Below are positions 1 through 59,539 of a stretch of 59,539 bases of DNA, piece after piece. The notes beneath the pieces were generated by a model. It did not search any database, was not told where the DNA came from, and was given only the letters and a program-made list of their open reading frames with translations. Positions within the stretch are counted from its first letter, which is position 1; every line of letters begins with the position of its first letter. Both the position numbers and the translations under genes were made by a program. Location: positions 1 to 59,539 of the IMG/VR virus record IMGVR_UViG_3300021092_000047; one strand, given 5' to 3'. Source of the stretch: a virus.

Positions 1-147
1 GTCGTTTAGGTTGCGGTAATAATCATACACTACCACGACGCTGCGTAGCTCAGGTACGTTTAAAAATGCGCGGTGTGTTGTGTCTCGAAATTCTTTGTTG
101 AGCTTCTCGTCAAAAAACATCGCGTTTTCATTAATATTGTCTGCCAT
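1..147 (-). CDS. Hypothetical protein, 5' part of gene, runs off left edge
   Basis: Reverse-strand frame open to base 1; the first 49 codons are visible and begin MADNINENAMFFDEKL. The ATG at 147 is chosen because a purine-rich AAAGAGATG stretch lies just upstream and the preceding gene ends 18 bases before it. The visible part is soluble and charged, with no signal peptide or membrane segment. It is the downstream-most member of the reverse-strand small-gene string. No family recognised. Confidence 0.6.
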   Translation of the reverse strand, partial: MADNINENAMFFDEKLNKEFRDTTHRAFLNVPELRSVVVVYDYYRNLND

Positions 148-164
148 CACATCTCTTTCAAAAA

Positions 165-503
165 TCAACCAATTGAATTAGTGTCGTCCCAATCTTCAAA
201 TGTAACGTGAGGTGTGCGACAATACGATTTAAAAACGTCGTTACCAAGATTGGCCAGCCGAGAGATAGCAAAGCCGTAAACAGCGATACTACCTACTCGG
301 CTAAGCCAAAAGGCATCTTCGCTAACTAGTAGCACCCCGCAAAGCATGCCGACCCAAATTGACAAGCACCAAGGACAACCTAATAGTTCTCCCAGTTTAC
401 CTGTCCACATTTCAGTTCGAGCGCGCAGCGGAGCCATTAACGATGAATGGTGCCAGATTTCTACGATCTGCCATGTTGCTAGTGTTGCGATGATTAAATC
501 CAT
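165..503 (-). CDS. DUF1360-like small membrane protein
   Basis: 112-aa integral membrane protein. The segment GCPWCLSIWVG (about residues 41-51), with its C-x2-C pair at the head of a hydrophobic helix, is the hallmark of the DUF1360 family found in phages and Bacilli; no biochemical role is known. Two further hydrophobic stretches lie near residues 3-20 and 68-82, and the tail is acidic. An AGGAG sits about 14 bases before the ATG, at the end of the upstream 44-aa membrane protein, so the pair is probably translated together. Confidence 0.7.
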   Translation of the reverse strand: MDLIIATLATWQIVEIWHHSSLMAPLRARTEMWTGKLGELLGCPWCLSIWVGMLCGVLLVSEDAFWLSRVGSIAVYGFAISRLANLGNDVFKSYCRTPHVTFEDWDDTNSIG

Positions 504-512
504 GAGGTTTTA

Positions 513-647
513 TCATTCTCCTGCAACGATTAGGCCTACTGTTAAAATTAGGAGTGCAATCATTGCAAGTCCAATATTTCCGGTAAACACAAGGGCTATT
601 GCTGTAAAAACATAGCAAAGACCCCATAACGCAATGTCATCAGCCAT
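513..647 (-). CDS. 44-aa small membrane protein
   Basis: Small ORF MADDIALWGLCYVFTAIALV... encoding two hydrophobic stretches (about residues 7-22 and 26-42) with a very short turn. GTGGAGCTG precedes the ATG at good spacing. Its start overlaps the last eight bases of the upstream 73-aa gene, a typical coupling arrangement. Function unknown. A holin-type role is conceivable from size and topology but nothing in the sequence proves it. Confidence 0.6.
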   Translation of the reverse strand: MADDIALWGLCYVFTAIALVFTGNIGLAMIALLILTVGLIVAGE

Positions 648-861
648 CAGCTCCACCCCCTGAGGGAGGAGACCAATTATTCAGTTTAACACGATCTGCA
701 GGAGGTGCCCCTTCACCAGCAATCAACTCACCTATAGGTTTTCCGGTAGGATCCGGATACTGGTGGATGAGCAGTTGTCTGGGCGCAAAAGTTGGCGACG
801 GCCAACCGAGCGGTCGCATTTGTTTGCGCCGTTGGTAAGCGAAAGGGCTACGAGATGGCAT
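640..861 (-). CDS. 73-aa hypothetical protein
   Basis: Basic N-terminus (MPSRSPFAYQRRKQMRPLGW) and Pro/Gly-rich C-terminus, no membrane segment. A strong GGGGGAGG lies about eight bases before the ATG. The end overlaps the start of the next reverse-strand small gene. It sits next to the terminase, where small-terminase or packaging accessory genes often lie, but it is too short and has no recognisable DNA-binding motif. No family recognised. Confidence 0.6.
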   Translation of the reverse strand: MPSRSPFAYQRRKQMRPLGWPSPTFAPRQLLIHQYPDPTGKPIGELIAGEGAPPADRVKLNNWSPPSGGGADG

Positions 862-885
862 ATTGGCCTCCCCCGCGTTAACGTG

Positions 886-1065
886 TTAAGAATCAGAATT
901 AGTATCAACTGTTTTTAAGTTTTCTGGTGTTTCAAACAGCATTTTATTAAGGCTTGTACCGACATACCAGAGACTTTTGGCAATGATTTGAACTGCCAGG
1001 GCTGCCGCTACCACTATAGCGGCCATAAACGTCAGAATAATCTGACTAGGTTTGAAATCCTTCAT
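886..1065 (-). CDS. 59-aa single-span membrane protein, divergent to terminase
   Basis: MKDFKPSQIILTFMAAIVVA... gives a single strong transmembrane helix (about residues 9-32) followed by a polar tail ending in acidic and Ser residues. TAGGAG lies about nine bases before the ATG. Its ribosome-binding region overlaps the first bases of the terminase gene on the other strand, so the two starts lie 14 bases apart in divergent orientation. Function unknown. Confidence 0.65.
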   Translation of the reverse strand: MKDFKPSQIILTFMAAIVVAAALAVQIIAKSLWYVGTSLNKMLFETPENLKTVDTNSDS

Positions 1066-1079
1066 GAAAGTTTACTCCT

Positions 1080-3056
1080 ATGGTAACAGATTACAAAAAA
1101 CTAAAACTAAGCCGACAGACTTCTAGTCAGACGCTGGCGGCAGAAGAACAAGAAGGCGGCGGTTTTGACCATGATTTAAGTACGTTGGAAAAATCACCAC
1201 TATTAGCTAACTACAAGCCTATAGCTAGCGACAATCCAATGATCAAGCGGCTGCACATGGCGCAGCATGTCATGAAACAATCAGGCTATCTGACAGTAAA
1301 GCCGTTGCTGCCGCTTTTTCTTTCTATTCGCGGTAAACCTTACCACCTACACGACCACTTTCCTTTTGCTCCTTTCTTTAGAACAAGAATGCCAACAAAG
1401 ACGCTATTAAAGACTGGTCGTCAGGTCTCTAAAAGTACGTCGTTAGCTGCGCAAGGCGTTTTGTTTTCTAATTGCATTCCTTACTTCTCGACGCTGTACA
1501 TCACACCGCTGTTTGAGATGGTTCGACGTTTTAGCCAAAACTATGTAGCCCCGTTTATTGAGACTAGCCCGGTAGGCAGGCTCTTTAGCGGAGAATCAAC
1601 AATTAATAATGTGCTTCAACGCAGTTTTAAAAATTACTCGCAGATGCTTTTTTCGTTTGCATATTTGGATGCAGAACGTACCCGCGGTATTTCTGCCGAT
1701 AAGAATGTTATTGACGAAGTTCAAGACATGGACATTACGTTTTTACCTATCATTCACGAAACTATTTCAGCGTCTCGCGACTGGGGCATCATCCAGTATG
1801 CCGGTACACCTAAAACTCTCGACAACACGATCGAGCGGCTATGGGTTGATAGCTCTATGGCAGAATGGGTAATTAAATGCCCACACGGAGGCTGTGGTCA
1901 CTGGAACATACCGGCACTCGAATTTGACCTGATTAAAATGATTGGTCCAGTCCATGACGGCATTAACGATCAGTGTCCTGGTGTTGTTTGCGCTAAGTGC
2001 CAAAAAGCAATCAATCCAAGACCGCCATCTCAAGGCGGAACGGGTCGATGGATTCATCGCGTAGAAGACAAACGATGGACTTTTGCAGGCTACCATATTC
2101 CACAGATCATCATGCCAATGCACTATGCCAGCGTTGAAAAATGGTCAAAACTTGTCGATAAGAAAGAGGGAAGAGGAAATGTTCCGATTCACGTTTTCTA
2201 CAACGAAGTTTGCGGTGAAAGCTGGGATTCTGGTTCTAAGTTAGTCACGGTTACAGATTTGAAACGCGCGGCTAATCTTGGTTGGAGAAACAGCGTAGAT
2301 AGCGCTTCAAAACAAATTAGCGGCTATGTCCATCGGTTCCTTGCCGTTGACTGGGGTGGCGGCGGAGTCAATAAAGGTAAAAGCGATTTCGCGTTGCAAT
2401 CTTATACGGTTATTGCAGTGTGCGGTTTAGCGCCAAACGGACAAGTTCACGTGTTGTACGCTCACAGGTGTTTGACACCAAACGCACACATTGCGGAGGC
2501 TAAGTTAATTCTCAACCTAATGACCTTGTTTGAATGCAGTCACGTAGTGCACGACTACACTGGAGCAGGTACGGTACGAGAAACCGTTTTGCTCCAATCA
2601 GGTTTACCTGCGCATAGCCTACTGCCTATAGCTTATACTGGACCAGCAAAAGGTGACATTATCGTATACAAGCCACCAACACAAACGCACACGCGCGGTC
2701 ACTACACAATGGACCGCAATCGCGCGTTAAACTATTGCTGTCAGTTTATCAAATCAGGTGTGATTCGATTTTTTGACTACGATTACCGTGGTGCAGAAAA
2801 TGTAGGTCTTTTGCATGACTTTTTAAATCTAATCGAAGACAAAACAGAATCTGGCACCGGAAGGGACAACTATAAAATTCTGAGAGACCCGGCAGGCCCT
2901 GATGATTTTGCTCAAGCAGTCACTATGGGCACTATGATGCTGTATCAGCTTTTAGGGCGATGGCCAGATTTGGCTTCTTACGAAGACGTTACAATCGACG
3001 AACAAGCTTTAATGGCATCTCGCGGGCAGGTCGCGCTGGACTGGGAAGGTAGTTAA
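1080..3056 (+). CDS. terL: Phage terminase large subunit
   Basis: Packaging motor ATPase/nuclease (658 aa) that translocates DNA into the prohead and cuts it. A Walker A variant GRQVSKST lies at residues 113-120 and a Walker B IDEVQDMD at about 211-218. A Cys-rich insert (CPHGGCGHW...CPGVVCAKC, about 265-315) looks like a zinc ribbon. A C-terminal RNase H-type nuclease domain opens with HRFLAVDWGGG near residue 420 and continues with HDYTGAG. The preceding GKPYHLHDHFPFAPFF stretch is the usual terminase lead-in. The ATG at 1080 has no good Shine-Dalgarno, because the AGGAG nearby belongs to the divergent gene; initiation may be weak. It is one of only two + strand genes in the window, which is unusual for a terminase beside a reverse-strand late region. 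Confidence 0.92.
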   Translation: MVTDYKKLKLSRQTSSQTLAAEEQEGGGFDHDLSTLEKSPLLANYKPIASDNPMIKRLHMAQHVMKQSGYLTVKPLLPLFLSIRGKPYHLHDHFPFAPFFRTRMPTKTLLKTGRQVSKSTSLAAQGVLFSNCIPYFSTLYITPLFEMVRRFSQNYVAPFIETSPVGRLFSGESTINNVLQRSFKNYSQMLFSFAYLDAERTRGISADKNVIDEVQDMDITFLPIIHETISASRDWGIIQYAGTPKTLDNTIERLWVDSSMAEWVIKCPHGGCGHWNIPALEFDLIKMIGPVHDGINDQCPGVVCAKCQKAINPRPPSQGGTGRWIHRVEDKRWTFAGYHIPQIIMPMHYASVEKWSKLVDKKEGRGNVPIHVFYNEVCGESWDSGSKLVTVTDLKRAANLGWRNSVDSASKQISGYVHRFLAVDWGGGGVNKGKSDFALQSYTVIAVCGLAPNGQVHVLYAHRCLTPNAHIAEAKLILNLMTLFECSHVVHDYTGAGTVRETVLLQSGLPAHSLLPIAYTGPAKGDIIVYKPPTQTHTRGHYTMDRNRALNYCCQFIKSGVIRFFDYDYRGAENVGLLHDFLNLIEDKTESGTGRDNYKILRDPAGPDDFAQAVTMGTMMLYQLLGRWPDLASYEDVTIDEQALMASRGQVALDWEGS

Positions 3057-3144
3057 TTCGGCACAACCAGTCCAATTTTGTCTGCGATTTCGCGATACGG
3101 CCCACTCGACTGTTTTTACAAATGTTCCTTTAATTGAAGGTTGG

Positions 3145-5394
3145 CTATCGCAAGTCAAGTCGTTTGATGGCGGCGTTAATCCTTTCTTGCGACGCGAAAT
3201 GAAATACTTCACGAAATTGTTGCGACGTAAACTCAAGCCAAGCTTTCCAATCTTTAGCTTTTGGTTTAGGTAGCTGAGTAAAATGCCTCAAATAATTGAG
3301 CACAATTTTGTCCGCACTGTGCGAAAACAATCGAGGCTCAAGCATAAGGTCAACCAAATCAATTAGAATCAATTCTCGTCGAACTGCATTTTTTGGTGTC
3401 TTGCCTGCGGTAACAAAAAAACCTGTAGCGTCGTACTTTTGGATGTTAGTCCAATTGTCTAAACGCCGTGGCCACTTGTGGATCCATTGGTTATAGCCTC
3501 CTCTACGAATGTCCATACGGTGGTATAGCATAGACAGCCCTGCATCAACTTGCTTACGCTCAATCCAGATACCTTGAGTTGTTAATCCAGCACAGCTAGC
3601 CGTAACTTGCAAGGCAACTGCGAGAGCTAAAGCCCAAGTAGCTTCCATTTCTGGATTGTCACGAGATAGCGACGTACAGACTTCATCCGTCAAACGACAT
3701 TGGCTTTGTTGCGGCCCAGGTACATCTTCGGCAAACGTAAAATCTGGAATTTGCCGAAATGTGCCTTGAACAAGTTTTGTATGTTGAAACTGAAAGCCCT
3801 CACCGTCCCAGCCGACTTCTTCTAATCCGCGAACAACCTCAGGTGCTTGAAAACGGCAAGCTGCATCAAACGGACAAAAGTTTTCACTTTTAAGATTGTT
3901 GTACTGATTCATAAAGATATCAGCTTGTAACAGTATTTGGTTTTCCAGTGCAAAATTGCGTAACCAGGTCCAGTTTGCTTTTTTAATTGGCACGCGAAAA
4001 TTTGCAGTTTTTTTACCGCTGGTTAAGGTGCCTACGTATTCTCGACTGTTTTTGCGAACAACAATGTAATTAATTCGAAGAACGCCTGCTAACCTTACAT
4101 GACCGCTGCGACTGTACCACTTGCCTTTGCGTTCAATTAAGACTGTGTTCCCGCCTACACCTTGCACGCCTCCGCGTGCCGTGACAGCTACAGTGATTCT
4201 GCGACCAAAGTTTGACTGCGCACTTGGTTGAACTGTTTTATGCACAAAGTCATACACTTGCGTTGAATACTGCTCTGCGTCTTGCAATAGATTAATTTTT
4301 TCTTTTGGAGTAGCAGTTCTTGCCCAGTTTTTCAATGCGCGTTCGTAGGGACTGGCGTTACGAATCAGCTTTGATATCCCGTCAGTTGCGGGTTGATGAT
4401 GTACCCAACTCCACCAGCGACTGCCTGATACCTCTTCTGGTTGTTGTCGCGTACTGTCTGGACCTAAAAACGTTAGCGAAGCATCTGTCATCATTGCCTG
4501 ATGCAAGATATTTGCCGTTGGTTTGCGTTCCCATAAGACAAGATTTCGACCACTAAAAACTGACCATTGTTTTTCACGATAACGCCATACACCAAAACGC
4601 GAACCCAAAAGCGGTAGCGGTATGCGGCTGTTATTGAAGTTGTGCATTTGCAACATGAGCATTGGACTTAACATCGATGTTACAACGATGTGTTGCGACT
4701 GACTTTGATCTAGCAACGGTAAACCGGCAAAGCCAACTTCTCCTGTAAGGTATGCTGAAGAATACCCAGTAGGGCAGGTTATAAAGACTTCACGATGCTG
4801 AGGGAAACAGGCAAATGCGCCAATGTCTGTAGGTGTACGAAAATACGGTACAACTGCCATCATGCTTTGAGTTTTGCCAAAGATATTGCGAAAGTGTTTG
4901 TTTGCTACGTCAGAAGAAAGCAAACCGTACAACTGTCCTGGTCCTTCTAGGAAACGCTCTAGTCCCATTGTCGAAGGCCGCTGCCAGCCTAGACTTTGCA
5001 GATACTGATGCTGTTCTCGCCGGATATACCTCATGTTTTCCTGAGCCTCAGCCCAGGCTAGCTTGAAGCGACGCCGGAAGTCTTGGTTTTTTTCAAACGC
5101 TTTACGGTCTGTTGAAGAGATGTTCAAATTAAGTTTTTCGGCCAGGTAGTCTAAAGCGGCTGACTCTGTCAAGCCTAGATGCTCAGCTGCCATTGCCAAA
5201 ACACTTCCAGAGACTTTACACTGAGAACAATAATGCCATTCTTCAAGATTTCTGTTATCTTGATAAATGGTCCAAGCGTTTGATCCGCAATATGGACATT
5301 TCGCATTAACTGTGTATTTTGCAGTTGGTTCCAGCCCTAGTAGCGGAGCAACTGTTTGAAATTGTAACCCTGCATGGATGTCTAGGAGACTCAC
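3145..5394 (-). CDS. Primase-like zinc-ribbon protein
   Basis: 749 aa from the GTG at 5394. The N-terminal ribbon KCPYCGSN...WHYCSQCKVSG (about residues 33-65) resembles the zinc-binding module of DnaG-type primases, followed by a helical segment (MAAEHLGLTESAALDYLAEKL) typical of CHC2 domains. The central part is unrecognised and I see no confident TOPRIM acidic motif. The C-terminal half contains a run of Cys residues (FCPFDAACRF). The GTG is preferred over an ATG at 5445 because GAAGG precedes it and the longer form would overlap the divergent gene. A replication or single-strand DNA role is likely but unproven. Confidence 0.6.
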   Translation of the reverse strand: MSLLDIHAGLQFQTVAPLLGLEPTAKYTVNAKCPYCGSNAWTIYQDNRNLEEWHYCSQCKVSGSVLAMAAEHLGLTESAALDYLAEKLNLNISSTDRKAFEKNQDFRRRFKLAWAEAQENMRYIRREQHQYLQSLGWQRPSTMGLERFLEGPGQLYGLLSSDVANKHFRNIFGKTQSMMAVVPYFRTPTDIGAFACFPQHREVFITCPTGYSSAYLTGEVGFAGLPLLDQSQSQHIVVTSMLSPMLMLQMHNFNNSRIPLPLLGSRFGVWRYREKQWSVFSGRNLVLWERKPTANILHQAMMTDASLTFLGPDSTRQQPEEVSGSRWWSWVHHQPATDGISKLIRNASPYERALKNWARTATPKEKINLLQDAEQYSTQVYDFVHKTVQPSAQSNFGRRITVAVTARGGVQGVGGNTVLIERKGKWYSRSGHVRLAGVLRINYIVVRKNSREYVGTLTSGKKTANFRVPIKKANWTWLRNFALENQILLQADIFMNQYNNLKSENFCPFDAACRFQAPEVVRGLEEVGWDGEGFQFQHTKLVQGTFRQIPDFTFAEDVPGPQQSQCRLTDEVCTSLSRDNPEMEATWALALAVALQVTASCAGLTTQGIWIERKQVDAGLSMLYHRMDIRRGGYNQWIHKWPRRLDNWTNIQKYDATGFFVTAGKTPKNAVRRELILIDLVDLMLEPRLFSHSADKIVLNYLRHFTQLPKPKAKDWKAWLEFTSQQFREVFHFASQERINAAIKRLDLR

Positions 5395-5395
5395 A

Positions 5396-6568
5396 ATGCC
5401 TTCACCTTCTGTTGTGCTCGATCCGGCTTCGGACAAAACCCGCACCGAGCTTACTAAACTTGCTAGTCGATACGACTTCCCGCAGTTTGTGCGAGCTGCC
5501 GATCTGGATAGTACTATGAATCCAGGTGAAATTGCTGTAACAGCTTACGCCGATCCGGTCAATAAAAAGTACGCATGTCATTCCGCAGCTGCCACCTGGC
5601 TTTCAGCCGCGTACTTCCATGAGAAGTCGGCCGAATACCATCCTAAACATCAGTCGCGCATTTGTGAACGGCTAGAACGCTTTGCAGACTATTTTGGTAT
5701 TCGTCCGGCTTACGAAGCAATAGTAAAACAAGCTAGTGCACTTCGAGATCAAGATCACTTGCCCGACAGCAGTTATGCTTATGTTTGGCAAGCAAACGAC
5801 GGTTACAAAGAGCGATACTATCCGCTAACATCTGCACTTGAAGTCAAGGTAGCAGCTGAGTGGTTACGAGACAACCGAGATCGCATTCCTTTTGCCGATC
5901 GCAACGTGATTAGCAATCGCATTCTTGAAAAGGCCGCACGTTACGGCGCAGGCCTTGGTGATGAGTTGACCGACTTTGTTGAAAAGCAAGCGGGACGCGG
6001 TATTCCTGACCCACCCGAGCTTTACACAATGCTCGAGCGACGAGCAATGCTTGCTAAAAAAGCCGATCATCGCGAAGCCATCACAAAGCTAGCAGAATCG
6101 GTACGCAACACGCCGCGAGTCGCTTTGCAGCCTAACGAGCTTATTAAGCTCGCAGCAACGGTAGACTTGGTAGATCACGCTTTGGGGTTGAAAGGCAAGT
6201 ACACTGAGATTTTGCCGCGACCTGAAGATGTGATTTTCAAAGTCACATTTACTAAGGCCGCATCAGATCACGGTAAGCTTTGCACACTTCAAACCGGCAG
6301 CATCTACGACAAATCGCAGTTAGCTAAGTTGGCGCGCGAAGATGTTGCAAGCGTATTTGGCGATGACTTTGCAAATGAAGTTTGCACCGGGTTTGACGTA
6401 GACCCGGAAAAGATTGCAGAGCTTGCACATACATTACCACGACCAGATGCTGAATTGCTTGAGCATCTACTTTCAGAGGCAGGTCAACGGCCGCAGCTGG
6501 CGAAATCCGCCAGCTACGAACCGCTTGACACTGAAACACTGGAAGCGCTGGCTAACGCTTACCGCTAA
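5396..6568 (+). CDS. Hypothetical 390-aa protein, + strand
   Basis: The start is the ATG at 5396, eight bases after TAGGAG, giving MPSPSVVLDPASDKTRTEL. The protein is soluble, charged and helical, rich in KLA/KAA segments, with a conserved-looking stretch ACHSAAATWLSAAYFHEKSA near residue 60. No signal peptide, membrane span or catalytic motif. It abuts the primase-like gene head to head (starts one base apart) and ends two bases inside the convergent 80-aa gene. It is one of two + strand genes. Function not recognised; a virion or prohead role is possible but unsupported. Confidence 0.7.
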   Translation: MPSPSVVLDPASDKTRTELTKLASRYDFPQFVRAADLDSTMNPGEIAVTAYADPVNKKYACHSAAATWLSAAYFHEKSAEYHPKHQSRICERLERFADYFGIRPAYEAIVKQASALRDQDHLPDSSYAYVWQANDGYKERYYPLTSALEVKVAAEWLRDNRDRIPFADRNVISNRILEKAARYGAGLGDELTDFVEKQAGRGIPDPPELYTMLERRAMLAKKADHREAITKLAESVRNTPRVALQPNELIKLAATVDLVDHALGLKGKYTEILPRPEDVIFKVTFTKAASDHGKLCTLQTGSIYDKSQLAKLAREDVASVFGDDFANEVCTGFDVDPEKIAELAHTLPRPDAELLEHLLSEAGQRPQLAKSASYEPLDTETLEALANAYR

Positions 6569-6807
6569 CGAACAGAAGGCGGATCAAACTCGTCGGTATC
6601 TTCGAGCTCGTCCTCATCCACCTCAAATGGTTCAAGCTCGATACCCAGTATTTTAGCAAGTTCTTCGCAATCATTTGCCATTGGCTCAAACGACTCTCGC
6701 CCTTCGTCGTTTGAGCAATCCCAAATCTGCAGCAATCCGTCTAGGCATGAGTCGCGCAATCGTGTTAGGATTTTTTTTATTTTTTCTTTTTCTTCCGCGG
6801 TTGCCAT
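6565..6807 (-). CDS. 80-aa acidic hypothetical protein
   Basis: MATAEEKEKIKKILTRLRDS... has an amphipathic helical N-terminus and a strongly acidic tail (FEVDEDELEDTDEF). The ATG at 6807 is chosen because AAGG lies eight bases upstream; a GTG three codons earlier is the alternative. It converges with the + strand 390-aa gene and shares three bases with its stop. No family recognised. Confidence 0.65.
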   Translation of the reverse strand: MATAEEKEKIKKILTRLRDSCLDGLLQIWDCSNDEGRESFEPMANDCEELAKILGIELEPFEVDEDELEDTDEFDPPSVR

Positions 6808-6817
6808 TGCTAACACC

Positions 6818-6898
6818 TTAATCGTAAAGTTTTGCTTGTTTCAAAAGCCCAACAATAGTTTCTTCTGGAACGTCTAGTCGGGACAAGTCACCCATCAT
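6818..6898 (-). CDS. Possible 26-aa small protein
   Basis: A short frame beginning MMGDLSRLDVPEET and ending KQAKLYD, with AAAGGG upstream of a double ATG and its stop just before the ribosome site of the next gene. It fits the head-to-tail packing of this string, but a 26-codon ORF is weak evidence. It follows directly on the RNA element at 6922-6990. Confidence 0.35.
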   Translation of the reverse strand: MMGDLSRLDVPEETIVGLLKQAKLYD

Positions 6899-6921
6899 CT
6901 AACCCTTTCTTGGTATATCTT

Positions 6922-6990
6922 GCAGAACCCGCACCCGAAGGTGGCTGCATTACACGCGTATGTTTAACGTCTTCACCAGGACGGTGCCGA
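6922..6990 (-). ncRNA. Repeated RNA element, copy 0 (degenerate 3' half)
   Basis: On the - strand it reads stop codon, CGTC/GACG hairpin, TTAAACATACGCGTGTAATG, CAGCC, then a C(UUCG)G-capped hairpin (CACC-TTCG-GGTG) and CGGGTTC. It then diverges from the other copies: the loop and terminator parts are missing. The UUCG tetraloop appears only when read on the - strand, which orients the family. Confidence 0.55.
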
Positions 6991-7293
6991 TCAAATGATT
7001 TCCCATTTCTTATTTGAAAATGGGTGGGCAACGAGCGTGTGCTCGTTGCTTGATTTAGGGGTAGCGAGCAGAAAAATTCCATAGTTTTCCACGTTCCAGT
7101 TTGCTGCTTTAATAGCCGCGGTGACTGCTGCTCTTTTACGGAGTCCGGCGTCACTGAAATTTACGTTTCCGTAACCCGGCTCGTTACTTGGCAACACACT
7201 TTGACAAACAACTACAACTCCAAGCACACCACTAACTGTAGCATACAATGCGACAGCAGCAGAATGCAGGATTCGACAGATGAACAACATCAT
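6991..7293 (-). CDS. 100-aa secreted or membrane-anchored hypothetical protein
   Basis: The start is the first of two ATGs (7293) after an AAGAAGAAAAG stretch. A hydrophobic N-terminus, about residues 5-29 (LHSAAVALYATVSGVLGVVV), is a signal peptide or anchor. The remainder is polar (NVNFSDAGLRKRAAVTAAIKAA). It lies behind terminator hairpin T1 and ahead of RNA element copy 0, the same module layout as the small genes at 19-22.6 kb, so it looks like an outlying member of that belt. Function unknown. Confidence 0.55.
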   Translation of the reverse strand: MMLFICRILHSAAVALYATVSGVLGVVVVCQSVLPSNEPGYGNVNFSDAGLRKRAAVTAAIKAANWNVENYGIFLLATPKSSNEHTLVAHPFSNKKWEII

Positions 7294-7328
7294 GACTTTT
7301 CTTCTTGTGGCCGTAGTATAAATGAAAA

Positions 7329-7363
7329 GAGCCCGCCAAACCATTTACGAATCTGACGGGCTC
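7329..7363 (-). terminator. Terminator-like hairpin T1 of the repeated family
   Basis: GAGCCCG/CGGGCTC stem on the - strand followed by TTTTCATTTAT. The loop contains GTAAATG, complementary (one G-U) to the downstream CATTTAT, whereas other copies have GTGAATG and CATTCAC. This compensatory change supports loop-tail pairing. Confidence 0.6.
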
Positions 7364-7368
7364 TACGC

Positions 7369-7425
7369 GTGTCCTCTGCATTTACCAGGGCTTGGAACCC
7401 GCACTCGCGTCGCTCGTTAAACCTG
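7369..7425 (-). ncRNA. Repeated RNA element, copy 1
   Basis: The - strand reads GGGTTCCAAGCCCTGG then TAAATGCAGAGGACAC just before T1, matching the 3' half of the other copies. The hairpin is CGGG/CCTG with a TTCCAAGC loop. The 5' half (GTGTAATGCAGCC) is replaced by unrelated sequence following the stop of the 87-aa gene. Confidence 0.55.
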
Positions 7426-7428
7426 ACG

Positions 7429-7692
7429 CTAGCACATGATTTCGTAGACAGTTCTACCTTCTCTACCTTCGCTTTTTTTCTTTGTTTGCCCACCTAACGG
7501 CATATCGTGAAAACAACCGCCGTTGACTGTTTTGTTGCTTACGGCCTTTGTGATTTTGTCTGCAGATTTTTTAGACTGCACCTGAATACGGTCATAACAA
7601 ATACCGCTGTGAAACCAGACAATGTCTTTGGCTGGAATGTCAAAGCGTTTGGCAAGCCACGTTCTGGTTTCGTCGTCAATTGTCGCATTCAT
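7429..7692 (-). CDS. 87-aa hypothetical protein
   Basis: Start at the ATG at 7692 (MNATIDDETRTWLAKRFD) with GAGG seven bases upstream; upstream in-frame codons belong to the overlapping 193-aa gene. The C-terminus is Lys-rich (GGQTKKKSEGREGR). No known domain. It overlaps its upstream neighbour by 17 bases, implying coupled translation, and is followed by RNA element copy 1 and hairpin T1. Confidence 0.6.
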   Translation of the reverse strand: MNATIDDETRTWLAKRFDIPAKDIVWFHSGICYDRIQVQSKKSADKITKAVSNKTVNGGCFHDMPLGGQTKKKSEGREGRTVYEIMC

Positions 7693-8257
7693 ATGATACC
7701 TCGTAGATTCTTGGATCTGGACCTTCCCATTGGCGCAATAACGTTTTGAGAGTGGCGATCGCTGCGTGCAGCATGTTGTTTTGCAAAACTTGAGCGTGTC
7801 CTGCGAGAAAGTTACCAGCGTTTTCTTTGCTCCATCCAGGTTTCCACTCGTCAAGTGCCATCAGCACATCAATGCTGATGTTGGGCATGACCAACAAGTC
7901 CGGGTGGTACAATAAAACATCATTCAACGTCACATGCACAAGAGCTTGTTCGTTTAACGAATAGTTATCTGTGCAGATTTCTATTAACGGAAATGCGTCT
8001 TCTTGAGTTTTACGCACCAACACTGAAACGTCCTCAGTCTCGATGAGTTCATCGTGCGGATGCCCGTGCATTCTTAGAAAACAACTTCCGCAAGTCCCGT
8101 CACTAAGCAAATGACGTTCTGCGGGCGTCAGCTCTGGAAAAGCGTCTTGCACAAACATTTCTCGCCTAATCCACTTTTTGTAACTGTCGTGATCCAGGTT
8201 GAACGTTGTTTTGTTGAGGCAATGTTGGCAGACTACAGACTTGTCGATTCTTTCCAT
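7676..8257 (-). CDS. 193-aa hypothetical protein with Cys pairs
   Basis: MERIDKSVVCQHCLNK... with C-x2-C at about residue 10 and a second C-x2-C (TCGSCF) near residue 57, a plausible split zinc finger. GAGG precedes the ATG by seven bases. The rest is helical with no catalytic motif seen. The N-terminal 30 codons overlap the end of the Gp88-like gene in another frame, an unusually long 92-base overlap that keeps the first Cys pair in frame and so looks genuine. Confidence 0.65.
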   Translation of the reverse strand: MERIDKSVVCQHCLNKTTFNLDHDSYKKWIRREMFVQDAFPELTPAERHLLSDGTCGSCFLRMHGHPHDELIETEDVSVLVRKTQEDAFPLIEICTDNYSLNEQALVHVTLNDVLLYHPDLLVMPNISIDVLMALDEWKPGWSKENAGNFLAGHAQVLQNNMLHAAIATLKTLLRQWEGPDPRIYEVSYECDN

Positions 8258-8918
8258 AATTTTTCCTCGGTAAAGGTTTATCTCGAAAACAAAGCTGACA
8301 ATGGCTGCAGGTCATTTTGGTGATGCCGTTCTCAGCAGGACAAACTAGTGCAGAACCTACCCACTTCAAAATAGTCGCATCTTTATCTCGAAAGATAAGA
8401 TCAACTTCGTAGGCAGGTATGTCGGTATCGTCTGTCATCAGGAATGCTCTGCGAACATTATCAACTTCAGGCGGCGGACCAGATTCGCGATCACAACTAA
8501 ACCAAAGCATTACGTTTGGCAGTTGTGCGTATTCGCGAAGCCGCTCTAGTACAGCCGAATCTGTCCAGCTGCGGGTGTAAGCATAAAACAACAAGCGCTG
8601 ATTTCGTTTTGCAATCTCAATCCATTTTTCGGTGTATTCGACGGAGTAAAAATCTCCACTAACATGCACTCGCAAGATGCGAACGTACAGGGCATATAAC
8701 CAACTGTTCACTCGCTGAACAAAGTCGGGTTTTAGCGACTCTGCATAATTAGATGCCAGCGAATTTTTAACATTTGTTTGATTGAAGTGTCCATGGGTAG
8801 CGTAACACAGCTTCAAACAAAGAGTAGTTGCGCCGATGCAAATTGAACGAACCGCAGAAGGGATAGACCAATGGTGAATTAGTGATCCGAGCTTTGTATT
8901 TCCTGGCCTGATTGGCAT
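8166..8918 (-). CDS. Gp88-family phage protein
   Basis: 250 aa from the ATG at 8918 (MPIRPGNTKLGSLIHHWSIP), seven bases after AAAGGA. It matches the Gp88 family named after mycobacteriophage gene 88 in layout: GNTKLG, a C..T..C..CYATHG block near residue 30, RVHVSGDFYS, YTRSW, NVMLWFSCDRE, and C-terminal Cys pairs (CSHCQLCF). The clustered cysteines suggest a metal or iron-sulfur centre, but the function is unknown. The last 92 bases overlap the 193-aa gene. Confidence 0.75.
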   Translation of the reverse strand: MPIRPGNTKLGSLIHHWSIPSAVRSICIGATTLCLKLCYATHGHFNQTNVKNSLASNYAESLKPDFVQRVNSWLYALYVRILRVHVSGDFYSVEYTEKWIEIAKRNQRLLFYAYTRSWTDSAVLERLREYAQLPNVMLWFSCDRESGPPPEVDNVRRAFLMTDDTDIPAYEVDLIFRDKDATILKWVGSALVCPAENGITKMTCSHCQLCFRDKPLPRKNYGKNRQVCSLPTLPQQNNVQPGSRQLQKVD

Positions 8919-8997
8919 GGGATTCCTTTCAAAAAGAAACGCCAGGGGATGCCTGGCGTTTTGGTGCCTAAAACATGTCGTGCAAGCTTGGCACAAG

Positions 8998-9228
8998 TTA
9001 ATCGTCGTCTTCAATGAAACCTTTCTGCTGAGCGATCCACCCGGTCATGATGATGTAGCCCTTGTCGCCGTCGGCGAGGCAGTCGGTCTCCCTGATCTGG
9101 CTCTTGGGCAGCCACATCTCGACGGGCTTGCCCTCGTCGTCGGTCAGCGAGATCAGGAACGCCTTCTCGGTCACACGCTTGACCAGCACGTCTTCGAGCG
9201 TGAAGGTGTTTTCTTCTTTTTTAGCCAC
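8998..9228 (-). CDS. 76-aa hypothetical protein, GC-rich
   Basis: The GTG at 9228 is chosen because GGAGG lies nine bases upstream; it overlaps the previous gene by eight bases. The product (KKEENTFTLEDVLVKRVTEK...) ends in an acidic patch (GFIEDDD), and its predicted small beta-type fold may bind nucleic acid or protein, but no family is recognised. Codons are strongly C/G-ending (CTC, GTC, GCC), unlike the AT-leaning neighbours, suggesting recent acquisition or high expression. Confidence 0.65.
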   Translation of the reverse strand: MAKKEENTFTLEDVLVKRVTEKAFLISLTDDEGKPVEMWLPKSQIRETDCLADGDKGYIIMTGWIAQQKGFIEDDD

Positions 9229-9562
9229 GGGTCGCTTCCTCCGTTTCGTCCTTGGAGATCCAGACCCAGGCACGTACCCAGGTTCCATCGTCAGTGACTG
9301 AAAGATCTGCTGACGTCAGCCGGTCGATTTCAATTTCAGTACTTCCGTATTTGTCTTGTGCTCGTTGTCGCAACACATCCAGTTCTTGTTGTAAATGTGA
9401 AGAGGCTTCAAGCAGGTGACACAAACAGCCACAAACTGCGCATTCTACGTCGGTATAAGGTTCGCCTAATTCCAAGCGTTCATGCAGGTCTTTGGCTTTT
9501 GGCAGTTCGTTATACGGCTTAATCGAAGGGCAGTTACTGCATTGCATCATTTGTAGTTGCAT
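9221..9562 (-). CDS. 113-aa zinc-ribbon-like hypothetical protein
   Basis: Start at the ATG at 9562 (MQLQMMQCSNCPSI), with AAGGA six bases upstream. C-x2-C at residues 8-11 and a second pair VECAVCGCLC near residue 45 could form a zinc ribbon; a helical segment follows. The start lies inside the end of the frameshifted upstream gene. No function assigned. Confidence 0.65.
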   Translation of the reverse strand: MQLQMMQCSNCPSIKPYNELPKAKDLHERLELGEPYTDVECAVCGCLCHLLEASSHLQQELDVLRQRAQDKYGSTEIEIDRLTSADLSVTDDGTWVRAWVWISKDETEEATRG

Positions 9563-9773
9563 AACGTATCCTTGTAGCTGTCGCGGGCCGCCTGGATGTC
9601 GTCCCAGGGCGGCCACGGCGGGTTATGGTTCCATTCGCGGGCGAGTCGACGAGCTTCCCCCCGGGAGCCAACGTCAGTGCGACGTTGGCTTCCCAGGGGT
9701 CGGCGTAGCGGTCGACCACGTAGTGCCAGCGGTGACCGTCGCGGTCACCGTCGCTTTCGTGGTAAAAACGCAT
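9547..9773 (-). CDS. 75-aa hypothetical protein with a -1 frameshift at a G6 run
   Basis: The zero frame begins MRFYHESDGDRDGHRW and is protein-like to residue 39 (ALTLAPGG), then becomes Arg/Thr-rich nonsense. Reading one base back at the GGGGGG run (plus-strand 9657-9662) continues with EARRLAREWNHNPPWPPWDD and ends ...DTLCNYK at a TGA overlapping the next start, which looks like a true C-terminus. A nine-bp hairpin (GCCAACGTC/GACGTTGGC) lies just upstream of the run. Either programmed frameshifting at CCC GGG GGG or a missing G in the assembly. Function unknown; GC-rich like the 76-aa gene. Confidence 0.55.
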
Positions 9774-9777
9774 CGAA

Positions 9778-10047
9778 TTACGTTCGGAAATAAACGTCCT
9801 CCGGTGCAGGTTTCTCTGTAACAAAATACCCCATTCGATTTACGAAGTGGTATCCGCTACTGATGACCAAGCGGCCATCGCAATCTAACAACGTCCAGAC
9901 TGAATTATCAGAAACTTTAGTTTTGACAAAATCGAGTTCTGGTCCGTAGGTTTCAAACATGCAACCATCAAAACTGGCGTTGAACGCCAGATGGTTTTTA
10001 ATCGGCTTGTACTTTTCCCAAAAAGTATTCGCCATGATTCTAGGCAT
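9778..10047 (-). CDS. 89-aa hypothetical protein
   Basis: Starts at the ATG at 10047 after AAAGGAGGACAACA, an excellent ribosome site. The product (MPRIMANTFWEKYKPIKNHL...) is a mixed alpha/beta soluble protein with aromatic-rich C-terminus (YHFVNRMGYFVTEK). Its first eight bases overlap the upstream Cys-rich gene, and the next gene starts four bases beyond its stop. No family recognised. Confidence 0.65.
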   Translation of the reverse strand: MPRIMANTFWEKYKPIKNHLAFNASFDGCMFETYGPELDFVKTKVSDNSVWTLLDCDGRLVISSGYHFVNRMGYFVTEKPAPEDVYFRT

Positions 10048-10285
10048 TGTTGTCCTCCTTTAACCAAACAGGCGATTTGTCCTTTTCAGGTGTCATGATG
10101 CAACTGTCGCCGTAACAAATTCCCGGCAGGAAATAAGGACAAGGTTTGCCCTCAATTGCCTGGGCAGGCGGACCCATCATGGACACGTTTCGGTGTCCCG
10201 AAGGTGCCTGCGCCGTAAAGCGCAGGCACGCATCGCGATTAGGACAGCTTTCACCAGTGCATCGTGTGATGTCGGCTAATGGCAC
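10040..10285 (-). CDS. 81-aa Cys-rich hypothetical protein
   Basis: GTG start at 10285 six bases after AGGAG. Seven cysteines are arranged as RCTGESCPNRDAC, PCPYF and CYGDSC, a pattern consistent with a small metal-binding or disulfide-stabilised fold; no signal peptide. Coupled to neighbours by short overlaps. No family name recognised. Confidence 0.65.
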   Translation of the reverse strand: MPLADITRCTGESCPNRDACLRFTAQAPSGHRNVSMMGPPAQAIEGKPCPYFLPGICYGDSCIMTPEKDKSPVWLKEDNNA

Positions 10286-10294
10286 GAAATGCTC

Positions 10295-10861
10295 CTAGAG
10301 TTCGTCAACTTTTTTAATAACACGCTTTGCAGCCACAACCTTGGTTGGGCTGCTGCGCTCCAAGTTTGACACGACGACAGTATTGCCTGCCCGTGCGGCT
10401 TTAGGCGTAACTGCGCGGAACTTTTCTTTCGCGTCTTCCTCGCACTTATTGTACAAGGCCACAAGCGTTGAATCGCTGGTCTCGAGAACTTTATCCGCTC
10501 CAAGCTGAATAATCGCTCCCAAAGCGCCGTTGACGTTCATCATGGTCTCTAACCATGCTGTGCCCGGCTTTACGCCATCCTTCTTCGCTGCTTTGGGGTT
10601 CGATTTGCTTTCAGCGTCATACTCCTTGTTAAGCGTTGAGGCATAGCTCAACAACAAAGGCTTGAGGAACTTGTCCATGTAAAAGTTTGGACTTTGAGTA
10701 GTATCGACGCCCCGACTCAGCGAACCGTCTAGGTGAATCACGACATCAAAATCATGATTGCCTGGGGTCACTTTTTCGCCGCCGTCCGTGCAGCGTTTCA
10801 GCTCTTTCTCAGCAGTCTTCAGCAGTGCAGTAGCTTCAATAACATTCAATGGCTTACTCAT
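10295..10861 (-). CDS. 188-aa hypothetical protein
   Basis: MSKPLNVIEATALLKTAEKE... with GAAGGA ten bases upstream of the ATG at 10861. The beta-type segment NHDFDVVIHLDGSLSRG is followed by a long helical region and a basic tail (VVAAKRVIKKVDEL). The start overlaps the end of the 107-aa gene by eight bases. It looks like a DNA-metabolism accessory protein by charge pattern only; function not recognised. Confidence 0.65.
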   Translation of the reverse strand: MSKPLNVIEATALLKTAEKELKRCTDGGEKVTPGNHDFDVVIHLDGSLSRGVDTTQSPNFYMDKFLKPLLLSYASTLNKEYDAESKSNPKAAKKDGVKPGTAWLETMMNVNGALGAIIQLGADKVLETSDSTLVALYNKCEEDAKEKFRAVTPKAARAGNTVVVSNLERSSPTKVVAAKRVIKKVDEL

Positions 10862-11177
10862 TGGGCACATTTCCTTCAATTCTGGAATTTACAAGCTCAA
10901 TCTCGGCGGCAATCGCATCGGCGCGCCGCCAAAACGGCCCCAACGTGGGGCCGTTAAAAATACGAGCCTGCCAGCGACAAGGCCAGCGGCGAGTGAACCC
11001 TGCTAATGCAGAGTCGTCAGACACGCGTCGCCTGATCCAGTGGAACCAGCAACGCAACAACGGATTAACCGGCTCGACATGACTGACTCGATGCCGGTTA
11101 CTCAACCCAAGGAGCTGAGTAACCGGACTTTCGAGACCAATCATGTTGCCGTCGGTGTCAATGAACACTTTTGGCAT
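10854..11177 (-). CDS. 107-aa hypothetical protein
   Basis: MPKVFIDTDGNMIGLES... then an Arg/Trp-rich middle (TRRWPCRW) and a C-terminal helix (RADAIAAEIELVNSRI). GGAG is ten bases upstream of the ATG. A perfect ten-bp GC-rich inverted repeat inside the gene (10933-10955) encodes FNGPTLGPF and resembles a terminator stem; I treat it as coding. Coupled by overlap to the next gene. No family recognised. Confidence 0.6.
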   Translation of the reverse strand: MPKVFIDTDGNMIGLESPVTQLLGLSNRHRVSHVEPVNPLLRCWFHWIRRRVSDDSALAGFTRRWPCRWQARIFNGPTLGPFWRRADAIAAEIELVNSRIEGNVPNE

Positions 11178-12442
11178 TACTCAGAGGCTCCACCAACCTT
11201 GATCTTGCGACGAGGGCCTTTTCCTTGCTCTCGGATTTCCATCTCCGTGCTGGTCAACTTGTCCAAAAAGCTTTGGAACGAAGCTTTGGCTTGCTGTCTC
11301 GCAAAGCCGCTGTTGCGCAGCTGCTTTGTGATTTCAGCAGCAGAGCCGCCCATGTTGCCAAGCGTAGATGATACTTCTTCAGCCAGCTTAGTCAGACTGT
11401 CTGAGCCAGTAGCCGAACCTAGCATGCTTTTCACGGACTGAATCTTGTTTGCCAACCAGATGAGGTTGTCAAACGAAGACTGAGTTAGCACTCTGGACTC
11501 GTCGGTTTCGTAAGGCTTGAGTGCGTTGTATTCTTCCTGAGTCAGCAGAATGTCTTCTGCCTTGCCAGTCTGAATGAACTTGCTCGCATCGCTGTCTTTT
11601 GGCTGTGCTCGCTGCACAGTTATCAACAACTTATCCGCAGGAATCGAATCCGGATCATCAGCATGACGCAGGATTTGCTGAACCTCAGCATGCCGAAGAT
11701 CTTGCTGAGGATGACCTAGTGATGGCAACAAGCGAACACGTTTTCCACAATTTTGTGCAACGCTTTTCACCATCTCTTGGAATTCCCACACAAGCTCTCC
11801 AACGGCACCGTCAACAGACGCAGCCAAGCGAGCTTCGGCCTGCTCTCGCAGCATCTTTGCTGTCGCCGGAGCCACGTCTGCCAGTGTGAAACTGGCGTTG
11901 AATGGCTCGATACGCGGCAAGTCACAGCTAACAGCATCGGCCATTTGGAAAGATGTAGGATACTTGGGTTCCACAACTTTCCAGTCAGAACCAAGCGCGG
12001 CTTGGTCAGCATCTTTGATTCGCTGATAGTTTGAAAACTCAGCAACTTGTTTGCCCCAGTTGAGATAGTGTTCACGCACGTCATTAAAACGCGCAATGAA
12101 CTCTTCAACCTTGCAAGCCTCGATCAAGTAGCTACCTGCTACCTTTTCTGACTTGAAGTTGCTTTCTTCTGATTTGTTAGCGGTCGCTACCAGAGTGTAT
12201 TCTGGAATAGTGTACTGGTTGCGAATCGTTGTCAGCAACCGTTTGAGAGCAGCGCCCTGCTGGATGAGCGGATCTCGACTTGCGCCAAGAATGGCGTACG
12301 AGCCGCGAATCACTCGTTTATCAATGTTAAGTTGATTCGCAAGTGCGCTTTTTGCTGCATCCGTGAAACCGATTGCGCCCGGGAGCCAACCGATTTGAAA
12401 CTTAACGGTGCAGTAAGTGATTTGTTTTGTGTCTTCACTCAT
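11177..12442 (-). CDS. 421-aa hypothetical protein, partner of AAA+ gene
   Basis: MSEDTKQITYCTVKFQIGWL... is a soluble, largely helical protein with coiled-coil-prone stretches around residues 175-215 (ATAKMLREQAEARLAAS) and a basic tail. The ATG overlaps the previous gene's end (ATGAGTGA). It lies one small gene downstream of the Ycf46-like AAA+ ATPase. Phage AAA+ genes often travel with DUF3150-type partners of similar size, and this may be one, but I cannot confirm the family by eye. Confidence 0.6.
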   Translation of the reverse strand: MSEDTKQITYCTVKFQIGWLPGAIGFTDAAKSALANQLNIDKRVIRGSYAILGASRDPLIQQGAALKRLLTTIRNQYTIPEYTLVATANKSEESNFKSEKVAGSYLIEACKVEEFIARFNDVREHYLNWGKQVAEFSNYQRIKDADQAALGSDWKVVEPKYPTSFQMADAVSCDLPRIEPFNASFTLADVAPATAKMLREQAEARLAASVDGAVGELVWEFQEMVKSVAQNCGKRVRLLPSLGHPQQDLRHAEVQQILRHADDPDSIPADKLLITVQRAQPKDSDASKFIQTGKAEDILLTQEEYNALKPYETDESRVLTQSSFDNLIWLANKIQSVKSMLGSATGSDSLTKLAEEVSSTLGNMGGSAAEITKQLRNSGFARQQAKASFQSFLDKLTSTEMEIREQGKGPRRKIKVGGASE

Positions 12443-12725
12443 GGTTTGAATTTTTCCTTGTTAAATGTGATACAGCAATTTCTTGCGCTTGACGATACTC
12501 CGCAAGATGAGTTTGGTTTTGCTTTTCAAGTTTAGCCATGACTATCAAGGCTTGATCAAAAGAAGACAACTGAATAGTTTCCAAATACTTCCAGTAGTCT
12601 GAATCAACCCAGCGGTCACGCGAACCCAGCGTTACCTGGGTCGCGTGACCGTTGGAGTTGCAATTGTAGAACACCTTGTACACATCGTACGTGTTCTGGT
12701 CTCTATGTATCAGCAGATTAGCCAT
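12435..12725 (-). CDS. 96-aa hypothetical protein
   Basis: MANLLIHRDQNTYDVYKVFY... has a beta-rich N-terminal half and a C-terminal helix (ALIVMAKLEKQNQTHLAEYR). The start overlaps the AAA+ gene's end by eight bases (GATGGCTAA), so translation is coupled. No family recognised. Its position between the ATPase and the 421-aa gene suggests a shared complex or pathway. Confidence 0.65.
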   Translation of the reverse strand: MANLLIHRDQNTYDVYKVFYNCNSNGHATQVTLGSRDRWVDSDYWKYLETIQLSSFDQALIVMAKLEKQNQTHLAEYRQAQEIAVSHLTRKNSNHE

Positions 12726-14583
12726 CTAAGCCGTCTACGCCTTTCTTAACTTTACGCGTGACCTTTTTGGTGTCTGTCATTGACACACTGGTCAGCTTGT
12801 TTTTGGGGTGCTTGTAACGCTCACCAGTTTCAGCACAAATGCAGCCCGCAGCTTCAGCCCAATTCATCAGATCGTCCATTTGACGCTGATTTTTTTCGTA
12901 CGATGGTGTGATCCATCGCGATGCAGCTTTCAGGCACACACCCTGAAGCTCTGCCAAACGGCAGCAGCTCATAATGTCGGCAGGAGTCCAGAAGTTGTCC
13001 GCTGGGATGTCAAAATCCGCGATCTCATGTCGCTTCATGTACATCTTCCATGCAGCATCCTTAGCCTCGCGACCCGGGAAACCAACAAACATCAAAGCGT
13101 CAACACGACCAGAACGAGTGATCTCGTCGGGCAGGTTGGCAATGTTGTTTGCAGCTGACAGTACGAGGTTACTCTGCTGATTGTTGAACCAGGTCAACAA
13201 GGTGCCTAGCAAACGGTTCTCGACGCCGCCTGACTCGCTACCGGATCCGCCTTGCGGCAGGAAGCGTTGAAACTCGTCGATGGCAAGAATGCCACCGATC
13301 ATTTCAGCAGTGCTGAGCATACGAGCAAGAATCTTGTCCGTATCGCCCAGCCACTTCGAGTAGAGGTTGCTGGCTTGCATGCTACTGAGCGGCGTGTTGA
13401 ACTCGCCAGAGCAGCATTGCATAGTGAAAGACTTACCGGTGCCAGGCACGCCCAGCATCAGCACGTGTTTCATCTTGGAACGTTGCGGTACATTTGGACG
13501 CATACCGTTTCGCAGAAAGGTTTTAAGCCCTTCCAAACCTACAACCGACTTGAACGAGTAAAAATCTCGCTCAGGTCGATATTGACTTTCAAAATCGACC
13601 TGCGGCATAGGATCCAGCCAGCGCTCTACGGACTTACCGCCATTGTCAATGTAGCGCAACCTGGCTCGAACAAACCCAGAGTCAAGCTGCGAATTAACCG
13701 CGTGGTTTTCTTCCTGCAGCAGCGTTACGTCAGTCGCGTTTTGCAAGTCTTCAACTTTAGGTGTAGGCCAGAGCTTAATCTGGCTTACGAACTCTGGCGA
13801 CCAGACGTCCAGCTTGCTGGCCCGGCTCAGGTGCATCGCTTTTTTCTGGAATACCGCCATCGGTCGAACTGCACCGTATGTTGCCATGGTCTCAGCAACA
13901 TACTGGGCAGTCTTGGCCCGGGACAAACCAGCTGTTGCGCTCATCAAAGCAGGCGTGATGACATTGTAAGGGCTGTCAATCAACTCCGAAATGATGCTTG
14001 TCCTCTCTTCGGTGTTGGGAAGGTCGTGACGAACATATTCGCAATGCTCATTAAGTTCGAGCGGAAGCTCAAAATCTGGCGTAGTCTGCATAATCAAAAA
14101 CACGTTGGTTGCCTGACCTTCCAGGATCACCTTCTGAACCAAGGTTAGCAAAAGATAATCCACAGGACCTTGCGAACCTTGCGGACACAACATGCGATCG
14201 AAGTTTCGGACAACCAAGATTCGCATGCTTTTGTCTGCCTCAGTATCTTCATTTGCAGCTTCGCGATACTGCCGACCACGGCAAGTATCCAGCACAGCTT
14301 CAAGAGTGCTGTGCAGGTTCATTTTTTGCGGCTTTTCATTTAGACCCAACGCCGCCATATCGTCATCAGAAGCGTCTTCTTTTGACAACGTTACTCGACT
14401 CCCGTAGGAATCAGTTAGACCGTCAGCTGCATCCCAAAAGTAAATCTCGATGGGATCGTCGGTCGCGAGAGACGAGCGAGCCATATCCGCAAGTTCTCTC
14501 AGACATTCCTCGGGCTCAACAGAAGTCAGAACCAAACCGGCCTGGCCGGAAGCAAGATACGACCTAATTTTTGATAGAATCAC
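12718..14583 (-). CDS. Ycf46-like AAA+ ATPase
   Basis: 621 aa from the GTG at 14583 (AGGGA seven bases upstream). The N-terminal domain (SKIRSYLASGQAGLVLTSVE ... IEIYFWDAADGL) matches the leader domain of Ycf46 proteins, followed by a single AAA+ module: Walker A GVPGTGKS (about residue 385), the pore-loop region YSKWLGDTD, Walker B ILAIDEF, sensor-1 LSAANN and arginine finger RSGRVD. Ycf46 ATPases are encoded in plastids and cyanobacteria beside DUF1257 (Ycf35) and DUF2997; both families are found just downstream here. The cellular role is poorly defined, proposed in CO2/bicarbonate-related regulation or protein remodelling. The Lys-rich tail is unusual. Confidence 0.85.
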   Translation of the reverse strand: MILSKIRSYLASGQAGLVLTSVEPEECLRELADMARSSLATDDPIEIYFWDAADGLTDSYGSRVTLSKEDASDDDMAALGLNEKPQKMNLHSTLEAVLDTCRGRQYREAANEDTEADKSMRILVVRNFDRMLCPQGSQGPVDYLLLTLVQKVILEGQATNVFLIMQTTPDFELPLELNEHCEYVRHDLPNTEERTSIISELIDSPYNVITPALMSATAGLSRAKTAQYVAETMATYGAVRPMAVFQKKAMHLSRASKLDVWSPEFVSQIKLWPTPKVEDLQNATDVTLLQEENHAVNSQLDSGFVRARLRYIDNGGKSVERWLDPMPQVDFESQYRPERDFYSFKSVVGLEGLKTFLRNGMRPNVPQRSKMKHVLMLGVPGTGKSFTMQCCSGEFNTPLSSMQASNLYSKWLGDTDKILARMLSTAEMIGGILAIDEFQRFLPQGGSGSESGGVENRLLGTLLTWFNNQQSNLVLSAANNIANLPDEITRSGRVDALMFVGFPGREAKDAAWKMYMKRHEIADFDIPADNFWTPADIMSCCRLAELQGVCLKAASRWITPSYEKNQRQMDDLMNWAEAAGCICAETGERYKHPKNKLTSVSMTDTKKVTRKVKKGVDGLDG

Positions 14584-14610
14584 TGTGCATTCCCTTTCAT
14601 AAAGAACTCA

Positions 14611-14808
14611 TTACTCGTGTTCAGCAATGCGCACTTGCACGTCTGCTTGGTAAAACTCAGGCTTTTTCTGGTCTGAGTCTGGTTTGGCACCAATCAAGGC
14701 CTTGGTCAAAGGCTCGGTGGCTTTGGTGCAAGTGCCACCTTTGTAGCCGTGGGCTTCAACTTGCGTCTTACCCTCGGTGTCAATTGTGATTGTGATTTTT
14801 CGGTCCAC
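14611..14808 (-). CDS. DUF2997-family protein
   Basis: 65 aa from the GTG at 14808, immediately after AGGAGGG. KITITIDTEGKTQVEAHGYK followed by GGTCTKATEPLTKAL is the DUF2997 signature (beta hairpin, G-[FY]-x-G-x-x-C, helix). The family is short and found beside DUF1257 and Ycf46 genes. No activity is known; its single conserved Cys lies at about residue 27. Confidence 0.8.
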   Translation of the reverse strand: MDRKITITIDTEGKTQVEAHGYKGGTCTKATEPLTKALIGAKPDSDQKKPEFYQADVQVRIAEHE

Positions 14809-14818
14809 AAAAACCCTC

Positions 14819-15940
14819 CTAAAAGGCATATCGAATTGTGCAGTACGGAATGTGTCGGCTCATGATTTGACATAGTTCCTCAATTCCAGAGCGCTTGTAA
14901 TTGTTCTTGTAGCGCAGATTGACCATCCCATTTTGAGATAGTTTTCTTTGCTGGATGACTTCGTGACCAAAGCGATTGTGGTCCTTGTCTGATTCCTTTT
15001 CCCAGTGTCGCCAGAGATACTGTTCTTCTGCTTGCGGATGCCACTGCATATTGATTTTATGCAGCGACTCGTTGTGCGTTAGAAAGATTACCTCAGCTTT
15101 GAGTTGCTGCTTGGCTTTGTCTGACAACACGTTGTCGATTTGCAGGCACAGGTCCGCGTAATCCGTTTCCCACCCGTCGTAAATGATTACAGGCGAAAGG
15201 TTTACGTGAACTTCGTAACCTGCGTCTACAAAGTCGTTGATAGCGGCAATACGCTCTGGAATTGGCGAAGTACGTACGTCTACAACGCGAGCCACATGCT
15301 CAGGCATCAGTGAAAACCGGATTCGAGTTTTACCTTGCGGATCGTAGTTTAGAAGTTCGCGATTCACGAACTTCGTAGCAAACGACGCTTTGGCATTAGG
15401 AATCCGTCGAAACAAATGAACTAGGTCTTTGACGTTGTCAGAAACAACAGCATCGACGCTACAGTCATTGTTCTCACCAATGTCCCAAGTCCAGTAAACC
15501 GGATCGGTTTGTTCATTTTCCGTCGTTATGACTTTCGGTCCTAACTTTGCGCATTTACGCTCAATGTGTGCAAGCATCTTGTCAATGTTTGCAAACACAG
15601 TGATAGGATTTGCGTATCCTTTACGTCTTGCGACGTAACAGTAGGCACAGGCCATCGTACAGCCAGAAGAATGACTCGGAGCTATCCAGTCCGTGCTACG
15701 GGAGTTTGGTCTTGATGCGATCGACGACTTTACTCCCAACACGAGGAAATGGCTTTTAACCTGGTTCCACTGAGAAACCATTTCTGGATTCTTGTTTAGC
15801 TCTTCAATTTTCCAGTGAGAGTCGACTTCAACCTTTGTCGCATCAGGATATCGATCAAAGACTTCACGGCCGCGCGAGAATTTTAGCGCGGCCGGGTCGT
15901 AGTAGAGCGTATTGATACGCAACAAATCATCTAGTCTCAT
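14819..15940 (-). CDS. Radical SAM protein, spore photoproduct lyase-like
   Basis: 373 aa. The radical SAM cluster motif CTMACAYC (C-x3-C-x2-C) lies at about residues 93-100 in the context APSHSSGCTMACAYCYVARR, the form seen in the spore photoproduct lyase (SplB) family, with a long C-terminal barrel (FSLMPEHVARVVDVRTSPI, GYEVHVNLSPVIIYDGW). SplB repairs 5-thyminyl-dihydrothymine with S-adenosylmethionine; relatives outside spore formers are of uncertain substrate. The ATG overlaps the DUF1257 stop (TGATG). A role in repairing phage or host DNA photodamage is an inference. Confidence 0.82.
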   Translation of the reverse strand: MRLDDLLRINTLYYDPAALKFSRGREVFDRYPDATKVEVDSHWKIEELNKNPEMVSQWNQVKSHFLVLGVKSSIASRPNSRSTDWIAPSHSSGCTMACAYCYVARRKGYANPITVFANIDKMLAHIERKCAKLGPKVITTENEQTDPVYWTWDIGENNDCSVDAVVSDNVKDLVHLFRRIPNAKASFATKFVNRELLNYDPQGKTRIRFSLMPEHVARVVDVRTSPIPERIAAINDFVDAGYEVHVNLSPVIIYDGWETDYADLCLQIDNVLSDKAKQQLKAEVIFLTHNESLHKINMQWHPQAEEQYLWRHWEKESDKDHNRFGHEVIQQRKLSQNGMVNLRYKNNYKRSGIEELCQIMSRHIPYCTIRYAF

Positions 15941-16644
15941 CAGGGATTCCTCGGGGTTACGTTAAGAACGATTCGACCGTCCGGTAATGTTGTTTTGGTA
16001 TACGAACCAAATTCTGGATTACCTGCTTCCATTTGTTTAACAATGGCACGCTCGGCCGCGCGTACGGCGTATGACTGCTTGAGCTCTCCTCCCCAAGTGT
16101 CTCCTCCGTTCTTTTGTTTGTGCTGGCCAACACCTCTCGCTTCCAGCAAGCCATTACCTTGCCTGTAGAAGTCTGTCATCATGACGTACTCGCCCTTGCG
16201 AATTGGGTGCGGCACCAGGCCAATCTCGTACGCGTCGCGGTTACCTTTGCCATCTTTGTATCGGATGACAAACTCAGCGTCTTTACCGACAACAGCCTTC
16301 GTTAGCTTGTCGTACGCCGCCGCAAAATCGGCGTCAGCTAGTAGCTTTTGCTGTTGCTTGAGATCCCAGGGCTTTTGTTCGAGTTCGATCAAATTTGCCG
16401 GAAGCTCAACGCCTCGAGCTTTAGCCTTTGCGTGAACGTCGACGCCTTGTTTCTTCAGTGCTGCCATCATCTTGACCTGATACAGGCCAGGCAACGGGTA
16501 GTCTCCAACCAAACCACCGTGGTCGGATATCCAGGTTCGGTAGGTGTTTTGCTTGACCAATTCAAGATCCGGACACTGGGCTTTGACAGTCAACGCCAGT
16601 GCCGCAATATCGGTAACACAAAAACCAGCTGCGATATGACTCAT
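15940..16644 (-). CDS. DUF1257 (Ycf35-like) protein
   Basis: 234 aa. The N-terminus MSHIAAGFCVTDIAALALTV and C-terminal half (YEIGLVPHPIRKGEYVMMTD, ELKQSYAVRAAERAIVKQ, LPDGRIVLNVTP) follow the DUF1257/Ycf35 pattern, with a phage-specific insertion around residues 40-105. AAGGAG precedes the ATG by six bases. It is first in the unit DUF1257 - radical SAM - DUF2997 - Ycf46, after a strong terminator, so probably begins a new transcription unit. Biochemical role unknown. Confidence 0.72.
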   Translation of the reverse strand: MSHIAAGFCVTDIAALALTVKAQCPDLELVKQNTYRTWISDHGGLVGDYPLPGLYQVKMMAALKKQGVDVHAKAKARGVELPANLIELEQKPWDLKQQQKLLADADFAAAYDKLTKAVVGKDAEFVIRYKDGKGNRDAYEIGLVPHPIRKGEYVMMTDFYRQGNGLLEARGVGQHKQKNGGDTWGGELKQSYAVRAAERAIVKQMEAGNPEFGSYTKTTLPDGRIVLNVTPRNP

Positions 16645-16669
16645 CGCATTCTCCTTATCAAAAGAAAAA

Positions 16670-16693
16670 GGACCGGTGCTTTCGCACCGGTCC
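16670..16693 (-). terminator. Rho-independent terminator
   Basis: Perfect ten-bp stem GGACCGGTGC/GCACCGGTCC with a GAAA tetraloop on the - strand, followed by TTTTTCTTTT. It ends the unit containing csrA and the 255-aa gene, just before DUF1257. Confidence 0.88.
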
Positions 16694-16749
16694 CTATAAA
16701 AACAAAATCACCATTTTTAGACTTCGTGGGTGGAAACCTTTCCTGAAAA

Positions 16750-17517
16750 TTACCGGGTTATTCCGGCCCGTTCGACTATGGACAGCAGCTGACGAACGGC
16801 TTCAACTGTGCTTCCGTTTTGCAACGGTAGCGCTTGGAGTTGCTGTGTCAACGCTGCAACATTTTCCAAATAGATTTGGCGCAACTCATCGGTTTTTGCT
16901 TGTTGCATAGCATAGATTGCAGCGTACATTTCCGGATCATCCGCATACTCAACACTCACTCGACTTGCTTGATCGCCGTCAAAGGCGAGTCGAAGTATAT
17001 CGAACGGCTTGAGAATGCCTTGCTCCCCGAGTACTTGTTTGATGTACTCGCGGATTTCGGCTGAAAACTCCGTGTCTTCAGTGTTATCATCCGGCGGCCA
17101 GAGCAGCATAGCTTCTGTGATAGCAATCAACATCTCTTCAGCATCTGCTGGCTCAAACTCATCTGGTTGGAAGTCGTCTCCGGCCAGGATATTACACAGC
17201 TCAATAAATCGTGTCACGTCTTTATAGAAGTAATTGCTCGTGACGATCGTAATAGCCGCGTAAATTTTGTCTATGGTTGCTTTTGGCAAGCGAAGCTGAA
17301 AGTCTTGCTCCAGTTCCATACGCAACGTTTCGGGAGCCCAATTAAGAGCCTCTGGCCCATAAAGGTCCATGACAAGTAAGAACAAAGGCGTAGCGTACGC
17401 ATCTTCAGATAAAAGTAGCGATCGCTGAACTGCTTTAGGTGCTGACGGATGGGTCAACTGGCTGGAGTTGGCCTTTTTCATCAACAAGTTGAGCATCCGA
17501 TTTGCTGCTTCGGTCAT
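16750..17517 (-). CDS. 255-aa hypothetical protein
   Basis: Start at the ATG at 17517 (MTEAANRMLNLLMKKANSSQ), seven bases after AGGGA. Largely alpha-helical and acidic, with no membrane span; motifs such as TRFIELCNILAGDDFQPDEF and LWPPDDNTEDTEFSAEI are reminiscent of structural or chaperone proteins but no family is recognised. It overlaps the upstream 155-aa gene by 83 bases and is the last gene before the GAAA-loop terminator. Confidence 0.65.
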   Translation of the reverse strand: MTEAANRMLNLLMKKANSSQLTHPSAPKAVQRSLLLSEDAYATPLFLLVMDLYGPEALNWAPETLRMELEQDFQLRLPKATIDKIYAAITIVTSNYFYKDVTRFIELCNILAGDDFQPDEFEPADAEEMLIAITEAMLLWPPDDNTEDTEFSAEIREYIKQVLGEQGILKPFDILRLAFDGDQASRVSVEYADDPEMYAAIYAMQQAKTDELRQIYLENVAALTQQLQALPLQNGSTVEAVRQLLSIVERAGITR

Positions 17518-17902
17518 GGGCTGTTCCCTGACGATAGTGCATCCTAGCCCACAACGCAGTGACGTCACAGATGATATGAGTCACTGCTCGCTGCGGCAAT
17601 TCATCAACTTCATCAAGCGTAGTCACATCTAAAAACTTAGTTTGACCCGTGAAAGAAATCCAGCGGGAATCTGCTACGCCCAATGATGCAACCGGAACCT
17701 TGCCCGATTGTGCTAAACGGTCGAACTCGCAAATTACGGATTTTGCGAAGCTTAGTATACCATAAATTTGAGCATCCGAAAAAAGATTTAAATGCGTCAA
17801 CCATTCACCCAAATAAACTAGGAGGTCTAGGTCACAACCGACGGAACGTACCAAACGACGAACAGCCGCTTGGTCTAACAATACCAATCCACGATCGGTC
17901 AT
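17435..17902 (-). CDS. 155-aa hypothetical protein
   Basis: MTDRGLVLLDQAAVRRLVRS... is a helical soluble protein with GAGGTGA ten bases before its ATG. The C-terminal 25 residues are polar and lie in the 83-base overlap with the next gene. The start overlaps the preceding stop as ATGA. No recognised domain. Confidence 0.6.
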   Translation of the reverse strand: MTDRGLVLLDQAAVRRLVRSVGCDLDLLVYLGEWLTHLNLFSDAQIYGILSFAKSVICEFDRLAQSGKVPVASLGVADSRWISFTGQTKFLDVTTLDEVDELPQRAVTHIICDVTALWARMHYRQGTAHDRSSKSDAQLVDEKGQLQPVDPSVST

Positions 17903-18228
17903 TGCCGCGCTGTCACCTCATACCGAGCGCGATAAGCTGTCGGCTGCGCGCGCGGGTGTTGTGGAGGCAATGCGTTGCCTTCCTCATCTTTGAGGTTCTC
18001 AATCGTTTCGCCGTCTGAGTTAATCGGGTACGGTGGATCGACAGTCCGCGAAATGCCGGGGAGGCCTTTGATACCTTCTTTAACCGTTGCGGACAAGACG
18101 TCTTCTCTCGCTTTAGAGCTAGTTAGCTCCTCAATTTGCATAGAGAATTCTTTAAGGTCGCTCTCAATCGTAACCGCACCTCGGCTACCATCGCCAGGTA
18201 GCTCAACCTTAACTATTTTGATTGCCAT
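17899..18228 (-). CDS. 109-aa hypothetical protein
   Basis: MAIKIVKVELPGDGSRGAVT... has a beta-rich N-terminus, then a helix (LTSSKAREDVLSATVKEG), and a polar tail. It is the first gene after the long nested hairpin at 18291-18416 and is coupled (ATGA) to the 155-aa gene. No family recognised. Confidence 0.62.
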   Translation of the reverse strand: MAIKIVKVELPGDGSRGAVTIESDLKEFSMQIEELTSSKAREDVLSATVKEGIKGLPGISRTVDPPYPINSDGETIENLKDEEGNALPPQHPRAQPTAYRARYEVTARQ

Positions 18229-18290
18229 CTTTTACCTTTCAATAGCTAAAGAAAACCGGAAGGATATCAGAACAACTAAGAGAAAGAAAA

Positions 18291-18416
18291 GGTCACATTA
18301 CATGAACTTGCGAATTGATTCATAGTAACGAACGTCCTGGAACGAGTCAACCAAATAGATTGACTTGTTCCAGGACGTTCGTTCAAGAATCGCATCACAA
18401 GTCACGTAATGTGACC
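18291..18416 (-). repeat. 126-base nested inverted repeat (long hairpin)
   Basis: Inner arms of 23 bases (18328-18350 and 18360-18382) pair with one G-T, leaving a nine-base loop. Outer arms (18291-18310 and 18398-18416) pair over about 18 positions with one substitution and one bulge, and a GATTC/GAATC pairing lies between. The left end is preceded on the + strand by A-rich sequence, giving CCTTTTCTTTCTCTT after the hairpin on the - strand, so it could terminate transcription from csrA. It may instead be a regulatory RNA or a mobile-element remnant. Confidence 0.75.
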
Positions 18417-18437
18417 TGACCCTGCATTCAGGGCAGT

Positions 18438-18629
18438 TTAAGCGTCTTTCTTTGACGCTTGCAAAATTATTTCTTTCCGGAGCACGGAAACCCCCGGAGG
18501 GGCTTCGAAGGCAAGCTGAATTTGCTTGCCTTTAATCTTCAGTACTTTTACAAGTACTGAAGATTTTAAAGTTTGAGGCAGGCCGGAGATTACGACCTCC
18601 TCGCCTGCTTTGCGACTGAGGACTAGCAT
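18438..18629 (-). CDS. csrA: CsrA-like translational regulator
   Basis: 63 aa, begins MLVLSRKAGEEVVISG and contains VKVLKIKGKQIQLAFEAPPG then VSVLRKEI, the CsrA/RsmA fold. CsrA dimers bind GGA motifs in mRNA leaders and block or aid translation. Key RNA-contact positions are kept: the L-x-R of strand 1 and the Arg of VSVxRKEI (the usual His is Leu). A few extra residues (LPQTLKSS) lengthen the strand 1-2 region. The ATG overlaps the upstream 96-aa gene by seven bases. A long hairpin follows. Targets may include the ACAAGGA-containing leaders at 19-22.7 kb (inference). Confidence 0.88.
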   Translation of the reverse strand: MLVLSRKAGEEVVISGLPQTLKSSVLVKVLKIKGKQIQLAFEAPPGVSVLRKEIILQASKKDA

Positions 18630-18913
18630 AGCAAGTCCTCCGCGACAAAGCAGGCTGCCTCAGTGTCCCAGTTGAGGGTCCTGGGACGGCCGTGGGTTCT
18701 GAGGAGCTCCTCGTGGAGGAGCAGAAGCTCCTCCGGAGAGAGCGTGTCAACCACACTCTCCTCAACCCCGACCAACTCAGGTCGGGCTTGAGGAGATTCA
18801 ACTTGAAATCCGTCGTTGAGGAGCGACGGATGTTGTTTCATGATCTTGCGACTGCGGATCAACCGCCGCGCAAAATCCGCGTTGTAAAACGCGGCGTTGG
18901 AGACGCTACTCAT
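18623..18913 (-). CDS. 96-aa hypothetical protein upstream of csrA
   Basis: MSSVSNAAFYNADFARRLIR... basic N-terminus followed by an acidic, Leu/Glu-rich helix (LSPEELLLLHEELL) that could form a coiled coil. AAGGA precedes the ATG by six bases. Its end overlaps the csrA start, so the two are co-translated; it could modulate CsrA (as FliW does elsewhere), but it does not resemble FliW. Function unknown. Confidence 0.6.
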   Translation of the reverse strand: MSSVSNAAFYNADFARRLIRSRKIMKQHPSLLNDGFQVESPQARPELVGVEESVVDTLSPEELLLLHEELLRTHGRPRTLNWDTEAACFVAEDLLC

Positions 18914-18996
18914 ATCGTTTCCTTAAAATGGTAGAGACATGGTCGCTACCAGGCTGCGTAACAGGAGACACCTACATTGGCGCCTCCAGGACAAAC

Positions 18997-19020
18997 CTCG
19001 CCGCGGTCAACCGCGGCGAG
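18997..19020 (-). terminator. Hairpin at the stop codon of the 33-aa ORF
   Basis: Perfect ten-bp stem CTCGCCGCGG/CCGCGGCGAG with a TTGA loop on the - strand; the loop includes the stop codon of the 33-aa ORF. It is followed by GTTTGTCC, a weak U tract, so termination is possible but not certain. Confidence 0.6.
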
Positions 19021-19108
19021 ACCACACGTAGTCGACCAGCGCGGTGCCGGTCAACATAAACCCCACCGTGCAGAGCACGGTGAGGCAACATGTTTCTATG
19101 CAACACAT
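19007..19108 (-). CDS. 33-aa Cys-rich single-span membrane peptide
   Basis: MCCIETCCLTVLCTVGFMLT then GTALVDYVWSRRG; one hydrophobic helix (about residues 9-28) and a positively charged end. CACAGGAG precedes the ATG. It follows hairpin T2 and RNA element copy 2, the same module architecture as its neighbours, which is the main reason for calling so short an ORF. The coding stretch also contains an eight-bp inverted repeat (CACCGTGC/GCACGGTG). Confidence 0.45.
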   Translation of the reverse strand: MCCIETCCLTVLCTVGFMLTGTALVDYVWSRRG

Positions 19109-19141
19109 CAGCCTTACTCCTGTGAATGTTGTGAATGAAAA

Positions 19142-19175
19142 GAGCCCTTGGACCATTCACGAATCCGACGGGCTC
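19142..19175 (-). terminator. Terminator-like hairpin T2 of the repeated family
   Basis: GAGCCC/GGGCTC outer stem with a GGA/TCC inner stem on the - strand, loop containing GTGAATG, then TTTT and two CATTCAC heptamers before AGGAG. The middle of the stem has mismatches, so it is weaker than T3, T4 or T6. Confidence 0.6.
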
Positions 19176-19180
19176 ATTTT

Positions 19181-19480
19181 GTGTCCTCTGCATTTATCAG
19201 GGCTTGGAACCTGCACCTTGCGGTGGCTGCATTACACGCCGAAGTTTCATCGGCACCCCATTGCGCAGAGTGGGTTTCTCCAGGTAGGTAACCTGTATAC
19301 ACGCAGAGTCTAACACTGCGGTATGGGCGATTCATTGCAGAAGATCTGCAATGCTACGGTTCCTCCCCGTACTTTACACCAACGCTACAAACCCATACGC
19401 TAATCCACCGCAGCCGGGTTCCGCTGCGGGCTCGAGGAGACGTACTCCCATCTTCTCGCATTCTCTGACCGCGTCTAAGC
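19181..19480 (-). ncRNA. Repeated RNA element copy 2 with extended structured leader
   Basis: The 3' part reads GTGTAATGCAGCC, a GCAA-capped hairpin (CACC/GGTG), CAGG-TTCCAAGC-CCTG, TAAATGCAGAGGACAC. Upstream are further hairpins: GCCGA/TCGGC with loop TGAAACT, ACCCA/TGGGT (varying to ACCTA/TAGGT in copy 4), CAGGT/ACCTG, CGCAG/CTGCG and a nine-bp CATTGCAGA/TCTGCAATG. No convincing gene lies in these 300 bases; a 60-codon frame at 19354-19536 lacks a ribosome site. Confidence 0.65.
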
Positions 19481-19484
19481 CATG

Positions 19485-19730
19485 TCAGCCGGTTGCGACG
19501 ACCGGTGTAAAAAGCCACGGCCTTGTCGCACGCCACTGTTGCAGTTGCTCCTGCCGTTTTAACTCTTTCTCGTGTTTTACGAGAAATATAGGCAAAAGTT
19601 CGAGCAACATAACACCAGCCACGGTGTCACCAGCGGCCACAGCACGTTCCAGTGCTGCCTTACGCTTTACAAGCCTGTAATAAGCCTGTGTCTTTAACGC
19701 TTGTGGGGTCATTGATCTTATTGTTGACAT
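19485..19730 (-). CDS. 81-aa hypothetical protein
   Basis: Start at the ATG at 19730 (MSTIRSMTPQALKTQAYYRL), seven bases after GGGAG. Basic, helical, with a moderately hydrophobic middle (VAGVMLLELLPIFLVKHEKE) that could be a membrane-peripheral helix. It is preceded by hairpin T3 and RNA element copy 3. An upstream extension through the hairpin is open but is rejected as non-coding. Function unknown. Confidence 0.55.
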   Translation of the reverse strand: MSTIRSMTPQALKTQAYYRLVKRKAALERAVAAGDTVAGVMLLELLPIFLVKHEKELKRQEQLQQWRATRPWLFTPVVATG

Positions 19731-19765
19731 GTATGATCTCCCTGTGAATGATGTGTGAATGAAAA

Positions 19766-19800
19766 GAGCCCACCGGATCATTCACGAATCCGGTGGGCTC
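19766..19800 (-). terminator. Terminator-like hairpin T3 of the repeated family
   Basis: Perfect 13-bp stem (GAGCCCACCGGAT and its complement) on the - strand followed by TTTT. The loop carries GTGAATG, complementary to two CATTCAC heptamers that lie between the T run and GGGAG of the next gene. Confidence 0.78.
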
Positions 19801-19805
19801 AGCAC

Positions 19806-19895
19806 GTGTCCTCTGCATTTATCAGGGCTTGGAACCTGCACCTTGCGGTGGCTGCATTACACGCGTATGTTTAATGTCCTCGCCAGGACGCGCGC
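19806..19895 (-). ncRNA. Repeated RNA element, copy 3
   Basis: On the - strand: GTCC/GGAC hairpin, ATTAAACATACGCGTGTAAT, GCAGCC, GCAA-capped CACC/GGTG hairpin, CAGG-TTCCAAGC-CCTG hairpin and GAGGACAC, then hairpin T3. Begins just after the stop of the 144-aa gene. Confidence 0.65.
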
Positions 19896-19900
19896 ACATC

Positions 19901-20335
19901 TCACCGGCAAAACCGGTTGATGTAGATCTCTTTTGTCTGGCGATCCTTCACGCAAATCGTACCGACCTTAAGAGCCTCCTCCAGGAGGCTCTTACCGGTT
20001 TCCCGCTTGGCGTTTCGCAACGCCTCCAGTACGGGAAACGGTATCAACACGATGTCGACCCTGTCGTCATTCTCCAGGTCCATCAGCAGGTTCCAAACCT
20101 GCTCGGACAGCGAGAACTTGGGGACGACCGCGACGATATCGTCGCGGTCCCACATGCCCCAGGGGCGGGTCTCCTCTTCCCGCTCCAGGGCACCGGCTGC
20201 CACCCTGTCGGGCTGGCACGCTTCGAGGACACTGCCGTCCTCGAAGTTAAACGGGTGGGGGGAGCTAAAATTCGCTACCCTGAGTCCGTTGCTGAGGGTA
20301 ACAACGGGCGCTGTTGAAATAACTGCTGTGGACAT
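19901..20335 (-). CDS. 144-aa hypothetical protein
   Basis: Start at the ATG at 20335 (MSTAVISTAPVVTLSNGLRV), eight bases after AAGGA. The segment NGLRVANFSSPHPFNFEDGS then VLEACQPDR looks like a conserved domain of large-phage hypothetical proteins, followed by an acidic region, a helix (SEQVWNLLMDLENDD) and a basic C-terminus. No membrane span. The leader has hairpin T4, and its ribosome site reads ACAAGGA, a CsrA-type motif. Function unknown. Confidence 0.65.
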   Translation of the reverse strand: MSTAVISTAPVVTLSNGLRVANFSSPHPFNFEDGSVLEACQPDRVAAGALEREEETRPWGMWDRDDIVAVVPKFSLSEQVWNLLMDLENDDRVDIVLIPFPVLEALRNAKRETGKSLLEEALKVGTICVKDRQTKEIYINRFCR

Positions 20336-20370
20336 ATCTCTTTTCCTTGTGAATGAGGTATGAATGTAAA

Positions 20371-20403
20371 GAGCCCTCGGACCATTCACGAATCCGAGGG
20401 CTC
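20371..20403 (-). terminator. Terminator-like hairpin T4 of the repeated family
   Basis: Perfect 11-bp stem GAGCCCTCGGA with its complement on the - strand, loop with GTGAATG, then TTTACATTCAT and a second heptamer CATTCAC joined to AAGGA. Confidence 0.75.
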
Positions 20404-20408
20404 CACAT

Positions 20409-20605
20409 GTGTCCTCTGCATTTATCAGGGCTTGGAACCTGCTGTTTTTTTCAGAACAGGCTGCATTACACGCCGAAGTTTCATCGGCACCCTATTTCCA
20501 CAGTAGGTTTCTGCGTGATTCACAGTGAAGCACAACCCCGCTCTTTTCGTAAGAACGGTTACGCTAGTCCTTACACGCGTGTTTAACGTCCCGCCGGACG
20601 GTGCC
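20409..20605 (-). ncRNA. Repeated RNA element copy 4 with structured leader
   Basis: The 3' half is as in copy 2 but with the apical hairpin changed to CTGTT/AACAG. Upstream are GCCGA/TCGGC (loop TGAAACT), ACCTA/TAGGT, and an eight-bp hairpin CCGTTCTT/AAGAGCGG whose one U-G pair is only allowed on the - strand. A second partial start of the element (GACGTTAAACACGCGTGTAA) lies at 20573-20592, right after the 26-aa gene. Confidence 0.65.
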
Positions 20606-20607
20606 GA

Positions 20608-20688
20608 TCATCGGCCATAAATTGCGTAAATTACTAGATACAGATAAGCTGCCACCACCATGGCCTCAGCCAACCGCTTGCCATTCAT
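20608..20688 (-). CDS. 26-aa single-span membrane peptide
   Basis: MNGKRLAEAMVVAAYLYLVI then YAIYGR: basic start and one hydrophobic helix. AAGGAG is seven bases upstream of the ATG, within CACAAGGAG, and hairpin T5 precedes it. Its stop begins the conserved TGATCGGCACCGTCC that also follows the 100-aa gene at 6991, so the RNA element starts at the stop codon. Too short for family assignment. Confidence 0.5.
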   Translation of the reverse strand: MNGKRLAEAMVVAAYLYLVIYAIYGR

Positions 20689-20708
20689 GGTCTTTCTCCT
20701 TGTGAATG

Positions 20709-20742
20709 AAAAAAAAAGCCCTTGGACCATTCACGAATCCAA
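20709..20742 (-). terminator. Terminator-like hairpin T5 of the repeated family
   Basis: TTGGA/TCCAA stem with the usual TTCGTGAATGG loop, then GGGC and nine T residues on the - strand, followed by CATTCAC and AAGGAG. The outer GAGCCC arm is missing, so the stem is only five bp. Confidence 0.6.
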
Positions 20743-20743
20743 A

Positions 20744-21040
20744 TCATAGCCCGTACCACTGACCGGCCATGCCGATCATTATGCGGTGTGAAGCGTCTTT
20801 GTCTTCGGCAAACTTCACAATACCGCAATCCAGGATTTCCCAATTCCGCGTCCCCAAATACACCCCGGCTAGGGTCTTTTGGAACGCTCCGGAGTCGGAC
20901 TGCCACGCGACGTTCTGTAAGTTGGGTGGCGCCGCCGGAGGCGGGAACAAAAACCCAAGGCAGAAGCACGCAACCACCGCGGCTACAACCAAAACCGCCA
21001 CCAATTTAATAATTTCTCGTACGAAAATTACAGCTTCCAT
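20744..21040 (-). CDS. 98-aa membrane-anchored hypothetical protein
   Basis: Start at the ATG at 21040 (MEAVIFVREIIKLVAVLVVA), eight bases after CGGAG. A strong N-terminal transmembrane helix (residues 11-33) is followed by a Pro-rich linker (PPPAAPPN) and a soluble domain of about 60 residues. Preceded by hairpin T6 and followed by T5. Likely N-in anchored; function unknown. Confidence 0.6.
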   Translation of the reverse strand: MEAVIFVREIIKLVAVLVVAAVVACFCLGFLFPPPAAPPNLQNVAWQSDSGAFQKTLAGVYLGTRNWEILDCGIVKFAEDKDASHRIMIGMAGQWYGL

Positions 21041-21074
21041 GATCTTTTCTCCGTGTGAATGATGTGAACGAAAA

Positions 21075-21107
21075 GAGCCCTTGGACCATTTATGAATCCA
21101 AGGGCTC
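21075..21107 (-). terminator. Terminator-like hairpin T6 of the repeated family
   Basis: Perfect 11-bp stem GAGCCCTTGGA with its complement on the - strand, then TTTTCGTTCAC. The loop is ATAAATG, so complementarity to the downstream CATTCAC is only partial. Confidence 0.72.
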
Positions 21108-21110
21108 AAC

Positions 21111-21374
21111 ATGTCTCAAGCTCAGGCTATGCAATTTCCGGCCTTTCCGCCCCGTCGCTACCCTCCCTCTGACCTGCCGGTCTGAGAGAAGGCAATCGGT
21201 GGCCCGGGCAGGATTCCGACTTGGGGAGTCAACCCAAGTGGATTATCCTACTGTACCGTCCGTACCACCCATGGGCAGAGTATGAACTCAGCATGGTGGC
21301 AACCCGAATCTCAGTGGTGACTAAACCACCTGTCGGCGGGGCGGGAAGACCTGAAACTGCCACAACTAGGAAAG
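21111..21374 (-). other. Gene-free structured segment, cloverleaf-like but not a tRNA
   Basis: 264 bases between hairpins T7 and T6 without a credible ORF. It contains a seven-bp ACTTGGG/CCCAAGT hairpin, an AGGAT/ATCCT pairing around it and a GGTGG/CCACC pairing around both, plus GTGGT/ACCAC. The layout resembles a tRNA, but arm lengths, the T-loop and position 37 do not fit. Confidence 0.4.
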
Positions 21375-21407
21375 GAGCCCTTGGACCATTTATGAATCCA
21401 AGGGCTC
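21375..21407 (-). terminator. Terminator-like hairpin T7 of the repeated family
   Basis: Perfect 11-bp stem GAGCCCTTGGA with its complement, eight bases after the stop of the 210-aa gene; followed by CTTTCC rather than a clean U run. The loop is ATAAATG and no CATTCAC follows, so this copy acts, if at all, only as a 3'-end hairpin. Confidence 0.6.
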
Positions 21408-21414
21408 TAGTGCG

Positions 21415-22047
21415 TTAGGTGGACACTGCTACCTTCACGGTCCAGTACCCACCGCCCATGCCGGGCGCATGGGTCGAGTCCAGAATGCTGGCCCCTTGCG
21501 GAGACAGCACGACTGGGGATTCCCATCCATTTACCTCCCCAGGAGCGACCGTCACGGTCACTCCAGTGGAAGTGGCAGCCGACTTTGGGCTATCCCAAAA
21601 TCCGTCTGCCCGCTGGCGGCGGGTCGGCGAGCCGAAGCATACCACCACGACTTCGACGACACCCCCGGACGCCTCGGCCTCGGCGGCAAACGCCTCCAGG
21701 GCGTCCAACCGCTGAGCTGTCGAGGCAAACTCGGCGCGCACGATCTCGCGCGCAACGGCCAACGGGAGGCCGATCGCGGCGATGAGCTCGCCCCATGAGG
21801 CGAACGAATCGCCCCAAGTTCCATGCATGGGGCTGACGAGCTCGACTGCTCGCACTCCTGGTGCGAGCAGTAGGGTGTAAGTGGTATTGCTCCACTTACC
21901 ACTTTTCTGGTAGTCCGCGGCCGCGATGGCCACGAACCCGGGGATATTCTTGCCTACAAACTTGCAGGCCTCCCCGGCTTTCGTCAGATAAAGCCGGGGG
22001 TACCGGCCTGCCGGGAGCAAACCGTCGTTCCACTTCAGTGTATTCAT
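21415..22047 (-). CDS. 210-aa hypothetical protein
   Basis: MNTLKWNDGLLPAGRYPRLY..., start supported by AGGAAC upstream of the ATG at 22047. GC-rich codon usage, no signal peptide; central helix LDALEAFAAEAEASGGVVEV and Gly-rich C-terminus (HAPGMGGGYWTVKVAV). No catalytic motif seen. It has RNA element copy 5 as its leader but no GAGCCC hairpin in front, differing from its neighbours. Function unknown. Confidence 0.6.
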   Translation of the reverse strand: MNTLKWNDGLLPAGRYPRLYLTKAGEACKFVGKNIPGFVAIAAADYQKSGKWSNTTYTLLLAPGVRAVELVSPMHGTWGDSFASWGELIAAIGLPLAVAREIVRAEFASTAQRLDALEAFAAEAEASGGVVEVVVVCFGSPTRRQRADGFWDSPKSAATSTGVTVTVAPGEVNGWESPVVLSPQGASILDSTHAPGMGGGYWTVKVAVST

Positions 22048-22089
22048 TTCTTCCGTTCCTTTATGTGGCCGTGGCAGATTGCCGTGGCC

Positions 22090-22190
22090 TGTGGACTTGG
22101 GACCACCTACCCACGCTGGGTAGGCGCATTACGGCAGCCGAACGGCTGCATTACACGCGTATGTTTAACGTCCCGCCGGACGTACGCTCG
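22090..22190 (-). ncRNA. Repeated RNA element, copy 5 (divergent)
   Basis: On the - strand: CGTCC/GGACG hairpin, TTAAACATACGCGTGTAATG, GCAGCC-GTTC-GGCTGC, CCTACCC/GGGTAGG, then GTGG-TCCCAAGT-CCAC. The last hairpin replaces CAGG/CCTG by GTGG/CCAC while keeping the loop TCCCAAGT, a compensatory change supporting the fold. Confidence 0.6.
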
Positions 22191-22193
22191 AAC

Positions 22194-22649
22194 CTACCGG
22201 TTTAGGCCGTAGGCGTCTACGGTCGCTTTGAGCGCCGCTAACTCCTCAGGCGAAGCTTTTCTCCAATCCTTCCAGTGCTCGGGGAATCGCCGCGACAGCG
22301 CCGTCGCAGCCGGATGCCGACCATACTTCGCCTCGAACAGACGAAGTTTTACCAGCAATAAGCTGGCCACTTCGGGATCCTGCGTCGCGGCTGCCAACCG
22401 CAACAGCCGCCGGATATCGCCCCACGCCGCTTGACTCCATCCCTTCCAGGGCATGCTGCCCTGGTCGTAACATTCAGCCAGGTCGCGCAACACCTGGGGA
22501 TGAGCTTGACAGTAATTGACGAGCACGTACGTGCTGGCATCACCGGGTACTTTAATCCCGTCGCCGTCGCCGTCGGCTGCATTAGCCGCGAGGGAGGACG
22601 GCACGACACCACTCAGAGCAACCAACAACGCTACATAAACAGTCTTAAT
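22194..22649 (-). CDS. 151-aa secreted hypothetical protein, apparent ATT start
   Basis: A clear Sec signal peptide, KTVYVALLVALSGVV then PSSLAANA, is followed by a small helical domain (ECYDQGSMPWKGWSQAAWGD, LLRLAAATQDPEVASLLLVK). The leader AAGGAGAAAGATC is the same as in sister genes, but the codon at the expected start is ATT instead of ATG; a TTG or GTG-less restart a few codons on is the alternative. GC-rich. Probably exported; activity unknown. Confidence 0.6.
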   Translation of the reverse strand: MKTVYVALLVALSGVVPSSLAANAADGDGDGIKVPGDASTYVLVNYCQAHPQVLRDLAECYDQGSMPWKGWSQAAWGDIRRLLRLAAATQDPEVASLLLVKLRLFEAKYGRHPAATALSRRFPEHWKDWRKASPEELAALKATVDAYGLNR

Positions 22650-22684
22650 GATCTTTCTCCTTGTGAATGAGGTATGAATGTAAA

Positions 22685-22718
22685 GAGCCCGTTGGACCAT
22701 TCACGAATCCAAGGGCTC
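22685..22718 (-). terminator. Terminator-like hairpin T8 of the repeated family
   Basis: GAGCCC/GGGCTC plus TTGGA/TCCAA stem with one mismatch on the - strand, GTGAATG loop, TTTACATTCAT, then CATTCAC and AAGGAG. Confidence 0.68.
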
Positions 22719-22723
22719 CACAT

Positions 22724-22781
22724 GTGTCCTCTGCATTTATCAGGGCTTGGAACCTGCCTCACTGTGAGGGCTGCATTACAC
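22724..22781 (-). ncRNA. Repeated RNA element, copy 6
   Basis: GTGTAATGCAGCC, apical hairpin CTCA/TGAG with a three-base loop, CAGG-TTCCAAGC-CCTG, TAAATGCAGAGGACAC. Its 5' side continues without a break into the large structured block at 22782-23577, so it may be that RNA's 3' domain. Confidence 0.6.
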
Positions 22782-23577
22782 GCCGCAACTCTATAAAGAC
22801 CCTCACTGATCTTTACGCTTGCGGCAATGTGGTCCTGTAACTGGACCGCTTAGAGAGTGAGCTCTGCATTTTTCTACCTGTATGCTCAGGCTCTTATCGT
22901 AGGAATACGAGCAGTTTCCGCTTGCTAAGCGATCCGGAACTTCCCCGAATTAATTACAGGCCCCTACGCGGTAGCTTTGCGTATCATTTTACGTTTGACA
23001 AAACGCCAGACTCACACTGGGTGTCTTAATCGTTTTTGATCAAAACATCTGCTAACTTTATTTCAGTGGAGTTAGTAACCACGTCGCTTATCATTTAACG
23101 AGGAAGTTCTCCTCGGGACGTTCACTGTTTTTCAGCTTCACCGCAACTCGTAAAAGAATGAGTCGCAGCGCTGGTCAAGACTTCAGTGACTTAGAAGTAG
23201 TGCCAGACAGTTTTTCGTTTTCTGGGGGATTAGTCCAACCCCGAAACTGTGCCATGTGTACTCATACACACCCCACAGTAATGCTTACATCAGATCTCTT
23301 ATAGAAGCAAGAGATCGAGCTAAAGACGACTCAAACGCTAGCCGCCTGCGAATAGTCTAGTGACAAAAAGAACGCGGTTACACGCGGTCACTAGATTACT
23401 CGACTTTAGCCGGTGAAAGTGTTTTTGCTTACACACTTCGTCCGACCAGAGGAGACTTAAGTCTTTCCTCATCTTATTCTGACACGTTTTGTATCAGAAT
23501 TTAGATTTGGAATAGGTAGGTTTTGCCTCAATCAATAATGACACGATTTTGATTAAAATTTAGATTTATTTGCAGGC
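22782..23577 (-). ncRNA. Large structured noncoding RNA (about 0.8 kb)
   Basis: No ORF of note on either strand, but at least fifteen consecutive inverted repeats: GCCGCAA/TTGCGGC, TAAAGA/TCTTTA, GGTCC/GGACC, TCGTA/TACGA, CTAACT/AGTTAG, CGAGGA/TCCTCG, ACTTC/GAAGT, ACAGTTT/AAACTGT, TGTGTA/TACACA, GATCTCTT/AAGAGATC, TCTAGTGAC/GTCACTAGA enclosing CGCG/CGCG, AAGTGT/ACACTT, GAGGA/TCCTC, TTCTGA/TCAGAA and AATCA/TGATT. Strand is inferred from the surrounding operon, A-rich loops and a hairpin terminator downstream on the - strand; a GGAA tetraloop and one U-G pair would argue for the + strand. Size and phage context recall GOLLD/ROOL RNAs, but I cannot match their consensus by eye. Confidence 0.7.
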
Positions 23578-23880
23578 TTAGAAAGTGTACTCAGTGACGC
23601 GCCCGTTATTAGCAGCGCGAATGCGTACCTTTTCGGCATTCAACATTTTTTTGAGTCGTTGTTTCTTTTCAACACCCATGGCGATTAGAGAGCTCTTGAT
23701 GCCGTTGATAGCGTTGACTCGCCTAGAGCTGCTTCTATTGCAGCGGCCACAACCTGACTTAGTTTTCTCTGCCAGTTTCAAACCGGAAAGAAATGGAAAC
23801 TCTTTAAGAAACGTAGGATTGCCTGCCATTGCGACCAATACTGACTCTTCGATAATCATTAATTTGGTTGGTTCAGCCAT
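23578..23880 (-). CDS. 100-aa basic hypothetical protein
   Basis: MAEPTKLMIIEESVLVAMAG... with AAGGAG upstream of the ATG. The middle (SGCGRCNRSSSRRVNAINGI) carries a C-x2-C pair, and the C-terminal half is Lys/Arg-rich (EKKQRLKKMLNAEKVRIRAA), suggesting nucleic-acid binding. Its stop directly abuts the large structured RNA block; an RNA-binding partner role is only a guess. Confidence 0.62.
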   Translation of the reverse strand: MAEPTKLMIIEESVLVAMAGNPTFLKEFPFLSGLKLAEKTKSGCGRCNRSSSRRVNAINGIKSSLIAMGVEKKQRLKKMLNAEKVRIRAANNGRVTEYTF

Positions 23881-23890
23881 GCTTGTCTCC

Positions 23891-24346
23891 TTACAGGCTT
23901 TGAGAGGACTGAGAGGACTCTGATCCTGGATCGGGAGGACCAGGACACCATACGTCTTGAATAGCTTGAAGCTGCGTTAGGCGTTCCATTGCTGAAATTA
24001 AAACACAAACTTCAGATTGTATTTCTGTCCAAATTGAATCTGCTTGTGCTGTAGACGCTACGTCCAACTCGACATAAGGCAAGCGGTAAAAAGGCCAGCT
24101 TTGATCCGGATCAGGCTCACCGGCAGGAATTGCAGCTAACTGTGGCGGTCCGGCGACGGCTTCAAACGTGTCACAAGATTGTTGCGTGTATGGGCTAGGT
24201 AGATTTCGCCGGTAAACAAAAATGTTAGAGTCAATGTCTGGACCTTCTACTGCGGTTACTTCGACTCGCAAACGGTAAGCTCCATAGTTGTTGAAGTTTA
24301 CGGTGTTAGCCGCATATCGCGTTAATCGAATCCGTCGAATGCTCAT
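23891..24346 (-). CDS. 151-aa hypothetical structural protein
   Basis: Start at the ATG at 24346 (MSIRRIRLTRYAANTVNFNN), six bases after GGAG. Beta-rich N-terminal half (YRLRVEVTAVEGPDIDSNIF), then a helix and a Ser/Pro-rich tail. It resembles small virion proteins by composition and sits at the end of the tail-tip cluster, but no family is recognised. Confidence 0.6.
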   Translation of the reverse strand: MSIRRIRLTRYAANTVNFNNYGAYRLRVEVTAVEGPDIDSNIFVYRRNLPSPYTQQSCDTFEAVAGPPQLAAIPAGEPDPDQSWPFYRLPYVELDVASTAQADSIWTEIQSEVCVLISAMERLTQLQAIQDVWCPGPPDPGSESSQSSQSL

Positions 24347-24347
24347 G

Positions 24348-24662
24348 CTACTCTCCATCCCAAATAACAGTTAGACCAGCCCGCGTATGCAGTTGGATGC
24401 GTTCTTTCTGTTTTCGTTTTTGTTGAATGTAATCAATCAACGGCTGCAAACTTTCAGGTTGAGTCTTGGCGCGGCAAGTTAATTCTTCCTGCCATTGATT
24501 ATACAGCGGTTCTCTTGCCAATCTTAGAGTACTTTTATCTTGTTCGGATATTGCAATTAGTTCTTCAGCTTTTTCTCGATACGGCTCAGCCCAGTTGACG
24601 ACTTCCCAGAACAATAGATCATTCCAAAGCTGCATTGTAACATTGTGGTCTAGAATAATCAT
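24348..24662 (-). CDS. 104-aa hypothetical protein
   Basis: MIILDHNVTMQLWNDLLFWE... mostly helical, with charged coiled-coil-like segments (YREKAEELIAISEQDKSTL, YIQQKRKQKERIQLHTRAGL). The ATG overlaps the stop of the glycosyltransferase gene (CGATGA) and its end abuts the 151-aa gene. Position and size are typical of a tail accessory or assembly factor. No family recognised. Confidence 0.62.
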   Translation of the reverse strand: MIILDHNVTMQLWNDLLFWEVVNWAEPYREKAEELIAISEQDKSTLRLAREPLYNQWQEELTCRAKTQPESLQPLIDYIQQKRKQKERIQLHTRAGLTVIWDGE

Positions 24663-26662
24663 CGACTAGGATCCCAAGGAAACTTCTCAGAATAACCGCG
24701 TCGCCCGCCTTGCTCTCGACTAGGACAGGCGATAAAACTTTTTCCCCTGTTCCACTGTCGAATCATAAAACCGGCTTGATGCAGTTGTTCGCCGATTGTT
24801 ATGTCTCCGCCATTATGCCCTAATCGACGGTCTGGAATATCGGCTAATCGCATTGCTTCCGTTGAAAGTGCCCAACACCAGCCAACGGCAAAATCGATGA
24901 TACTACCATTTGTTGTTTCCTGTTGACCTCCGCGCGTACGGAAAAACTTACCTCGATGCCACGGCGATTCGCGGAACCAAATATCAGGCCTTCCACCGCC
25001 TTTGCTATAAATTGAAATGTCGTGGTACATAATGTTACCAAACATGCGGTAACCGTAAGGATGACCGGCAATGATTGTCTGAGCCAAGTCAGATAGCCAA
25101 TGCGGTTGCACTACCCAAGTATCGTCATCAAGCCAAATGATGTAGTTAGTCTCAATCGGCTTATTTGGGTCCCAAAACATATCCCGCATGACGGGATATT
25201 TGTGCTTGTTAGCAACATTTACGTACAGCTTGGAAATCGGCAATGTTTTAAGAAAATCTAACGTAGCTGGTGCGGCTTCATTAGTAGCTACACGCAAGTC
25301 CATTCGCTCTGGAGGTACTGTCGCTAACAAACTTGAAAGACATTTTTTGGCAATGTCAGTATGTGGACCATAGCACAGAACACACACAGTAAACTTACCG
25401 CCAATTATGGCATGATCTAGAAGTGGAAGTTTTTTCTGAATCGTGCCGACACCGGCCCGCGTAAGCTCACGCGGGTGTACTTGATGATGCGGCTTTTGCT
25501 CGCGACTTTCAGTTGAAGGTTCACGTACAACTTTAACGTCTGGTATTGCTTCAACGGCACAATCTCGCACTCGAATTAGTTCTACCTTTGGAATTTGAAT
25601 TGCAGGCGCAGGATCTGCCTTCAATTCCGGAATTGAAGGCATTGGAAATTCTTTTGGGGTGCCAATAGGTGGAAGTATTTTCTTGTCGTAGTAATCCATG
25701 ACAGCCTCAACAACATGATCAGATAAAATGAGATCCTGGCATTTAGCTACAGCGTGCGTAACTGCGGGACGCACTGGGTTACGGCACAACGTGTAGCTCT
25801 TGCGAGTTAAGTCTGAAGGATCTAGCGGTATTGTACGCTTCTTCCAGCAACCTTGTTTGTCACAGCAATCTAGTAGTCCAATGGTATGCAGAAACTTGTG
25901 CTCGACATTTACTGAATTTGCTTGCACACCAAAAGCTTGAAAGTTATTTACATAGGCTTCAAACCAAGGTTCTTCTCGTCCCCCTGCGTAAACCACGCAA
26001 GGTTTCTCAAACGCAGCAGCAATGTGCATAGCTCCGGTAACCCCGCAGATGACACCGTCCGCATGCAGAATGATATTCCATAAGTCTCTTACGTTCTCTG
26101 TTTGTCCTAGCAAGTTTGTACAATTATGCAGAGGTGGATGGACATGATTTGAGTGTACTGCACCAACTTGTACGCAATGAATACCCTGACTTAGAAGTTT
26201 ATCTACGACTTCTTGAGCTCGATGCGCGTGCCAGTGCTTAGTGGTCAGATCTAGTTTACCGCCTGACAGGATTACCCAGTACCGCCCTTGTATTCGACGT
26301 ATGCGTTCTTCTGCGGTTAGATGCAGATCGGGCTTAGGCTCAGTTACCGGTACTTTGATTCCGGTTTTGCGCCAGAAATCGTAGTGATACCAAGCAAGGA
26401 TGTGCGTCATTACACGCTGCTGTCCGTAATGCGCATATCCGTTCCACTTAATCGCATCACCCCAGCTAACTTCTACGCGCGTTGCTTGTGTCTTGCTGTC
26501 AAATCGAGCAATATATGGGTTGTTCCACCACACATTGGTGAAGTGCGTATCAACCTGTATCTCGTACTCGCCTGGATAGGCTTTGTGGATGTCTCGAATT
26601 AGTGCCGTTAGTAGTATCGTGTCTCCAAGCGCCCACTTGTGGCGTATCGTCAGACGCTTCAC
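24659..26662 (-). CDS. Bifunctional glycosyltransferase, GT9-like plus GT2-like
   Basis: 667 aa from a GTG at 26662, six bases after GGAG. The N-terminal 270 residues follow the heptosyltransferase (GT9) pattern: HKWALGDTILLTALIRDI, WVILSGGKLDLTTKHWHAHR, and ADGVICGVTGAMHIAAAFEK then PCVVYAGG. A Pro-rich linker with Cys residues (about 320-405) leads to a GT2/GT-A domain: FTVCVLCYGPHTDI, then the metal-binding WLDDDTW near residue 523 and an acceptor-type GGDITIGEQL. Two transferase folds in one chain suggest addition of a disaccharide. The neighbouring collagen-like fibre gene is a likely acceptor (inference), since collagen-like proteins are often glycosylated. Confidence 0.82.
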   Translation of the reverse strand: MKRLTIRHKWALGDTILLTALIRDIHKAYPGEYEIQVDTHFTNVWWNNPYIARFDSKTQATRVEVSWGDAIKWNGYAHYGQQRVMTHILAWYHYDFWRKTGIKVPVTEPKPDLHLTAEERIRRIQGRYWVILSGGKLDLTTKHWHAHRAQEVVDKLLSQGIHCVQVGAVHSNHVHPPLHNCTNLLGQTENVRDLWNIILHADGVICGVTGAMHIAAAFEKPCVVYAGGREEPWFEAYVNNFQAFGVQANSVNVEHKFLHTIGLLDCCDKQGCWKKRTIPLDPSDLTRKSYTLCRNPVRPAVTHAVAKCQDLILSDHVVEAVMDYYDKKILPPIGTPKEFPMPSIPELKADPAPAIQIPKVELIRVRDCAVEAIPDVKVVREPSTESREQKPHHQVHPRELTRAGVGTIQKKLPLLDHAIIGGKFTVCVLCYGPHTDIAKKCLSSLLATVPPERMDLRVATNEAAPATLDFLKTLPISKLYVNVANKHKYPVMRDMFWDPNKPIETNYIIWLDDDTWVVQPHWLSDLAQTIIAGHPYGYRMFGNIMYHDISIYSKGGGRPDIWFRESPWHRGKFFRTRGGQQETTNGSIIDFAVGWCWALSTEAMRLADIPDRRLGHNGGDITIGEQLHQAGFMIRQWNRGKSFIACPSREQGGRRGYSEKFPWDPSR

Positions 26663-26677
26663 ACATCACTCCTTGAG

Positions 26678-27022
26678 TCAATGTTCATGAGGAACTGCAT
26701 TAGATAATTGAGGATGTCTTGCGATACACCAGTCTCGAACTCGAGGGCCAAGCTGACAACCAGCACCGTCAATTCCAAACTTAGAAAAAAAGTCTTTACC
26801 TCCTTCTTCTGGTTTTACGGTTACTTGTACTGCCGTCATCGGTTGGCGTCCTGCTTGGTATGCTTCATTAGAACGCCAAATTTTGAAGACACCAATGAAA
26901 GCCTGAAGCTCAAAGTTTAGATGTACTTCAGTCAACACTGCGTAAGCGTTTGAAATGTCTTCTGTTCCCTGAGGATCTTCAATCGTTAGGGAACAGGCCA
27001 TTGGATAAAGATCTACAGCCAC
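26678..27022 (-). CDS. 114-aa hypothetical protein
   Basis: Begins at a GTG (27022) with a weak AAGAAAG upstream; ATG within MACSL is the alternative. Beta-rich (YAVLTEVHLNFELQAFIGVF, AVQVTVKPEEGGKDFF) with two Cys near the C-terminus. Lies between the collagen-like fibre and the glycosyltransferase, consistent with a virion or fibre accessory protein. No family recognised. Confidence 0.55.
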   Translation of the reverse strand: MAVDLYPMACSLTIEDPQGTEDISNAYAVLTEVHLNFELQAFIGVFKIWRSNEAYQAGRQPMTAVQVTVKPEEGGKDFFSKFGIDGAGCQLGPRVRDWCIARHPQLSNAVPHEH

Positions 27023-27037
27023 AACATTACTTTCTTG

Positions 27038-28663
27038 CTAAAGCGTTATTGATTCCAAGACAAAGCGAAATAACTTTCCGCTACTTTCTTTGTAAACCAA
27101 CGTTTGTTGATTTACCGAATAGTATAGTGTGTCGTTAGCCGCTTCGTCATCTAGTAGCTGTGTAATTTTTAGTCCACCCGCGGCATCTGTCGCCGATCGA
27201 CCAGGAGGGCCTTGCGGTCCAACAAGTGTTGAAATAAAGCTGGAGTCAAGAAACGGCGTAATGTCAAAGTTTTTAGACGGTAAGTAAGGATTAAAATTGT
27301 CGCCAAGGCGCATCTCGGGAACTGTTGTTGGGTTAGGTGGTTGCGGATTTCCAGTAGCGCCGGATGACCCTGTAGCCCCTGGAGGCCCTGTATCCCCTGG
27401 AGGCCCTGGAGGCCCTGGAGGCCCTGGAGGCCCGGAAGGACATTCTGTACAACCTCCGGGTGCGCCCTGCGGTCCCGGATAGCCTTGCGGACCTTCAGAA
27501 CCTTGCGGACCTGACGGGCCTTGCGGACCCTGCGGACCTGCAGAACCTGGCAGGCCTTGCGGACCTGCAGAACCTGGCAGGCCTTGCGGGCCAGGAAAGC
27601 CGTAAGGTCCAAACGGCCCAGGAGGACCTTGCGGACCCTGCGGACCTGCAGAACCTTGCGGACCTGCAGAACCTTGCGGACCCTGCGGGCCGCCCAAACC
27701 TTGGGGGCCGCTCAAACCTTGGGGGCCGTCTACCCCCTGATGTCCTGCGGGACCCGCGGGGCCTGGAGGGCCGTTTGGGCCTGGGGGGCCGTCTGGGCCT
27801 TGAGGACCGTCTGGGCCTTGAGGACCGTCTGGGCCTTGAGGGCCTTCTGAGCCGTCTTGGCCTTCTGGGCCTGGAGGGCCGTCTGGGCCTGGAGGGCCGT
27901 CTGGGCCTGGGGGGCCGTCTGGGCCTGGGGGGCCGTCTGGGCCTGGGGGTCCGTCTGGGCCTGGAGGGCCGTCTGGGCCTGGGGGTCCGTCTGGGCCTGG
28001 GGGTCCGTCTGGGCCTGGGGGGCCGTCTGGGCCTTCTGGGCCTGGAGGGCCGTCTGGGCCTTCTGGGCCTTCTGGGCCGTCTGGGCCTTGGGGGCCTTCT
28101 GGGCCTTGGGGGCCTTCTGGGCCTTGGGCGCCGATATCTCCGCCAGGCGGGCCTGGCGGACCTTGCGGACCTTGAAGTCCGACTTGAGGACATGGAAATA
28201 CGATGTCTAAATCAAATTCATAAGTACAATCATCCTTTTTGATAACATTCAAAAAAGCTGAAGGCGGACCACAAGGGCCAATTGAATTGCCGTTACTGCC
28301 GCCAATACTGCTAGAGGTAATACTAGGACACGGAAAATCAATCTCTAAATTAAAGTCGTAGTCACAGCATTCGCCTTTAATTACAGAGAAAAAAGCGCGC
28401 TCTTGTCCGACTGGAACAATACGTACCTCTGCCTCAGCGCCAGAAGCCTCACCGTCAAAGGTTATGAGCGGGCATAAAGGCTCCGGCTCAAGCAGTGGTA
28501 TTAAATACGGCGGACAATCCCATATCGTTTCCGGCGAGGTAAGCACCTGCGGATTAGTAATCCAATCACCTTCCGGTATTGGAAAAATACAAGGAACGTC
28601 ACACTTGATGATGTCAAATACAGGTTCTTGTGATCCTTGCGGGCAAGGCGTTGTTGGAGCCAT
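27038..28663 (-). CDS. Collagen-like tail fibre or tip protein
   Basis: 541 aa from the ATG at 28663 after GGAGGAG. Cys-rich N-terminal domain (about 1-160) with paired repeats ([25 protein letters not shown]), then a Gly-X-Y collagen domain at about 163-431 rich in [12 protein letters not shown] and GPEGPQ, a short [18 protein letters not shown] segment, and a C-terminal domain ([20 protein letters not shown]). Collagen triple helices form trimeric fibres in phage tails. The protein lies beside a two-domain glycosyltransferase. Host-surface adhesion is probable but inferred. Confidence 0.85.
27370..28175 (-). repeat. Minisatellite encoding Gly-X-Y repeats
   Basis: Tandem GC-rich units of 9 and 18 bases (for example GGCCGTCTGGGCCTGGGG) within the collagen-like gene, most regular at 27770-28130. 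Length polymorphism by slippage is expected. All reading frames stay open here, giving several spurious long ORFs. Confidence 0.9.
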
Positions 28664-28679
28664 GATAAACTGCTCCTCC

Positions 28680-29702
28680 TTAAATCGACTCAGAAACTGC
28701 GGAGTAAAGACAGAGCGACAAATCAACTAAGTTAATATCAACAATCAACTTGTTGGCGTTCGTATCTGCCGTGATAGCAACACCTGTACCCGCAAACAAA
28801 GTCAAATTTGGTCCCGCCAATCCATTAACCGTACGCAGCACTTCATCGCAGTAATAATCACCCGAAAATAGATTATTTTCAGCGCCAATAGGTGGTGTTT
28901 CTTCTAGGAAAAGTGGAATTTGTTCACACGGCTCACCCCGCCCTGCATTAATTACCGCAGTGAGTTGAATAGTGTTGGCTAGATTGTTTTGACTGATTGA
29001 CATGTTGTAGCCCGCGCGCAATCGTAAATCGCCTTGTAAACATTCTTGATTTACATAGATAATCCCTGTCGGAAAAGGCCACTGATTAGGCGGGCAATCC
29101 GCAGGACGCGAAGCTCGCGTTCGATCGGCGTTAGCTATATTGATTGATACCAGTTGGTTTTGGTCTAAGTTCTGAATTAACGCAGGCTCTACAACTGCTT
29201 CGTCACTACTGGTGCGCGTAATCGTTTCGCTGATGCCTAAACGAACCACAATCTGCTCAATTCGTCCGGTAACTAAATAACCTGACCAAAAAGGCTCACC
29301 GCATTCTGCGTCTAGAATAGATTCAGACAATGACAGCGACAGCGATTGACTTACTGGAAAAGGGTTAGGAATGTCGCTGTCGACAAACTCCCGTGCGTAT
29401 AGCGGGTCTGAAGTATCTCGACTAAAAATAATTGGAGTGTTTACTAAATTAGGAGCGTCAGAACGAAATTCAAAATCAAGACGAGTCGCATTTAATCGAG
29501 ATATTTTGTACAGAAAAACCGAATGTACACCTTCAACAAACCCGGATTCGGGACCCATAACAAAACCACAATCAGCAATAAAGTCATCAGGTAATTGCAG
29601 CATCGTTACCGGACCGCTAGGCGGAGTATTTACACCAGCAGTTCCTTTCTGAAAAGGAAATGTTCGATTGATGTTGTCGTTAAAAAAGTTAGGACGCGGC
29701 AC
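28680..29702 (-). CDS. Tail-tip structural protein, N..R..P motif family
   Basis: 340 aa from a GTG at 29702. The N-terminus [12 protein letters not shown] matches the Asn-x-x-Arg-x-aromatic-Pro motif shared with the proteins at 30530 and 33907, and [12 protein letters not shown] resembles their INGV/INGI segment. Beta-rich, Ser-rich ([13 protein letters not shown]) with paired Cys. Likely part of a tail-tip or baseplate periphery assembly. No named family recognised. Confidence 0.6.
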
Positions 29703-29711
29703 GATTTAATC

Positions 29712-30530
29712 TCACTGCAGATTGTCGTTGTTGTTAGGTGTATTTCCTTCGACCGTAAGCACAATTCCTTCCGCCGTAGTTCTTACTCGCAAGGCGGCAT
29801 CAGCCGCTAAAGCGTCATTCATTTGAAGGTTAAAATTGCCATACGCATCTGGCTGACAGTCATACATTGTAACTCCATTCAACACGCGAATTGTACGAAT
29901 AGGGTTAATCGGAACAAACAAATCGTCAGGAGAGCAGAGTCGTTGAAGGTACAACGGATCCCCTATAACATCAACTCGTAGACGTAACACCGGATTGTTG
30001 TCTTGATCGGTTGTTACTTCGGTACGAAGCAAGACACCATCCTCGCCAACAAGCCAAACGCGACCGGAAAGTATTTCACCAGTTTCTAGTCGTAATCCGC
30101 TGACTCCTGGATCCGGAACAGGCATTTGACAGGTAACGCAAAACTCAGTCTGGCTTCTTTCAAACGCATGCGTACCTACGCCCCAAGCCGATACTAATGA
30201 AAGCCTATCTGGTTCACTAACAAGCACACCACCAGGTCTTCCATTTATATCCTTGAGCTGAATCACACCTTCAGTTGCAGGGATACTCACAGTACCGGAT
30301 AGTCTTAACGGATCTACACTGTCGCCTACATAAATAGTGAACTGATCAGAGCGAACGATAACCCTAGAAACATAGTAACGCCCGCCGCTAGCTACTGAAT
30401 ACAAATGGGCATCTAAAAAAGTACCTTCTAAGAAGCTAACACGCCCGTTAGACAACCGTGCTGTAGCGATAAAAGGGTACTTAGTATTTTCTAGCGAGGC
30501 TATGAACTCAGGAAAGCGAATGTTATCCAT
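29712..30530 (-). CDS. Tail-tip structural protein, INGV-type
   Basis: 272 aa, ATG at 30530 after GAGGTGA, overlapping the previous stop by one base. Beta-rich with NTKYPFIATARLSNGRVSFL near the N-terminus and IRVLNGVTMYDCQPDAYGNF in the C-terminal domain, the latter matching the motif in the 33907 gene (INGIRPTSDGNFNF). The C-terminus is Asn-rich. Probably a virion adhesin or tip component; function inferred from position. Confidence 0.6.
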   Translation of the reverse strand: MDNIRFPEFIASLENTKYPFIATARLSNGRVSFLEGTFLDAHLYSVASGGRYYVSRVIVRSDQFTIYVGDSVDPLRLSGTVSIPATEGVIQLKDINGRPGGVLVSEPDRLSLVSAWGVGTHAFERSQTEFCVTCQMPVPDPGVSGLRLETGEILSGRVWLVGEDGVLLRTEVTTDQDNNPVLRLRVDVIGDPLYLQRLCSPDDLFVPINPIRTIRVLNGVTMYDCQPDAYGNFNLQMNDALAADAALRVRTTAEGIVLTVEGNTPNNNDNLQ

Positions 30531-32230
30531 TAAAGAATCACCTCATCGACTCGCCAAAACGAGAAGTAGCTTTTTGATCTGTTTGTGTACAGCCCAGCAA
30601 GTCCAGAGTCTTCTACCCACCGCCTTGAAGACAAGCTGCTGTTTATTGTGACGCTAATAGCTGGATCTGTGATTCCGGTAAGCGTTGCTGTTAATAAAAC
30701 TGTTGTCAGATTCGCCGGATTAGGTCTAACCGTAAAACGAATGCGATACCAGTCTTCAATTCTTGCGTCAGCTACTTCGCTCTGCGCCAGTGGCAACAAG
30801 TTCAGTCCGTTAAAAAAGTAAATTCCAAAAGTGCTGTTGTCGATGTTCAACAAAGCTACAAGGTAGTTAGCTAAAGTTGACGTAGCTAAGCGGTAATTTA
30901 CTAACACACCTGCATTTTTTAAGCTACCCAGCTGACCTTGTACTATTTTAAAGTCTGTAGTGTACGTGCGGAACAGTGTTTGAACGTCAAGCGACCACAC
31001 GCTGATGTTAGTCACCGACTGTGCTTTTGCGCTGAGTGTTCCATAAGAACTAAACACTTCAATCGGCGGAACTAGATTTCCACTTTCCGAAATAGAGCTA
31101 AACGAACAATCATTTGTGCTAGATTCTGGTGGTCCTTGGCAACAAAAATTTTCGTCTGGACTATCATCAACAATAAAGCTCCAAGACGATTCGGCGATTT
31201 GGAAGAATCCATGCGCCGTCGCATCGTCAAACGTCTCACAGTACGGCAAAGATAAAATAGTCTCAACGGATTCGCTAATGCTAAACGGAGGTACGATAGG
31301 TGGCTGTGGTGGTATTGGTGGCACGATAATTACCGGAGGCAGCTCATTTGGAAGCTCGCCGGTTTGTAGATTCGGCAAGTAGGGCGGCTTGCAACTTTGA
31401 GATAGCCCTAGCTCGCAATCGATAACAACACCGCAGTCAACGGTGTTACGGCCGACAGTAGCGCAACCACGGAAATCTAAAGTAATTACACCGTCACAAT
31501 CAGGGCCTACGCCGTTAATTGATTCGATAGGCTGAGGATCTCCGCACGTTCGAGAACCCACCCGTTTACCGCAAGGGCCTGCAAATGCTTTGAAGACTGA
31601 AGTGGCACTAGTAGCAGCAAACGCCTGAATTTCCACGGCAGGCTCTACTAAACTAAACACAATAACATTGTCATACTCGACTCCGTTTATTGTGCGAGTT
31701 GCTTTTGTCAGCTTTAGAGGGGGAGTTGCAAGCAAGTCTACTAAACCAGTTAGAGGTTTAGCTGCGTTCTCAATGCCAATTGAACGCACAGGAGGACGCC
31801 GACTTGGCCTAGCCGCGCGAGGCGTTAAAAGAGACTGCTGCGGACTACTAAATTTTCCTGTGTATGGTGGTATGTCTACATTTCCAAAGACAATAAAACC
31901 ACCGGCTCCTGCTATAAAAGATTGAAGTGAGTAAGTCCTATTTGGAGTGAAATCAGCTAAAGGCAAAGTAACACCAGCAACAAGTTGCGAACCTGAGCTG
32001 TTGTCTAAAGTATCGCTTACCTCAATCAGTGTCGTAACGAGGTGCGGCGTCAACGAAGCAGCACTGACAAACGCATATCTACCTAATTCAATAGGCCAAC
32101 GTAAACGCAAATCTACAATCAACGCAGACGGCAATAACTCTCCCTGATCTGAAATGGCTGAAGCGGTATCATCTAAAGGATAGTACCGCTGCTCGTTAAG
32201 GTTGTACCAGTGGTTGTTACGAATCGCCAT
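30530..32230 (-). CDS. Tail-tip structural protein with Pro-rich linker
   Basis: 566 aa. The N-terminus NHWYNLNEQRYYPLDDTA carries the N-x-x-R-Y-Y-P motif; a Cys-rich region contains IESINGVGPDCDGVITLDFR, then a Pro-rich linker (PPVIIVPPIPPQPP) and a C-terminal beta-sandwich-like domain (about 330-566; FRTYTTDFKIVQGQLGSLKN, NYLVALLNIDNSTFGIYF) resembling a lectin/laminin-G-type fold. Suggests a receptor- or glycan-binding virion protein. The domain assignment is by eye only. Confidence 0.6.
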   Translation of the reverse strand: MAIRNNHWYNLNEQRYYPLDDTASAISDQGELLPSALIVDLRLRWPIELGRYAFVSAASLTPHLVTTLIEVSDTLDNSSGSQLVAGVTLPLADFTPNRTYSLQSFIAGAGGFIVFGNVDIPPYTGKFSSPQQSLLTPRAARPSRRPPVRSIGIENAAKPLTGLVDLLATPPLKLTKATRTINGVEYDNVIVFSLVEPAVEIQAFAATSATSVFKAFAGPCGKRVGSRTCGDPQPIESINGVGPDCDGVITLDFRGCATVGRNTVDCGVVIDCELGLSQSCKPPYLPNLQTGELPNELPPVIIVPPIPPQPPIVPPFSISESVETILSLPYCETFDDATAHGFFQIAESSWSFIVDDSPDENFCCQGPPESSTNDCSFSSISESGNLVPPIEVFSSYGTLSAKAQSVTNISVWSLDVQTLFRTYTTDFKIVQGQLGSLKNAGVLVNYRLATSTLANYLVALLNIDNSTFGIYFFNGLNLLPLAQSEVADARIEDWYRIRFTVRPNPANLTTVLLTATLTGITDPAISVTINSSLSSRRWVEDSGLAGLYTNRSKSYFSFWRVDEVIL

Positions 32231-32248
32231 GAGTTAAGCCTGCTAGTA

Positions 32249-33904
32249 TCATTCACAATCGCAACGGTTACAGTAAGGATTAGTTTCGTCAACGACTGTG
32301 AGCTCGCCAATATATTCGCTGTCTACTTCAATTGGAGGTATATATCCTGCCAAGTCTAACATCGTTTCTGCGTCAGCAAAAATAGGATTGATCCACTGTA
32401 CACTGCAAGGAAGCGCTGTTGGCGGACAGGGAGTACTGTCAAAGTAACTAGCACTCCACAAACGAATTTTAACTGAACCTGGCGGCAATGATTTTGCAGC
32501 GGGAATGCAGATTCGTCCGTTTATTGTAATGGTGTCCCCGGCTGCTAAAGGGTACACAGAATAAGTGCGGACATTATAACCCCAGAAAAAAGGACTAAGC
32601 GGTGGAATAGGCAGGATTGGTACAGGTCCATTGCATTCTTGAGGACCTTCCACGTAAGCCGGTTCACAATCAATAATTTGTTCATCCGGCGTGTACACGC
32701 CGTTGACGTAAACCAAAAACGCAACATAGAAATAACCATTAATTGCAATGCAACTACGAGCATTGCAGTAACCAATACCCCATCTAAACTTTCCGTCTCC
32801 GTCAACGACTACACGACCTCTAAGTCTAGCAGATTCGCGAATTTGCTTTTGGATCAGCCAACGTTCTCGATTGGAGTTGTAAGTGTTTCTTGTTATTTCT
32901 GCTAAACTAGCGACATCCTTGTATAGAAACCATTGTCGTTTAAGGCCTTGATAGGTCTGGGCGAAATACGTACAGTCGCAACAGTTAGTACAATCGTTGC
33001 TCAGCTGTATTGCAGATCTTGCTTGCGTTGTAGGTAGTCCAAAAGCGGCATACGCAACTTCGCGAGGTAGCAAACTAGTTACACTTACAGGTCTTTGATT
33101 ACGAATACAGCTTTCTGTGTCGTAATTAAAATTTTGGTGAGCGTTACTGGCTACGCGGTTAATTGTGCGTAACTGTACCTCTTCATCTACGCAGCCAGGA
33201 AAAGTTCCAAGCCCCGCACCGGGAGTTGCGTCTAGTTCAATTCGATTGACAGTACGTTTACCTGGTTTTAATGGCTTGACGTTAATCGACGACACTAGGC
33301 TTAGCTCTGGAATTGTTTGCTCTGTTAGTTGTGTGAGTGCTATATTGTAGCCCTCTGAAAATATAACAGCAGTTTTTCCTACAGAAGTAAGTCCTATCTG
33401 TAATGACGTTACTCGCCTGGGTAACTTGTACCAGCAGTCAGCTTGTAATTCTCCGTTAACCGGCTCAATGTATTGATCGTAAGTACGCGTTTGTCCGCTT
33501 GCGATGTCTGCGGCAGTCCATTCTGTGAACTTAGTGCAACGACACACTCGGTCTGCGTTGGTCCATTCAAGAATAAGCAACCGATTATCCCACAAGCTAC
33601 TTGTGAAAGTTTCTGCTTGTGTAGAGTCAAACACAACAACGTCGTTTGCATCAACAACAACAAGGTCATGCGAGTTTACAGGTGTTGGCCAACCCGGAGG
33701 AACAGGCACACTTACAGCACCAAAGCCATATAACCAGGCGACACGAAGAGGGTAAACAATTTCATGAGACATGTCGTCAAATGAAACAAAGAAATCACCA
33801 AGTAACTCTTGGATATCTGTAGATGGTTGAACAAACGGATAAAGCGAACCACTACTAGGTGGTTGATTTAAACCAATTGCTTGTCGTCCTCTTGGATTAG
33901 GCAT
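32249..33904 (-). CDS. Tail-tip structural protein, Cys-rich
   Basis: 551 aa from an ATG after AGGGTGA. Beta-rich; contains VQLRTINRVASNAHQNFNYD then TESC, a variant of the TINGx..GNF motif of its neighbours, a CTNCCDCTYF cluster near residue 306 and a CNRCDCE terminus. Many cysteines may bind metal or form disulfides in the virion. Positioned in the middle of the tip-protein cluster; no family recognised. Confidence 0.6.
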   Translation of the reverse strand: MPNPRGRQAIGLNQPPSSGSLYPFVQPSTDIQELLGDFFVSFDDMSHEIVYPLRVAWLYGFGAVSVPVPPGWPTPVNSHDLVVVDANDVVVFDSTQAETFTSSLWDNRLLILEWTNADRVCRCTKFTEWTAADIASGQTRTYDQYIEPVNGELQADCWYKLPRRVTSLQIGLTSVGKTAVIFSEGYNIALTQLTEQTIPELSLVSSINVKPLKPGKRTVNRIELDATPGAGLGTFPGCVDEEVQLRTINRVASNAHQNFNYDTESCIRNQRPVSVTSLLPREVAYAAFGLPTTQARSAIQLSNDCTNCCDCTYFAQTYQGLKRQWFLYKDVASLAEITRNTYNSNRERWLIQKQIRESARLRGRVVVDGDGKFRWGIGYCNARSCIAINGYFYVAFLVYVNGVYTPDEQIIDCEPAYVEGPQECNGPVPILPIPPLSPFFWGYNVRTYSVYPLAAGDTITINGRICIPAAKSLPPGSVKIRLWSASYFDSTPCPPTALPCSVQWINPIFADAETMLDLAGYIPPIEVDSEYIGELTVVDETNPYCNRCDCE

Positions 33905-33906
33905 AT

Positions 33907-34860
33907 TTAATCACCCTGTAAACAGGTACGATCACCTAACCGAGCACCAAGAACTGTACTATCAAAAGTCGCAGTTTCTGCCGCTAGCTGGTTTATAAAC
34001 AACTCCAAGGAAGTGCGCTGAGCTGCAAAACGTTCTAAATCTCGGGTTATGGCTTCCAGTTCTGTACAGCCGCAGCAAGGTTGACAACAAGAATCGTTTA
34101 GCTTTAATCCGTTTGAAACGGGCGTAAAGCTCAAACAGTCATCTCCGATGAAGTTGAAATTACCATCAGACGTTGGTCGGATGCCGTTAATCGTTTTGAT
34201 GCAAGGTATCGCTGCTGCGTCACCTTCGCAAACACATTGCTCAACAGTACCTTCACCACTCAAAGCACTGATAACTACTTTAGTTTCGCTGGCAGTCACT
34301 ACGGTTGACAACTGAATGTTGTTACCCGCAACCAACTCAATATCACCATACAGTCGTTCACTCGCTGTTCCGGCCGCATTTGCAATACTAAAAGATGAAA
34401 TACCTTTAATCATTGGTCTGACAGCTTGAGGCTCAATTCGGCTTCCAGCTAAATCAAATTCAAACAAACCACTTGGCTGTAATTGAATAGTATCGACGCG
34501 TCCGATAACTATTTTCCCCGCGATATCATCATAGGGATCAATTCCGCCTAACGTAAAAACCTTATTACGCACATCACCTGTTGTCGGAATTAGCCCGGAA
34601 GCAACATCGTAAATTTCTGATCCTGTATCGTACGCCAGAATCAGTTGAATGCCAGAAGCGAACAAACCTAATTGCCGAATAAAAAATCTGCCAGTTTCCA
34701 TATCCATTGCCGGAGAAACAGGCAAGTCCAGGCCCACTAGGAAATCATTGGGTATTGTAAACGACGCTGTAACATCTTGCTTTGTAGCGTCAGTAGTTAA
34801 TGGATAACTTCGCTGTGCGTTGTGATTCAGGAACTCAAGGTTCCACTGTGAGAGCGGCAT
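33907..34860 (-). CDS. Tail-tip structural protein, INGI-type
   Basis: 317 aa, ATG at 34860 after GGAGG. N-terminal LEFLNHNAQRSYPLTTDATK is the clearest copy of the Asn-Ala-Gln-Arg-x-Tyr-Pro motif. A late CIKTINGIRPTSDGNFNFIG then DDC block, a CCQPCCGC cluster and a C-terminal helix (LERFAAQRTSLELFINQLAA) follow. Paralogous layout to the 28680 and 30530 genes. Probably a baseplate or tip adhesin. Confidence 0.62.
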   Translation of the reverse strand: MPLSQWNLEFLNHNAQRSYPLTTDATKQDVTASFTIPNDFLVGLDLPVSPAMDMETGRFFIRQLGLFASGIQLILAYDTGSEIYDVASGLIPTTGDVRNKVFTLGGIDPYDDIAGKIVIGRVDTIQLQPSGLFEFDLAGSRIEPQAVRPMIKGISSFSIANAAGTASERLYGDIELVAGNNIQLSTVVTASETKVVISALSGEGTVEQCVCEGDAAAIPCIKTINGIRPTSDGNFNFIGDDCLSFTPVSNGLKLNDSCCQPCCGCTELEAITRDLERFAAQRTSLELFINQLAAETATFDSTVLGARLGDRTCLQGD

Positions 34861-34872
34861 CCCTACCTCCGG

Positions 34873-36687
34873 TTAAATTGAAGTCAACACACCTACTTGT
34901 TGCATAACTCCTAACTCGCCAGCGTAGGCATCACCAACAGCACTTGGAGTACGTTGCACTTGGATATAAATAATATCGCCTGGGTTTACAGCAAAAACTG
35001 AACTAGTAGCTTCGACGGCTTGATTCGCGCTAACCGCTGCAACTGTGGTAATAGTCAAACTCGTGTAACTTTGAGTTACGTTAACAGGAGTAGCTAGCCC
35101 GGCAGGTGGTCTGCTTGACTTATAGTAAGCCACAGTCAGCTGCGGTAATGTACCAGCAGCACGTCCTAAAATCCGCAATCTAAGTTGGAAGTTGGAACTT
35201 GCTGGCGCATCAGAAGGTACTTCAAACTTAACGACATAGCTTGTAGTTACGTCGTCAGGCATTCCCAAATACAGTACTGGATAGTTTTCTTCTGTAACAC
35301 CGTCAAGGCGCACTAATTGGCTAGATAGCTCTTGAGTGTCTGAGCTTAATACGCCAATACCGACAGGGCCTTGGAAAACTTGCTCACCGCCAATCGTTTG
35401 ACTTGTACCAGTCAACAACACGTTAGACGATGTTGCATAGACTCCCTCACAAACCGGACCAAACCTAAATGTGTTTGTTGTTGGGTTAAATGACTTGATT
35501 ACCTGAAAGCCGCCTTGATTTGGCGCGCCAATCATAAAGCTCAAGTCCAGGTCAATCTCCAAATCGCCAGTAGTTGCCGGATCCGGTTGACCGGCGCACG
35601 TAATCACAAGACGAGGGTCAAGTGAACGCAGACTTGTGACGGTTGAATTGTCCGTAGCAAAGCCAACTCGAGTGTAATAAAGCTTGAGGTCGTATTCTTG
35701 CCCTAGCGGGTCACACTCACTGTAACTGACGCTAGACGGACTTGCAGTATCTAAAGTAGTTGACCAAGGTACCTCATCATAACAGTCACTCATCCACCAA
35801 ATACCGTTACGATCAATGACTATCAAATCCGACATCAGTTGTTGCCCGTACCAACGGTGCTCACTGGCAGTATCGTATACGCTTGGTCGTTGCATGATTA
35901 CACAAGCCGACTGAAGCGGTACAGGAGGATACAGATTACGCAGCTGATCGTCTTGACTGAGATTGTAACCAAACTTAGCCCCCACAGGAGCTAAGCCATC
36001 AAAAACAGGATCATTAGCAGGTAACCAACCCGGTAAGTTTTCATCTGGGTTGGTAATGACGTGCGTTCCGCCAGGCAATGGAGGACTAACATCACCTGCG
36101 GGATACATCAACAACGGGAAAACATAGTGACGATGACTTTCTAAGAAGTCAACAAACCGAGGATTGACATAAACGCCACCGCTATTGTCTGTCTTGCAGA
36201 CGGGGATGGTTACGGGTGGAAGCTGCTTCGTAAGTCGTCCGACACTTTGCCCGGACAGATACCAAGTTCCGGCAGGTACGCTGCCATCTTGGTTAACTTC
36301 TGTTCCAATGGCTTGTGCGATATTAATTTTGGCATAACCGAATAGCAAAATGTCCGCCAGCGTTGCATTCAGTTTTTGCGCAACAATACCCCAGACTTGT
36401 GCTTGATCCGGGACGACTAAATATCCAGTAGCTTGATCTGACACTGCCGCAGCGTATGCCGGTTCAAACTGGCTAGTCGTAGCGTTGAAGTAGACCGGCT
36501 GACCTACTTCAAGAGTAGAGAGAACCGTCTGAGCTCTTGCGTAAACGGTTGAGCCTAGTGATGCGGCTTGAATGACTTCCCAAAGATAACGAAAGTTTTG
36601 ATCCAGTTGCTGCAACGGGCGGTTTGTTGTGCCCGGCGATACTGGTTCACCTTCTTTAATAAACTTGATAAAGCGTTCCCAACTCAT
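34873..36687 (-). CDS. Baseplate or tail structural protein
   Basis: 604 aa. MSWERFIKFIKEGEPVSPGT then TNRPLQQLDQNFRYLWEVI is a typical N-terminal attachment segment of phage baseplate-bound fibres. The following beta-rich region includes QPVYFNATTSQFEPAYAAAV, and a C-terminal beta-sandwich (YVVKFEVPSDAPASSNFQLR) could bind a ligand. Located between the baseplate-proximal 204-aa protein and the tip cluster. Structural role likely, precise function unknown. Confidence 0.65.
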   Translation of the reverse strand: MSWERFIKFIKEGEPVSPGTTNRPLQQLDQNFRYLWEVIQAASLGSTVYARAQTVLSTLEVGQPVYFNATTSQFEPAYAAAVSDQATGYLVVPDQAQVWGIVAQKLNATLADILLFGYAKINIAQAIGTEVNQDGSVPAGTWYLSGQSVGRLTKQLPPVTIPVCKTDNSGGVYVNPRFVDFLESHRHYVFPLLMYPAGDVSPPLPGGTHVITNPDENLPGWLPANDPVFDGLAPVGAKFGYNLSQDDQLRNLYPPVPLQSACVIMQRPSVYDTASEHRWYGQQLMSDLIVIDRNGIWWMSDCYDEVPWSTTLDTASPSSVSYSECDPLGQEYDLKLYYTRVGFATDNSTVTSLRSLDPRLVITCAGQPDPATTGDLEIDLDLSFMIGAPNQGGFQVIKSFNPTTNTFRFGPVCEGVYATSSNVLLTGTSQTIGGEQVFQGPVGIGVLSSDTQELSSQLVRLDGVTEENYPVLYLGMPDDVTTSYVVKFEVPSDAPASSNFQLRLRILGRAAGTLPQLTVAYYKSSRPPAGLATPVNVTQSYTSLTITTVAAVSANQAVEATSSVFAVNPGDIIYIQVQRTPSAVGDAYAGELGVMQQVGVLTSI

Positions 36688-36703
36688 CCTTGAGCCCTCT
36701 CAA

Positions 36704-37318
36704 TTATTCCAGGGTGATCTGCCATTCAAGTCCGATTTGGCTGGTAGCCAGCTTAGGCTGTTGATCGGCTAGGTCGAAATAGAAGCAGCTAAAAAGTAGG
36801 TCTTGAGTTGCGTCGGTAGCGTCGATGTAAGCTACAAGCGCTGCGCCGTAAATTACGGAATTTGCCGCATACGAAAAAGGTTTGCCGTGTACTCCGACCA
36901 ATCCGCTTGAGCGAGCAAAACAGGTAAGTATGTTCTGTTCAAGCCCATTGCCGGAGGATTCTGTGGTGATGGCAGTCATCGGCACGCGTAAATAATCAAC
37001 CGACGGACTGCTGACTAAATCGTTGTAGTAAGTAATCGTGCGATCGCGACCAAAACTCGGAGGGCTAACAGTGTCTCCAGGGCTAGCTACGTTTGCAAAC
37101 TCCAGATACATACCACCAATTCGATAGCGGCTATCGCCGGTAGCCAACAACTTGGCAGTAATTTCGGCCCACTGGTACAGTACTAGGTTTTTACGCCACG
37201 GCACGGATTTTGCGCCGTGTACCTTCCTGACGGTATCTACGGTATCTTGCGAAACCTGCGGAGAAAGTTGAAACGCCCTGACGCGTCCTTTTACACGATT
37301 CAAACCTATCAAATCCAT
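36704..37318 (-). CDS. 204-aa virion structural protein
   Basis: MDLIGLNRVKGRVRAFQLSP..., AGGTG upstream. A region around residues 65-130 (YRIGGMYLEFANVASPGDTV) reads like a phage baseplate or tail-fibre domain. No membrane span or catalytic motif. Position between the 517-aa baseplate-type protein and the 604-aa protein supports a virion role. No named family recognised. Confidence 0.6.
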   Translation of the reverse strand: MDLIGLNRVKGRVRAFQLSPQVSQDTVDTVRKVHGAKSVPWRKNLVLYQWAEITAKLLATGDSRYRIGGMYLEFANVASPGDTVSPPSFGRDRTITYYNDLVSSPSVDYLRVPMTAITTESSGNGLEQNILTCFARSSGLVGVHGKPFSYAANSVIYGAALVAYIDATDATQDLLFSCFYFDLADQQPKLATSQIGLEWQITLE

Positions 37319-37331
37319 ATTTCACCTGTAG

Positions 37332-38885
37332 TTATACGCACCGACCGCCAATTAGGCTGGTGCGAACGCGTTCGGACACAAAAACAGTTACGTCAATTGA
37401 ATCTGAGTTGACCATACACTCAAATACACCAATTGTTTCTTCATAGCCAGGCTTTACCGCTGTTCCGGAAGTCTCCATGATAACAGGGCTGTCCTGATAG
37501 ACCAATTCAACTACAAAAATCAGTAGAGATTGTGGAGGTTGAATCTTGCGTAGCTGCTCAACCGGAACAAAAGTTAACCTGTTACCTAATTGACTGCCCG
37601 GTTTTATCTTGACAATTACAGCATTGTTCCGCAGTAGGTTCTGTGTCAAGAATTGCAATGGATTAATAGTTACAGGAAGCGATGCCGCAGTCGGTTGACC
37701 TAAAGGCAAGGCGCGTACGTCAAGAAGCATTGCCAGCGTTTGAGTTTTTGCAACACCGGACGCATGCACGTCATTCCAAAACTTTTCTACGTCGTATGGA
37801 AAGCCACCTAACTCCCACGAGACCTTGGTGTATCCGTCAACATCCAATTCCACAACAACAGGTACCTCAACATTTTCAAAAGTCAAATCACCGTAATAAC
37901 CCCAGGCAAGAATTCCAGGACCTACGGTAAGTGCTGAGATGTTTACAGGTTCACCGCGATTCAACTCAAAAACTTGTAACAAGTCAGTCAGAGGATCTCC
38001 TGCTTTTAGAGCTTGTCCAGGATTTACAATTGCAGTTGTACCTACCGGAAACTGATAAACATGTTGATCTGTAATAACGTTGAGGTGCCTACTGTCGGTA
38101 ACTACAGTTTCGACTGTTTCGCTTGTTTCGACTACTAGAGGTACACCAAAAGCCGCAGCAATCGCTAGTTGCTGTTGGCGGATGGCCGTACCTGCGGTAA
38201 AGGCGTCAAAAATTGCGTTGATAAACTGTTTGTAACTTTCACTTGTTTGCAGCTGTAGTCTAAGCGCGTAACCAAACTGTTCGTAGATATACTTCCAGTC
38301 CCACTGTCCTCGATACAACCAAAGCACAAGCTCTGTATCGCTAACCTCGCCTACCGCGTTTAGTAGTTCACGCTTAGCAATTTTAGGGTTGCTAAAAGGA
38401 TTCTCTCGAAAAACTATCTGATCGGTTGTCAACAAATAATCAATGCCTTCAATTAGCTCTACAGAAGGATCTACTAATCGGTTAAAGACAGTTCGGACGT
38501 TAACCAAATCCGCAGGTTTGGCGACGGCATAATGTTGAGTTGAAGCAACCGGTGCACCGTAATAAATTTCCGCGTCATTGCTATACTGGTAAGCAGATCC
38601 AGTTAGATATTTCGCGATACTAAGCGACGCGGCATTTACCTGAGACTGCCTAATGGTAAGAGCATACCAGTTGTCCTGGTGATAAAGCGGCACGTTAAAT
38701 CGCGAAACGCTATTGATGAGTTCCAACAGTTGCAAATAAGACTGCTGTGCCATCTGCCCGGCAGTTGCTGCAAGATCTTCAAGCAAACCGTTTCCTTGAT
38801 AGGTGGTTGCCCAAAAACTGCCGAGTACGTTTAGCAATACATTCGGACGATCAAAGTCATTTTGCGGGTAGCGGTACAGTGTCAT
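37332..38885 (-). CDS. Baseplate-type structural protein, 517 aa
   Basis: MTLYRYPQNDFDRPNVLLNV..., AGGA upstream of the ATG. The helical N-terminus (LEDLAATAGQMAQQSYLQLL) with RFNVPLYHQDNWYALTIRQS and a central VLWLYRGQWDWKYIYEQFGY are typical of large-phage wedge-like proteins. The C-terminal half is beta-rich. Overlaps the 116-aa membrane protein by 29 bases. Structural assignment is from composition and context. Confidence 0.6.
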   Translation of the reverse strand: MTLYRYPQNDFDRPNVLLNVLGSFWATTYQGNGLLEDLAATAGQMAQQSYLQLLELINSVSRFNVPLYHQDNWYALTIRQSQVNAASLSIAKYLTGSAYQYSNDAEIYYGAPVASTQHYAVAKPADLVNVRTVFNRLVDPSVELIEGIDYLLTTDQIVFRENPFSNPKIAKRELLNAVGEVSDTELVLWLYRGQWDWKYIYEQFGYALRLQLQTSESYKQFINAIFDAFTAGTAIRQQQLAIAAAFGVPLVVETSETVETVVTDSRHLNVITDQHVYQFPVGTTAIVNPGQALKAGDPLTDLLQVFELNRGEPVNISALTVGPGILAWGYYGDLTFENVEVPVVVELDVDGYTKVSWELGGFPYDVEKFWNDVHASGVAKTQTLAMLLDVRALPLGQPTAASLPVTINPLQFLTQNLLRNNAVIVKIKPGSQLGNRLTFVPVEQLRKIQPPQSLLIFVVELVYQDSPVIMETSGTAVKPGYEETIGVFECMVNSDSIDVTVFVSERVRTSLIGGRCV

Positions 38886-39207
38886 CCGAGTTTTCCTGTG
38901 AAGTAAAAATTTGATCCAGGAACCACTCGATAACGTACTTTATAAAAGCAGTCAACAAAACCTGAACCAGTATCAGCAATACAGCACTACCCACAAGAGA
39001 CTTGTACGTTTCTCTGCGCAACTCTTTTCGACTTGCTTTTGGATTTTTTTCGTACGCTTCTCGCACAGCTTGAGCAGCAGATCGAATTTCGGTTTGCTTT
39101 TTCAATAACTTGCGATTTTTTTTGGCGGCTCCAGGTAAACTACTTAGTTGTGCTGGGTGACAATCGTGGAGCGTGCACAGTTCGGCCGTCATTGCATCCC
39201 AGTTCAT
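38857..39207 (-). CDS. 116-aa single-span membrane protein
   Basis: Charged N-terminal region (AAKKNRKLLKKQTEIRSAAQ, KASRKELRRETYKSL), one transmembrane helix at about residues 73-94 (VLLILVQVLLTAFIKYVIEW), and a short acidic tail. Three cysteine-containing positions are N-terminal. GGAG lies about 11 bases before the ATG, which overlaps the previous stop. Could be a holin, spanin-like or tail-associated membrane protein; none is proven. Confidence 0.6.
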   Translation of the reverse strand: MNWDAMTAELCTLHDCHPAQLSSLPGAAKKNRKLLKKQTEIRSAAQAVREAYEKNPKASRKELRRETYKSLVGSAVLLILVQVLLTAFIKYVIEWFLDQIFTSQENSDDTVPLPAK

Positions 39208-39488
39208 TTTGGTTTGAGCTCCAAATCAATAGGTGAGTTGTCAACCTCAATACGTATCCCGCTAGACTTTGCTGTCAAAGTAGAAACCGTTGTTTGTATT
39301 TTAACTAGACCGCAGTCTGCAATTATTTTAGCAGGCGGGTTGAACGTCATGACACCGTCTCGAATAGTGATTTCTTGTACCGGGGAAACATCCAGTGTCT
39401 TGCCGTCTTGCGTAACGATGCCGTTAAGTAGCAGTCCACGTAACAATTCGTAAAGTGTTGGTTCCATTTTGATAGGGTACTTTATCAA
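39204..39488 (-). CDS. 94-aa hypothetical protein, TTG start
   Basis: TTG at 39488 is preferred because GAGG lies eight bases before it; an ATG at 39467 (MEPTLYELLRGLLLNGIVTQ) lacks a ribosome site. Beta-rich, DNA- or protein-binding fold not evident. Contains one Cys. The end couples (ATGA) to the membrane protein. Structural accessory role possible, no family recognised. Confidence 0.55.
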   Translation of the reverse strand: MIKYPIKMEPTLYELLRGLLLNGIVTQDGKTLDVSPVQEITIRDGVMTFNPPAKIIADCGLVKIQTTVSTLTAKSSGIRIEVDNSPIDLELKPK

Positions 39489-39502
39489 GGGAGTAACCTC
39501 GG

Positions 39503-40102
39503 TTATTTGAGCGAGTTTAGTACGTTTAAGGGTAGGTAACCTTCATGTTTGTACTTTTTGCCTGACACAATAATGTCAAAGTGCGGAACTCTTTTATTTT
39601 CGTCTTTGATTTTTTCAACAAGCCATCCGCGTTGCTTTACGACGGGAAAAACTTCGCGTTCCCATTGCTCACAAGGCGGACAAGCCGCGCGATAATACCA
39701 AACTATTTTTCTAGTAGATTCCGGTTCTCTGCCAGGCTCGATAGTGGTAGGGGCTTTTGATGGTTCGTCCTTTAACTTCAAAGCTTGCGGCTCACTTTCA
39801 ACTTCTGTTTTCAAGTCTTGCTCGTCAATCTTACCGTCGCCTTTACACAACGGACAAGTATCGCAAACAACACCATCTCCGACTTTTCCTACACCACACT
39901 TGCCCGGAGGATCATTACATTGTGGGCACTTGTCACCTACTTGTAGCTCATCCGGGGTTACAGGTGCGTCAGGCACTAGAGCACTATACTTTGCAATCAG
40001 CGCTGTCGCGTGTGCATGGCTCGTCGAGCCTGCCTGCGTTGTGTGAGTCTTCGTCACACAACCCGGACAAAGCAACAACGACATAAAAATTAAAATGCGC
40101 AT
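39503..40102 (-). CDS. Lipoprotein with zinc-ribbon-like and thioredoxin-like regions
   Basis: 199 aa from the ATG at 40102 after GGGGA. MRILIFMSLLLCPGC is a lipoprotein signal with the lipobox Cys at residue 15. A region with C-x2-C pairs and GDG (KCPQCNDPPGKCGVG, CDTCPLCKGDGKIDEQD) resembles a DnaJ-type zinc ribbon fused to an EF-hand-like loop. The C-terminal KIVWYYRAACPPCEQWEREV is thioredoxin-like with a CPPC active-site pair. Probably a membrane-anchored thiol-disulfide or metal-handling protein acting at the cell surface; its role in the phage is unknown. Confidence 0.72.
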   Translation of the reverse strand: MRILIFMSLLLCPGCVTKTHTTQAGSTSHAHATALIAKYSALVPDAPVTPDELQVGDKCPQCNDPPGKCGVGKVGDGVVCDTCPLCKGDGKIDEQDLKTEVESEPQALKLKDEPSKAPTTIEPGREPESTRKIVWYYRAACPPCEQWEREVFPVVKQRGWLVEKIKDENKRVPHFDIIVSGKKYKHEGYLPLNVLNSLK

Positions 40103-40104
40103 AG

Positions 40105-41229
40105 CTATCCCCACAAAGAGAGACCCCAATTTTCAATTTTTTGTCGTTTCCAGCCGTTGAACCCGGCATAGACCAGGCGTTCTCGTTGCTTCCAATCCTT
40201 CCAACGAGCCCAAAAAGAACCCTTTGGAATCATGATGTTTCCTGTCTGCGGATTAACAATGTCAAGTTTAATCCACAAGTCTTTCTTGTCTGCAGGTACA
40301 TATTTGGCGCTGTCTCGAATATCTCGAGGACCTTTATTCCAAACTGCCCAACTGTTTAATACAAGAACCAAAGGACCACCATAAAGCTTCTTAGTGTCTT
40401 CACGATCGTCCGCACCAATTTCTGCCATGGCGTGAGCCCAGGTTCCGCGCCTGCACGCAACACCGTTAGCGTCTCGCGTGTTGGAAAACCCTTCTCCACC
40501 GCACGTAGACAGGAATCGACCTTGACCAAGTGCGTCACGCGAGGCCTCAAAGGTTGACACACGAGCTGCGGTACGAATCAAGTTACGATTCAACACTTTT
40601 GTAACCTCAGGCGGTGGTTCAGTTTTGCCCCACTTGCCTGCGGTTGCAGCGCTATACTTTGTAAGATCAATTCCAAACTCTGGATAGTTTTTACGGATAA
40701 CGCCACCGCATTTGCTCATGCTGATGTTAGCAGCGGCACCACAAAACCAACCGTCGCCTCCGTGATTTCGGTACCAATAAACAGCTTCAGTTGAGAAGGC
40801 ACCATTCTTTACGCCTAATGTTCCAATCTCAGGAAACGCTTCTAGGTGACCGGAAACTTCATCTGGAGCGTTAGCGATGACATCACCAACCATCGTGCCG
40901 AGCTTAGCGTTCTTGTCGCTATGGCTGACACAATCCCCGCGACCTTGTGCAGGACCAGGCCAAACACCGGGAAATTGCTCCATCACGTAAATGAATGGAA
41001 TTACAAGCTGACCGGCAAAAGCGTCTGCCCAACCAAAGGCTTGAGCAGCAGCTTCTACATCAGAATAACCACCGGTTGCTCGAGATAAGTCTGTAAACTT
41101 GTCGTACTCTTCCGTGTCTAGATAGCAACCAGCGTAGCCGCTGTCATAGCGAGCGATCAACTCGTTAATCGGAAGCGTGACACTTTCTTTTTCTTGCCAA
41201 GCAAAAGTGCCCTTTTGGTAAATTTTCAT
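40105..41229 (-). CDS. Papain-like cysteine peptidase
   Basis: 374 aa, ATG after AAGGAG. A Cys-His-Asn arrangement fits the papain fold: QGRGDCVSHS (C100, Q95), GTWAHAMAEIG (H266) and LVLNSWAVW (N292). The segment between (about 130-240) includes extra cysteines (WFCGAAANISMSKCGG, FLSTCGGEGF). No signal peptide. It sits between a thioredoxin-like lipoprotein and membrane proteins near the MMP-like protease, suggesting virion- or lysis-associated proteolysis. Activity is predicted from motif order only. Confidence 0.68.
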   Translation of the reverse strand: MKIYQKGTFAWQEKESVTLPINELIARYDSGYAGCYLDTEEYDKFTDLSRATGGYSDVEAAAQAFGWADAFAGQLVIPFIYVMEQFPGVWPGPAQGRGDCVSHSDKNAKLGTMVGDVIANAPDEVSGHLEAFPEIGTLGVKNGAFSTEAVYWYRNHGGDGWFCGAAANISMSKCGGVIRKNYPEFGIDLTKYSAATAGKWGKTEPPPEVTKVLNRNLIRTAARVSTFEASRDALGQGRFLSTCGGEGFSNTRDANGVACRRGTWAHAMAEIGADDREDTKKLYGGPLVLVLNSWAVWNKGPRDIRDSAKYVPADKKDLWIKLDIVNPQTGNIMIPKGSFWARWKDWKQRERLVYAGFNGWKRQKIENWGLSLWG

Positions 41230-41239
41230 TGCGCACTCC

Positions 41240-41704
41240 TTATTGCTGCAAAGCCCAACCGACGACGTAATACAGATCGCTCAGTTTCGTGCAATCGTCT
41301 TTTGTTAGCGGTCTAGGGTGCTCTCCAATTACTTTTGAGAACAACTTGTCTACCGCAGCAGAAAAACCAGGGAACGCGCCAGCTAGCTCTGGGTACTTTT
41401 TGCCGTAAATCGCAAGGAGGTCTTTGTTGAAGTCGACAACCTTGTCTGAATTTACATTTACGTCGGCTAACGCCCACATGTCGCTCGCCCCTAACCAAAG
41501 GTCAGAGGCAAGTAGTTTTTTTTCTTTACTGACCGTAGCCGCTTTGACCAGTGCAAGAATTTCGGAAGCTTCTTCAACAAGCGCTTTGTCTGGTGCAACA
41601 ATTGCGTCCGTAGGTTTATTTATCTGCTCAACGCTGGCTGTTGGCCAAAAAAGCAAGAGCAAACCAAGAACACCACAAACTAAACCAACAACAGAAGGTT
41701 TCAT
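41240..41704 (-). CDS. 154-aa secreted or anchored hypothetical protein
   Basis: Start at the ATG at 41704 (MKPSVVGLVCGVLGLLLLFW), eight bases after TAGGA. The N-terminal hydrophobic stretch with a Cys is a signal anchor. The rest is helical (ILALVKAATVSKEKKLLASD, YPELAGAFPGFSAAVDKLFS) with one C-terminal Cys. In a cluster with proteases and another small membrane protein, consistent with envelope-directed functions. No family recognised. Confidence 0.6.
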   Translation of the reverse strand: MKPSVVGLVCGVLGLLLLFWPTASVEQINKPTDAIVAPDKALVEEASEILALVKAATVSKEKKLLASDLWLGASDMWALADVNVNSDKVVDFNKDLLAIYGKKYPELAGAFPGFSAAVDKLFSKVIGEHPRPLTKDDCTKLSDLYYVVGWALQQ

Positions 41705-41753
41705 AATAGTTTTCCTAAGATTTGTGCCGCTGTGAACTTGCCATCTGCTGTTT

Positions 41754-42101
41754 CTAAGGTCGGCGTGCGAGCTTGGCTTCAGCTTTAGCTGCTTCAATTT
41801 CAGTCATCCCAGCTTTTGCGTATTCCCACCAAACCTGCGGCCCAGCGTTTGGTGCGGTAGCTTCAATAATTTCAAGGTGCTCGATAAAACCAGCAGGAGG
41901 CGGCGAGTCACTAGTTCGCGTGGTTTTTGCCGGGGATATCGGCAATTGTGGTGCTTTTGTTGCAACAGCAACCGCAAGTTTCCGTAGTAGCGGCAAAACG
42001 AAGCTGAAAAAAGCAACAGCAACAAGCACCCCGGCCAACACATCCTTAATCAAGCTGCTGGCAGTTTCGAGATCCAAAGTCATCAGTTGAGCCAAAAACA
42101 T
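41754..42101 (-). CDS. 115-aa single-span membrane protein, possible holin
   Basis: AAGGA precedes the ATG by seven bases. One hydrophobic segment at about residues 18-42 (IKDVLAGVLVAVAFFSFVLP) with basic residues after it (LLRKLAVAVATK), then a Pro-rich stretch and a charged helix (MTEIEAAKAEAKLARRP). Size and topology would fit a class III holin or a spanin-like protein next to the peptidoglycan-binding metalloprotease, but nothing is diagnostic. Confidence 0.55.
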   Translation of the reverse strand: MFLAQLMTLDLETASSLIKDVLAGVLVAVAFFSFVLPLLRKLAVAVATKAPQLPISPAKTTRTSDSPPPAGFIEHLEIIEATAPNAGPQVWWEYAKAGMTEIEAAKAEAKLARRP

Positions 42102-42111
42102 AAATTAATCC

Positions 42112-43023
42112 TTATTTCTTACAGGTGATTATTAGACGCTGCCCCAAATGCATTTCGACAGCAAGTTCGTTTCCGATTTGCTTAACGCCGCGCACAGGAG
42201 CAGGATTACAATTTGGTCCGTACAACTTCTGTACGCGCACAATATCGTCATCTTGTTGCGGCGCAGCGATAAAGGGGTTGTAATAAGGAGCCATCAAAGC
42301 TCCTAACTTTTTTGAATGAGTCAGGCCCAGTAAATGGCCAAACTCGTGACAAGCAACATTCAACATTTGAATCCCTCGTTGCTTAGGTTGAGTTACCCAA
42401 GTTTCGTCGAGGTCAAACTTCATTGTAAGTTGATTGTCGTTGCCTGTTGGTAAATAAGCCCAAGCCAGCGTTCCTCCACGGCCATCAAAATTATGCTGTG
42501 GACCTCGTCCAGTAGCAATAACAATATCGGCTTTAGCTGCCGACTTCGCAGGTGAAATGTGCAAACCGCAAACGTCATCCCAGGCCTTAAAAGCGGCAAC
42601 AATGATTTGTTGTTGTACGTTTTTTGTGACCCCTTCAACGTGCTGCGCGATATAGTACGTCAGCCCCTGTTTGTTCCAACGATCGCGTTTTTCTGCAGTA
42701 ATTTCCTGCGCGCGAATAAATTTAAGGTGCTCTTTGTTGCCCTTGTCTATGTGATCGGGACAGCCGCAACGCGGACACTCCATTGCTCGAAGTGTTTTGT
42801 GGTCAACAACACCGTCGGCCTTGAGTCCAAACATACGCTGAAAGGCTTTTACGCCTTTTTTAAGATCTTCGTACGAGACATTCTTAATAAGTTCGGCACT
42901 GATGTAACCAAAGAATAACAAATAGTTGACGGCAAACGTCATCTCTTGCCTAGATGTTTGGTCGCTTCCGTTCTTCTTGAACAAACGAACTGCTTCGGCT
43001 CGTCCTTTAGCCTCTGTTGTCAT
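42112..43023 (-). CDS. Matrixin-type (MMP-like) metalloprotease with PG-binding domain
   Basis: 303 aa, ATG after AGGAGG. Layout is propeptide/peptidoglycan-binding domain (about 28-80, VKAFQRMFGLKADGVVDHKT), cysteine switch PRCGCPD at 84-90, and catalytic domain with GRGGTLAWAYLP, HEFGHLLGLTH (226-236) and Met-turn ALMAPYY near 243. This is the full M10A/MMP order, with the inhibitory Cys held to the active-site zinc until cleavage. No hemopexin domain and no signal peptide. The tail after 260 is unassigned. Target could be a proteinaceous host surface or a virion protein during entry; the position beside tail genes is consistent with a virion enzyme. Confidence 0.88.
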   Translation of the reverse strand: MTTEAKGRAEAVRLFKKNGSDQTSRQEMTFAVNYLLFFGYISAELIKNVSYEDLKKGVKAFQRMFGLKADGVVDHKTLRAMECPRCGCPDHIDKGNKEHLKFIRAQEITAEKRDRWNKQGLTYYIAQHVEGVTKNVQQQIIVAAFKAWDDVCGLHISPAKSAAKADIVIATGRGPQHNFDGRGGTLAWAYLPTGNDNQLTMKFDLDETWVTQPKQRGIQMLNVACHEFGHLLGLTHSKKLGALMAPYYNPFIAAPQQDDDIVRVQKLYGPNCNPAPVRGVKQIGNELAVEMHLGQRLIITCKK

Positions 43024-43039
43024 AATTTAACCTCCTGTC

Positions 43040-44701
43040 TTATCTAGCTGTCGGGATAGTAGACGCGACACTGACCGTCACATTAGCAGCCTCTGCATAA
43101 AACTGCACCGTCTTTGCCGTCACCATCTTGGCAGGCTGTTCCGGAATCACAATGGTATCGGAATCCCTAAGGTATTGTACTGTGCCATCCGGGTTGCGGA
43201 TACGCCCAAATATGTCAAGATCCGTCACTGAAAGGTTATCTTGCAGGAAATTGTGTATCGCATCTACGATTCGAGAGCCATCTAGTCGGCCGATGAAGTC
43301 AGTTTGATTGATTACTGCAACTATTGCATTCCGGATACCGTTTAAGTCCGGTTCAGCGTCACCCGCCGCTTTATTGATAACCAGATTTACCTGCACAAAA
43401 CAAGGCACCGGCGCTTTTATCAAGGCATCTGCAGCGTAACTTCGAATATCGCGGCTACTTACCAAGGCTTGAATTTCCTTGATTAACGGTGTACCAGTGA
43501 TGTCGCACACGTAACTAGCGGTAGCCCCTACAACTAATCCGGTAGTTGGTGTAGCTGTGTCGGTAAACCGAATAGTTGTAGTTTGGTAAGCAGTATAGGC
43601 TCCTTCTGTCACGTTTATGATGTCAGGAATGAAATCATTGCCAGTTAGATCATTACCTCGCTGATCTAGGATGATTTCAAATCCGGAATTTAAGTTGGCA
43701 TCTACCTGCCTGCGTATTCTGGAAACCTCATAAAAGCCCGGCGAAACGTTTTTGTCTAACGAAAATTGCCAAACACTAGTCGCACTAGAAACGGAAACGC
43801 AGGTTGCCACAACTGTATGCGCCAGTCTTTGAAGTGCCTCTTGTCCTCGAATGTACCAATCAACCCGTCCGCCAAAACTGATAGGAAAAATTGTATGCTG
43901 ATCCCGCAACATCTCAGGATCACCATATCCGACAATGGACTGGTTAGTTACAGACTCAAATTCTGGAATAGATCTTAAGTAAGCCCGCATGTTTGTGCGG
44001 TTAGATAAAGCTTTTGCCGCGATACCTAGTTGCAACTCTTCCAGCAGTTGACTGTTAGTTTCAGTGTTCGTGCCGTCAGTAAACGTGGAAGTAGCGTAAC
44101 TAGTGACGTAACCAGCTATTGAACGATCAGGAACAATCAAGTCTCCCGCGTTTAACTTTGCTTCTGCACCTACGTCAACAGCTTCAACAGTAATAGTAAA
44201 TGCCCAGTTTCCATTACTAAGCTGCACTAGAAGCCTGTCTGTATCACTTGAAACCTGGTTTGCTGAAGTTCTAGAAATGAATGTTGCCGTGGAAGTATAG
44301 CTTTGCCCATTAGCTTCAAAGGTCATTCCATTAGGCACAGTAACTGAACGGGCAGCGTCTAGTTCAATAGTCACTGGACCAGTTGCTTTAGTTCCTAGCT
44401 TCCTATTTACACCCCAATTCGACAACACTTCGTTAACGACTTCTTCGTCAGCAAGAGTCGGGTCTGCTTGGATTTGCTGGAGGCTGCGAGCAGACTGATA
44501 TCGTTGCAAGTTGGTACGAATAGCAGCTTCAAGCACGGCATGATAGTAAACCAAGGTATCTTTGAAAACACCGCGTTTCAAATCTAATTCAGGATTCAAC
44601 TCTTGAAGCTGAGCCGCCAACCTGTCCAACAGTTGTTGGACATCTTCAGCGTTAAGTGCATTTAATGCTGGCACTTCAAAATCAGAAATAGTCAAAGCCA
44701 T
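43040..44701 (-). CDS. Baseplate J-like protein
   Basis: 553 aa, ATG after GAGG. The N-terminal helical region (VQQLLDRLAAQLQELNPELD, VFKDTLVYYHAVLEAAIRTN) and beta modules (VTVPNGMTFEANGQSYTSTA) followed by the C-terminal CFVQVNLVINKAAGDAEPDL with IRNAIVAVINQTDFIGRLDG match the baseplate J/gp47 (Mu) family that forms baseplate wedges in contractile tails. Follows the gp25-like gene, the usual order. Good evidence for a myovirus-type tail. Confidence 0.8.
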   Translation of the reverse strand: MALTISDFEVPALNALNAEDVQQLLDRLAAQLQELNPELDLKRGVFKDTLVYYHAVLEAAIRTNLQRYQSARSLQQIQADPTLADEEVVNEVLSNWGVNRKLGTKATGPVTIELDAARSVTVPNGMTFEANGQSYTSTATFISRTSANQVSSDTDRLLVQLSNGNWAFTITVEAVDVGAEAKLNAGDLIVPDRSIAGYVTSYATSTFTDGTNTETNSQLLEELQLGIAAKALSNRTNMRAYLRSIPEFESVTNQSIVGYGDPEMLRDQHTIFPISFGGRVDWYIRGQEALQRLAHTVVATCVSVSSATSVWQFSLDKNVSPGFYEVSRIRRQVDANLNSGFEIILDQRGNDLTGNDFIPDIINVTEGAYTAYQTTTIRFTDTATPTTGLVVGATASYVCDITGTPLIKEIQALVSSRDIRSYAADALIKAPVPCFVQVNLVINKAAGDAEPDLNGIRNAIVAVINQTDFIGRLDGSRIVDAIHNFLQDNLSVTDLDIFGRIRNPDGTVQYLRDSDTIVIPEQPAKMVTAKTVQFYAEAANVTVSVASTIPTAR

Positions 44702-44711
44702 GTTGAAATCC

Positions 44712-45200
44712 TCAAATTGCGATAACGCGGAGCGGATAGACTACAGTACGAGACTCTCCCGCTCGACTAGTTACTTGAATGTTCAATGTTGCCTGGTCAC
44801 CAAAAAGAGATGCAGACAACAACTGAGCTTTTAAGTAGCGTTCATCGCTCGGATCTGTATTTAATTCTTCCAGCATTAAGTTGTTTTTTAATTCAAGCTC
44901 GGCAAGAGAAAATTCGCTGAACAAGTCTTGTGACGTGCGAACTATACCTGCGCGTATTCGGGTTAGAAAAAACGTACCTCGCGCCGGTTGATATTCCAAT
45001 GAACCACGTTCTGTAAGCAACTCCAATAAGAAACGTTGTACTAACTTTTGAATGCCTGCAATTAACGCGCCTGATTGTTTCGGTAAAACTAAAGCAGGAA
45101 TTAGCTGTGCCTCTCCTAAGGCTTTAGCTCCATTAAAAGCAAGTAAATCAACCGTCCGGCCTGCATAATCACGCACAGAAGCTGAAAGTAATTTAGCCAT
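44712..45200 (-). CDS. gp25-like baseplate wedge protein (candidate)
   Basis: 162 aa, ATG after AAGGAG. The stretch IQKLVQRFLLELLTERGSLE then YQPARGTFFLTRIRAGI resembles the gp25/GPW (lysozyme-like wedge) fold: helix, then G-S plus G-T-x-F. Sits immediately upstream of the baseplate J-like gene, as gp25-like genes usually do. The family match is by pattern only. Confidence 0.6.
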   Translation of the reverse strand: MAKLLSASVRDYAGRTVDLLAFNGAKALGEAQLIPALVLPKQSGALIAGIQKLVQRFLLELLTERGSLEYQPARGTFFLTRIRAGIVRTSQDLFSEFSLAELELKNNLMLEELNTDPSDERYLKAQLLSASLFGDQATLNIQVTSRAGESRTVVYPLRVIAI

Positions 45201-45201
45201 A

Positions 45202-45777
45202 TCAATCAGCTCCTTGCTTTAATAGCGTTGTGAAGTATTTCAAAGCTTGACCTAAAAACGCACCGTTCGGTTGTCCATGACCCCGTTCACGACTGGCTAC
45301 GTGAGCCACAGCTCTTGGAAAACTTTGTGAGACTCTGGCGCGATATGCTCTTTCTGCTTGCATCATGTAATCAATTTGCAAAGGAAGAACCACATTATCA
45401 CCAACATTACCTGCATTTCCGGGCGTGTAGGCTGCAATCAACTGTTTTTCTGCTTCATCGGTTTGAAAAGCCTTATGGATTGCAATTAGGTCTTTTTCTG
45501 TCTGTAGTGCACCTTCCCACTTGGGAGTACTATCGTCAGATGGCTTTCCTTGATCGGCTTTTACGTCCGCGGTGTTTTCCGCAGAATGAGAACCTTCAGT
45601 CGCCTCTTCTGTACTAACTTCCGGTCGAAACCAAGGGACAGCATCACTAATAGTGCGCTGGAGGTATGCTTCTTCCTTTAGTTTCGCAAAATGTTCAATC
45701 ACTTTTTGCAGATTCTTGTCAATGACTGCTTTTTGTAATCCTGGCGTTGGCGGCGGCGGAAGTGCTGGTGTTGTCAT
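45202..45777 (-). CDS. 191-aa hypothetical virion protein
   Basis: Pro-rich start MTTPALPPPPTPGLQKAV, an acidic disordered middle (STEEATEGSHSAENTADVKA), and a C-terminal helical domain (IDYMMQAERAYRARVSQSFP). No catalytic motif. Located between the sigma factor and the gp25-like gene within the baseplate cluster, so probably a structural or assembly component. No family recognised. Confidence 0.58.
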   Translation of the reverse strand: MTTPALPPPPTPGLQKAVIDKNLQKVIEHFAKLKEEAYLQRTISDAVPWFRPEVSTEEATEGSHSAENTADVKADQGKPSDDSTPKWEGALQTEKDLIAIHKAFQTDEAEKQLIAAYTPGNAGNVGDNVVLPLQIDYMMQAERAYRARVSQSFPRAVAHVASRERGHGQPNGAFLGQALKYFTTLLKQGAD

Positions 45778-45780
45778 TGG

Positions 45781-46521
45781 TTACTCGGCAATGAAAGGAG
45801 AAAGATCTTGTTCTTGGTTTAGTAACGCCTGTATGCGTGCTTTTCTTTGAGTGATTGCTCCAGGAGATCGTCCTAATACTTTTGCAATTTCTTGATTTGA
45901 GCGTTTAGATTGTCCGTTTAGTCCGAGAGACATCTCAAGAATTTTCTGATCTATAGGATTCAGATCTTGATGTACGATTTGAACCCATAAGTCAGAAGCT
46001 TCATTGTGAAAGCCGGGTAACCTACCAGCGGTGCCGCCAGACAACGGGTCGATTGTTTCAATTTGACCGGAAGTCATGCCAGGTTGGTAAGTTCGTATCT
46101 TAGTTAACCGCTGTGGGCTAACGCCTAACCGATTGGAAAGCTCAGTATCTGACGGCTCTCTTCCAAGCTCATCGGCCAATTCTTGTTGATAAGCCCTTAA
46201 TCGCTGACTTTCGAGCAAAATCTTTTCAGGGACGCGCAACACGTTGTGCTGTTGCTGTGTTACGCGACGCAAGCCTTGCATGTGAGTAAGCAAGTGCGAT
46301 TGTATTCTTGAACGCTTAGGGTCGTATTTGCGCATAGCGTCTAGCGCCATTAGTCGTCCGCGACTAGCCGATAACGGACTATCTCCTCCGTACATTTTAA
46401 TGCCCTTCTGAACGACAGGATCAATTGCCTGCAAAAATGCAGCATTACCTTCTGGCGTTTGATTTTGTTGCCAGGTTTCGTATGCCGGACGGTATTCGTC
46501 TTCAAGGTAATCGCCGTTCAT
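45781..46521 (-). CDS. Phage-encoded RNA polymerase sigma factor
   Basis: 246 aa. Region 2-like sequence (MALDAMRKYDPKRSRIQSHL), region 3 (ADELGREPSDTELSNRLGVS then PQRLTKI) and region 4 helix-turn-helix (KRSNQEIAKVLGRSPGAITQ then RKARIQALL) are in order, matching sigma-70-type factors. Starts four bases inside the previous gene (ATGA). It lies inside the tail operon it may transcribe. Target promoters unknown; no repeated -10/-35 signature could be established by eye. Confidence 0.82.
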   Translation of the reverse strand: MNGDYLEDEYRPAYETWQQNQTPEGNAAFLQAIDPVVQKGIKMYGGDSPLSASRGRLMALDAMRKYDPKRSRIQSHLLTHMQGLRRVTQQQHNVLRVPEKILLESQRLRAYQQELADELGREPSDTELSNRLGVSPQRLTKIRTYQPGMTSGQIETIDPLSGGTAGRLPGFHNEASDLWVQIVHQDLNPIDQKILEMSLGLNGQSKRSNQEIAKVLGRSPGAITQRKARIQALLNQEQDLSPFIAE

Positions 46522-48299
46522 GAAACCACCGGAGGTAAAGAAAGTTCAGGAACAATAGGAGCGTACTTGAAATAGTTTTGCCCAAAAAAGGGATGTTCGT
46601 CTAGAGAAAAACGATCAGTCTCGTTTTCTTTAGCCGTCCGCAAATTTGTCAGTTCAAAAGTAGTCACAGCAGAAGCTTGTTCTGCGTTAATAGAAATTGT
46701 AACGCGCGCTACAAATCCCAGCATGTCTGTCGCTAAAGTATCCACGCCTGCGGATAGCTGGTTACCTTTTGCAGAAATCAATATCGTAGTTCCTGGAGCA
46801 ATATCAAATCTAAGCTTACCAACTAGCGTTCCTTCTCTACCGCGCAAAGCTTGAGTGGCATACATCATTTGAGCGTATTTGCTCATACCAGTGTTCCATT
46901 CTGGAACCTCAGAGCCTATATCTCTGTCGACAGCAATGTCATTTACGCCTACAGCATCGTGTGACACGTCGTTAAGTACTTTAGTCACATCAGCATCACC
47001 TGTAACTGCTTTAGGGTCAAAGTTAGCAAAATCTTCTAACCAAGGTGGTGCATTTACAAAAAGCCACATACCGTCAGTAACTGGCGGACCATTTTTAGCT
47101 GACGCAACAAAAGCAGCACCAACGCATTGTTTTGGGTCTTTGTCCGTTAATGTACCCATGATGTAATTTGCCATGACACCTACACCGTACAACGGTCTCT
47201 GGCTTTGTGCACTTAGGTTAAAGTCAGCATAGTCTCCCGGAAAAATTGTAGCCTGATGCTTCCGGGCCATTGGAAGAACAGGCGCTAAGATAGCCCCACG
47301 AGCCATGGGAATAATGCCAGCACCAAAACCAGGAAGTACAGAATAAATTAACGTTCCCCACATGCTTGTAGCGGCTATGGAGTTACCAATCTGACTGCTA
47401 ATGACTTTAGATGCTAATTGATAACCGTTACTAAACAACAATAAAGGACAAGCACTAGCATACGGAGCCATGTAACGGCTACTAGAAAACGTAGCAATTC
47501 CTTCCCAAGTACCGAATTGCTCAATAACATTCAAAGCCCGATTATTCGCTTCAATTAAACTTATCGGACCTGTCACTACATTTTTACACCAAATACCTTG
47601 GTCATGAGTTTGCAACTGATTGTTGCTGGCAATCCAATGTAGACTCTCTAAAATAGCATTACTGAAATTGCGTTCTAATAGTGGCGGTAAATCCTGACTA
47701 AGTTTAGTCTCTGCGGTCGTATAGTATGTACCTCCAGGGCCTGCTTCTAATATTCCTTGCATAAAAGAATGAGGCGCACCTGGAACAACATCTTTACTAC
47801 CACCAGAAGAGACTGATAGGTCGAAAAGTTTATTGACAAAGTTAACGATCATTGTCACACGACCAGCAGACCGCCTGTAAGTTAAACCAGAAACATATCC
47901 TTTGAAAATCACAGCATCCTTGCCCAGATCTTTTTCTCTTGCTTCCTGTGCTTTTTGCTGTACCTTTGCTTGCGGAAACTGCTTTCTAACTCCTCCAGTC
48001 CCACTGGTATCAAAGTCACCCAGCGCACCGCTCACCAAAATTTCAGCTTCTGCCATTTGTTTAATCAAGTTTACTATCTTATAGACAGAAGAATCGCTTT
48101 GTGTCCGCGCATCTCGACCTAAAGCGATTTGAGCACTAGCTGTTGGAATATCATTAAGGCCGTACGTAATGCTTATTTGTGATGCAGGCAAAAAAAATCC
48201 AGCTACTTTAACCTTAACCTCAGCGCCTGCAGTAACTAAGCCTATTTCATTTGTATTGCCAGATAGATCAACAAGAGCCCAGCTACCTGCTTGAGACAT
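46518..48299 (-). CDS. Tail/baseplate hub-like structural protein
   Basis: 593 aa, ATG after GAGGAG. The N-terminal region has barrel-like beta segments (VKVKVAGFFLPASQISITYG, VIFKGYVSGLTYRRSAGRVT), suggesting a gp27/gpD-type hub fold. It contains an unusual KVQQKAQEAREKDLG insert (about residues 111-126) whose DNA nearly matches a part of the tape-measure gene (48-base repeat). The rest is long beta-rich sequence with Gly-rich segments. Assignment to the hub is by fold impression and position. Confidence 0.58.
   Translation of the reverse strand: MSQAGSWALVDLSGNTNEIGLVTAGAEVKVKVAGFFLPASQISITYGLNDIPTASAQIALGRDARTQSDSSVYKIVNLIKQMAEAEILVSGALGDFDTSGTGGVRKQFPQAKVQQKAQEAREKDLGKDAVIFKGYVSGLTYRRSAGRVTMIVNFVNKLFDLSVSSGGSKDVVPGAPHSFMQGILEAGPGGTYYTTAETKLSQDLPPLLERNFSNAILESLHWIASNNQLQTHDQGIWCKNVVTGPISLIEANNRALNVIEQFGTWEGIATFSSSRYMAPYASACPLLLFSNGYQLASKVISSQIGNSIAATSMWGTLIYSVLPGFGAGIIPMARGAILAPVLPMARKHQATIFPGDYADFNLSAQSQRPLYGVGVMANYIMGTLTDKDPKQCVGAAFVASAKNGPPVTDGMWLFVNAPPWLEDFANFDPKAVTGDADVTKVLNDVSHDAVGVNDIAVDRDIGSEVPEWNTGMSKYAQMMYATQALRGREGTLVGKLRFDIAPGTTILISAKGNQLSAGVDTLATDMLGFVARVTISINAEQASAVTTFELTNLRTAKENETDRFSLDEHPFFGQNYFKYAPIVPELSLPPVVS
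47920..47967. repeat. 48-base repeat, copy 1 (hub-like gene)
   Basis: 47 of 48 bases identical to 50147-50194. Encodes the peptide KVQQKAQEAREKDLG in the hub-like protein, in the same frame as the copy in the tape-measure gene. Confidence 0.9.
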
Positions 48300-49068
48300 T
48301 ACGTAACTCCTCGGTTCGATAGATTAGCGCCAAAACCAAACCGCCAAGCTGGTAAGCAAATTCTGGATGTTTGTTCCAGCAGTTACGAAACGTGACAAAA
48401 GGCTCTACATCGGCAACTCCAAATAGCTGCAATAAGTAAGGTTCACCAATGCTGCGTAACCCTTGAGCTATCTCTCCTAATGAAAAGGTCGGACGTAAAA
48501 ATCCGCGGATAGCCCAACGTGCTGGATTAACTGTGTTAACTCGAAAGCTGTACCCAGAATAAGGTAATGCGATTATTTGACTCAAGCTGTTTGTCAGCAC
48601 AACAGGTTCAGTGGTTGTTGTCGCAGGAAAACTTAAGCGTTGTACGGTAACATCTCCGTCTGCAATCTCCACTTGAAACTGGTACATAGACTGCCCGCTA
48701 GCGTCTGGCGATATTGTGCTGCCAAGTAAGGTAAGTTGCCCCGTTCCTTGTGTACGTTTTATTCTGGGTTGAAACAAATTTTCGTGAATCAAGTCACGCG
48801 AAACATCGTAGGTCAATCTTGGATCTAACGCTGACACATAATATTGCAATTCAGTCGCTGCAATTAGTTGTAGAAGCTGGGCTGTTCTGTAATTCAGCAT
48901 AGCCCTATCGGGGCTAGCGCCAAACAAACGCATGCGAAAAATATCCAAGTAAGTCGGTAACTCTATTTGAGCATAATCAGCAGGAATCAATTCATCTCCA
49001 GGATAATCTGGAAAATAACCGCTAGTACCTGACAGATTTACGAGTAACGTACGAGCATGATTGAACAT
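48283..49068 (-). CDS. 261-aa tail structural protein
   Basis: Start at the ATG at 49068 (MFNHARTLLVNLSGTSGYFP) after GAGGA. Helical/beta mixed; MRLFGASPDRAMLNYRTAQL near residue 50, and a C-terminal RNCWNKHPEFAYQLGGLVLA. Overlaps the hub-like gene by 17 bases. It lies between the hub-like protein and the 172-aa protein, a baseplate-hub neighbourhood, so probably a hub-associated protein. No family recognised. Confidence 0.6.
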   Translation of the reverse strand: MFNHARTLLVNLSGTSGYFPDYPGDELIPADYAQIELPTYLDIFRMRLFGASPDRAMLNYRTAQLLQLIAATELQYYVSALDPRLTYDVSRDLIHENLFQPRIKRTQGTGQLTLLGSTISPDASGQSMYQFQVEIADGDVTVQRLSFPATTTTEPVVLTNSLSQIIALPYSGYSFRVNTVNPARWAIRGFLRPTFSLGEIAQGLRSIGEPYLLQLFGVADVEPFVTFRNCWNKHPEFAYQLGGLVLALIYRTEELRNVSSR

Positions 49069-49079
49069 ATAAATCCTCG

Positions 49080-49598
49080 TCAAACTCCAGGCAGCGTCGC
49101 AAGAGTCAATTGGAACTGAATAGTACGATGCAGTGGGTCTTGTACATCACCACTAAGCGCAGTCAAAAAACCTTCAAAAGATGAGTCTAAACCAATAGTT
49201 GCAGTTATCGGTAACTTACGCGCCGCAATTCTATTCCTTTTGTACCATTCATAAAGAAGCTGAAAACCGTGTTTTGAATCTTGCGCCCCTATAAATGCTT
49301 GTTGCGTATTTTGTGCTCCCCGTACAGCTTGAGGACAAGCTTGAGCAAAGCTTAAACCGTGTAGCACAATTTGCCCCATGCGATCGCCAAAAACATAAAC
49401 ATACACATCGTTTCCAACAGTATGCAAAAATTGAAAGTTACCTGCGGCAGATAGGCCTATTCGAGTAATAATTGTCTTTTGTAAGACGTAGCTAATTTCC
49501 TCATCTCCTTCAACTCTTCCAAGAGATATCGAACCGGCAGCTACTTCGTCTGTAACCGCGCTAACTCTTCCAGCGTTTTGTGAAAATACTACAGGCAT
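49080..49598 (-). CDS. 172-aa tail structural protein
   Basis: MPVVFSQNAGRVSAVTDEVA..., beta-rich with NDVYVYVFGDRMGQIVLHGL and FQLLYEWYKRNRIAARKLPI. A conserved-looking C-terminus (DPLHRTIQFQLTLATLPGV) is typical of phage tail proteins directly downstream of the tape measure, such as hub or tail-terminator-like proteins. No firm family. Confidence 0.6.
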   Translation of the reverse strand: MPVVFSQNAGRVSAVTDEVAAGSISLGRVEGDEEISYVLQKTIITRIGLSAAGNFQFLHTVGNDVYVYVFGDRMGQIVLHGLSFAQACPQAVRGAQNTQQAFIGAQDSKHGFQLLYEWYKRNRIAARKLPITATIGLDSSFEGFLTALSGDVQDPLHRTIQFQLTLATLPGV

Positions 49599-49611
49599 TT
49601 TGGTTCCTTAT

Positions 49612-52600
49612 TTACCTCGAAGGGTAGACACCTGAAAGTTCGCCAACATTAGCTACGCCGGTAATGTCCCCTCTGACTTCAATTGTACCGGTCAAACGCA
49701 TGGTTCGCTCTTCTTCTTTTTTGACTTCTTCTTCAACGTTACGGCCGCTAACAGATTTCAACCCTTCTTCAAGTCGCTTGGTGTCAAACTTGTTTTCACC
49801 CGCCAAGTCCAAGAACTCTGTTTGCTTCATCATTCGCTCAAGCTGCTGTTCGTCTAAGCCATACTTCTTCGCTAGTGCTTTTTTGTCTTCAACAGTTTTA
49901 GTTGCAGCATACTCATCAGTAATTTGATTGAGTCTGTCACCTTTACTCATACCCTTTTCAAACAGTAGATTTCCATCTTTGTCCTTTGTAGATGCATCAA
50001 TCTTGCCGACTTGCTCTAGTACGTTAGAAACCATTTGCAGATTTCTCTCGTTACTCTTACCGCCAAGATTGACCTTATCTCTAAACGCTTGACGATCTTC
50101 TTTTGTAGTTAAGCCTAAATCGTCTGCCAGTTTGTTTAGGCTTTCATTGCCCAGATCTTTTTCTCTTGCTTCCTGTGCTTCTTGCTGTACCTTTTCTTCA
50201 AGCTGCCGCATGGTTTCTAACTTTTCGTCAATCTGTTTTTCGCTCATACCAGAAGCAAGCATAGAGTCTTGCTGCGCCATGTACTCTGTTCGTCGCTTCT
50301 CAAGTAGTTCAACTTGCCCTTGGTTATCTAATCGAGTGTGGTAGATTGCAACGTCTTCTTTTTTAGAGCTATCCAGTCCCAGAGCTTTCATGCGTTCGGC
50401 TTTTTTCTCCTCGCCTGCTTTGATCGCAGCACGACTAAGTTCTACTTGTGTCTGCGCGTTGGAATCCAGTGGCATAGCTTTTAACGCATCTTCTTCTGCG
50501 CGTTTAAGTTTATGCTTATCTGCGTAAAGCTTGTTGTTTTCATCTCTCGCATTTTTCAATTCCTCCGTACTGTCGAACATTCGGAGGTTAGGATCAATGT
50601 CCTTTTCACCGCGTACCATTTTCTTATAGTCTTCTTCAGATACTCCAAGACGTGTTGCAGCGTCCTTGTCATCACGTGTATCTGCTTTAGCCATCGTTTC
50701 CAGAGAACCTAGCTGTTCTTTTGTCAGCCCAGTTAGTCCCTTCATACCTTCAGCCATTTCAACCAGTTTTTTGTTTTCTGGTGACATCTGGCTTGTATCA
50801 ATCTTTTCTCCAGCAGCAATACGAGCTGAAAGGTCTTTAAGATCAAGACCAGACTCGTCAAGTTTAACGTCACTAAGAGATGCCGCTGATTCAAGTGCCT
50901 GAAGGCCTGCTGCTTGTTCTTCAGTAGCAGTTCCTTCAAACAGTCGGTTTGCTTTTTCTTGTACCGCTTCCGTAGGTTTCAACAGATTGGCATATGTTTG
51001 ATCCGCAGCTCCGCCCATAGTTTTATGCGCCGAAGTCATGGTGTCTTTAGCATCTTTAGCTTGCAGCGCTATGTAGTTTCTGTAATTAGCTTCAGTCAAA
51101 TTAGCGCTATCACCAACGTCAATCCCTTCAGCTTTCAACCTTGCCGCAATCTTATCTTTTTGTTCGGTCGTTAAATCTCTAAACTCTTCGTTTGCTTTAA
51201 CAATACCTTCGTCTGTCATGGCCACGCCGCCCGACACAAGCATACTTCCCACACTACTGCCGTAATAACGATTTGCTAACGTTTGAAGCTCTTCTTCTGC
51301 TTGTTGGCTTTGCGTTACAGCCAACATGCCTCGAGCACCGCCACGTGCGATAACTTTATCGTCAGACAAATACTCACGTCGCTTGTCTGTAAGTACAGCC
51401 AAGTTCTGTTCTGTTACTTTCATTTGCTCTATCCCTTCGGACTGCCGCAAAAAAGCACGCGCTATCTCTCGTTTCTTTTCAATGTCAGCCGCATCAACCC
51501 CATAAAACTGCTGTTGCTGCTGTTGATCAAGGTATTTAAAAACAAGATTAGCTCGCTCTTCTGGCTTTACTGCAGCAAGCTTATTGCGTAATTCAGCGGG
51601 CAAGGAAGCCATTTTTGCCGGATCAGTGAGCAGTGTTTCCTTCTCACCAAGTTGTCCCAACGCACGCAATTGGTTTTCAGCTAACAACTGATCTTCGGCT
51701 TGATTTTCGAGCTGACGCTCTGTCTTCAAGTAATCTCGCTTTTCCGTCTCATTTAACTTGTCAATTTCTTCTTGCGTCTTTTTTGCTTGACCTTCGCCTC
51801 GACTGCGAAATTCATCGACTCGATCCTTCAATTGCTGATCGGTCGGAACCATATCAATATTAGCTCGGCGGCTGCGAATTATTGTGTCAACACTTTCAGC
51901 ATCAGCCAGATCAGCAACAGTTACATTCTCACCTAATGCTTCTCGTTTTTTGGCTGCAATTTCCTCTACCGTACTTACACCGGCTCGAAGCTTTTCTCGC
52001 ACTAGTGCACGAGCTTTTTCGGGAGTACTTCCTTCCCGAATAGCCGCATCGTAGACTTCTTTTGCCTCTGGCGACATGACGTTCTCAGCCGCTTTATCGG
52101 CTTCTGCTAAGGCTTTTTGCCGATCTGCAACCGCTAAAGTCCTAAGGTCTGCGTCTGTTACTTTGGTCTTAGTTGCGGCTAGTCGCTCTTCGTCACTTAC
52201 TGTTCCGGTCACAGACATAGCACGAACTTGGCTCATTCGATTAAGCTGTTCGAGTTCATTTGCTGCTCTATTTCCTTCCGCAACATCTGCTTTGTTATAT
52301 GTGTTTTCCTGATCTATCAGCCCCAAGCTTGTTGCAACATCGCGCGTCTGTGCAACCTTAGCGGTAAGTTTTTTGTTCTCCTCTGTAATTTGAAGTTGAA
52401 GCTCAGCTCGCTTAGCAGGGTCTGCACCTTCCAGTTGTGCTGTAAGATTTTCAACCTTGTCTTCTTGTTCTTTTACTTCTCGCATTACAGGCGTAAGCTT
52501 TTCTGCTGCTTGAGCCATATCCGCAGCAAACATATCGCCTAACAATGTACTTATGTCTGCGGTTGTACCTCGATCACCTTGTTTTTGTAGTGCCGTAAAC

Positions 52601-54768
52601 AACCGTTGAATAATACCGCCCTTCGGTCCCATACCAGACATGGCTTCGTTCAGGCCAGCCTGTGCTGCTACAATTGCCTGCTTTTCTGCCCGACTTTCAC
52701 GAACGGTTTTGCTGTTGACCTGTGCGTAACTAGTAGCGTTATACTCAAACTTACCTAATGTGTTTTCGCGCTGACCAAAACTAATAGCTGCCATGTTCAA
52801 AGCATCTTTTTCTTCAAGTATCATGCCTTGGCTAGCTGCTTCTGCCATTAATGCTTCAGCAACTATTTGATTTCTTTGTTTTGGATCTTGCAACTGCTCC
52901 ATCGTTAAATCATCAAATGCAGCAGTAGCGGTACGTCCCAATGCTTTAGCTACACGTCTTTGATCGTTTGAGTCTGCGAACTGCCTTTCAATTTCGTCGT
53001 TGGTAAGTAGTACGTTTGCCGTTTCCTTTTCCAATTGTCGAGTAATTTCATGCGGCTGCTGACGATATGCTGCCATTTGTCGTTCTTGATTTGTAGCTAA
53101 TGCTCGGATGTTTGAGGTACGTTGCATGAGCATCTGATTGAATTCACCGGCACCCATACCTGAAATAGCACCACGACCTATAATTGCTCGAAACTCTTCT
53201 TCACGAGTTGGTGTTTGTCGCGTAACTGCATTTCCGGCGTCATCCATGAAAGTGTAAGTTGCAGCGCCCGCATCAGAAGCAGCTAAAACTGCTTTCATTT
53301 CGCGACCAGCTGCGTTATCTGCAAATCCGCCAGCTTCTTCGATACGGGTTAATGCACCTAACGCGTTTGCCATTTGAGAACCCATACCGCGGCTAAACAT
53401 ATTCATTGCAGTTTGCTCTGCTTGCTCTCTGGATAGAGCTCCAAAACCGGTGGCTCCGCCGCTTTCAGAAAAAGCCATACCTGTAGTCACACCGACATTT
53501 GTTGCAGCCTGATTAAAGTGAACACCATGCTGTCCAAGGATTTGAGTATTGGCTGCGTTAGCTGCCTGATTCATCATCAGTAACTGGTCAATACTTTTAC
53601 CAGACATCTGGCTCATGGCCTGCATGTCTCGAACCATTGTGTTTAATTGATTAGCGTCAAACTTTTGCATCTGCCCTGATGTTAACGCTTTCAACGCATT
53701 GATCAGTTGTGGAACAGGAGCATTAGGATTTCCATTCTCACCGAATACTTCACGCATAGCAGAGATGGAAGACACATAACCTTGAAGCTGATCTGTGATT
53801 TGACGTGCATCTGATTGTGTCAACCTTGACTGAATACCTTTGTTTTGTCGTAGATTCATCAAATCTTGGTTAGAGAGTGACTCAAGATTTTGATTAGCAC
53901 CTAGCTTAACTCCTTGCTCGTTAGCTATTGCCGTTAGATCGACACCCTCGTCACGAGCACGTTGTAATGTTTCAATTGTCCTGGCTCGTAACCCACCGCG
54001 AGGTCCAACTAAACCTTCAGGCGCTAGTTGTCGATACATCTGACCAACATCACCTGCTCGCAAGCCTTGCATGCGAGCCATGTTGTCATCTGCAAACATG
54101 GTTCCAAAAACCTGTTCCACCATGTCTCGGTTAGCAGCTACACCGTAACCCATGCGCCCTGTGACGGGGTCTACTCGATAACGATTAGTCTCAAGCATTT
54201 GTGACGCCATTGCCTGAACGCTACCTCGTTCACCTGCAATCGCATCCGCAAATTCAGGGGCAAACATAGCTAAATTAGGCATGTATCCTGCTGCTGTTGC
54301 TGCAAAATTTCTAGCCGCGGCTTGTTGTTCGCGGTTAAATGGCATGCCTGCCATAGCTGCGGCTCCGCGAAGCGTTCTGTAAATTCCTTCGGTGTCTTGC
54401 GAAGAAACTGCCTGCGCCACTTGCTGTCGCATATTCAAATGCTCTCGCGTTCGATACGCCTGCATGTACGAACCGGCATTACCTATAGGCAGTATCCCTT
54501 GTTGCTGCATCGTACCAGTAAGCGCAACATTACCGGCAATATGGGCAAGTGTGCCAAGCAACCCGTACTGCTGCAAATTTAACGGAGCAATTGGCGAGAC
54601 ATCCGGTAACGTATTTCCAGCTATGGGAGGAGCGTAAGCTGTCTGCGCCATCTGCATCAGCATGTTGGCTCCACCGGTTGTTGCGGGAGCATAAAGCCCT
54701 GGAAACATTCCTGGCGTGCCAACCCTAGACGCTTCTTGCATCATTTGCAGTTGGAATGGATCCATCAT
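49612..54768 (-). CDS. Tape-measure protein candidate (1718 aa)
   Basis: Longest gene in the window. The N-terminal half is Met/Gln/Ala-rich; from about residue 600 it is a long highly charged helical/coiled-coil protein (EKEDKVENLTAQLEGADPAK-like segments, ALGENVTVADLADAESV). No transmembrane helix is evident, unlike many tape measures. It follows the frameshift-coupled chaperone pair, the classical position. Contains KVQQEAQEAREKDLG, near-identical in DNA to part of the hub-like gene. At about 1.5 angstrom per residue the tail would be roughly 260 nm (known rule, rough estimate). The start ATG overlaps the chaperone stop (CAATGATG). Confidence 0.78.
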   Translation of the reverse strand: MMDPFQLQMMQEASRVGTPGMFPGLYAPATTGGANMLMQMAQTAYAPPIAGNTLPDVSPIAPLNLQQYGLLGTLAHIAGNVALTGTMQQQGILPIGNAGSYMQAYRTREHLNMRQQVAQAVSSQDTEGIYRTLRGAAAMAGMPFNREQQAAARNFAATAAGYMPNLAMFAPEFADAIAGERGSVQAMASQMLETNRYRVDPVTGRMGYGVAANRDMVEQVFGTMFADDNMARMQGLRAGDVGQMYRQLAPEGLVGPRGGLRARTIETLQRARDEGVDLTAIANEQGVKLGANQNLESLSNQDLMNLRQNKGIQSRLTQSDARQITDQLQGYVSSISAMREVFGENGNPNAPVPQLINALKALTSGQMQKFDANQLNTMVRDMQAMSQMSGKSIDQLLMMNQAANAANTQILGQHGVHFNQAATNVGVTTGMAFSESGGATGFGALSREQAEQTAMNMFSRGMGSQMANALGALTRIEEAGGFADNAAGREMKAVLAASDAGAATYTFMDDAGNAVTRQTPTREEEFRAIIGRGAISGMGAGEFNQMLMQRTSNIRALATNQERQMAAYRQQPHEITRQLEKETANVLLTNDEIERQFADSNDQRRVAKALGRTATAAFDDLTMEQLQDPKQRNQIVAEALMAEAASQGMILEEKDALNMAAISFGQRENTLGKFEYNATSYAQVNSKTVRESRAEKQAIVAAQAGLNEAMSGMGPKGGIIQRLFTALQKQGDRGTTADISTLLGDMFAADMAQAAEKLTPVMREVKEQEDKVENLTAQLEGADPAKRAELQLQITEENKKLTAKVAQTRDVATSLGLIDQENTYNKADVAEGNRAANELEQLNRMSQVRAMSVTGTVSDEERLAATKTKVTDADLRTLAVADRQKALAEADKAAENVMSPEAKEVYDAAIREGSTPEKARALVREKLRAGVSTVEEIAAKKREALGENVTVADLADAESVDTIIRSRRANIDMVPTDQQLKDRVDEFRSRGEGQAKKTQEEIDKLNETEKRDYLKTERQLENQAEDQLLAENQLRALGQLGEKETLLTDPAKMASLPAELRNKLAAVKPEERANLVFKYLDQQQQQQFYGVDAADIEKKREIARAFLRQSEGIEQMKVTEQNLAVLTDKRREYLSDDKVIARGGARGMLAVTQSQQAEEELQTLANRYYGSSVGSMLVSGGVAMTDEGIVKANEEFRDLTTEQKDKIAARLKAEGIDVGDSANLTEANYRNYIALQAKDAKDTMTSAHKTMGGAADQTYANLLKPTEAVQEKANRLFEGTATEEQAAGLQALESAASLSDVKLDESGLDLKDLSARIAAGEKIDTSQMSPENKKLVEMAEGMKGLTGLTKEQLGSLETMAKADTRDDKDAATRLGVSEEDYKKMVRGEKDIDPNLRMFDSTEELKNARDENNKLYADKHKLKRAEEDALKAMPLDSNAQTQVELSRAAIKAGEEKKAERMKALGLDSSKKEDVAIYHTRLDNQGQVELLEKRRTEYMAQQDSMLASGMSEKQIDEKLETMRQLEEKVQQEAQEAREKDLGNESLNKLADDLGLTTKEDRQAFRDKVNLGGKSNERNLQMVSNVLEQVGKIDASTKDKDGNLLFEKGMSKGDRLNQITDEYAATKTVEDKKALAKKYGLDEQQLERMMKQTEFLDLAGENKFDTKRLEEGLKSVSGRNVEEEVKKEEERTMRLTGTIEVRGDITGVANVGELSGVYPSR
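50147..50194. repeat. 48-base repeat, copy 2 (tape-measure gene)
   Basis: 47 of 48 bases identical to 47920-47967. Encodes KVQQEAQEAREKDLG in the tape-measure candidate. Confidence 0.9.
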
Positions 54769-55301
54769 TGTTTGCGTCCCTGCTGGTTAAATCGTTTCAA
54801 TCGAATTTCTTCTGCCTTGCGACGAAAAGCTTCTTGCCGATCTTTCTCTTCTTGTTTTGACTTTGCGAAGGCTTCAGCGCTGGCGCTAGTTAAATTTTTG
54901 ATTTCTTCAGCCCATTTAGCTACTGCCAATTTATCTGAAAGATCAAAACCTGCCATCTCTTGCCATAGTTCTCGGACAATCTGGTTTTGTTGTTGCTTAC
55001 GTTCTTCGCGACTACGTCCATGCCAAGGCCGTAAACAACCTTCCATGTCTGCAAAAATTTCCTTTGCTTCTTTTTGTGTAGCACTAAAGTCATCGGCTGA
55101 GATACGTGGATTTGAGACCAGAGCTAACTGAAATTGGAACATGTCGCCAAGAAGTTTTTCATAACTTTTCTCGTCAAGTGTTCTAATCAGGTATCTCCAT
55201 CGCTTCCACCACATCGGACTGTGCCAATCAGCATCTCGATAGTCGATGATGCCGAGCACCGCCGAACGTAGTGTTAGTGCCGCGGCTCGGTCTCGTTCCA
55301 A
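54765..55301 (-). CDS. Tail assembly chaperone, frameshift extension (T part)
   Basis: 178 codons beginning at TTG (LERDRAAALTLRSAVLGIID), no ATG and no ribosome site, so it is probably made only by -1 frameshifting from the 315-aa gene; the fusion would have 485 residues (307 + 178). Content: W-rich ADWHSPMWWKRWRYLIRTLD, then a long charged helix (QEEKDRQEAFRRKAEEIRLK). Lambda gpGT-type fusions chaperone the tape measure during tail assembly. Its end overlaps the tape-measure start. Confidence 0.8.
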   Translation of the reverse strand: MERDRAAALTLRSAVLGIIDYRDADWHSPMWWKRWRYLIRTLDEKSYEKLLGDMFQFQLALVSNPRISADDFSATQKEAKEIFADMEGCLRPWHGRSREERKQQQNQIVRELWQEMAGFDLSDKLAVAKWAEEIKNLTSASAEAFAKSKQEEKDRQEAFRRKAEEIRLKRFNQQGRKQ

Positions 55302-56221
55302 AAATTTGGGTTGTCAACACATGCCTCTAATTTGACAACTAGTTGATTGAATTTGTTACAGGTATGAGTAACCGTTCTTTGTAAATGTTCGGTTTTCAAA
55401 ACATTTGTCAGTATGAAATCTTGGATCTGTAGCAACAACGTCGGAACATCAGGATTTGCAGCATCAGGTTCCTTAAAAACACCAGCATCACGCAAGTGCT
55501 TTTCCCAGTAGCTGTTAGCCTCTGGATGTGTTTCAGGTGTCAAACCTTCCGGAAGTTTGATCTGCATAGCAGTTTGCGCAGATGACATAGAAGTCAACTG
55601 AAGATAAAGCCGCAAGCGGTTTAGATACTCGTAATAGTCAACGGCGGTAGATATCAGTCCTGCCTTTTGAGCACGAAACGTTTCCTGGTATAGCGCATCA
55701 ATTTCTCGAATTGTTAGCGTTCGGAAAGTCAGACGTAAGTGTCCGCCAAAAATTGCAAATCGCTTGCTGAACACTTTTTGACCTAACACCGCCTGGAGAA
55801 ATGCAATCTTGTCTTGGTGTTCCGGCTCCGGAATAGTTGGGCGTTCTTGATCCCAGCCGCACTGTACGCAAATCTGCCGTAAAGTCCCTGGCTTCAGCTC
55901 TTGAGCCGCGGCTTCACCTTCGTCCGCTTGTTGCGGCTGTTCCGGGGCAGGTGGCGGTTCAAACTCAGGTTGAATTGTTTCTTCAAAGTTAGGAATGTTA
56001 TTGTCACCTACCGGCAATACCGGCGCAGGAGTAGGCTCTAGCGATACCTCAGCTACCGGTTCCACTACAACAGCCTGACCTTTGAATTCTACTTTAGTGT
56101 CAGGTTGCGGTGGCTTGATATGACCAAGCTCAATAAGCAAGTCCTCCAGCGTTTTGCCTTTCGCTTGCGCAATTTCTGCGAGAAGATTTTTTTCCTCGTC
56201 AGTTATTTTGTTTAGATCCAT
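55274..56221 (-). CDS. Tail assembly chaperone (G part)
   Basis: 315 aa, MDLNKITDEEKNLLAEIAQA... with a Pro/Glu-rich disordered region (about 40-115). It then continues FLQAVLGQKVFSKRFAIFGG, HLRLTFRTLTIREIDALYQE, which has the pattern of phage tail assembly chaperones in large myoviruses. Lies just upstream of the tape-measure candidate and contains the slippery heptamer eight codons before its stop. It also has an internal CVQCGW and a C-terminal Cys pair. Role: coats and delivers the tape measure during tail assembly. Confidence 0.75.
   Translation of the reverse strand: MDLNKITDEEKNLLAEIAQAKGKTLEDLLIELGHIKPPQPDTKVEFKGQAVVVEPVAEVSLEPTPAPVLPVGDNNIPNFEETIQPEFEPPPAPEQPQQADEGEAAAQELKPGTLRQICVQCGWDQERPTIPEPEHQDKIAFLQAVLGQKVFSKRFAIFGGHLRLTFRTLTIREIDALYQETFRAQKAGLISTAVDYYEYLNRLRLYLQLTSMSSAQTAMQIKLPEGLTPETHPEANSYWEKHLRDAGVFKEPDAANPDVPTLLLQIQDFILTNVLKTEHLQRTVTHTCNKFNQLVVKLEACVDNPNFWNETEPRH
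55301..55307 (-). promoter_or_regulatory. -1 frameshift slippery site A AAT TTT
   Basis: The - strand heptamer AAATTTT lies in zero frame as A AAT TTT, the X-XXY-YYZ form. Slippage moves from CCA-AAT-TTT into TTG GAA CGA..., the start of the 178-codon extension. A stem CCGAGC/GCTCGG starts ten bases downstream (55290 to 55252) and may stimulate slippage. Confidence 0.82.
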
Positions 56222-56233
56222 TCTCGTTTCCTT

Positions 56234-59083
56234 TTAAAGTGTGTAGTTGCCGTCACATACTCGTTTTTTCCAGTCTTTGAATTTAGGTTCTTCATATTCT
56301 TCACGATGACCGGATCTGCTCTTGGCTCTGTCTGGGCCGAACAACAAGAAACCATCGTATTGAAGCATCGTAGGATTATCGACCCAGTGTAACTTGCCAG
56401 GCCAAGGATAAAGTTTCTGACCCTGATACTGCACAGGCTTTTCTGTCCAGGCATGCGGCATCGCTTCGGCTAAACCTGTACGCTCTAGCTGCTGCCAACG
56501 AGACTCGAGTAGCGCAAACCCTGTCGAACCGTAAGTGTAAGCGTAGCCGCGACTAGACTCGTCGCGATAAGAAAAACCTAACTCGTTTTCAAGTAACTGA
56601 GTATTTCCTGGCTCTTTATCTTTCCAGTAAAAGTCAGGATAAAACGATGGAAACAAACCGGTGCCAATTTGCGTAATCTTATCTGAAAACGAAGCAAAAG
56701 CCGAAATAAAGGCATTAACCCCTTCTGGGATTTTAGCTGTCTGGCTGTCACCAATAGTTGGAAAGCCGCCGCGACAAGCCATAGAGCTTAGAGCAAAAAT
56801 CGCGCCTTTGGCATAAACACCTCTATCTACACCTAAGTTGCCGCCTTTAACAATACAAACATCTTTATCCATTACGGTGGGTCCGTGAATTTTAGAAAAA
56901 TCTGGACCTAAGTAATTGGATTCCGTCATCGTAATTTCGTCTTGTCCGCGAGGAGAATGCCAAAGGCCTAGTCCTTCTGTGTTAAAAAATGTGTGCCCCA
57001 ACGCATAGGACACCATACGCGAACGTCCGTTGGCACAGTCAATGACTAGGTCTCCTGTACCTTCTGCAAATTGGGGCGATGACCCTACTGGGCTTGGAGA
57101 GCCGTCTGGGCCTGGAGGGCCGTCTGGGTCTGGAGACTCCACGCCAGTCCGAATATACGCCGTTTTACTTAACAAATTAACAGAGCCACCACGGCTGAAC
57201 AGTACGATACCTGAGCCCTGTATTTCTTCACCAATTTTCTTCTTGTAATCCTGCTTAGTGCCCTTACCTTTAGACTCAATCAAGACAGTGCCTTTACCGC
57301 TGTTACCGCCGAGTACTTGCACGTTGCGTTCAGCTTTAATGCGAACATCTGCTTCGCTTGACGAAACATCAACAGATCCTTTTGCTCGAACAATTGCTTC
57401 GTGCGCCAATGTGACTACCCGGGAACCTGACATAAGCATCACGTCACCACCAGCTTCAAGCCGTATTTGTCCGCCTGCCATGGTTATTTGAGAACCGTAA
57501 CCGTCGGCAATTGTGATACTGCCGTCTTCATTCAATGTAAAAAATGAAGCAGTGTTGTAGTAATTAACATCTTGGTATCTGTCGTCAATTTTCAACTTTT
57601 GAGGTGTAACAGAGACGTAGGCTTGGCTCATATTTCCGCGGTAAAACTTGACCTCATTTAGCGGACTATCATTATCGCCTTCTTCAGGATAAGCATAGTC
57701 TTTGGTGTGGTAATAAAACGGGTGTGTACTTTTCCAGTTAAAATGCCGCGTCAGCAAGTCAATAACGCCCGCAGGACGAAGCATGTTCGGAGTTAGACTT
57801 ACAGCGGCATCGTTCCATTCAAGCACCTTGTGCTTTCGTCCAGAACCGTACAAACCACTGAAGCGGTAATCGTTCTGGACAGATAGATCGTCGCCCTTTG
57901 CATCTTCGGCTAGACGCTTACGTGTTGGGCTAGGTATTACAGGATACTTAGCAAATAAAATTTGCTTGGCGGAACGAATTCCGTAACTGCCGTCTAAAGT
58001 CAAAAATTCATTGAACAGGCCAATGTCTTTTTCTTTATCTGTGTTGGTTCGTAACCTTGGTCCATCCTCTTTCGCAGGCTTAACTAACGTACGATTAAAG
58101 CCCTGACCTAAGTACCCGGTATAATCGGATAATCGATAGACGGGAGAAATATCTTGATTTTCAAGGTCTTCTTTGGCAAACGGAAATTCTCTGTCAAGCT
58201 GTACTTTTTTTGCTTCATTTTCTTTTGTGAATTTTTCGCCAAAGCCGTACATCCCTACAGCTTCCCAAGGATAAGTCGCGTATCCTCGGAAAGAAAGAAG
58301 TTCACCTTCGTCGTACTGCTGCGTTACATGTTCGCAGTAAGATTGAATTTGAAGCGATAGACCAGCCAGCTTGGCATAACTATCAAAGTAGTTTAACCAT
58401 AAACCGCAAGCCTCGTTTGCTCGAAGATAAGCCTGAAACGAATCAATCAACAGACCGATGCCGGTCTCTGACATTCGCACATATTCACCTAATGCTCCAT
58501 CCATCGGTCGACCGCAAGACTGAGAAACCCAACCGTGAGCTGCGGCCGTTGCTTTTGGAATATTGCGGTAAGCTTCTACCTTTTTAGGTCCTGAGTTACC
58601 GCCTTGCTGTATCATGTCCGACGCGTTAAACAAGTCTGTCACAGTCGGATGCGGAAGTACTGCAATGATGTAAGCTAGCCCAGCATTTGCAGGTTTCCAA
58701 ACTAAAACAGATGAGTTTGGAGGAATAGCATCGCCTGCTTTAACCCCTAAGGGACTATGAGAATTACGCGCTGCCGCGGTAGCAATGCAAGAGCCCTGAC
58801 GACCTGTCAGTTGAATCTTGTAACAATGAATGTATGGCATCGCTAAAACAACACGACCAACACGTAACGGAGTATCCTCCGAAATGTTGGCTTGTTGCAT
58901 TGCTGCGCTGAGATGCGTATCGCTTACCTGACCCCCAGTCATTAACTGGGTCCAAGAATCCTGCGATTCATGTGCTACCATAAGGTCATGAATCTGACCT
59001 TGATCGCTTGGTAGAACGCCAAGACTGCGTTCATTATAGACCGCAGGTTTACTGTTGGCATTTGCGCCATGATTTATGCTCAT
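56234..59083 (-). CDS. Baseplate spike/VgrG-like protein with collagen-like insert
   Basis: 949 aa. N-terminal OB-fold region (RVGRVVLAMPYIHCYKIQLT, about 74-95), a large middle domain, and a C-terminal beta-helix with regular repeats (about 555-665: GSITIADGYGSQITMAGGQI, VMLMSGSRVVTLAHEAIVRA, DVRIKAERNVQVLGG) like gp5/VgrG needle domains. Just after it is a short [11 protein letters not shown] stretch of collagen-like codons, then a long C-terminal domain. It forms the membrane-piercing tip in contractile tails. Follows a terminator and precedes the chaperone genes. Confidence 0.78.
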   Translation of the reverse strand: MSINHGANANSKPAVYNERSLGVLPSDQGQIHDLMVAHESQDSWTQLMTGGQVSDTHLSAAMQQANISEDTPLRVGRVVLAMPYIHCYKIQLTGRQGSCIATAAARNSHSPLGVKAGDAIPPNSSVLVWKPANAGLAYIIAVLPHPTVTDLFNASDMIQQGGNSGPKKVEAYRNIPKATAAAHGWVSQSCGRPMDGALGEYVRMSETGIGLLIDSFQAYLRANEACGLWLNYFDSYAKLAGLSLQIQSYCEHVTQQYDEGELLSFRGYATYPWEAVGMYGFGEKFTKENEAKKVQLDREFPFAKEDLENQDISPVYRLSDYTGYLGQGFNRTLVKPAKEDGPRLRTNTDKEKDIGLFNEFLTLDGSYGIRSAKQILFAKYPVIPSPTRKRLAEDAKGDDLSVQNDYRFSGLYGSGRKHKVLEWNDAAVSLTPNMLRPAGVIDLLTRHFNWKSTHPFYYHTKDYAYPEEGDNDSPLNEVKFYRGNMSQAYVSVTPQKLKIDDRYQDVNYYNTASFFTLNEDGSITIADGYGSQITMAGGQIRLEAGGDVMLMSGSRVVTLAHEAIVRAKGSVDVSSSEADVRIKAERNVQVLGGNSGKGTVLIESKGKGTKQDYKKKIGEEIQGSGIVLFSRGGSVNLLSKTAYIRTGVESPDPDGPPGPDGSPSPVGSSPQFAEGTGDLVIDCANGRSRMVSYALGHTFFNTEGLGLWHSPRGQDEITMTESNYLGPDFSKIHGPTVMDKDVCIVKGGNLGVDRGVYAKGAIFALSSMACRGGFPTIGDSQTAKIPEGVNAFISAFASFSDKITQIGTGLFPSFYPDFYWKDKEPGNTQLLENELGFSYRDESSRGYAYTYGSTGFALLESRWQQLERTGLAEAMPHAWTEKPVQYQGQKLYPWPGKLHWVDNPTMLQYDGFLLFGPDRAKSRSGHREEYEEPKFKDWKKRVCDGNYTL
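57101..57128. repeat. Collagen-type codon tract shared with the fibre gene
   Basis: 28 bases identical to 27878-27905 in the collagen-like gene (GCCGTCTGGGCCTGGAGGGC...), encoding DGPPGPDG in the spike protein. Confidence 0.88.
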
Positions 59084-59131
59084 ATTTATCTCACCTTACG
59101 GTGCGTTTGGAGCTTTTAGCTCAAATAAGAA

Positions 59132-59160
59132 AGGCTGGCCCGGCAGGGCCGAGCCAGCCT
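59132..59160 (-). terminator. Rho-independent terminator after tube gene
   Basis: Stem AGGCTGGC/GCCAGCCT with an inner CGGC/GCCG hairpin on the - strand, then TTTCTTATTTG. Lies between the tube-like gene and the spike gene, so tube mRNA likely stops here while the spike gene needs read-through or a separate promoter. Confidence 0.75.
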
Positions 59161-59198
59161 CCTAAATTCCGGAATTTACTTCCAGCGTAGATTTAGCC

Positions 59199-59539
59199 TT
59201 AAGCTTTGTTGCACTTCATGTTGGCAAACATGAGCGTGATGTTTTCATTCACGATCATATCTTGCGATCCGACTGACACGCCCATGTTAGTCATCACAGC
59301 GGCTTCAATCGTGTACTTCACCGAGCTGAACGGTTCGGTGCCGACGGCGTTGGCGAGGGGCAGCTTCTTGGTCGGTCTGCCGGTGGTGCCCTGCGAACCG
59401 CAGCCACCCTGGAAGGTGAACTGCAAGTCTTGAGGCGAGCAGACGTTGCCCATCATCTCGTAGAAATCGCAAAGCGCACCGGACTGGGGTCCGAGCACGC
59501 GAGCGATGGTCGCGTTACCCTGGGTACGACCACCTACGT
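59199..59539 (-). CDS. Tail tube-like protein, 3' part, runs off right edge
   Basis: Frame open to the right edge (GGRTQGNATIARVLGPQSGA...), no start inside the window. The 113 visible residues are beta-rich with a Gly/Thr-rich middle, ending in SVKYTIEAAVMTNMGVSVGS then QDMIVNENITLMFANMKC. The last stretch looks like the C-terminal strands of a tail-tube or tube-like virion protein. GC-rich codon usage (CTG, GTG, ACC) fits high expression. Followed by a strong terminator. Tube identity is an inference from position and pattern. Confidence 0.55.
   Translation of the reverse strand, partial: VGGRTQGNATIARVLGPQSGALCDFYEMMGNVCSPQDLQFTFQGGCGSQGTTGRPTKKLPLANAVGTEPFSSVKYTIEAAVMTNMGVSVGSQDMIVNENITLMFANMKCNKA

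Follow-up and report, generated by a model that had tools for sequence, protein, structure and literature searches.

A phage-encoded CsrA at the 3′ tail of a small-gene belt whose leaders carry probable twister ribozymes

The stretch of DNA analysed here, hereafter the window, is one 59.5-kb IMG/VR record (59,539 nucleotides) in which the minus strand carries nearly all genes. It is very likely a fragment of a larger phage genome, because several of the relatives found through their terminase are contigs of 157-235 kb; the nearest isolates are distant, with Salmonella phage Arash at 30% over the terminase. A belt of small genes is transcribed from 23.9 to 18.4 kb on the minus strand and its last gene is csrA (Table 1). 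The original prediction had set csrA at the head of this belt, which is the wrong end: read on the minus strand, csrA comes at the 3′ end. Defence-gene and PHROG searches with the belt proteins gave no assignment.

Table 1. Genes and RNA features at and around the csrA locus, in window coordinates
Feature	Position	Strand	Remarks
csrA	18438..18629	(-)	Complete 63-aa ORF starting at ATG; downstream member of the orf96-csrA pair
orf96	18623..18913	(-)	7-nt overlap with csrA; homologue directly 5′ of a csrA or csrA-like gene in seven lineages
Start-site hairpin	18603..18655	(-)	Inverted repeat I3; buries csrA Shine-Dalgarno (GGAGGAC) and AUG
Near-perfect palindrome, ~126 nt	18290..18417	(-)	Just 3′ of csrA; MFE -92.1 kcal/mol (168 nt), z -15
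Probable twister-P1 A	19180..19238	(-)	Before orf32; 57.7 bits, E 2.2e-10
Probable twister-P1 B	19805..19863	(-)	Before orf83; 60.5 bits, E 3.5e-11
Probable twister-P1 C	20408..20472	(-)	Before orf144; 62.3 bits, E 1e-11
Probable twister-P1 G	22723..22782	(-)	Before orf152; 58.4 bits, E 1.3e-10
Degenerate twister-P1 H	7368..7423	(-)	Before gene 7292-6991; 23.9 bits, E 2.6e-4
Leader hairpin A	19142..19175	(-)	Repeat families D2, D3; fold
Leader hairpin B	19766..19800	(-)	Repeat and fold; compensated stem ACCGGAU/AUCCGGU, then UUUU
Leader hairpin C	20371..20403	(-)	Repeat and fold
Leader hairpin E	21075..21107	(-)	Repeat and fold; no twister in front
Leader hairpin F	21375..21407	(-)	Repeat and fold; no gene behind; starts structured stretch 21415-21110
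Leader hairpin G	22685..22718	(-)	Repeat and fold
Leader hairpin H	7329..7363	(-)	Fold and alignment A3; stem and loop changed with their partners
ACAAGGA	20344..20350	(-)	Shine-Dalgarno of orf144
ACAAGGA	20697..20703	(-)	Shine-Dalgarno of orf26
ACAAGGA	22658..22664	(-)	Shine-Dalgarno of orf152
Candidate large structured non-coding RNA	22790..23490	(-)	True 5′ head of the belt; z -5.7

That the window encodes a complete CsrA-like protein, as originally predicted, is borne out by the full 63-aa open reading frame and by comparison with CsrA/RsmA profiles, where the product scores 56.4 bits against Pfam PF02599 (cut-off 27) and matches PHROG 9500, 'CsrA-like regulator', at E 3.8e-12. It falls under the NCBIfam equivalog cut-offs of TIGR00202 (51 against 70.1) and NF002469 (47.1 against 73). 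Judged by these profiles, the product is a member of the CsrA family that is not filed as a bacterial CsrA equivalog. In CsrA it is Leu4, Arg6 and the V-x-V-x-R block (with Arg44) that touch RNA, and alignment with 22 phage CsrAs, plus an alignment with E. coli CsrA, shows all of them to be present here, with Arg51 as the Arg44 equivalent; Met1, Leu2, Arg6, Ala43 and Arg51 are invariant across the 23 phage copies. Likeness to CsrA structures is detectable in the sequence, and an AlphaFold2 model (pLDDT 85.5) has the β-strand fold with a C-terminal helix, for which the 14 best PDB matches are, without exception, CsrA/RsmA/RsmE chains (E 0.003-0.05, TM 0.48-0.69), with no convincing fold matches outside the family. 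The RNA-contact residues, whose possible loss on modelling had been raised, are kept, and the model folds like CsrA/RsmA/RsmE. The protein thus shares profile, contact residues and fold with the family (PF02599), while it differs from E. coli CsrA by a 7-residue insertion in an early loop, and its gene differs from others of the family in being paired with orf96, the protein of which is without known family.

The CsrA protein is therefore genuine but ordinary in kind, as phage csrA genes are already familiar. A 2020 survey of 2,517 phages found them in 30 (PMC7366521). They were described from many GenBank and IMG/VR phage records in 2021 and proposed to lower CRISPR-Cas expression (PMC8450108), and include a moron gene in a Burkholderia phage (PMC9144972). 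In a CRISPRi-ART study, knock-down of the csrA homologue PTXU04_00028 gave smaller plaques (PMC11879866); this gene is phage-borne like the one described here, but it belongs to another phage.

The gene directly upstream, orf96, has homologues in the relatives (profile search, E 1e-37 to 5e-21), with F36, Q37, P45, G49, D56, P60 and L63 invariant in the alignment. The gene order g23578, variable small genes, orf96, csrA, g17899 is kept in G001, G004, G005-G007, G009 and G010, with orf96 and csrA abutting or overlapping in G004, G007 and G010 and about 25 nt apart in G001. At this spot, relatives G011 and G003 retain orf96 next to a csrA-like gene that has diverged, and in remoter relatives csrA adjoins a g16750 homologue. 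Overall, csrA is found in 33 of 45 terminase-selected relatives, a count that leaves out the window itself and three records picked through csrA; 32 exceed the Pfam cut-off and several have two copies, and absences carry little weight because many of the records are fragments.

The hairpin over the csrA start has 20 bp (MFE -35.6 kcal/mol, z -4.1), and its 5′ arm is the end of orf96. Since the csrA start is buried in a structure that a ribosome finishing orf96 would open, thereby freeing the start, translation of csrA is probably coupled to that of orf96. The hairpin was seen in the window only, with no counterpart in the start regions of the relatives, and hence hairpin-based coupling may be special to this phage. 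Like the window with its palindrome 3′ of csrA, relative G010 has a hairpin directly 3′ of the gene (L151 10968-11031).

Within the belt, four leaders contain elements found by Rfam in E-value mode (RF03160). Their scores of 57.7-62.3 bits do not reach the gathering score of 67.2, but neither do most of the other phage twisters found, and of 28 phage records only two pass it. All four share with the type-P1 twister the conserved core blocks (UAA, GCC, CAAGCCC, UAAA and GAGG) and helices P1-P4, all have the U-A cleavage step, and helix P3 is compensated across copies, with 94.7% of cells paired against 84.2% when shuffled. We call them probable type-P1 twister ribozymes, with self-cleavage predicted, because they lie below the strict Rfam threshold although the core is complete and the helices covary. 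Cutting at the U-A step would divide the belt transcript about 122-132 nt before each start codon, so that each small gene would obtain its own mRNA with twister, hairpin and Shine-Dalgarno at the 5′ end.

A strict exact pattern built on the window twister had zero matches, while a looser sequence pattern found P1 twisters at 23 loci in 23 other viral contigs. In most of these, and in the gut phage record MT835795.1, the order is stop, short hairpin, twister, Shine-Dalgarno and start, with the start codon commonly 20-43 nt after the pattern. These records hold one to three P1 twisters each, compared with four good copies and remnants in the window, where each twister also differs from type-P1 RF03160 in an added leader of hairpin plus CAUUCAC box. 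One remnant is a truncated copy near 6960-6920 on the minus strand, recognised by eye; together with the degenerate copy H it belongs to a unit of twister-hairpin leader and small gene at 6920-7425 (-), 12 kb away and flanked by the truncated twister, as if a cassette had moved. In the open-access literature searched, no paper was found on twister arrays between phage genes. To our knowledge the natural function of the twister class is unsettled, and leaders such as these, in which phages place twisters between genes, offer a possible biological role for it.

About 9 nt after each twister stands a strong hairpin with a GAGCCC...GGGCUC stem and a 7-nt loop, followed by one or two CAUUCAC boxes and then the Shine-Dalgarno; in copies D, E and F no twister precedes the hairpin. 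The stems differ between copies by matched changes, for which the inner stem alone counts, as the outer one is misaligned when MAFFT with RNAalifold is applied to the full-length leader. The loop sequence GUGAAUG is complementary to the CAUUCAC box, and copy H has changed both (GUAAAUG and CAUUUAU), whereas copy E breaks the pairing. This complementarity suggests a pseudoknot near the ribosome site. It could be argued that the hairpin and the U run behind it serve as an attenuator or terminator and not as a translation leader, with the twister only trimming read-through, and hairpins B and E, which are followed by UUUU, do score as terminator-like. However, every copy except F is closely followed by a start codon that has a Shine-Dalgarno or a comparable sequence, and the loop-box complementarity with its matching change in H, even with the exception of E, points towards the ribosome site, so that we regard termination as an unlikely role. 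The gene behind leader G, orf152, appears to start at ATT (window 22652; AAGGAGAAAGATC-ATT), where the other leaders have ATG, and its protein looks secreted.

At the 5′ head of the belt, 22790-23490 on the minus strand folds far better than its shuffles (z -5.7). It has 71-74% DNA identity to G002/G012 and G003 with no shared open reading frame, and 20 of its predicted base pairs are compensated on both sides. Two exact patterns taken from it match only G002, G012 and G003, and it has no Rfam match. It contains the palindrome UUUUGAUCAAAA. We propose it as a candidate for an apparently undescribed large structured RNA, with a model that is preliminary, being built on the window and the sequences of two distinct relatives (G002 and G012 share one sequence over the stretch compared). 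If confirmed, this RNA of about 700 nt would join a short list of large structured phage RNAs, and together with the corrected anatomy of the locus it is where the value of the present analysis lies. A second non-coding stretch, 21110-21415 (-), is 306 nt long, opens with leader hairpin F and folds at z -6.6; it is absent from all searched relatives. A 40-nt element, CTAAAT...GTGTCATTATTATATGAGG, perhaps promoter-like or structured, recurs in several relatives, both behind g23578 and inside the zone, at window 23458-23567, L145 7821-7969, L146 11007-11046 and 12426-12465, L149 6618-6657 and 8318-8357, and L151 8316-8412, 9396-9492 and 10028-10124.

Whether csrA and the leaders belong together can be judged from their distribution. 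RF03160 occurs in 0 of 48 relatives, 36 of which have csrA matches; no P1 twister is found in the terminase-picked relatives, 33 of 45 of which carry csrA; and csrA is present in 0 of the 24 other records with P1 twisters (the 23 viral contigs and MT835795.1). The expectation that related phages keep the gene and the leaders together thus fails in both directions for the P1-twister leaders, and csrA is independent of P1 twisters. Some co-occurrence does exist, as relative G010 combines csrA with a twister in the corresponding zone (L151 9504-9568, 38.1 against a threshold of 37.6), so that ribozymes recur in a small-gene zone but are of another type, P5; the full-Rfam scan of this zone covered six relatives.

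We favour, at a probability of roughly 0.6, an ordinary phage CsrA that acts in trans, mainly on host mRNAs, and sits beside an unrelated, ribozyme-processed cargo zone. On the best reading, the belt upstream of csrA is a separate and hypervariable zone of cargo. CsrA would cover GGA sites close to the ribosome-binding sites of host messages, and perhaps of the phage's own. Reprogramming of host mRNAs, which the original prediction had offered as one option, appears a reasonable function by analogy, since phage csrA genes have been reported and one knock-down shrinks plaques (PMC8450108; PMC11879866). As csrA is common in this uncultivated large-phage lineage, where it is paired with orf96, the lineage lends itself to studies of the function of phage CsrAs.

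A more integrated arrangement can be envisaged, in which the whole belt forms a regulatory RNA island: an RNA of about 700 nt, representing a new class, would head the transcript, the twisters would cut this transcript into separate mRNAs for the small genes, each with the common hairpin/pseudoknot leader, and orf96-csrA would encode an RNA-binding protein that regulates either the large RNA or the host. We regard this as a tentative possibility, and clearly less probable than the trans-acting CsrA beside unrelated cargo.

It is also conceivable, if rather improbable, that among phage RNAs CsrA acts chiefly on its own orf96-csrA message, the 3′ part of which is rich in GGA. Bacterial csrA represses its own translation, which we count in favour of such autoregulation. 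With 11 GGA in 300 nt near 18889, the orf96/csrA region ranks with the GGA-dense parts of the minus strand, and upstream of the csrA start one GGA lies in a potential loop, GUCCCA-GGACCCUCAAC-UGGGAC. However, GGA occurs in minus-strand loops no more often than in shuffles (34 against 35.8), and the start regions of the relatives have no comparable structure.

The original prediction had also proposed that CsrA binds ACAAGGA in the leaders and thereby silences or times the small genes, and this we now think quite unlikely. The three ACAAGGA sites are exactly where they had been reported, on the minus strand, csrA and the leaders are close neighbours, and ACANGGA stands at the ribosome site of five belt starts against 2 of 37 elsewhere. 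These, however, are copies of one repeated leader and not independent, and the AAGGA(G) within them is the Shine-Dalgarno itself, a few nt before the start codon. As the core of a CsrA consensus ACAAGGA does not stand out, for it occurs in the window at chance frequency (11 against 7.6 +/- 2.7 expected, with 16 of 100 shuffles reaching 11), as does ACANGGA (23 against 25.3 expected), and no leader comes within two mismatches of the 12-nt consensus RUACARGGAUGU. Within the 30 nt upstream of the start codon, 7 of 10 belt genes have ANGGA, compared with 15 of 37 elsewhere (Fisher p = 0.15). In the predicted folds of leaders A-H the GGA lies outside hairpin loops; CsrA sites outside loops can also bind, so loop absence does not exclude binding. 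Leader H (7366-7290) keeps its hairpin but has the ribosome site AAGAAG, which has no GGA. Finally, csrA and the P1-twister leaders do not travel together, and an identical ACAAGGAGG follows the twister of MT835795.1, an unrelated gut phage record that lacks csrA. The attractive CsrA-leader link is therefore removed as unsupported, with testable links in its place.

That csrA is a decaying passenger, functionless in the phage, is the least probable account, for although identity to the nearest syntenic copies amounts to only 22-32% and G011 and G003 retain only diverged csrA-like genes, the five residues named above are invariant in the 23 phage copies, the reading frame is open, synteny is kept and csrA persists in the majority of relatives given above.

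Three further candidates were set aside. A perfect 12-nt CsrA consensus at 32924-32913 (-) is taken as chance, lying inside coding gene 33904-32249, with a weak fold no better than shuffles and no conservation in five relatives; a CsrB-like decoy RNA is not indicated by any cluster of loop GGA above shuffles on the minus strand; and GGATTCGTGAATGGTCC, tried as a tag for relatives, had a single match (L030), within a coding region and thus by chance. Elsewhere, a strong hairpin at 12609-12655 (-), with a weak miRNA-precursor score, apparently lies inside gene 12725-12435, and the small-gene zone of relative G003 contains a tRNA gene (69 bits; L166 3543-3616).

Follow-up and report, generated by a model that had tools for sequence, protein, structure and literature searches.

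Here we describe a noncoding RNA of about 700 nucleotides, lying outside Rfam, that is predicted on the minus strand of a phage genome and would be freed at its 3' end by a ribozyme transcribed together with it, a reading to which we assign a probability of roughly 0.8 on comparative sequence grounds. The window, by which we mean the whole stretch analysed, is an IMG/VR virus record of 59.5 kb (59,539 nucleotides) with contractile-tail genes on the minus strand. The RNA occupies the gap between a conserved 100-aa gene and the next open reading frame, and the same gap holds a homologous RNA in related phages, where covariation upholds its structure. The main elements of the locus are as follows.

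23578-23880, minus strand: conserved 100-aa gene without a known family, directly upstream of the RNA, with nucleotide conservation in L011-L013
23535-23549, minus strand: AAATCGTGTCATTAT, a further copy of the 5' motif, 59 bases upstream of the first and seen only in the window
23474-23490, minus strand: AAAACGTGTCAGAATAA, conserved 5' motif immediately preceding the first helix (exact-pattern match, one per genome in five of five records)
22778-23471, minus strand: large structured noncoding RNA of 694 nt, bounded by the first conserved helix and the expected ribozyme cut (homologues, alignment A3, consensus z-score)
22723-22782, minus strand: predicted type-P1 twister self-cleaving ribozyme (RF03160 covariance-model match)
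22685-22718, minus strand: terminator-like hairpin GAGCCC...GGGCTC-TTT past the ribozyme, one of seven copies in the window

RESULTS

Coding content and folding of the intergenic block

A sequence-only reading had described the block as free of credible reading frames and packed with at least 15 successive inverted repeats, and had taken it for an ornate noncoding RNA. The first two points were borne out: there is no ORF of at least 60 aa on either strand at 22701-23577, each frame of the RNA in the window sequence contains 10-17 stop codons, and a repeat search at 22680-23600 listed 32 inverted repeats, those named earlier included. Folding energies were lower than those of shuffled controls on both strands and more so on the minus strand, with z-scores of -9.7 (22700-23580, 20 shuffles) and -5.6 (22778-23471, 60 shuffles) for the minus strand and -4.9 and -4.3 in the same two tests for the plus strand, the size of the excess varying with the chosen limits and the number of shuffles. 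The hairpins had also been called far denser than chance; the folding excess is real, but hairpin density is not decisive alone, because the 18.2-19.0 kb region of the same phage exceeds its own shuffles by even more. It is the comparative evidence that decides in favour of the predicted structured RNA. One long-range pair proposed earlier, I3 (GGACCGCTTAG/CTAAGCGATCC), was dropped, as neither L011 nor L012 preserves it on inspection of alignment A3.

Several neighbouring features were recorded alongside. The gene after the terminator-like hairpin probably begins on the minus strand with an ATT codon at 22649 (MKTVYVALLVALSG..., signal-peptide-like), 7 bases past AAGGAG, which is preferred over the ATG at 22700 inside the hairpin. 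The minus strand also carries a tail fibre gene with a collagen-like GXY repeat and 9-nt periodicity at 27369-28140, and an imperfect intergenic hairpin of about 120 nt at 18282-18404, which begins with GGTCACATTACGTGAC and ends with CATGTAATGTGACC.

Homologues in uncultured giant phages

Searches seeded with the gene at 24659-26662, which encodes a glycosyltransferase family 9 domain, yielded 14 related loci, four of which (L011, L012, L013, and L015) hold the RNA block in the equivalent position, following the 100-aa gene. These relatives are IMG/VR phage contigs of 117-205 kb, and the RNA-bearing phages are a group of uncultured giant phages. L012 and L015 are the same over the block, leaving three distinct relative sequences, or four with the window; two of these four are 96% identical to each other, so some pairs rest on a single evolutionary event. 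The RNA shares 72-74% identity with the window sequence, as against 56-62% for the two neighbouring genes.

The RNA was absent from 9 of 10 further phage contigs or loci searched that have the same neighbours, and is therefore not essential to the wider clade. It was also absent from other clade records searched with model R1; a weak 17-bit match about 1.4 kb downstream in L012 and L013, within a coding stretch, was set aside. Past the four contigs, DNA-pattern searches of IMG/VR returned chance matches alone (L020, L021, L035, L036, and L037). No relatives were found with the 100-aa gene as query or in phage records, and none in bacterial genomes, either via the glycosyltransferase alignment or via the RNA pattern.

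Consensus structure, covariation, and the transcribed strand

The consensus structure, obtained with RNAalifold on alignment A3, comprises 221 pairs, and 95.2% of the cells form standard pairs. Since A3 also served to derive the structure, this share is biased upward, and the number of double changes is the more reliable measure. Both sides have changed in 36 pairs, compared with a mean of 15 in shuffles, none of 500 reaching 36; when partners were slid by 1-3 columns, only 0-6 pairs with double changes were left. Nearly all of the 23 helix segments checked arm by arm pair in every lineage, including full pairing of the H11 arms GACUUG/CAAGUC in L011. Representative helices, in 5' to 3' order, are listed below.

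23449-23470, minus strand: helix H1, GAGG-AGAC/GUCU-CCUC here and GCAGACGA/UCGUUUGC in relatives, compensatory (pairing by eye, positions from A3)
23349-23402, minus strand: helix H3, UCUAGUGAC/GUCACUAGA here and UCGCAAAGAC/GUCUUUGCGA in relatives, with five double-changed pairs; this is the inverted repeat noted earlier at 23358-23395
23052-23075, minus strand: helix H10, with three pair sets, CUAACU/AGUUAG, CUGACG/CGUCAG, and CUAGCU/GGCUAG (arm-by-arm check)
22831-22847, minus strand: hairpin with an invariant GUUACA loop and a covarying stem, GGUCC/GGACC, CGGUCA/UGACCG, GGGUCC/GGAUUC, and GGGUCC/GGACUC (arm-by-arm check)
22782-22825, minus strand: closing 3' hairpin H16, GCCGCAA/UUGCGGC around UAAAGA/UCUUUA, ending at the ribozyme (A3)

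Against shuffled alignments, the consensus energy gave z-scores of -14.9 for the minus strand and -6.4 for the plus strand, which assigns the RNA to the minus strand. The earlier reading had left the strand unsettled, with leanings both ways, of which the minus leaning held and the plus leaning fell; its proposal of an ornate noncoding RNA found support in the covariation among aligned relatives, the check it had itself suggested. Judged from these homologues, the block is a conserved structured noncoding RNA of 694 nt on the minus strand, at about 23471-22778. Several hundred nucleotides long, noncoding, phage-borne, and built from many covarying helices, it has the attributes of the large ornate phage RNAs. 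The hairpin at 22847-22831 has an invariant GUUAC loop, with which an invariant GUAAC of the RNA could form a tertiary contact.

Dense inverted repeats within an intergenic gap might equally be expected of a DNA-level element, such as a replication origin or packaging site, with the hairpins acting as DNA. Such an element is highly improbable here, since one strand shows far stronger structural conservation than the other, many pairs are maintained via G-U, which DNA hairpins do not favour, and the ribozyme at the end requires RNA.

At the other end, the 5' motif AAAACGTGTCANAATAA adjoins the first helix and is found at no other place in the five records. With a single occurrence per genome, it was rejected as a promoter used throughout the phage genome. 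It could serve as a dedicated promoter or mark where the RNA starts.

A twister ribozyme at the 3' boundary

No Rfam model gave a match at gathering scores. The RF03160 (twister-P1) model matches 22782-22723 with 58.4 bits (E = 1.3e-10 in the whole window, E = 2.5e-12 in the block search) over model positions 1-68 of 68, conserved core and pairs included. Four good twister copies in the window score 57.7-62.3 bits, under the Rfam gathering score of 67.2, which is a curator's cut-off and not a structural feature; we therefore label them twister-P1 by core, below cut-off. Twister ribozymes cleave between a conserved U and A, and we take the cut here to fall between 22778 (U) and 22777 (A), four bases past the last helix. 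The block had been seen to run into copy 6 of a repeated element and a terminator-like hairpin on the minus strand; the hairpin is there at 22718-22685 and the element does adjoin the RNA, its nature as a twister having been missed. L011 carries a twister in the same register (55.8 bits, E = 5e-13), the sole twister-P1 in that 175-kb record, and none was found in the L012, L013, and L015 records. A terminator-like hairpin follows the ribozyme in all lineages. These observations support the predicted twister as setting the 3' boundary of the RNA.

A large RNA upstream of a same-strand gene, followed by a terminator-like hairpin, is also what one would expect of a cis-acting leader, i.e. a long 5' untranslated region regulating the downstream gene in the manner of a riboswitch or attenuator. 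We consider this unlikely, because a self-cleaving ribozyme stands between the RNA and the gene, 0.7 kb far exceeds the usual length of leaders, and the first downstream genes, by reading, differ among the window, L011, and L012. As the RNA and its 3' boundary persist from lineage to lineage but the downstream genes change, a role in trans is likelier than control of one gene.

A candidate HDV-like ribozyme at the same junction in relatives

Past the RNA in L012, L013, and L015 the sequence starts with GGCACC and follows an HDV-like order, with P1 GGCACC/GGUGCU (first pair G-U), P2 AUGAAUCA/UGAUUCAU, and P3 GCC/GGC. The nested pseudoknot order P1-P2-P3 with G1 at the cut is present at L012:14089 and L013:14088. 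With P2 of at least 7 pairs, this topology arose in 0 of 20,000 shuffles at any of 45 start positions, a figure to be weighed against the frequency of a looser HDV-like topology in phage DNA, about one per 8 kb and strand. The G1 column coincides with the expected twister cut column (GCGGC-GUGU|AA in the window, GCGGU-AUAC|GG in L012, and GCGGU-AUAU|GG in L013). The J4/2 stretch contains C residues (AGAUAACCAACCGA), and CU/AG could pair as P1.1, in a register that is not fixed.

No Rfam model picks up the element, which was recognised post hoc, by topology. Theta ribozymes, too, were found by descriptor and not by Rfam (PMC10879173). We think it probable that the element in L012, L013, and L015 is an HDV-like ribozyme, and treat it as a candidate. 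The known theta (minimal HDV-like) phage ribozymes resemble it in folding without P4 and in cutting at the 3' end of another RNA, but mostly end tRNAs, whereas the candidate of L012 and L013, identified by topology only, ends a large noncoding RNA (PMC10879173).

Repeated twister modules and other structured stretches

Further good twister copies lie at 20472-20408, 19863-19805, and 19238-19180, with a split copy at 7.4/6.9 kb, and it is the twister that constitutes the repeated element noted earlier. It belongs to a module repeated along the minus strand at 19142-22782 and 7329-7423, which consists of twister-P1, the hairpin GAGCCC-TTCGTGAATG-GGGCTC-TTTT, a ribosome-binding stretch CATTCACAAGGAG, and a small ORF; seven hairpins and five twisters with an intact CCAAGCCC core were counted. 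At 6925-7404 (minus) the 3' and 5' halves of a divided twister flank a single gene cassette, and a 10-nt direct repeat, GTGCGGGTTC, stands at both junctions (7404-7395 and 6934-6925), as if the cassette had entered at or within the ribozyme. Several same-class self-cleaving ribozymes in one polycistronic transcript are likewise seen in the hammerhead arrays of phage-like operons, which involve another ribozyme class and no large structured RNA (PMC3088659).

Also on the minus strand, a 260-nt multibranched stretch between two GAGCCC hairpins (21110-21370, z = -5.0), with no Rfam match and no relative among the fetched loci, is a possible second structured RNA. The stretches 20468-20615 and 19236-19484 are noncoding and twister-ended, and share a 3' part (GCCGATGAAACTTCGGC-GTGT) preceded in both by a covarying hairpin (CCCA/TGGG versus CCTA/TAGG); they are possibly small ribozyme-ended RNAs.

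Comparison with known RNA families

The earlier reading had suggested GOLLD, ROOL, or a new class. GOLLD (RF02032) resembles the present RNA in being large (many members exceed 800 nt), ornate, phage-borne, noncoding, and often near tRNA genes, and ROOL (RF03087) in being large and ornate, of similar length, and found in phages and prophages (PMC12286853). The covariance models separate them from our RNA. RF02032, judged on its conserved 3' domain, gave no match at the block in five records and 5-10 bits at most elsewhere; RF03087 gave no match up to E = 10 in the five records, a weaker search in that the control genomes were also silent; and a sensitive cmscan of the block, the search proposed at the outset, recovered neither, which leaves the new class. 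Nor is a ribozyme at the 3' end of GOLLD described in PMC12286853.

The size and phage setting would also suit a very divergent GOLLD or ROOL RNA, and each of the four RNA-bearing relatives has a tRNA-Met gene 2.7-5 kb downstream of the RNA (L011:19134, L012:17527, L013:16827, and L015:17527), in keeping with the frequent proximity of GOLLD and ROOL to tRNAs (PMC12286853). The remaining loci scanned have no such tRNA-Met. With both models negative and no tRNA in the entire 59.5 kb of the window, we regard such a relationship as very unlikely.

A further alternative is suggested by a CsrA-family regulator encoded in the window at 18438-18629 (minus; PF02599, 56 bits): with 8 GGA triplets, the RNA might act as a sponge for the phage-encoded protein, like CsrB/CsrC. 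The GGA counts drop to 7, 4, and 3 in the relatives. CsrA is present in several relatives, with two copies in some; relatives lacking the RNA do encode it, and in RNA-bearing ones it is missing or doubtful. On these grounds the sponge was rejected as exceedingly improbable.

No Rfam family matches the RNA, and no earlier account of it was met in the literature searched, which left out most subscription papers and preprints. It appears to represent a new family of large, ornate RNAs carried by phages, whose 3' ribozyme can be exchanged. What sets twister-P1 (RF03160) apart here is its use as the terminus of a long noncoding RNA, together with its repetition along an operon.

DISCUSSION

To our knowledge, few phage noncoding RNAs of such size and order have been described, the functions of GOLLD and ROOL are open, and the roles of phage twisters are mostly unknown. 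In the scenario we consider most likely, minus-strand transcription would yield the RNA either together with the adjacent phage genes or shortly ahead of them, and it would fold into about 20 helices. The downstream ribozyme, twister-P1 in the window and L011 and the HDV-like candidate in L012, L013, and L015, would then cut four bases past the last helix and so sever the RNA from what lies downstream, namely ribozyme, terminator-like hairpin, and next gene. The product would have a defined 3' end with a cyclic phosphate and would presumably act in trans. The related phages seem to use a different self-cleaving RNA at the same base, as though the exact end matters to the phage.

As to its role, our best guess, with about an even chance, is that the RNA is made during infection as a structural scaffold or RNA assembly, in line with current thinking on GOLLD and ROOL. 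More tentatively, and with rather less confidence than doubt, it might represent a third kind of phage RNA particle, in which a 0.7-kb RNA, assembled during infection by itself or with protein, owes its uniform 3' end to the ribozyme of its lineage as an exchangeable maturation part. The ribozyme-fixed 3' end offers a practical handle: mature RNA bearing the native end could be produced in vitro. If two ribozyme classes truly swap at the same base, phage twisters would gain a clear job, the 3' maturation of a noncoding RNA.
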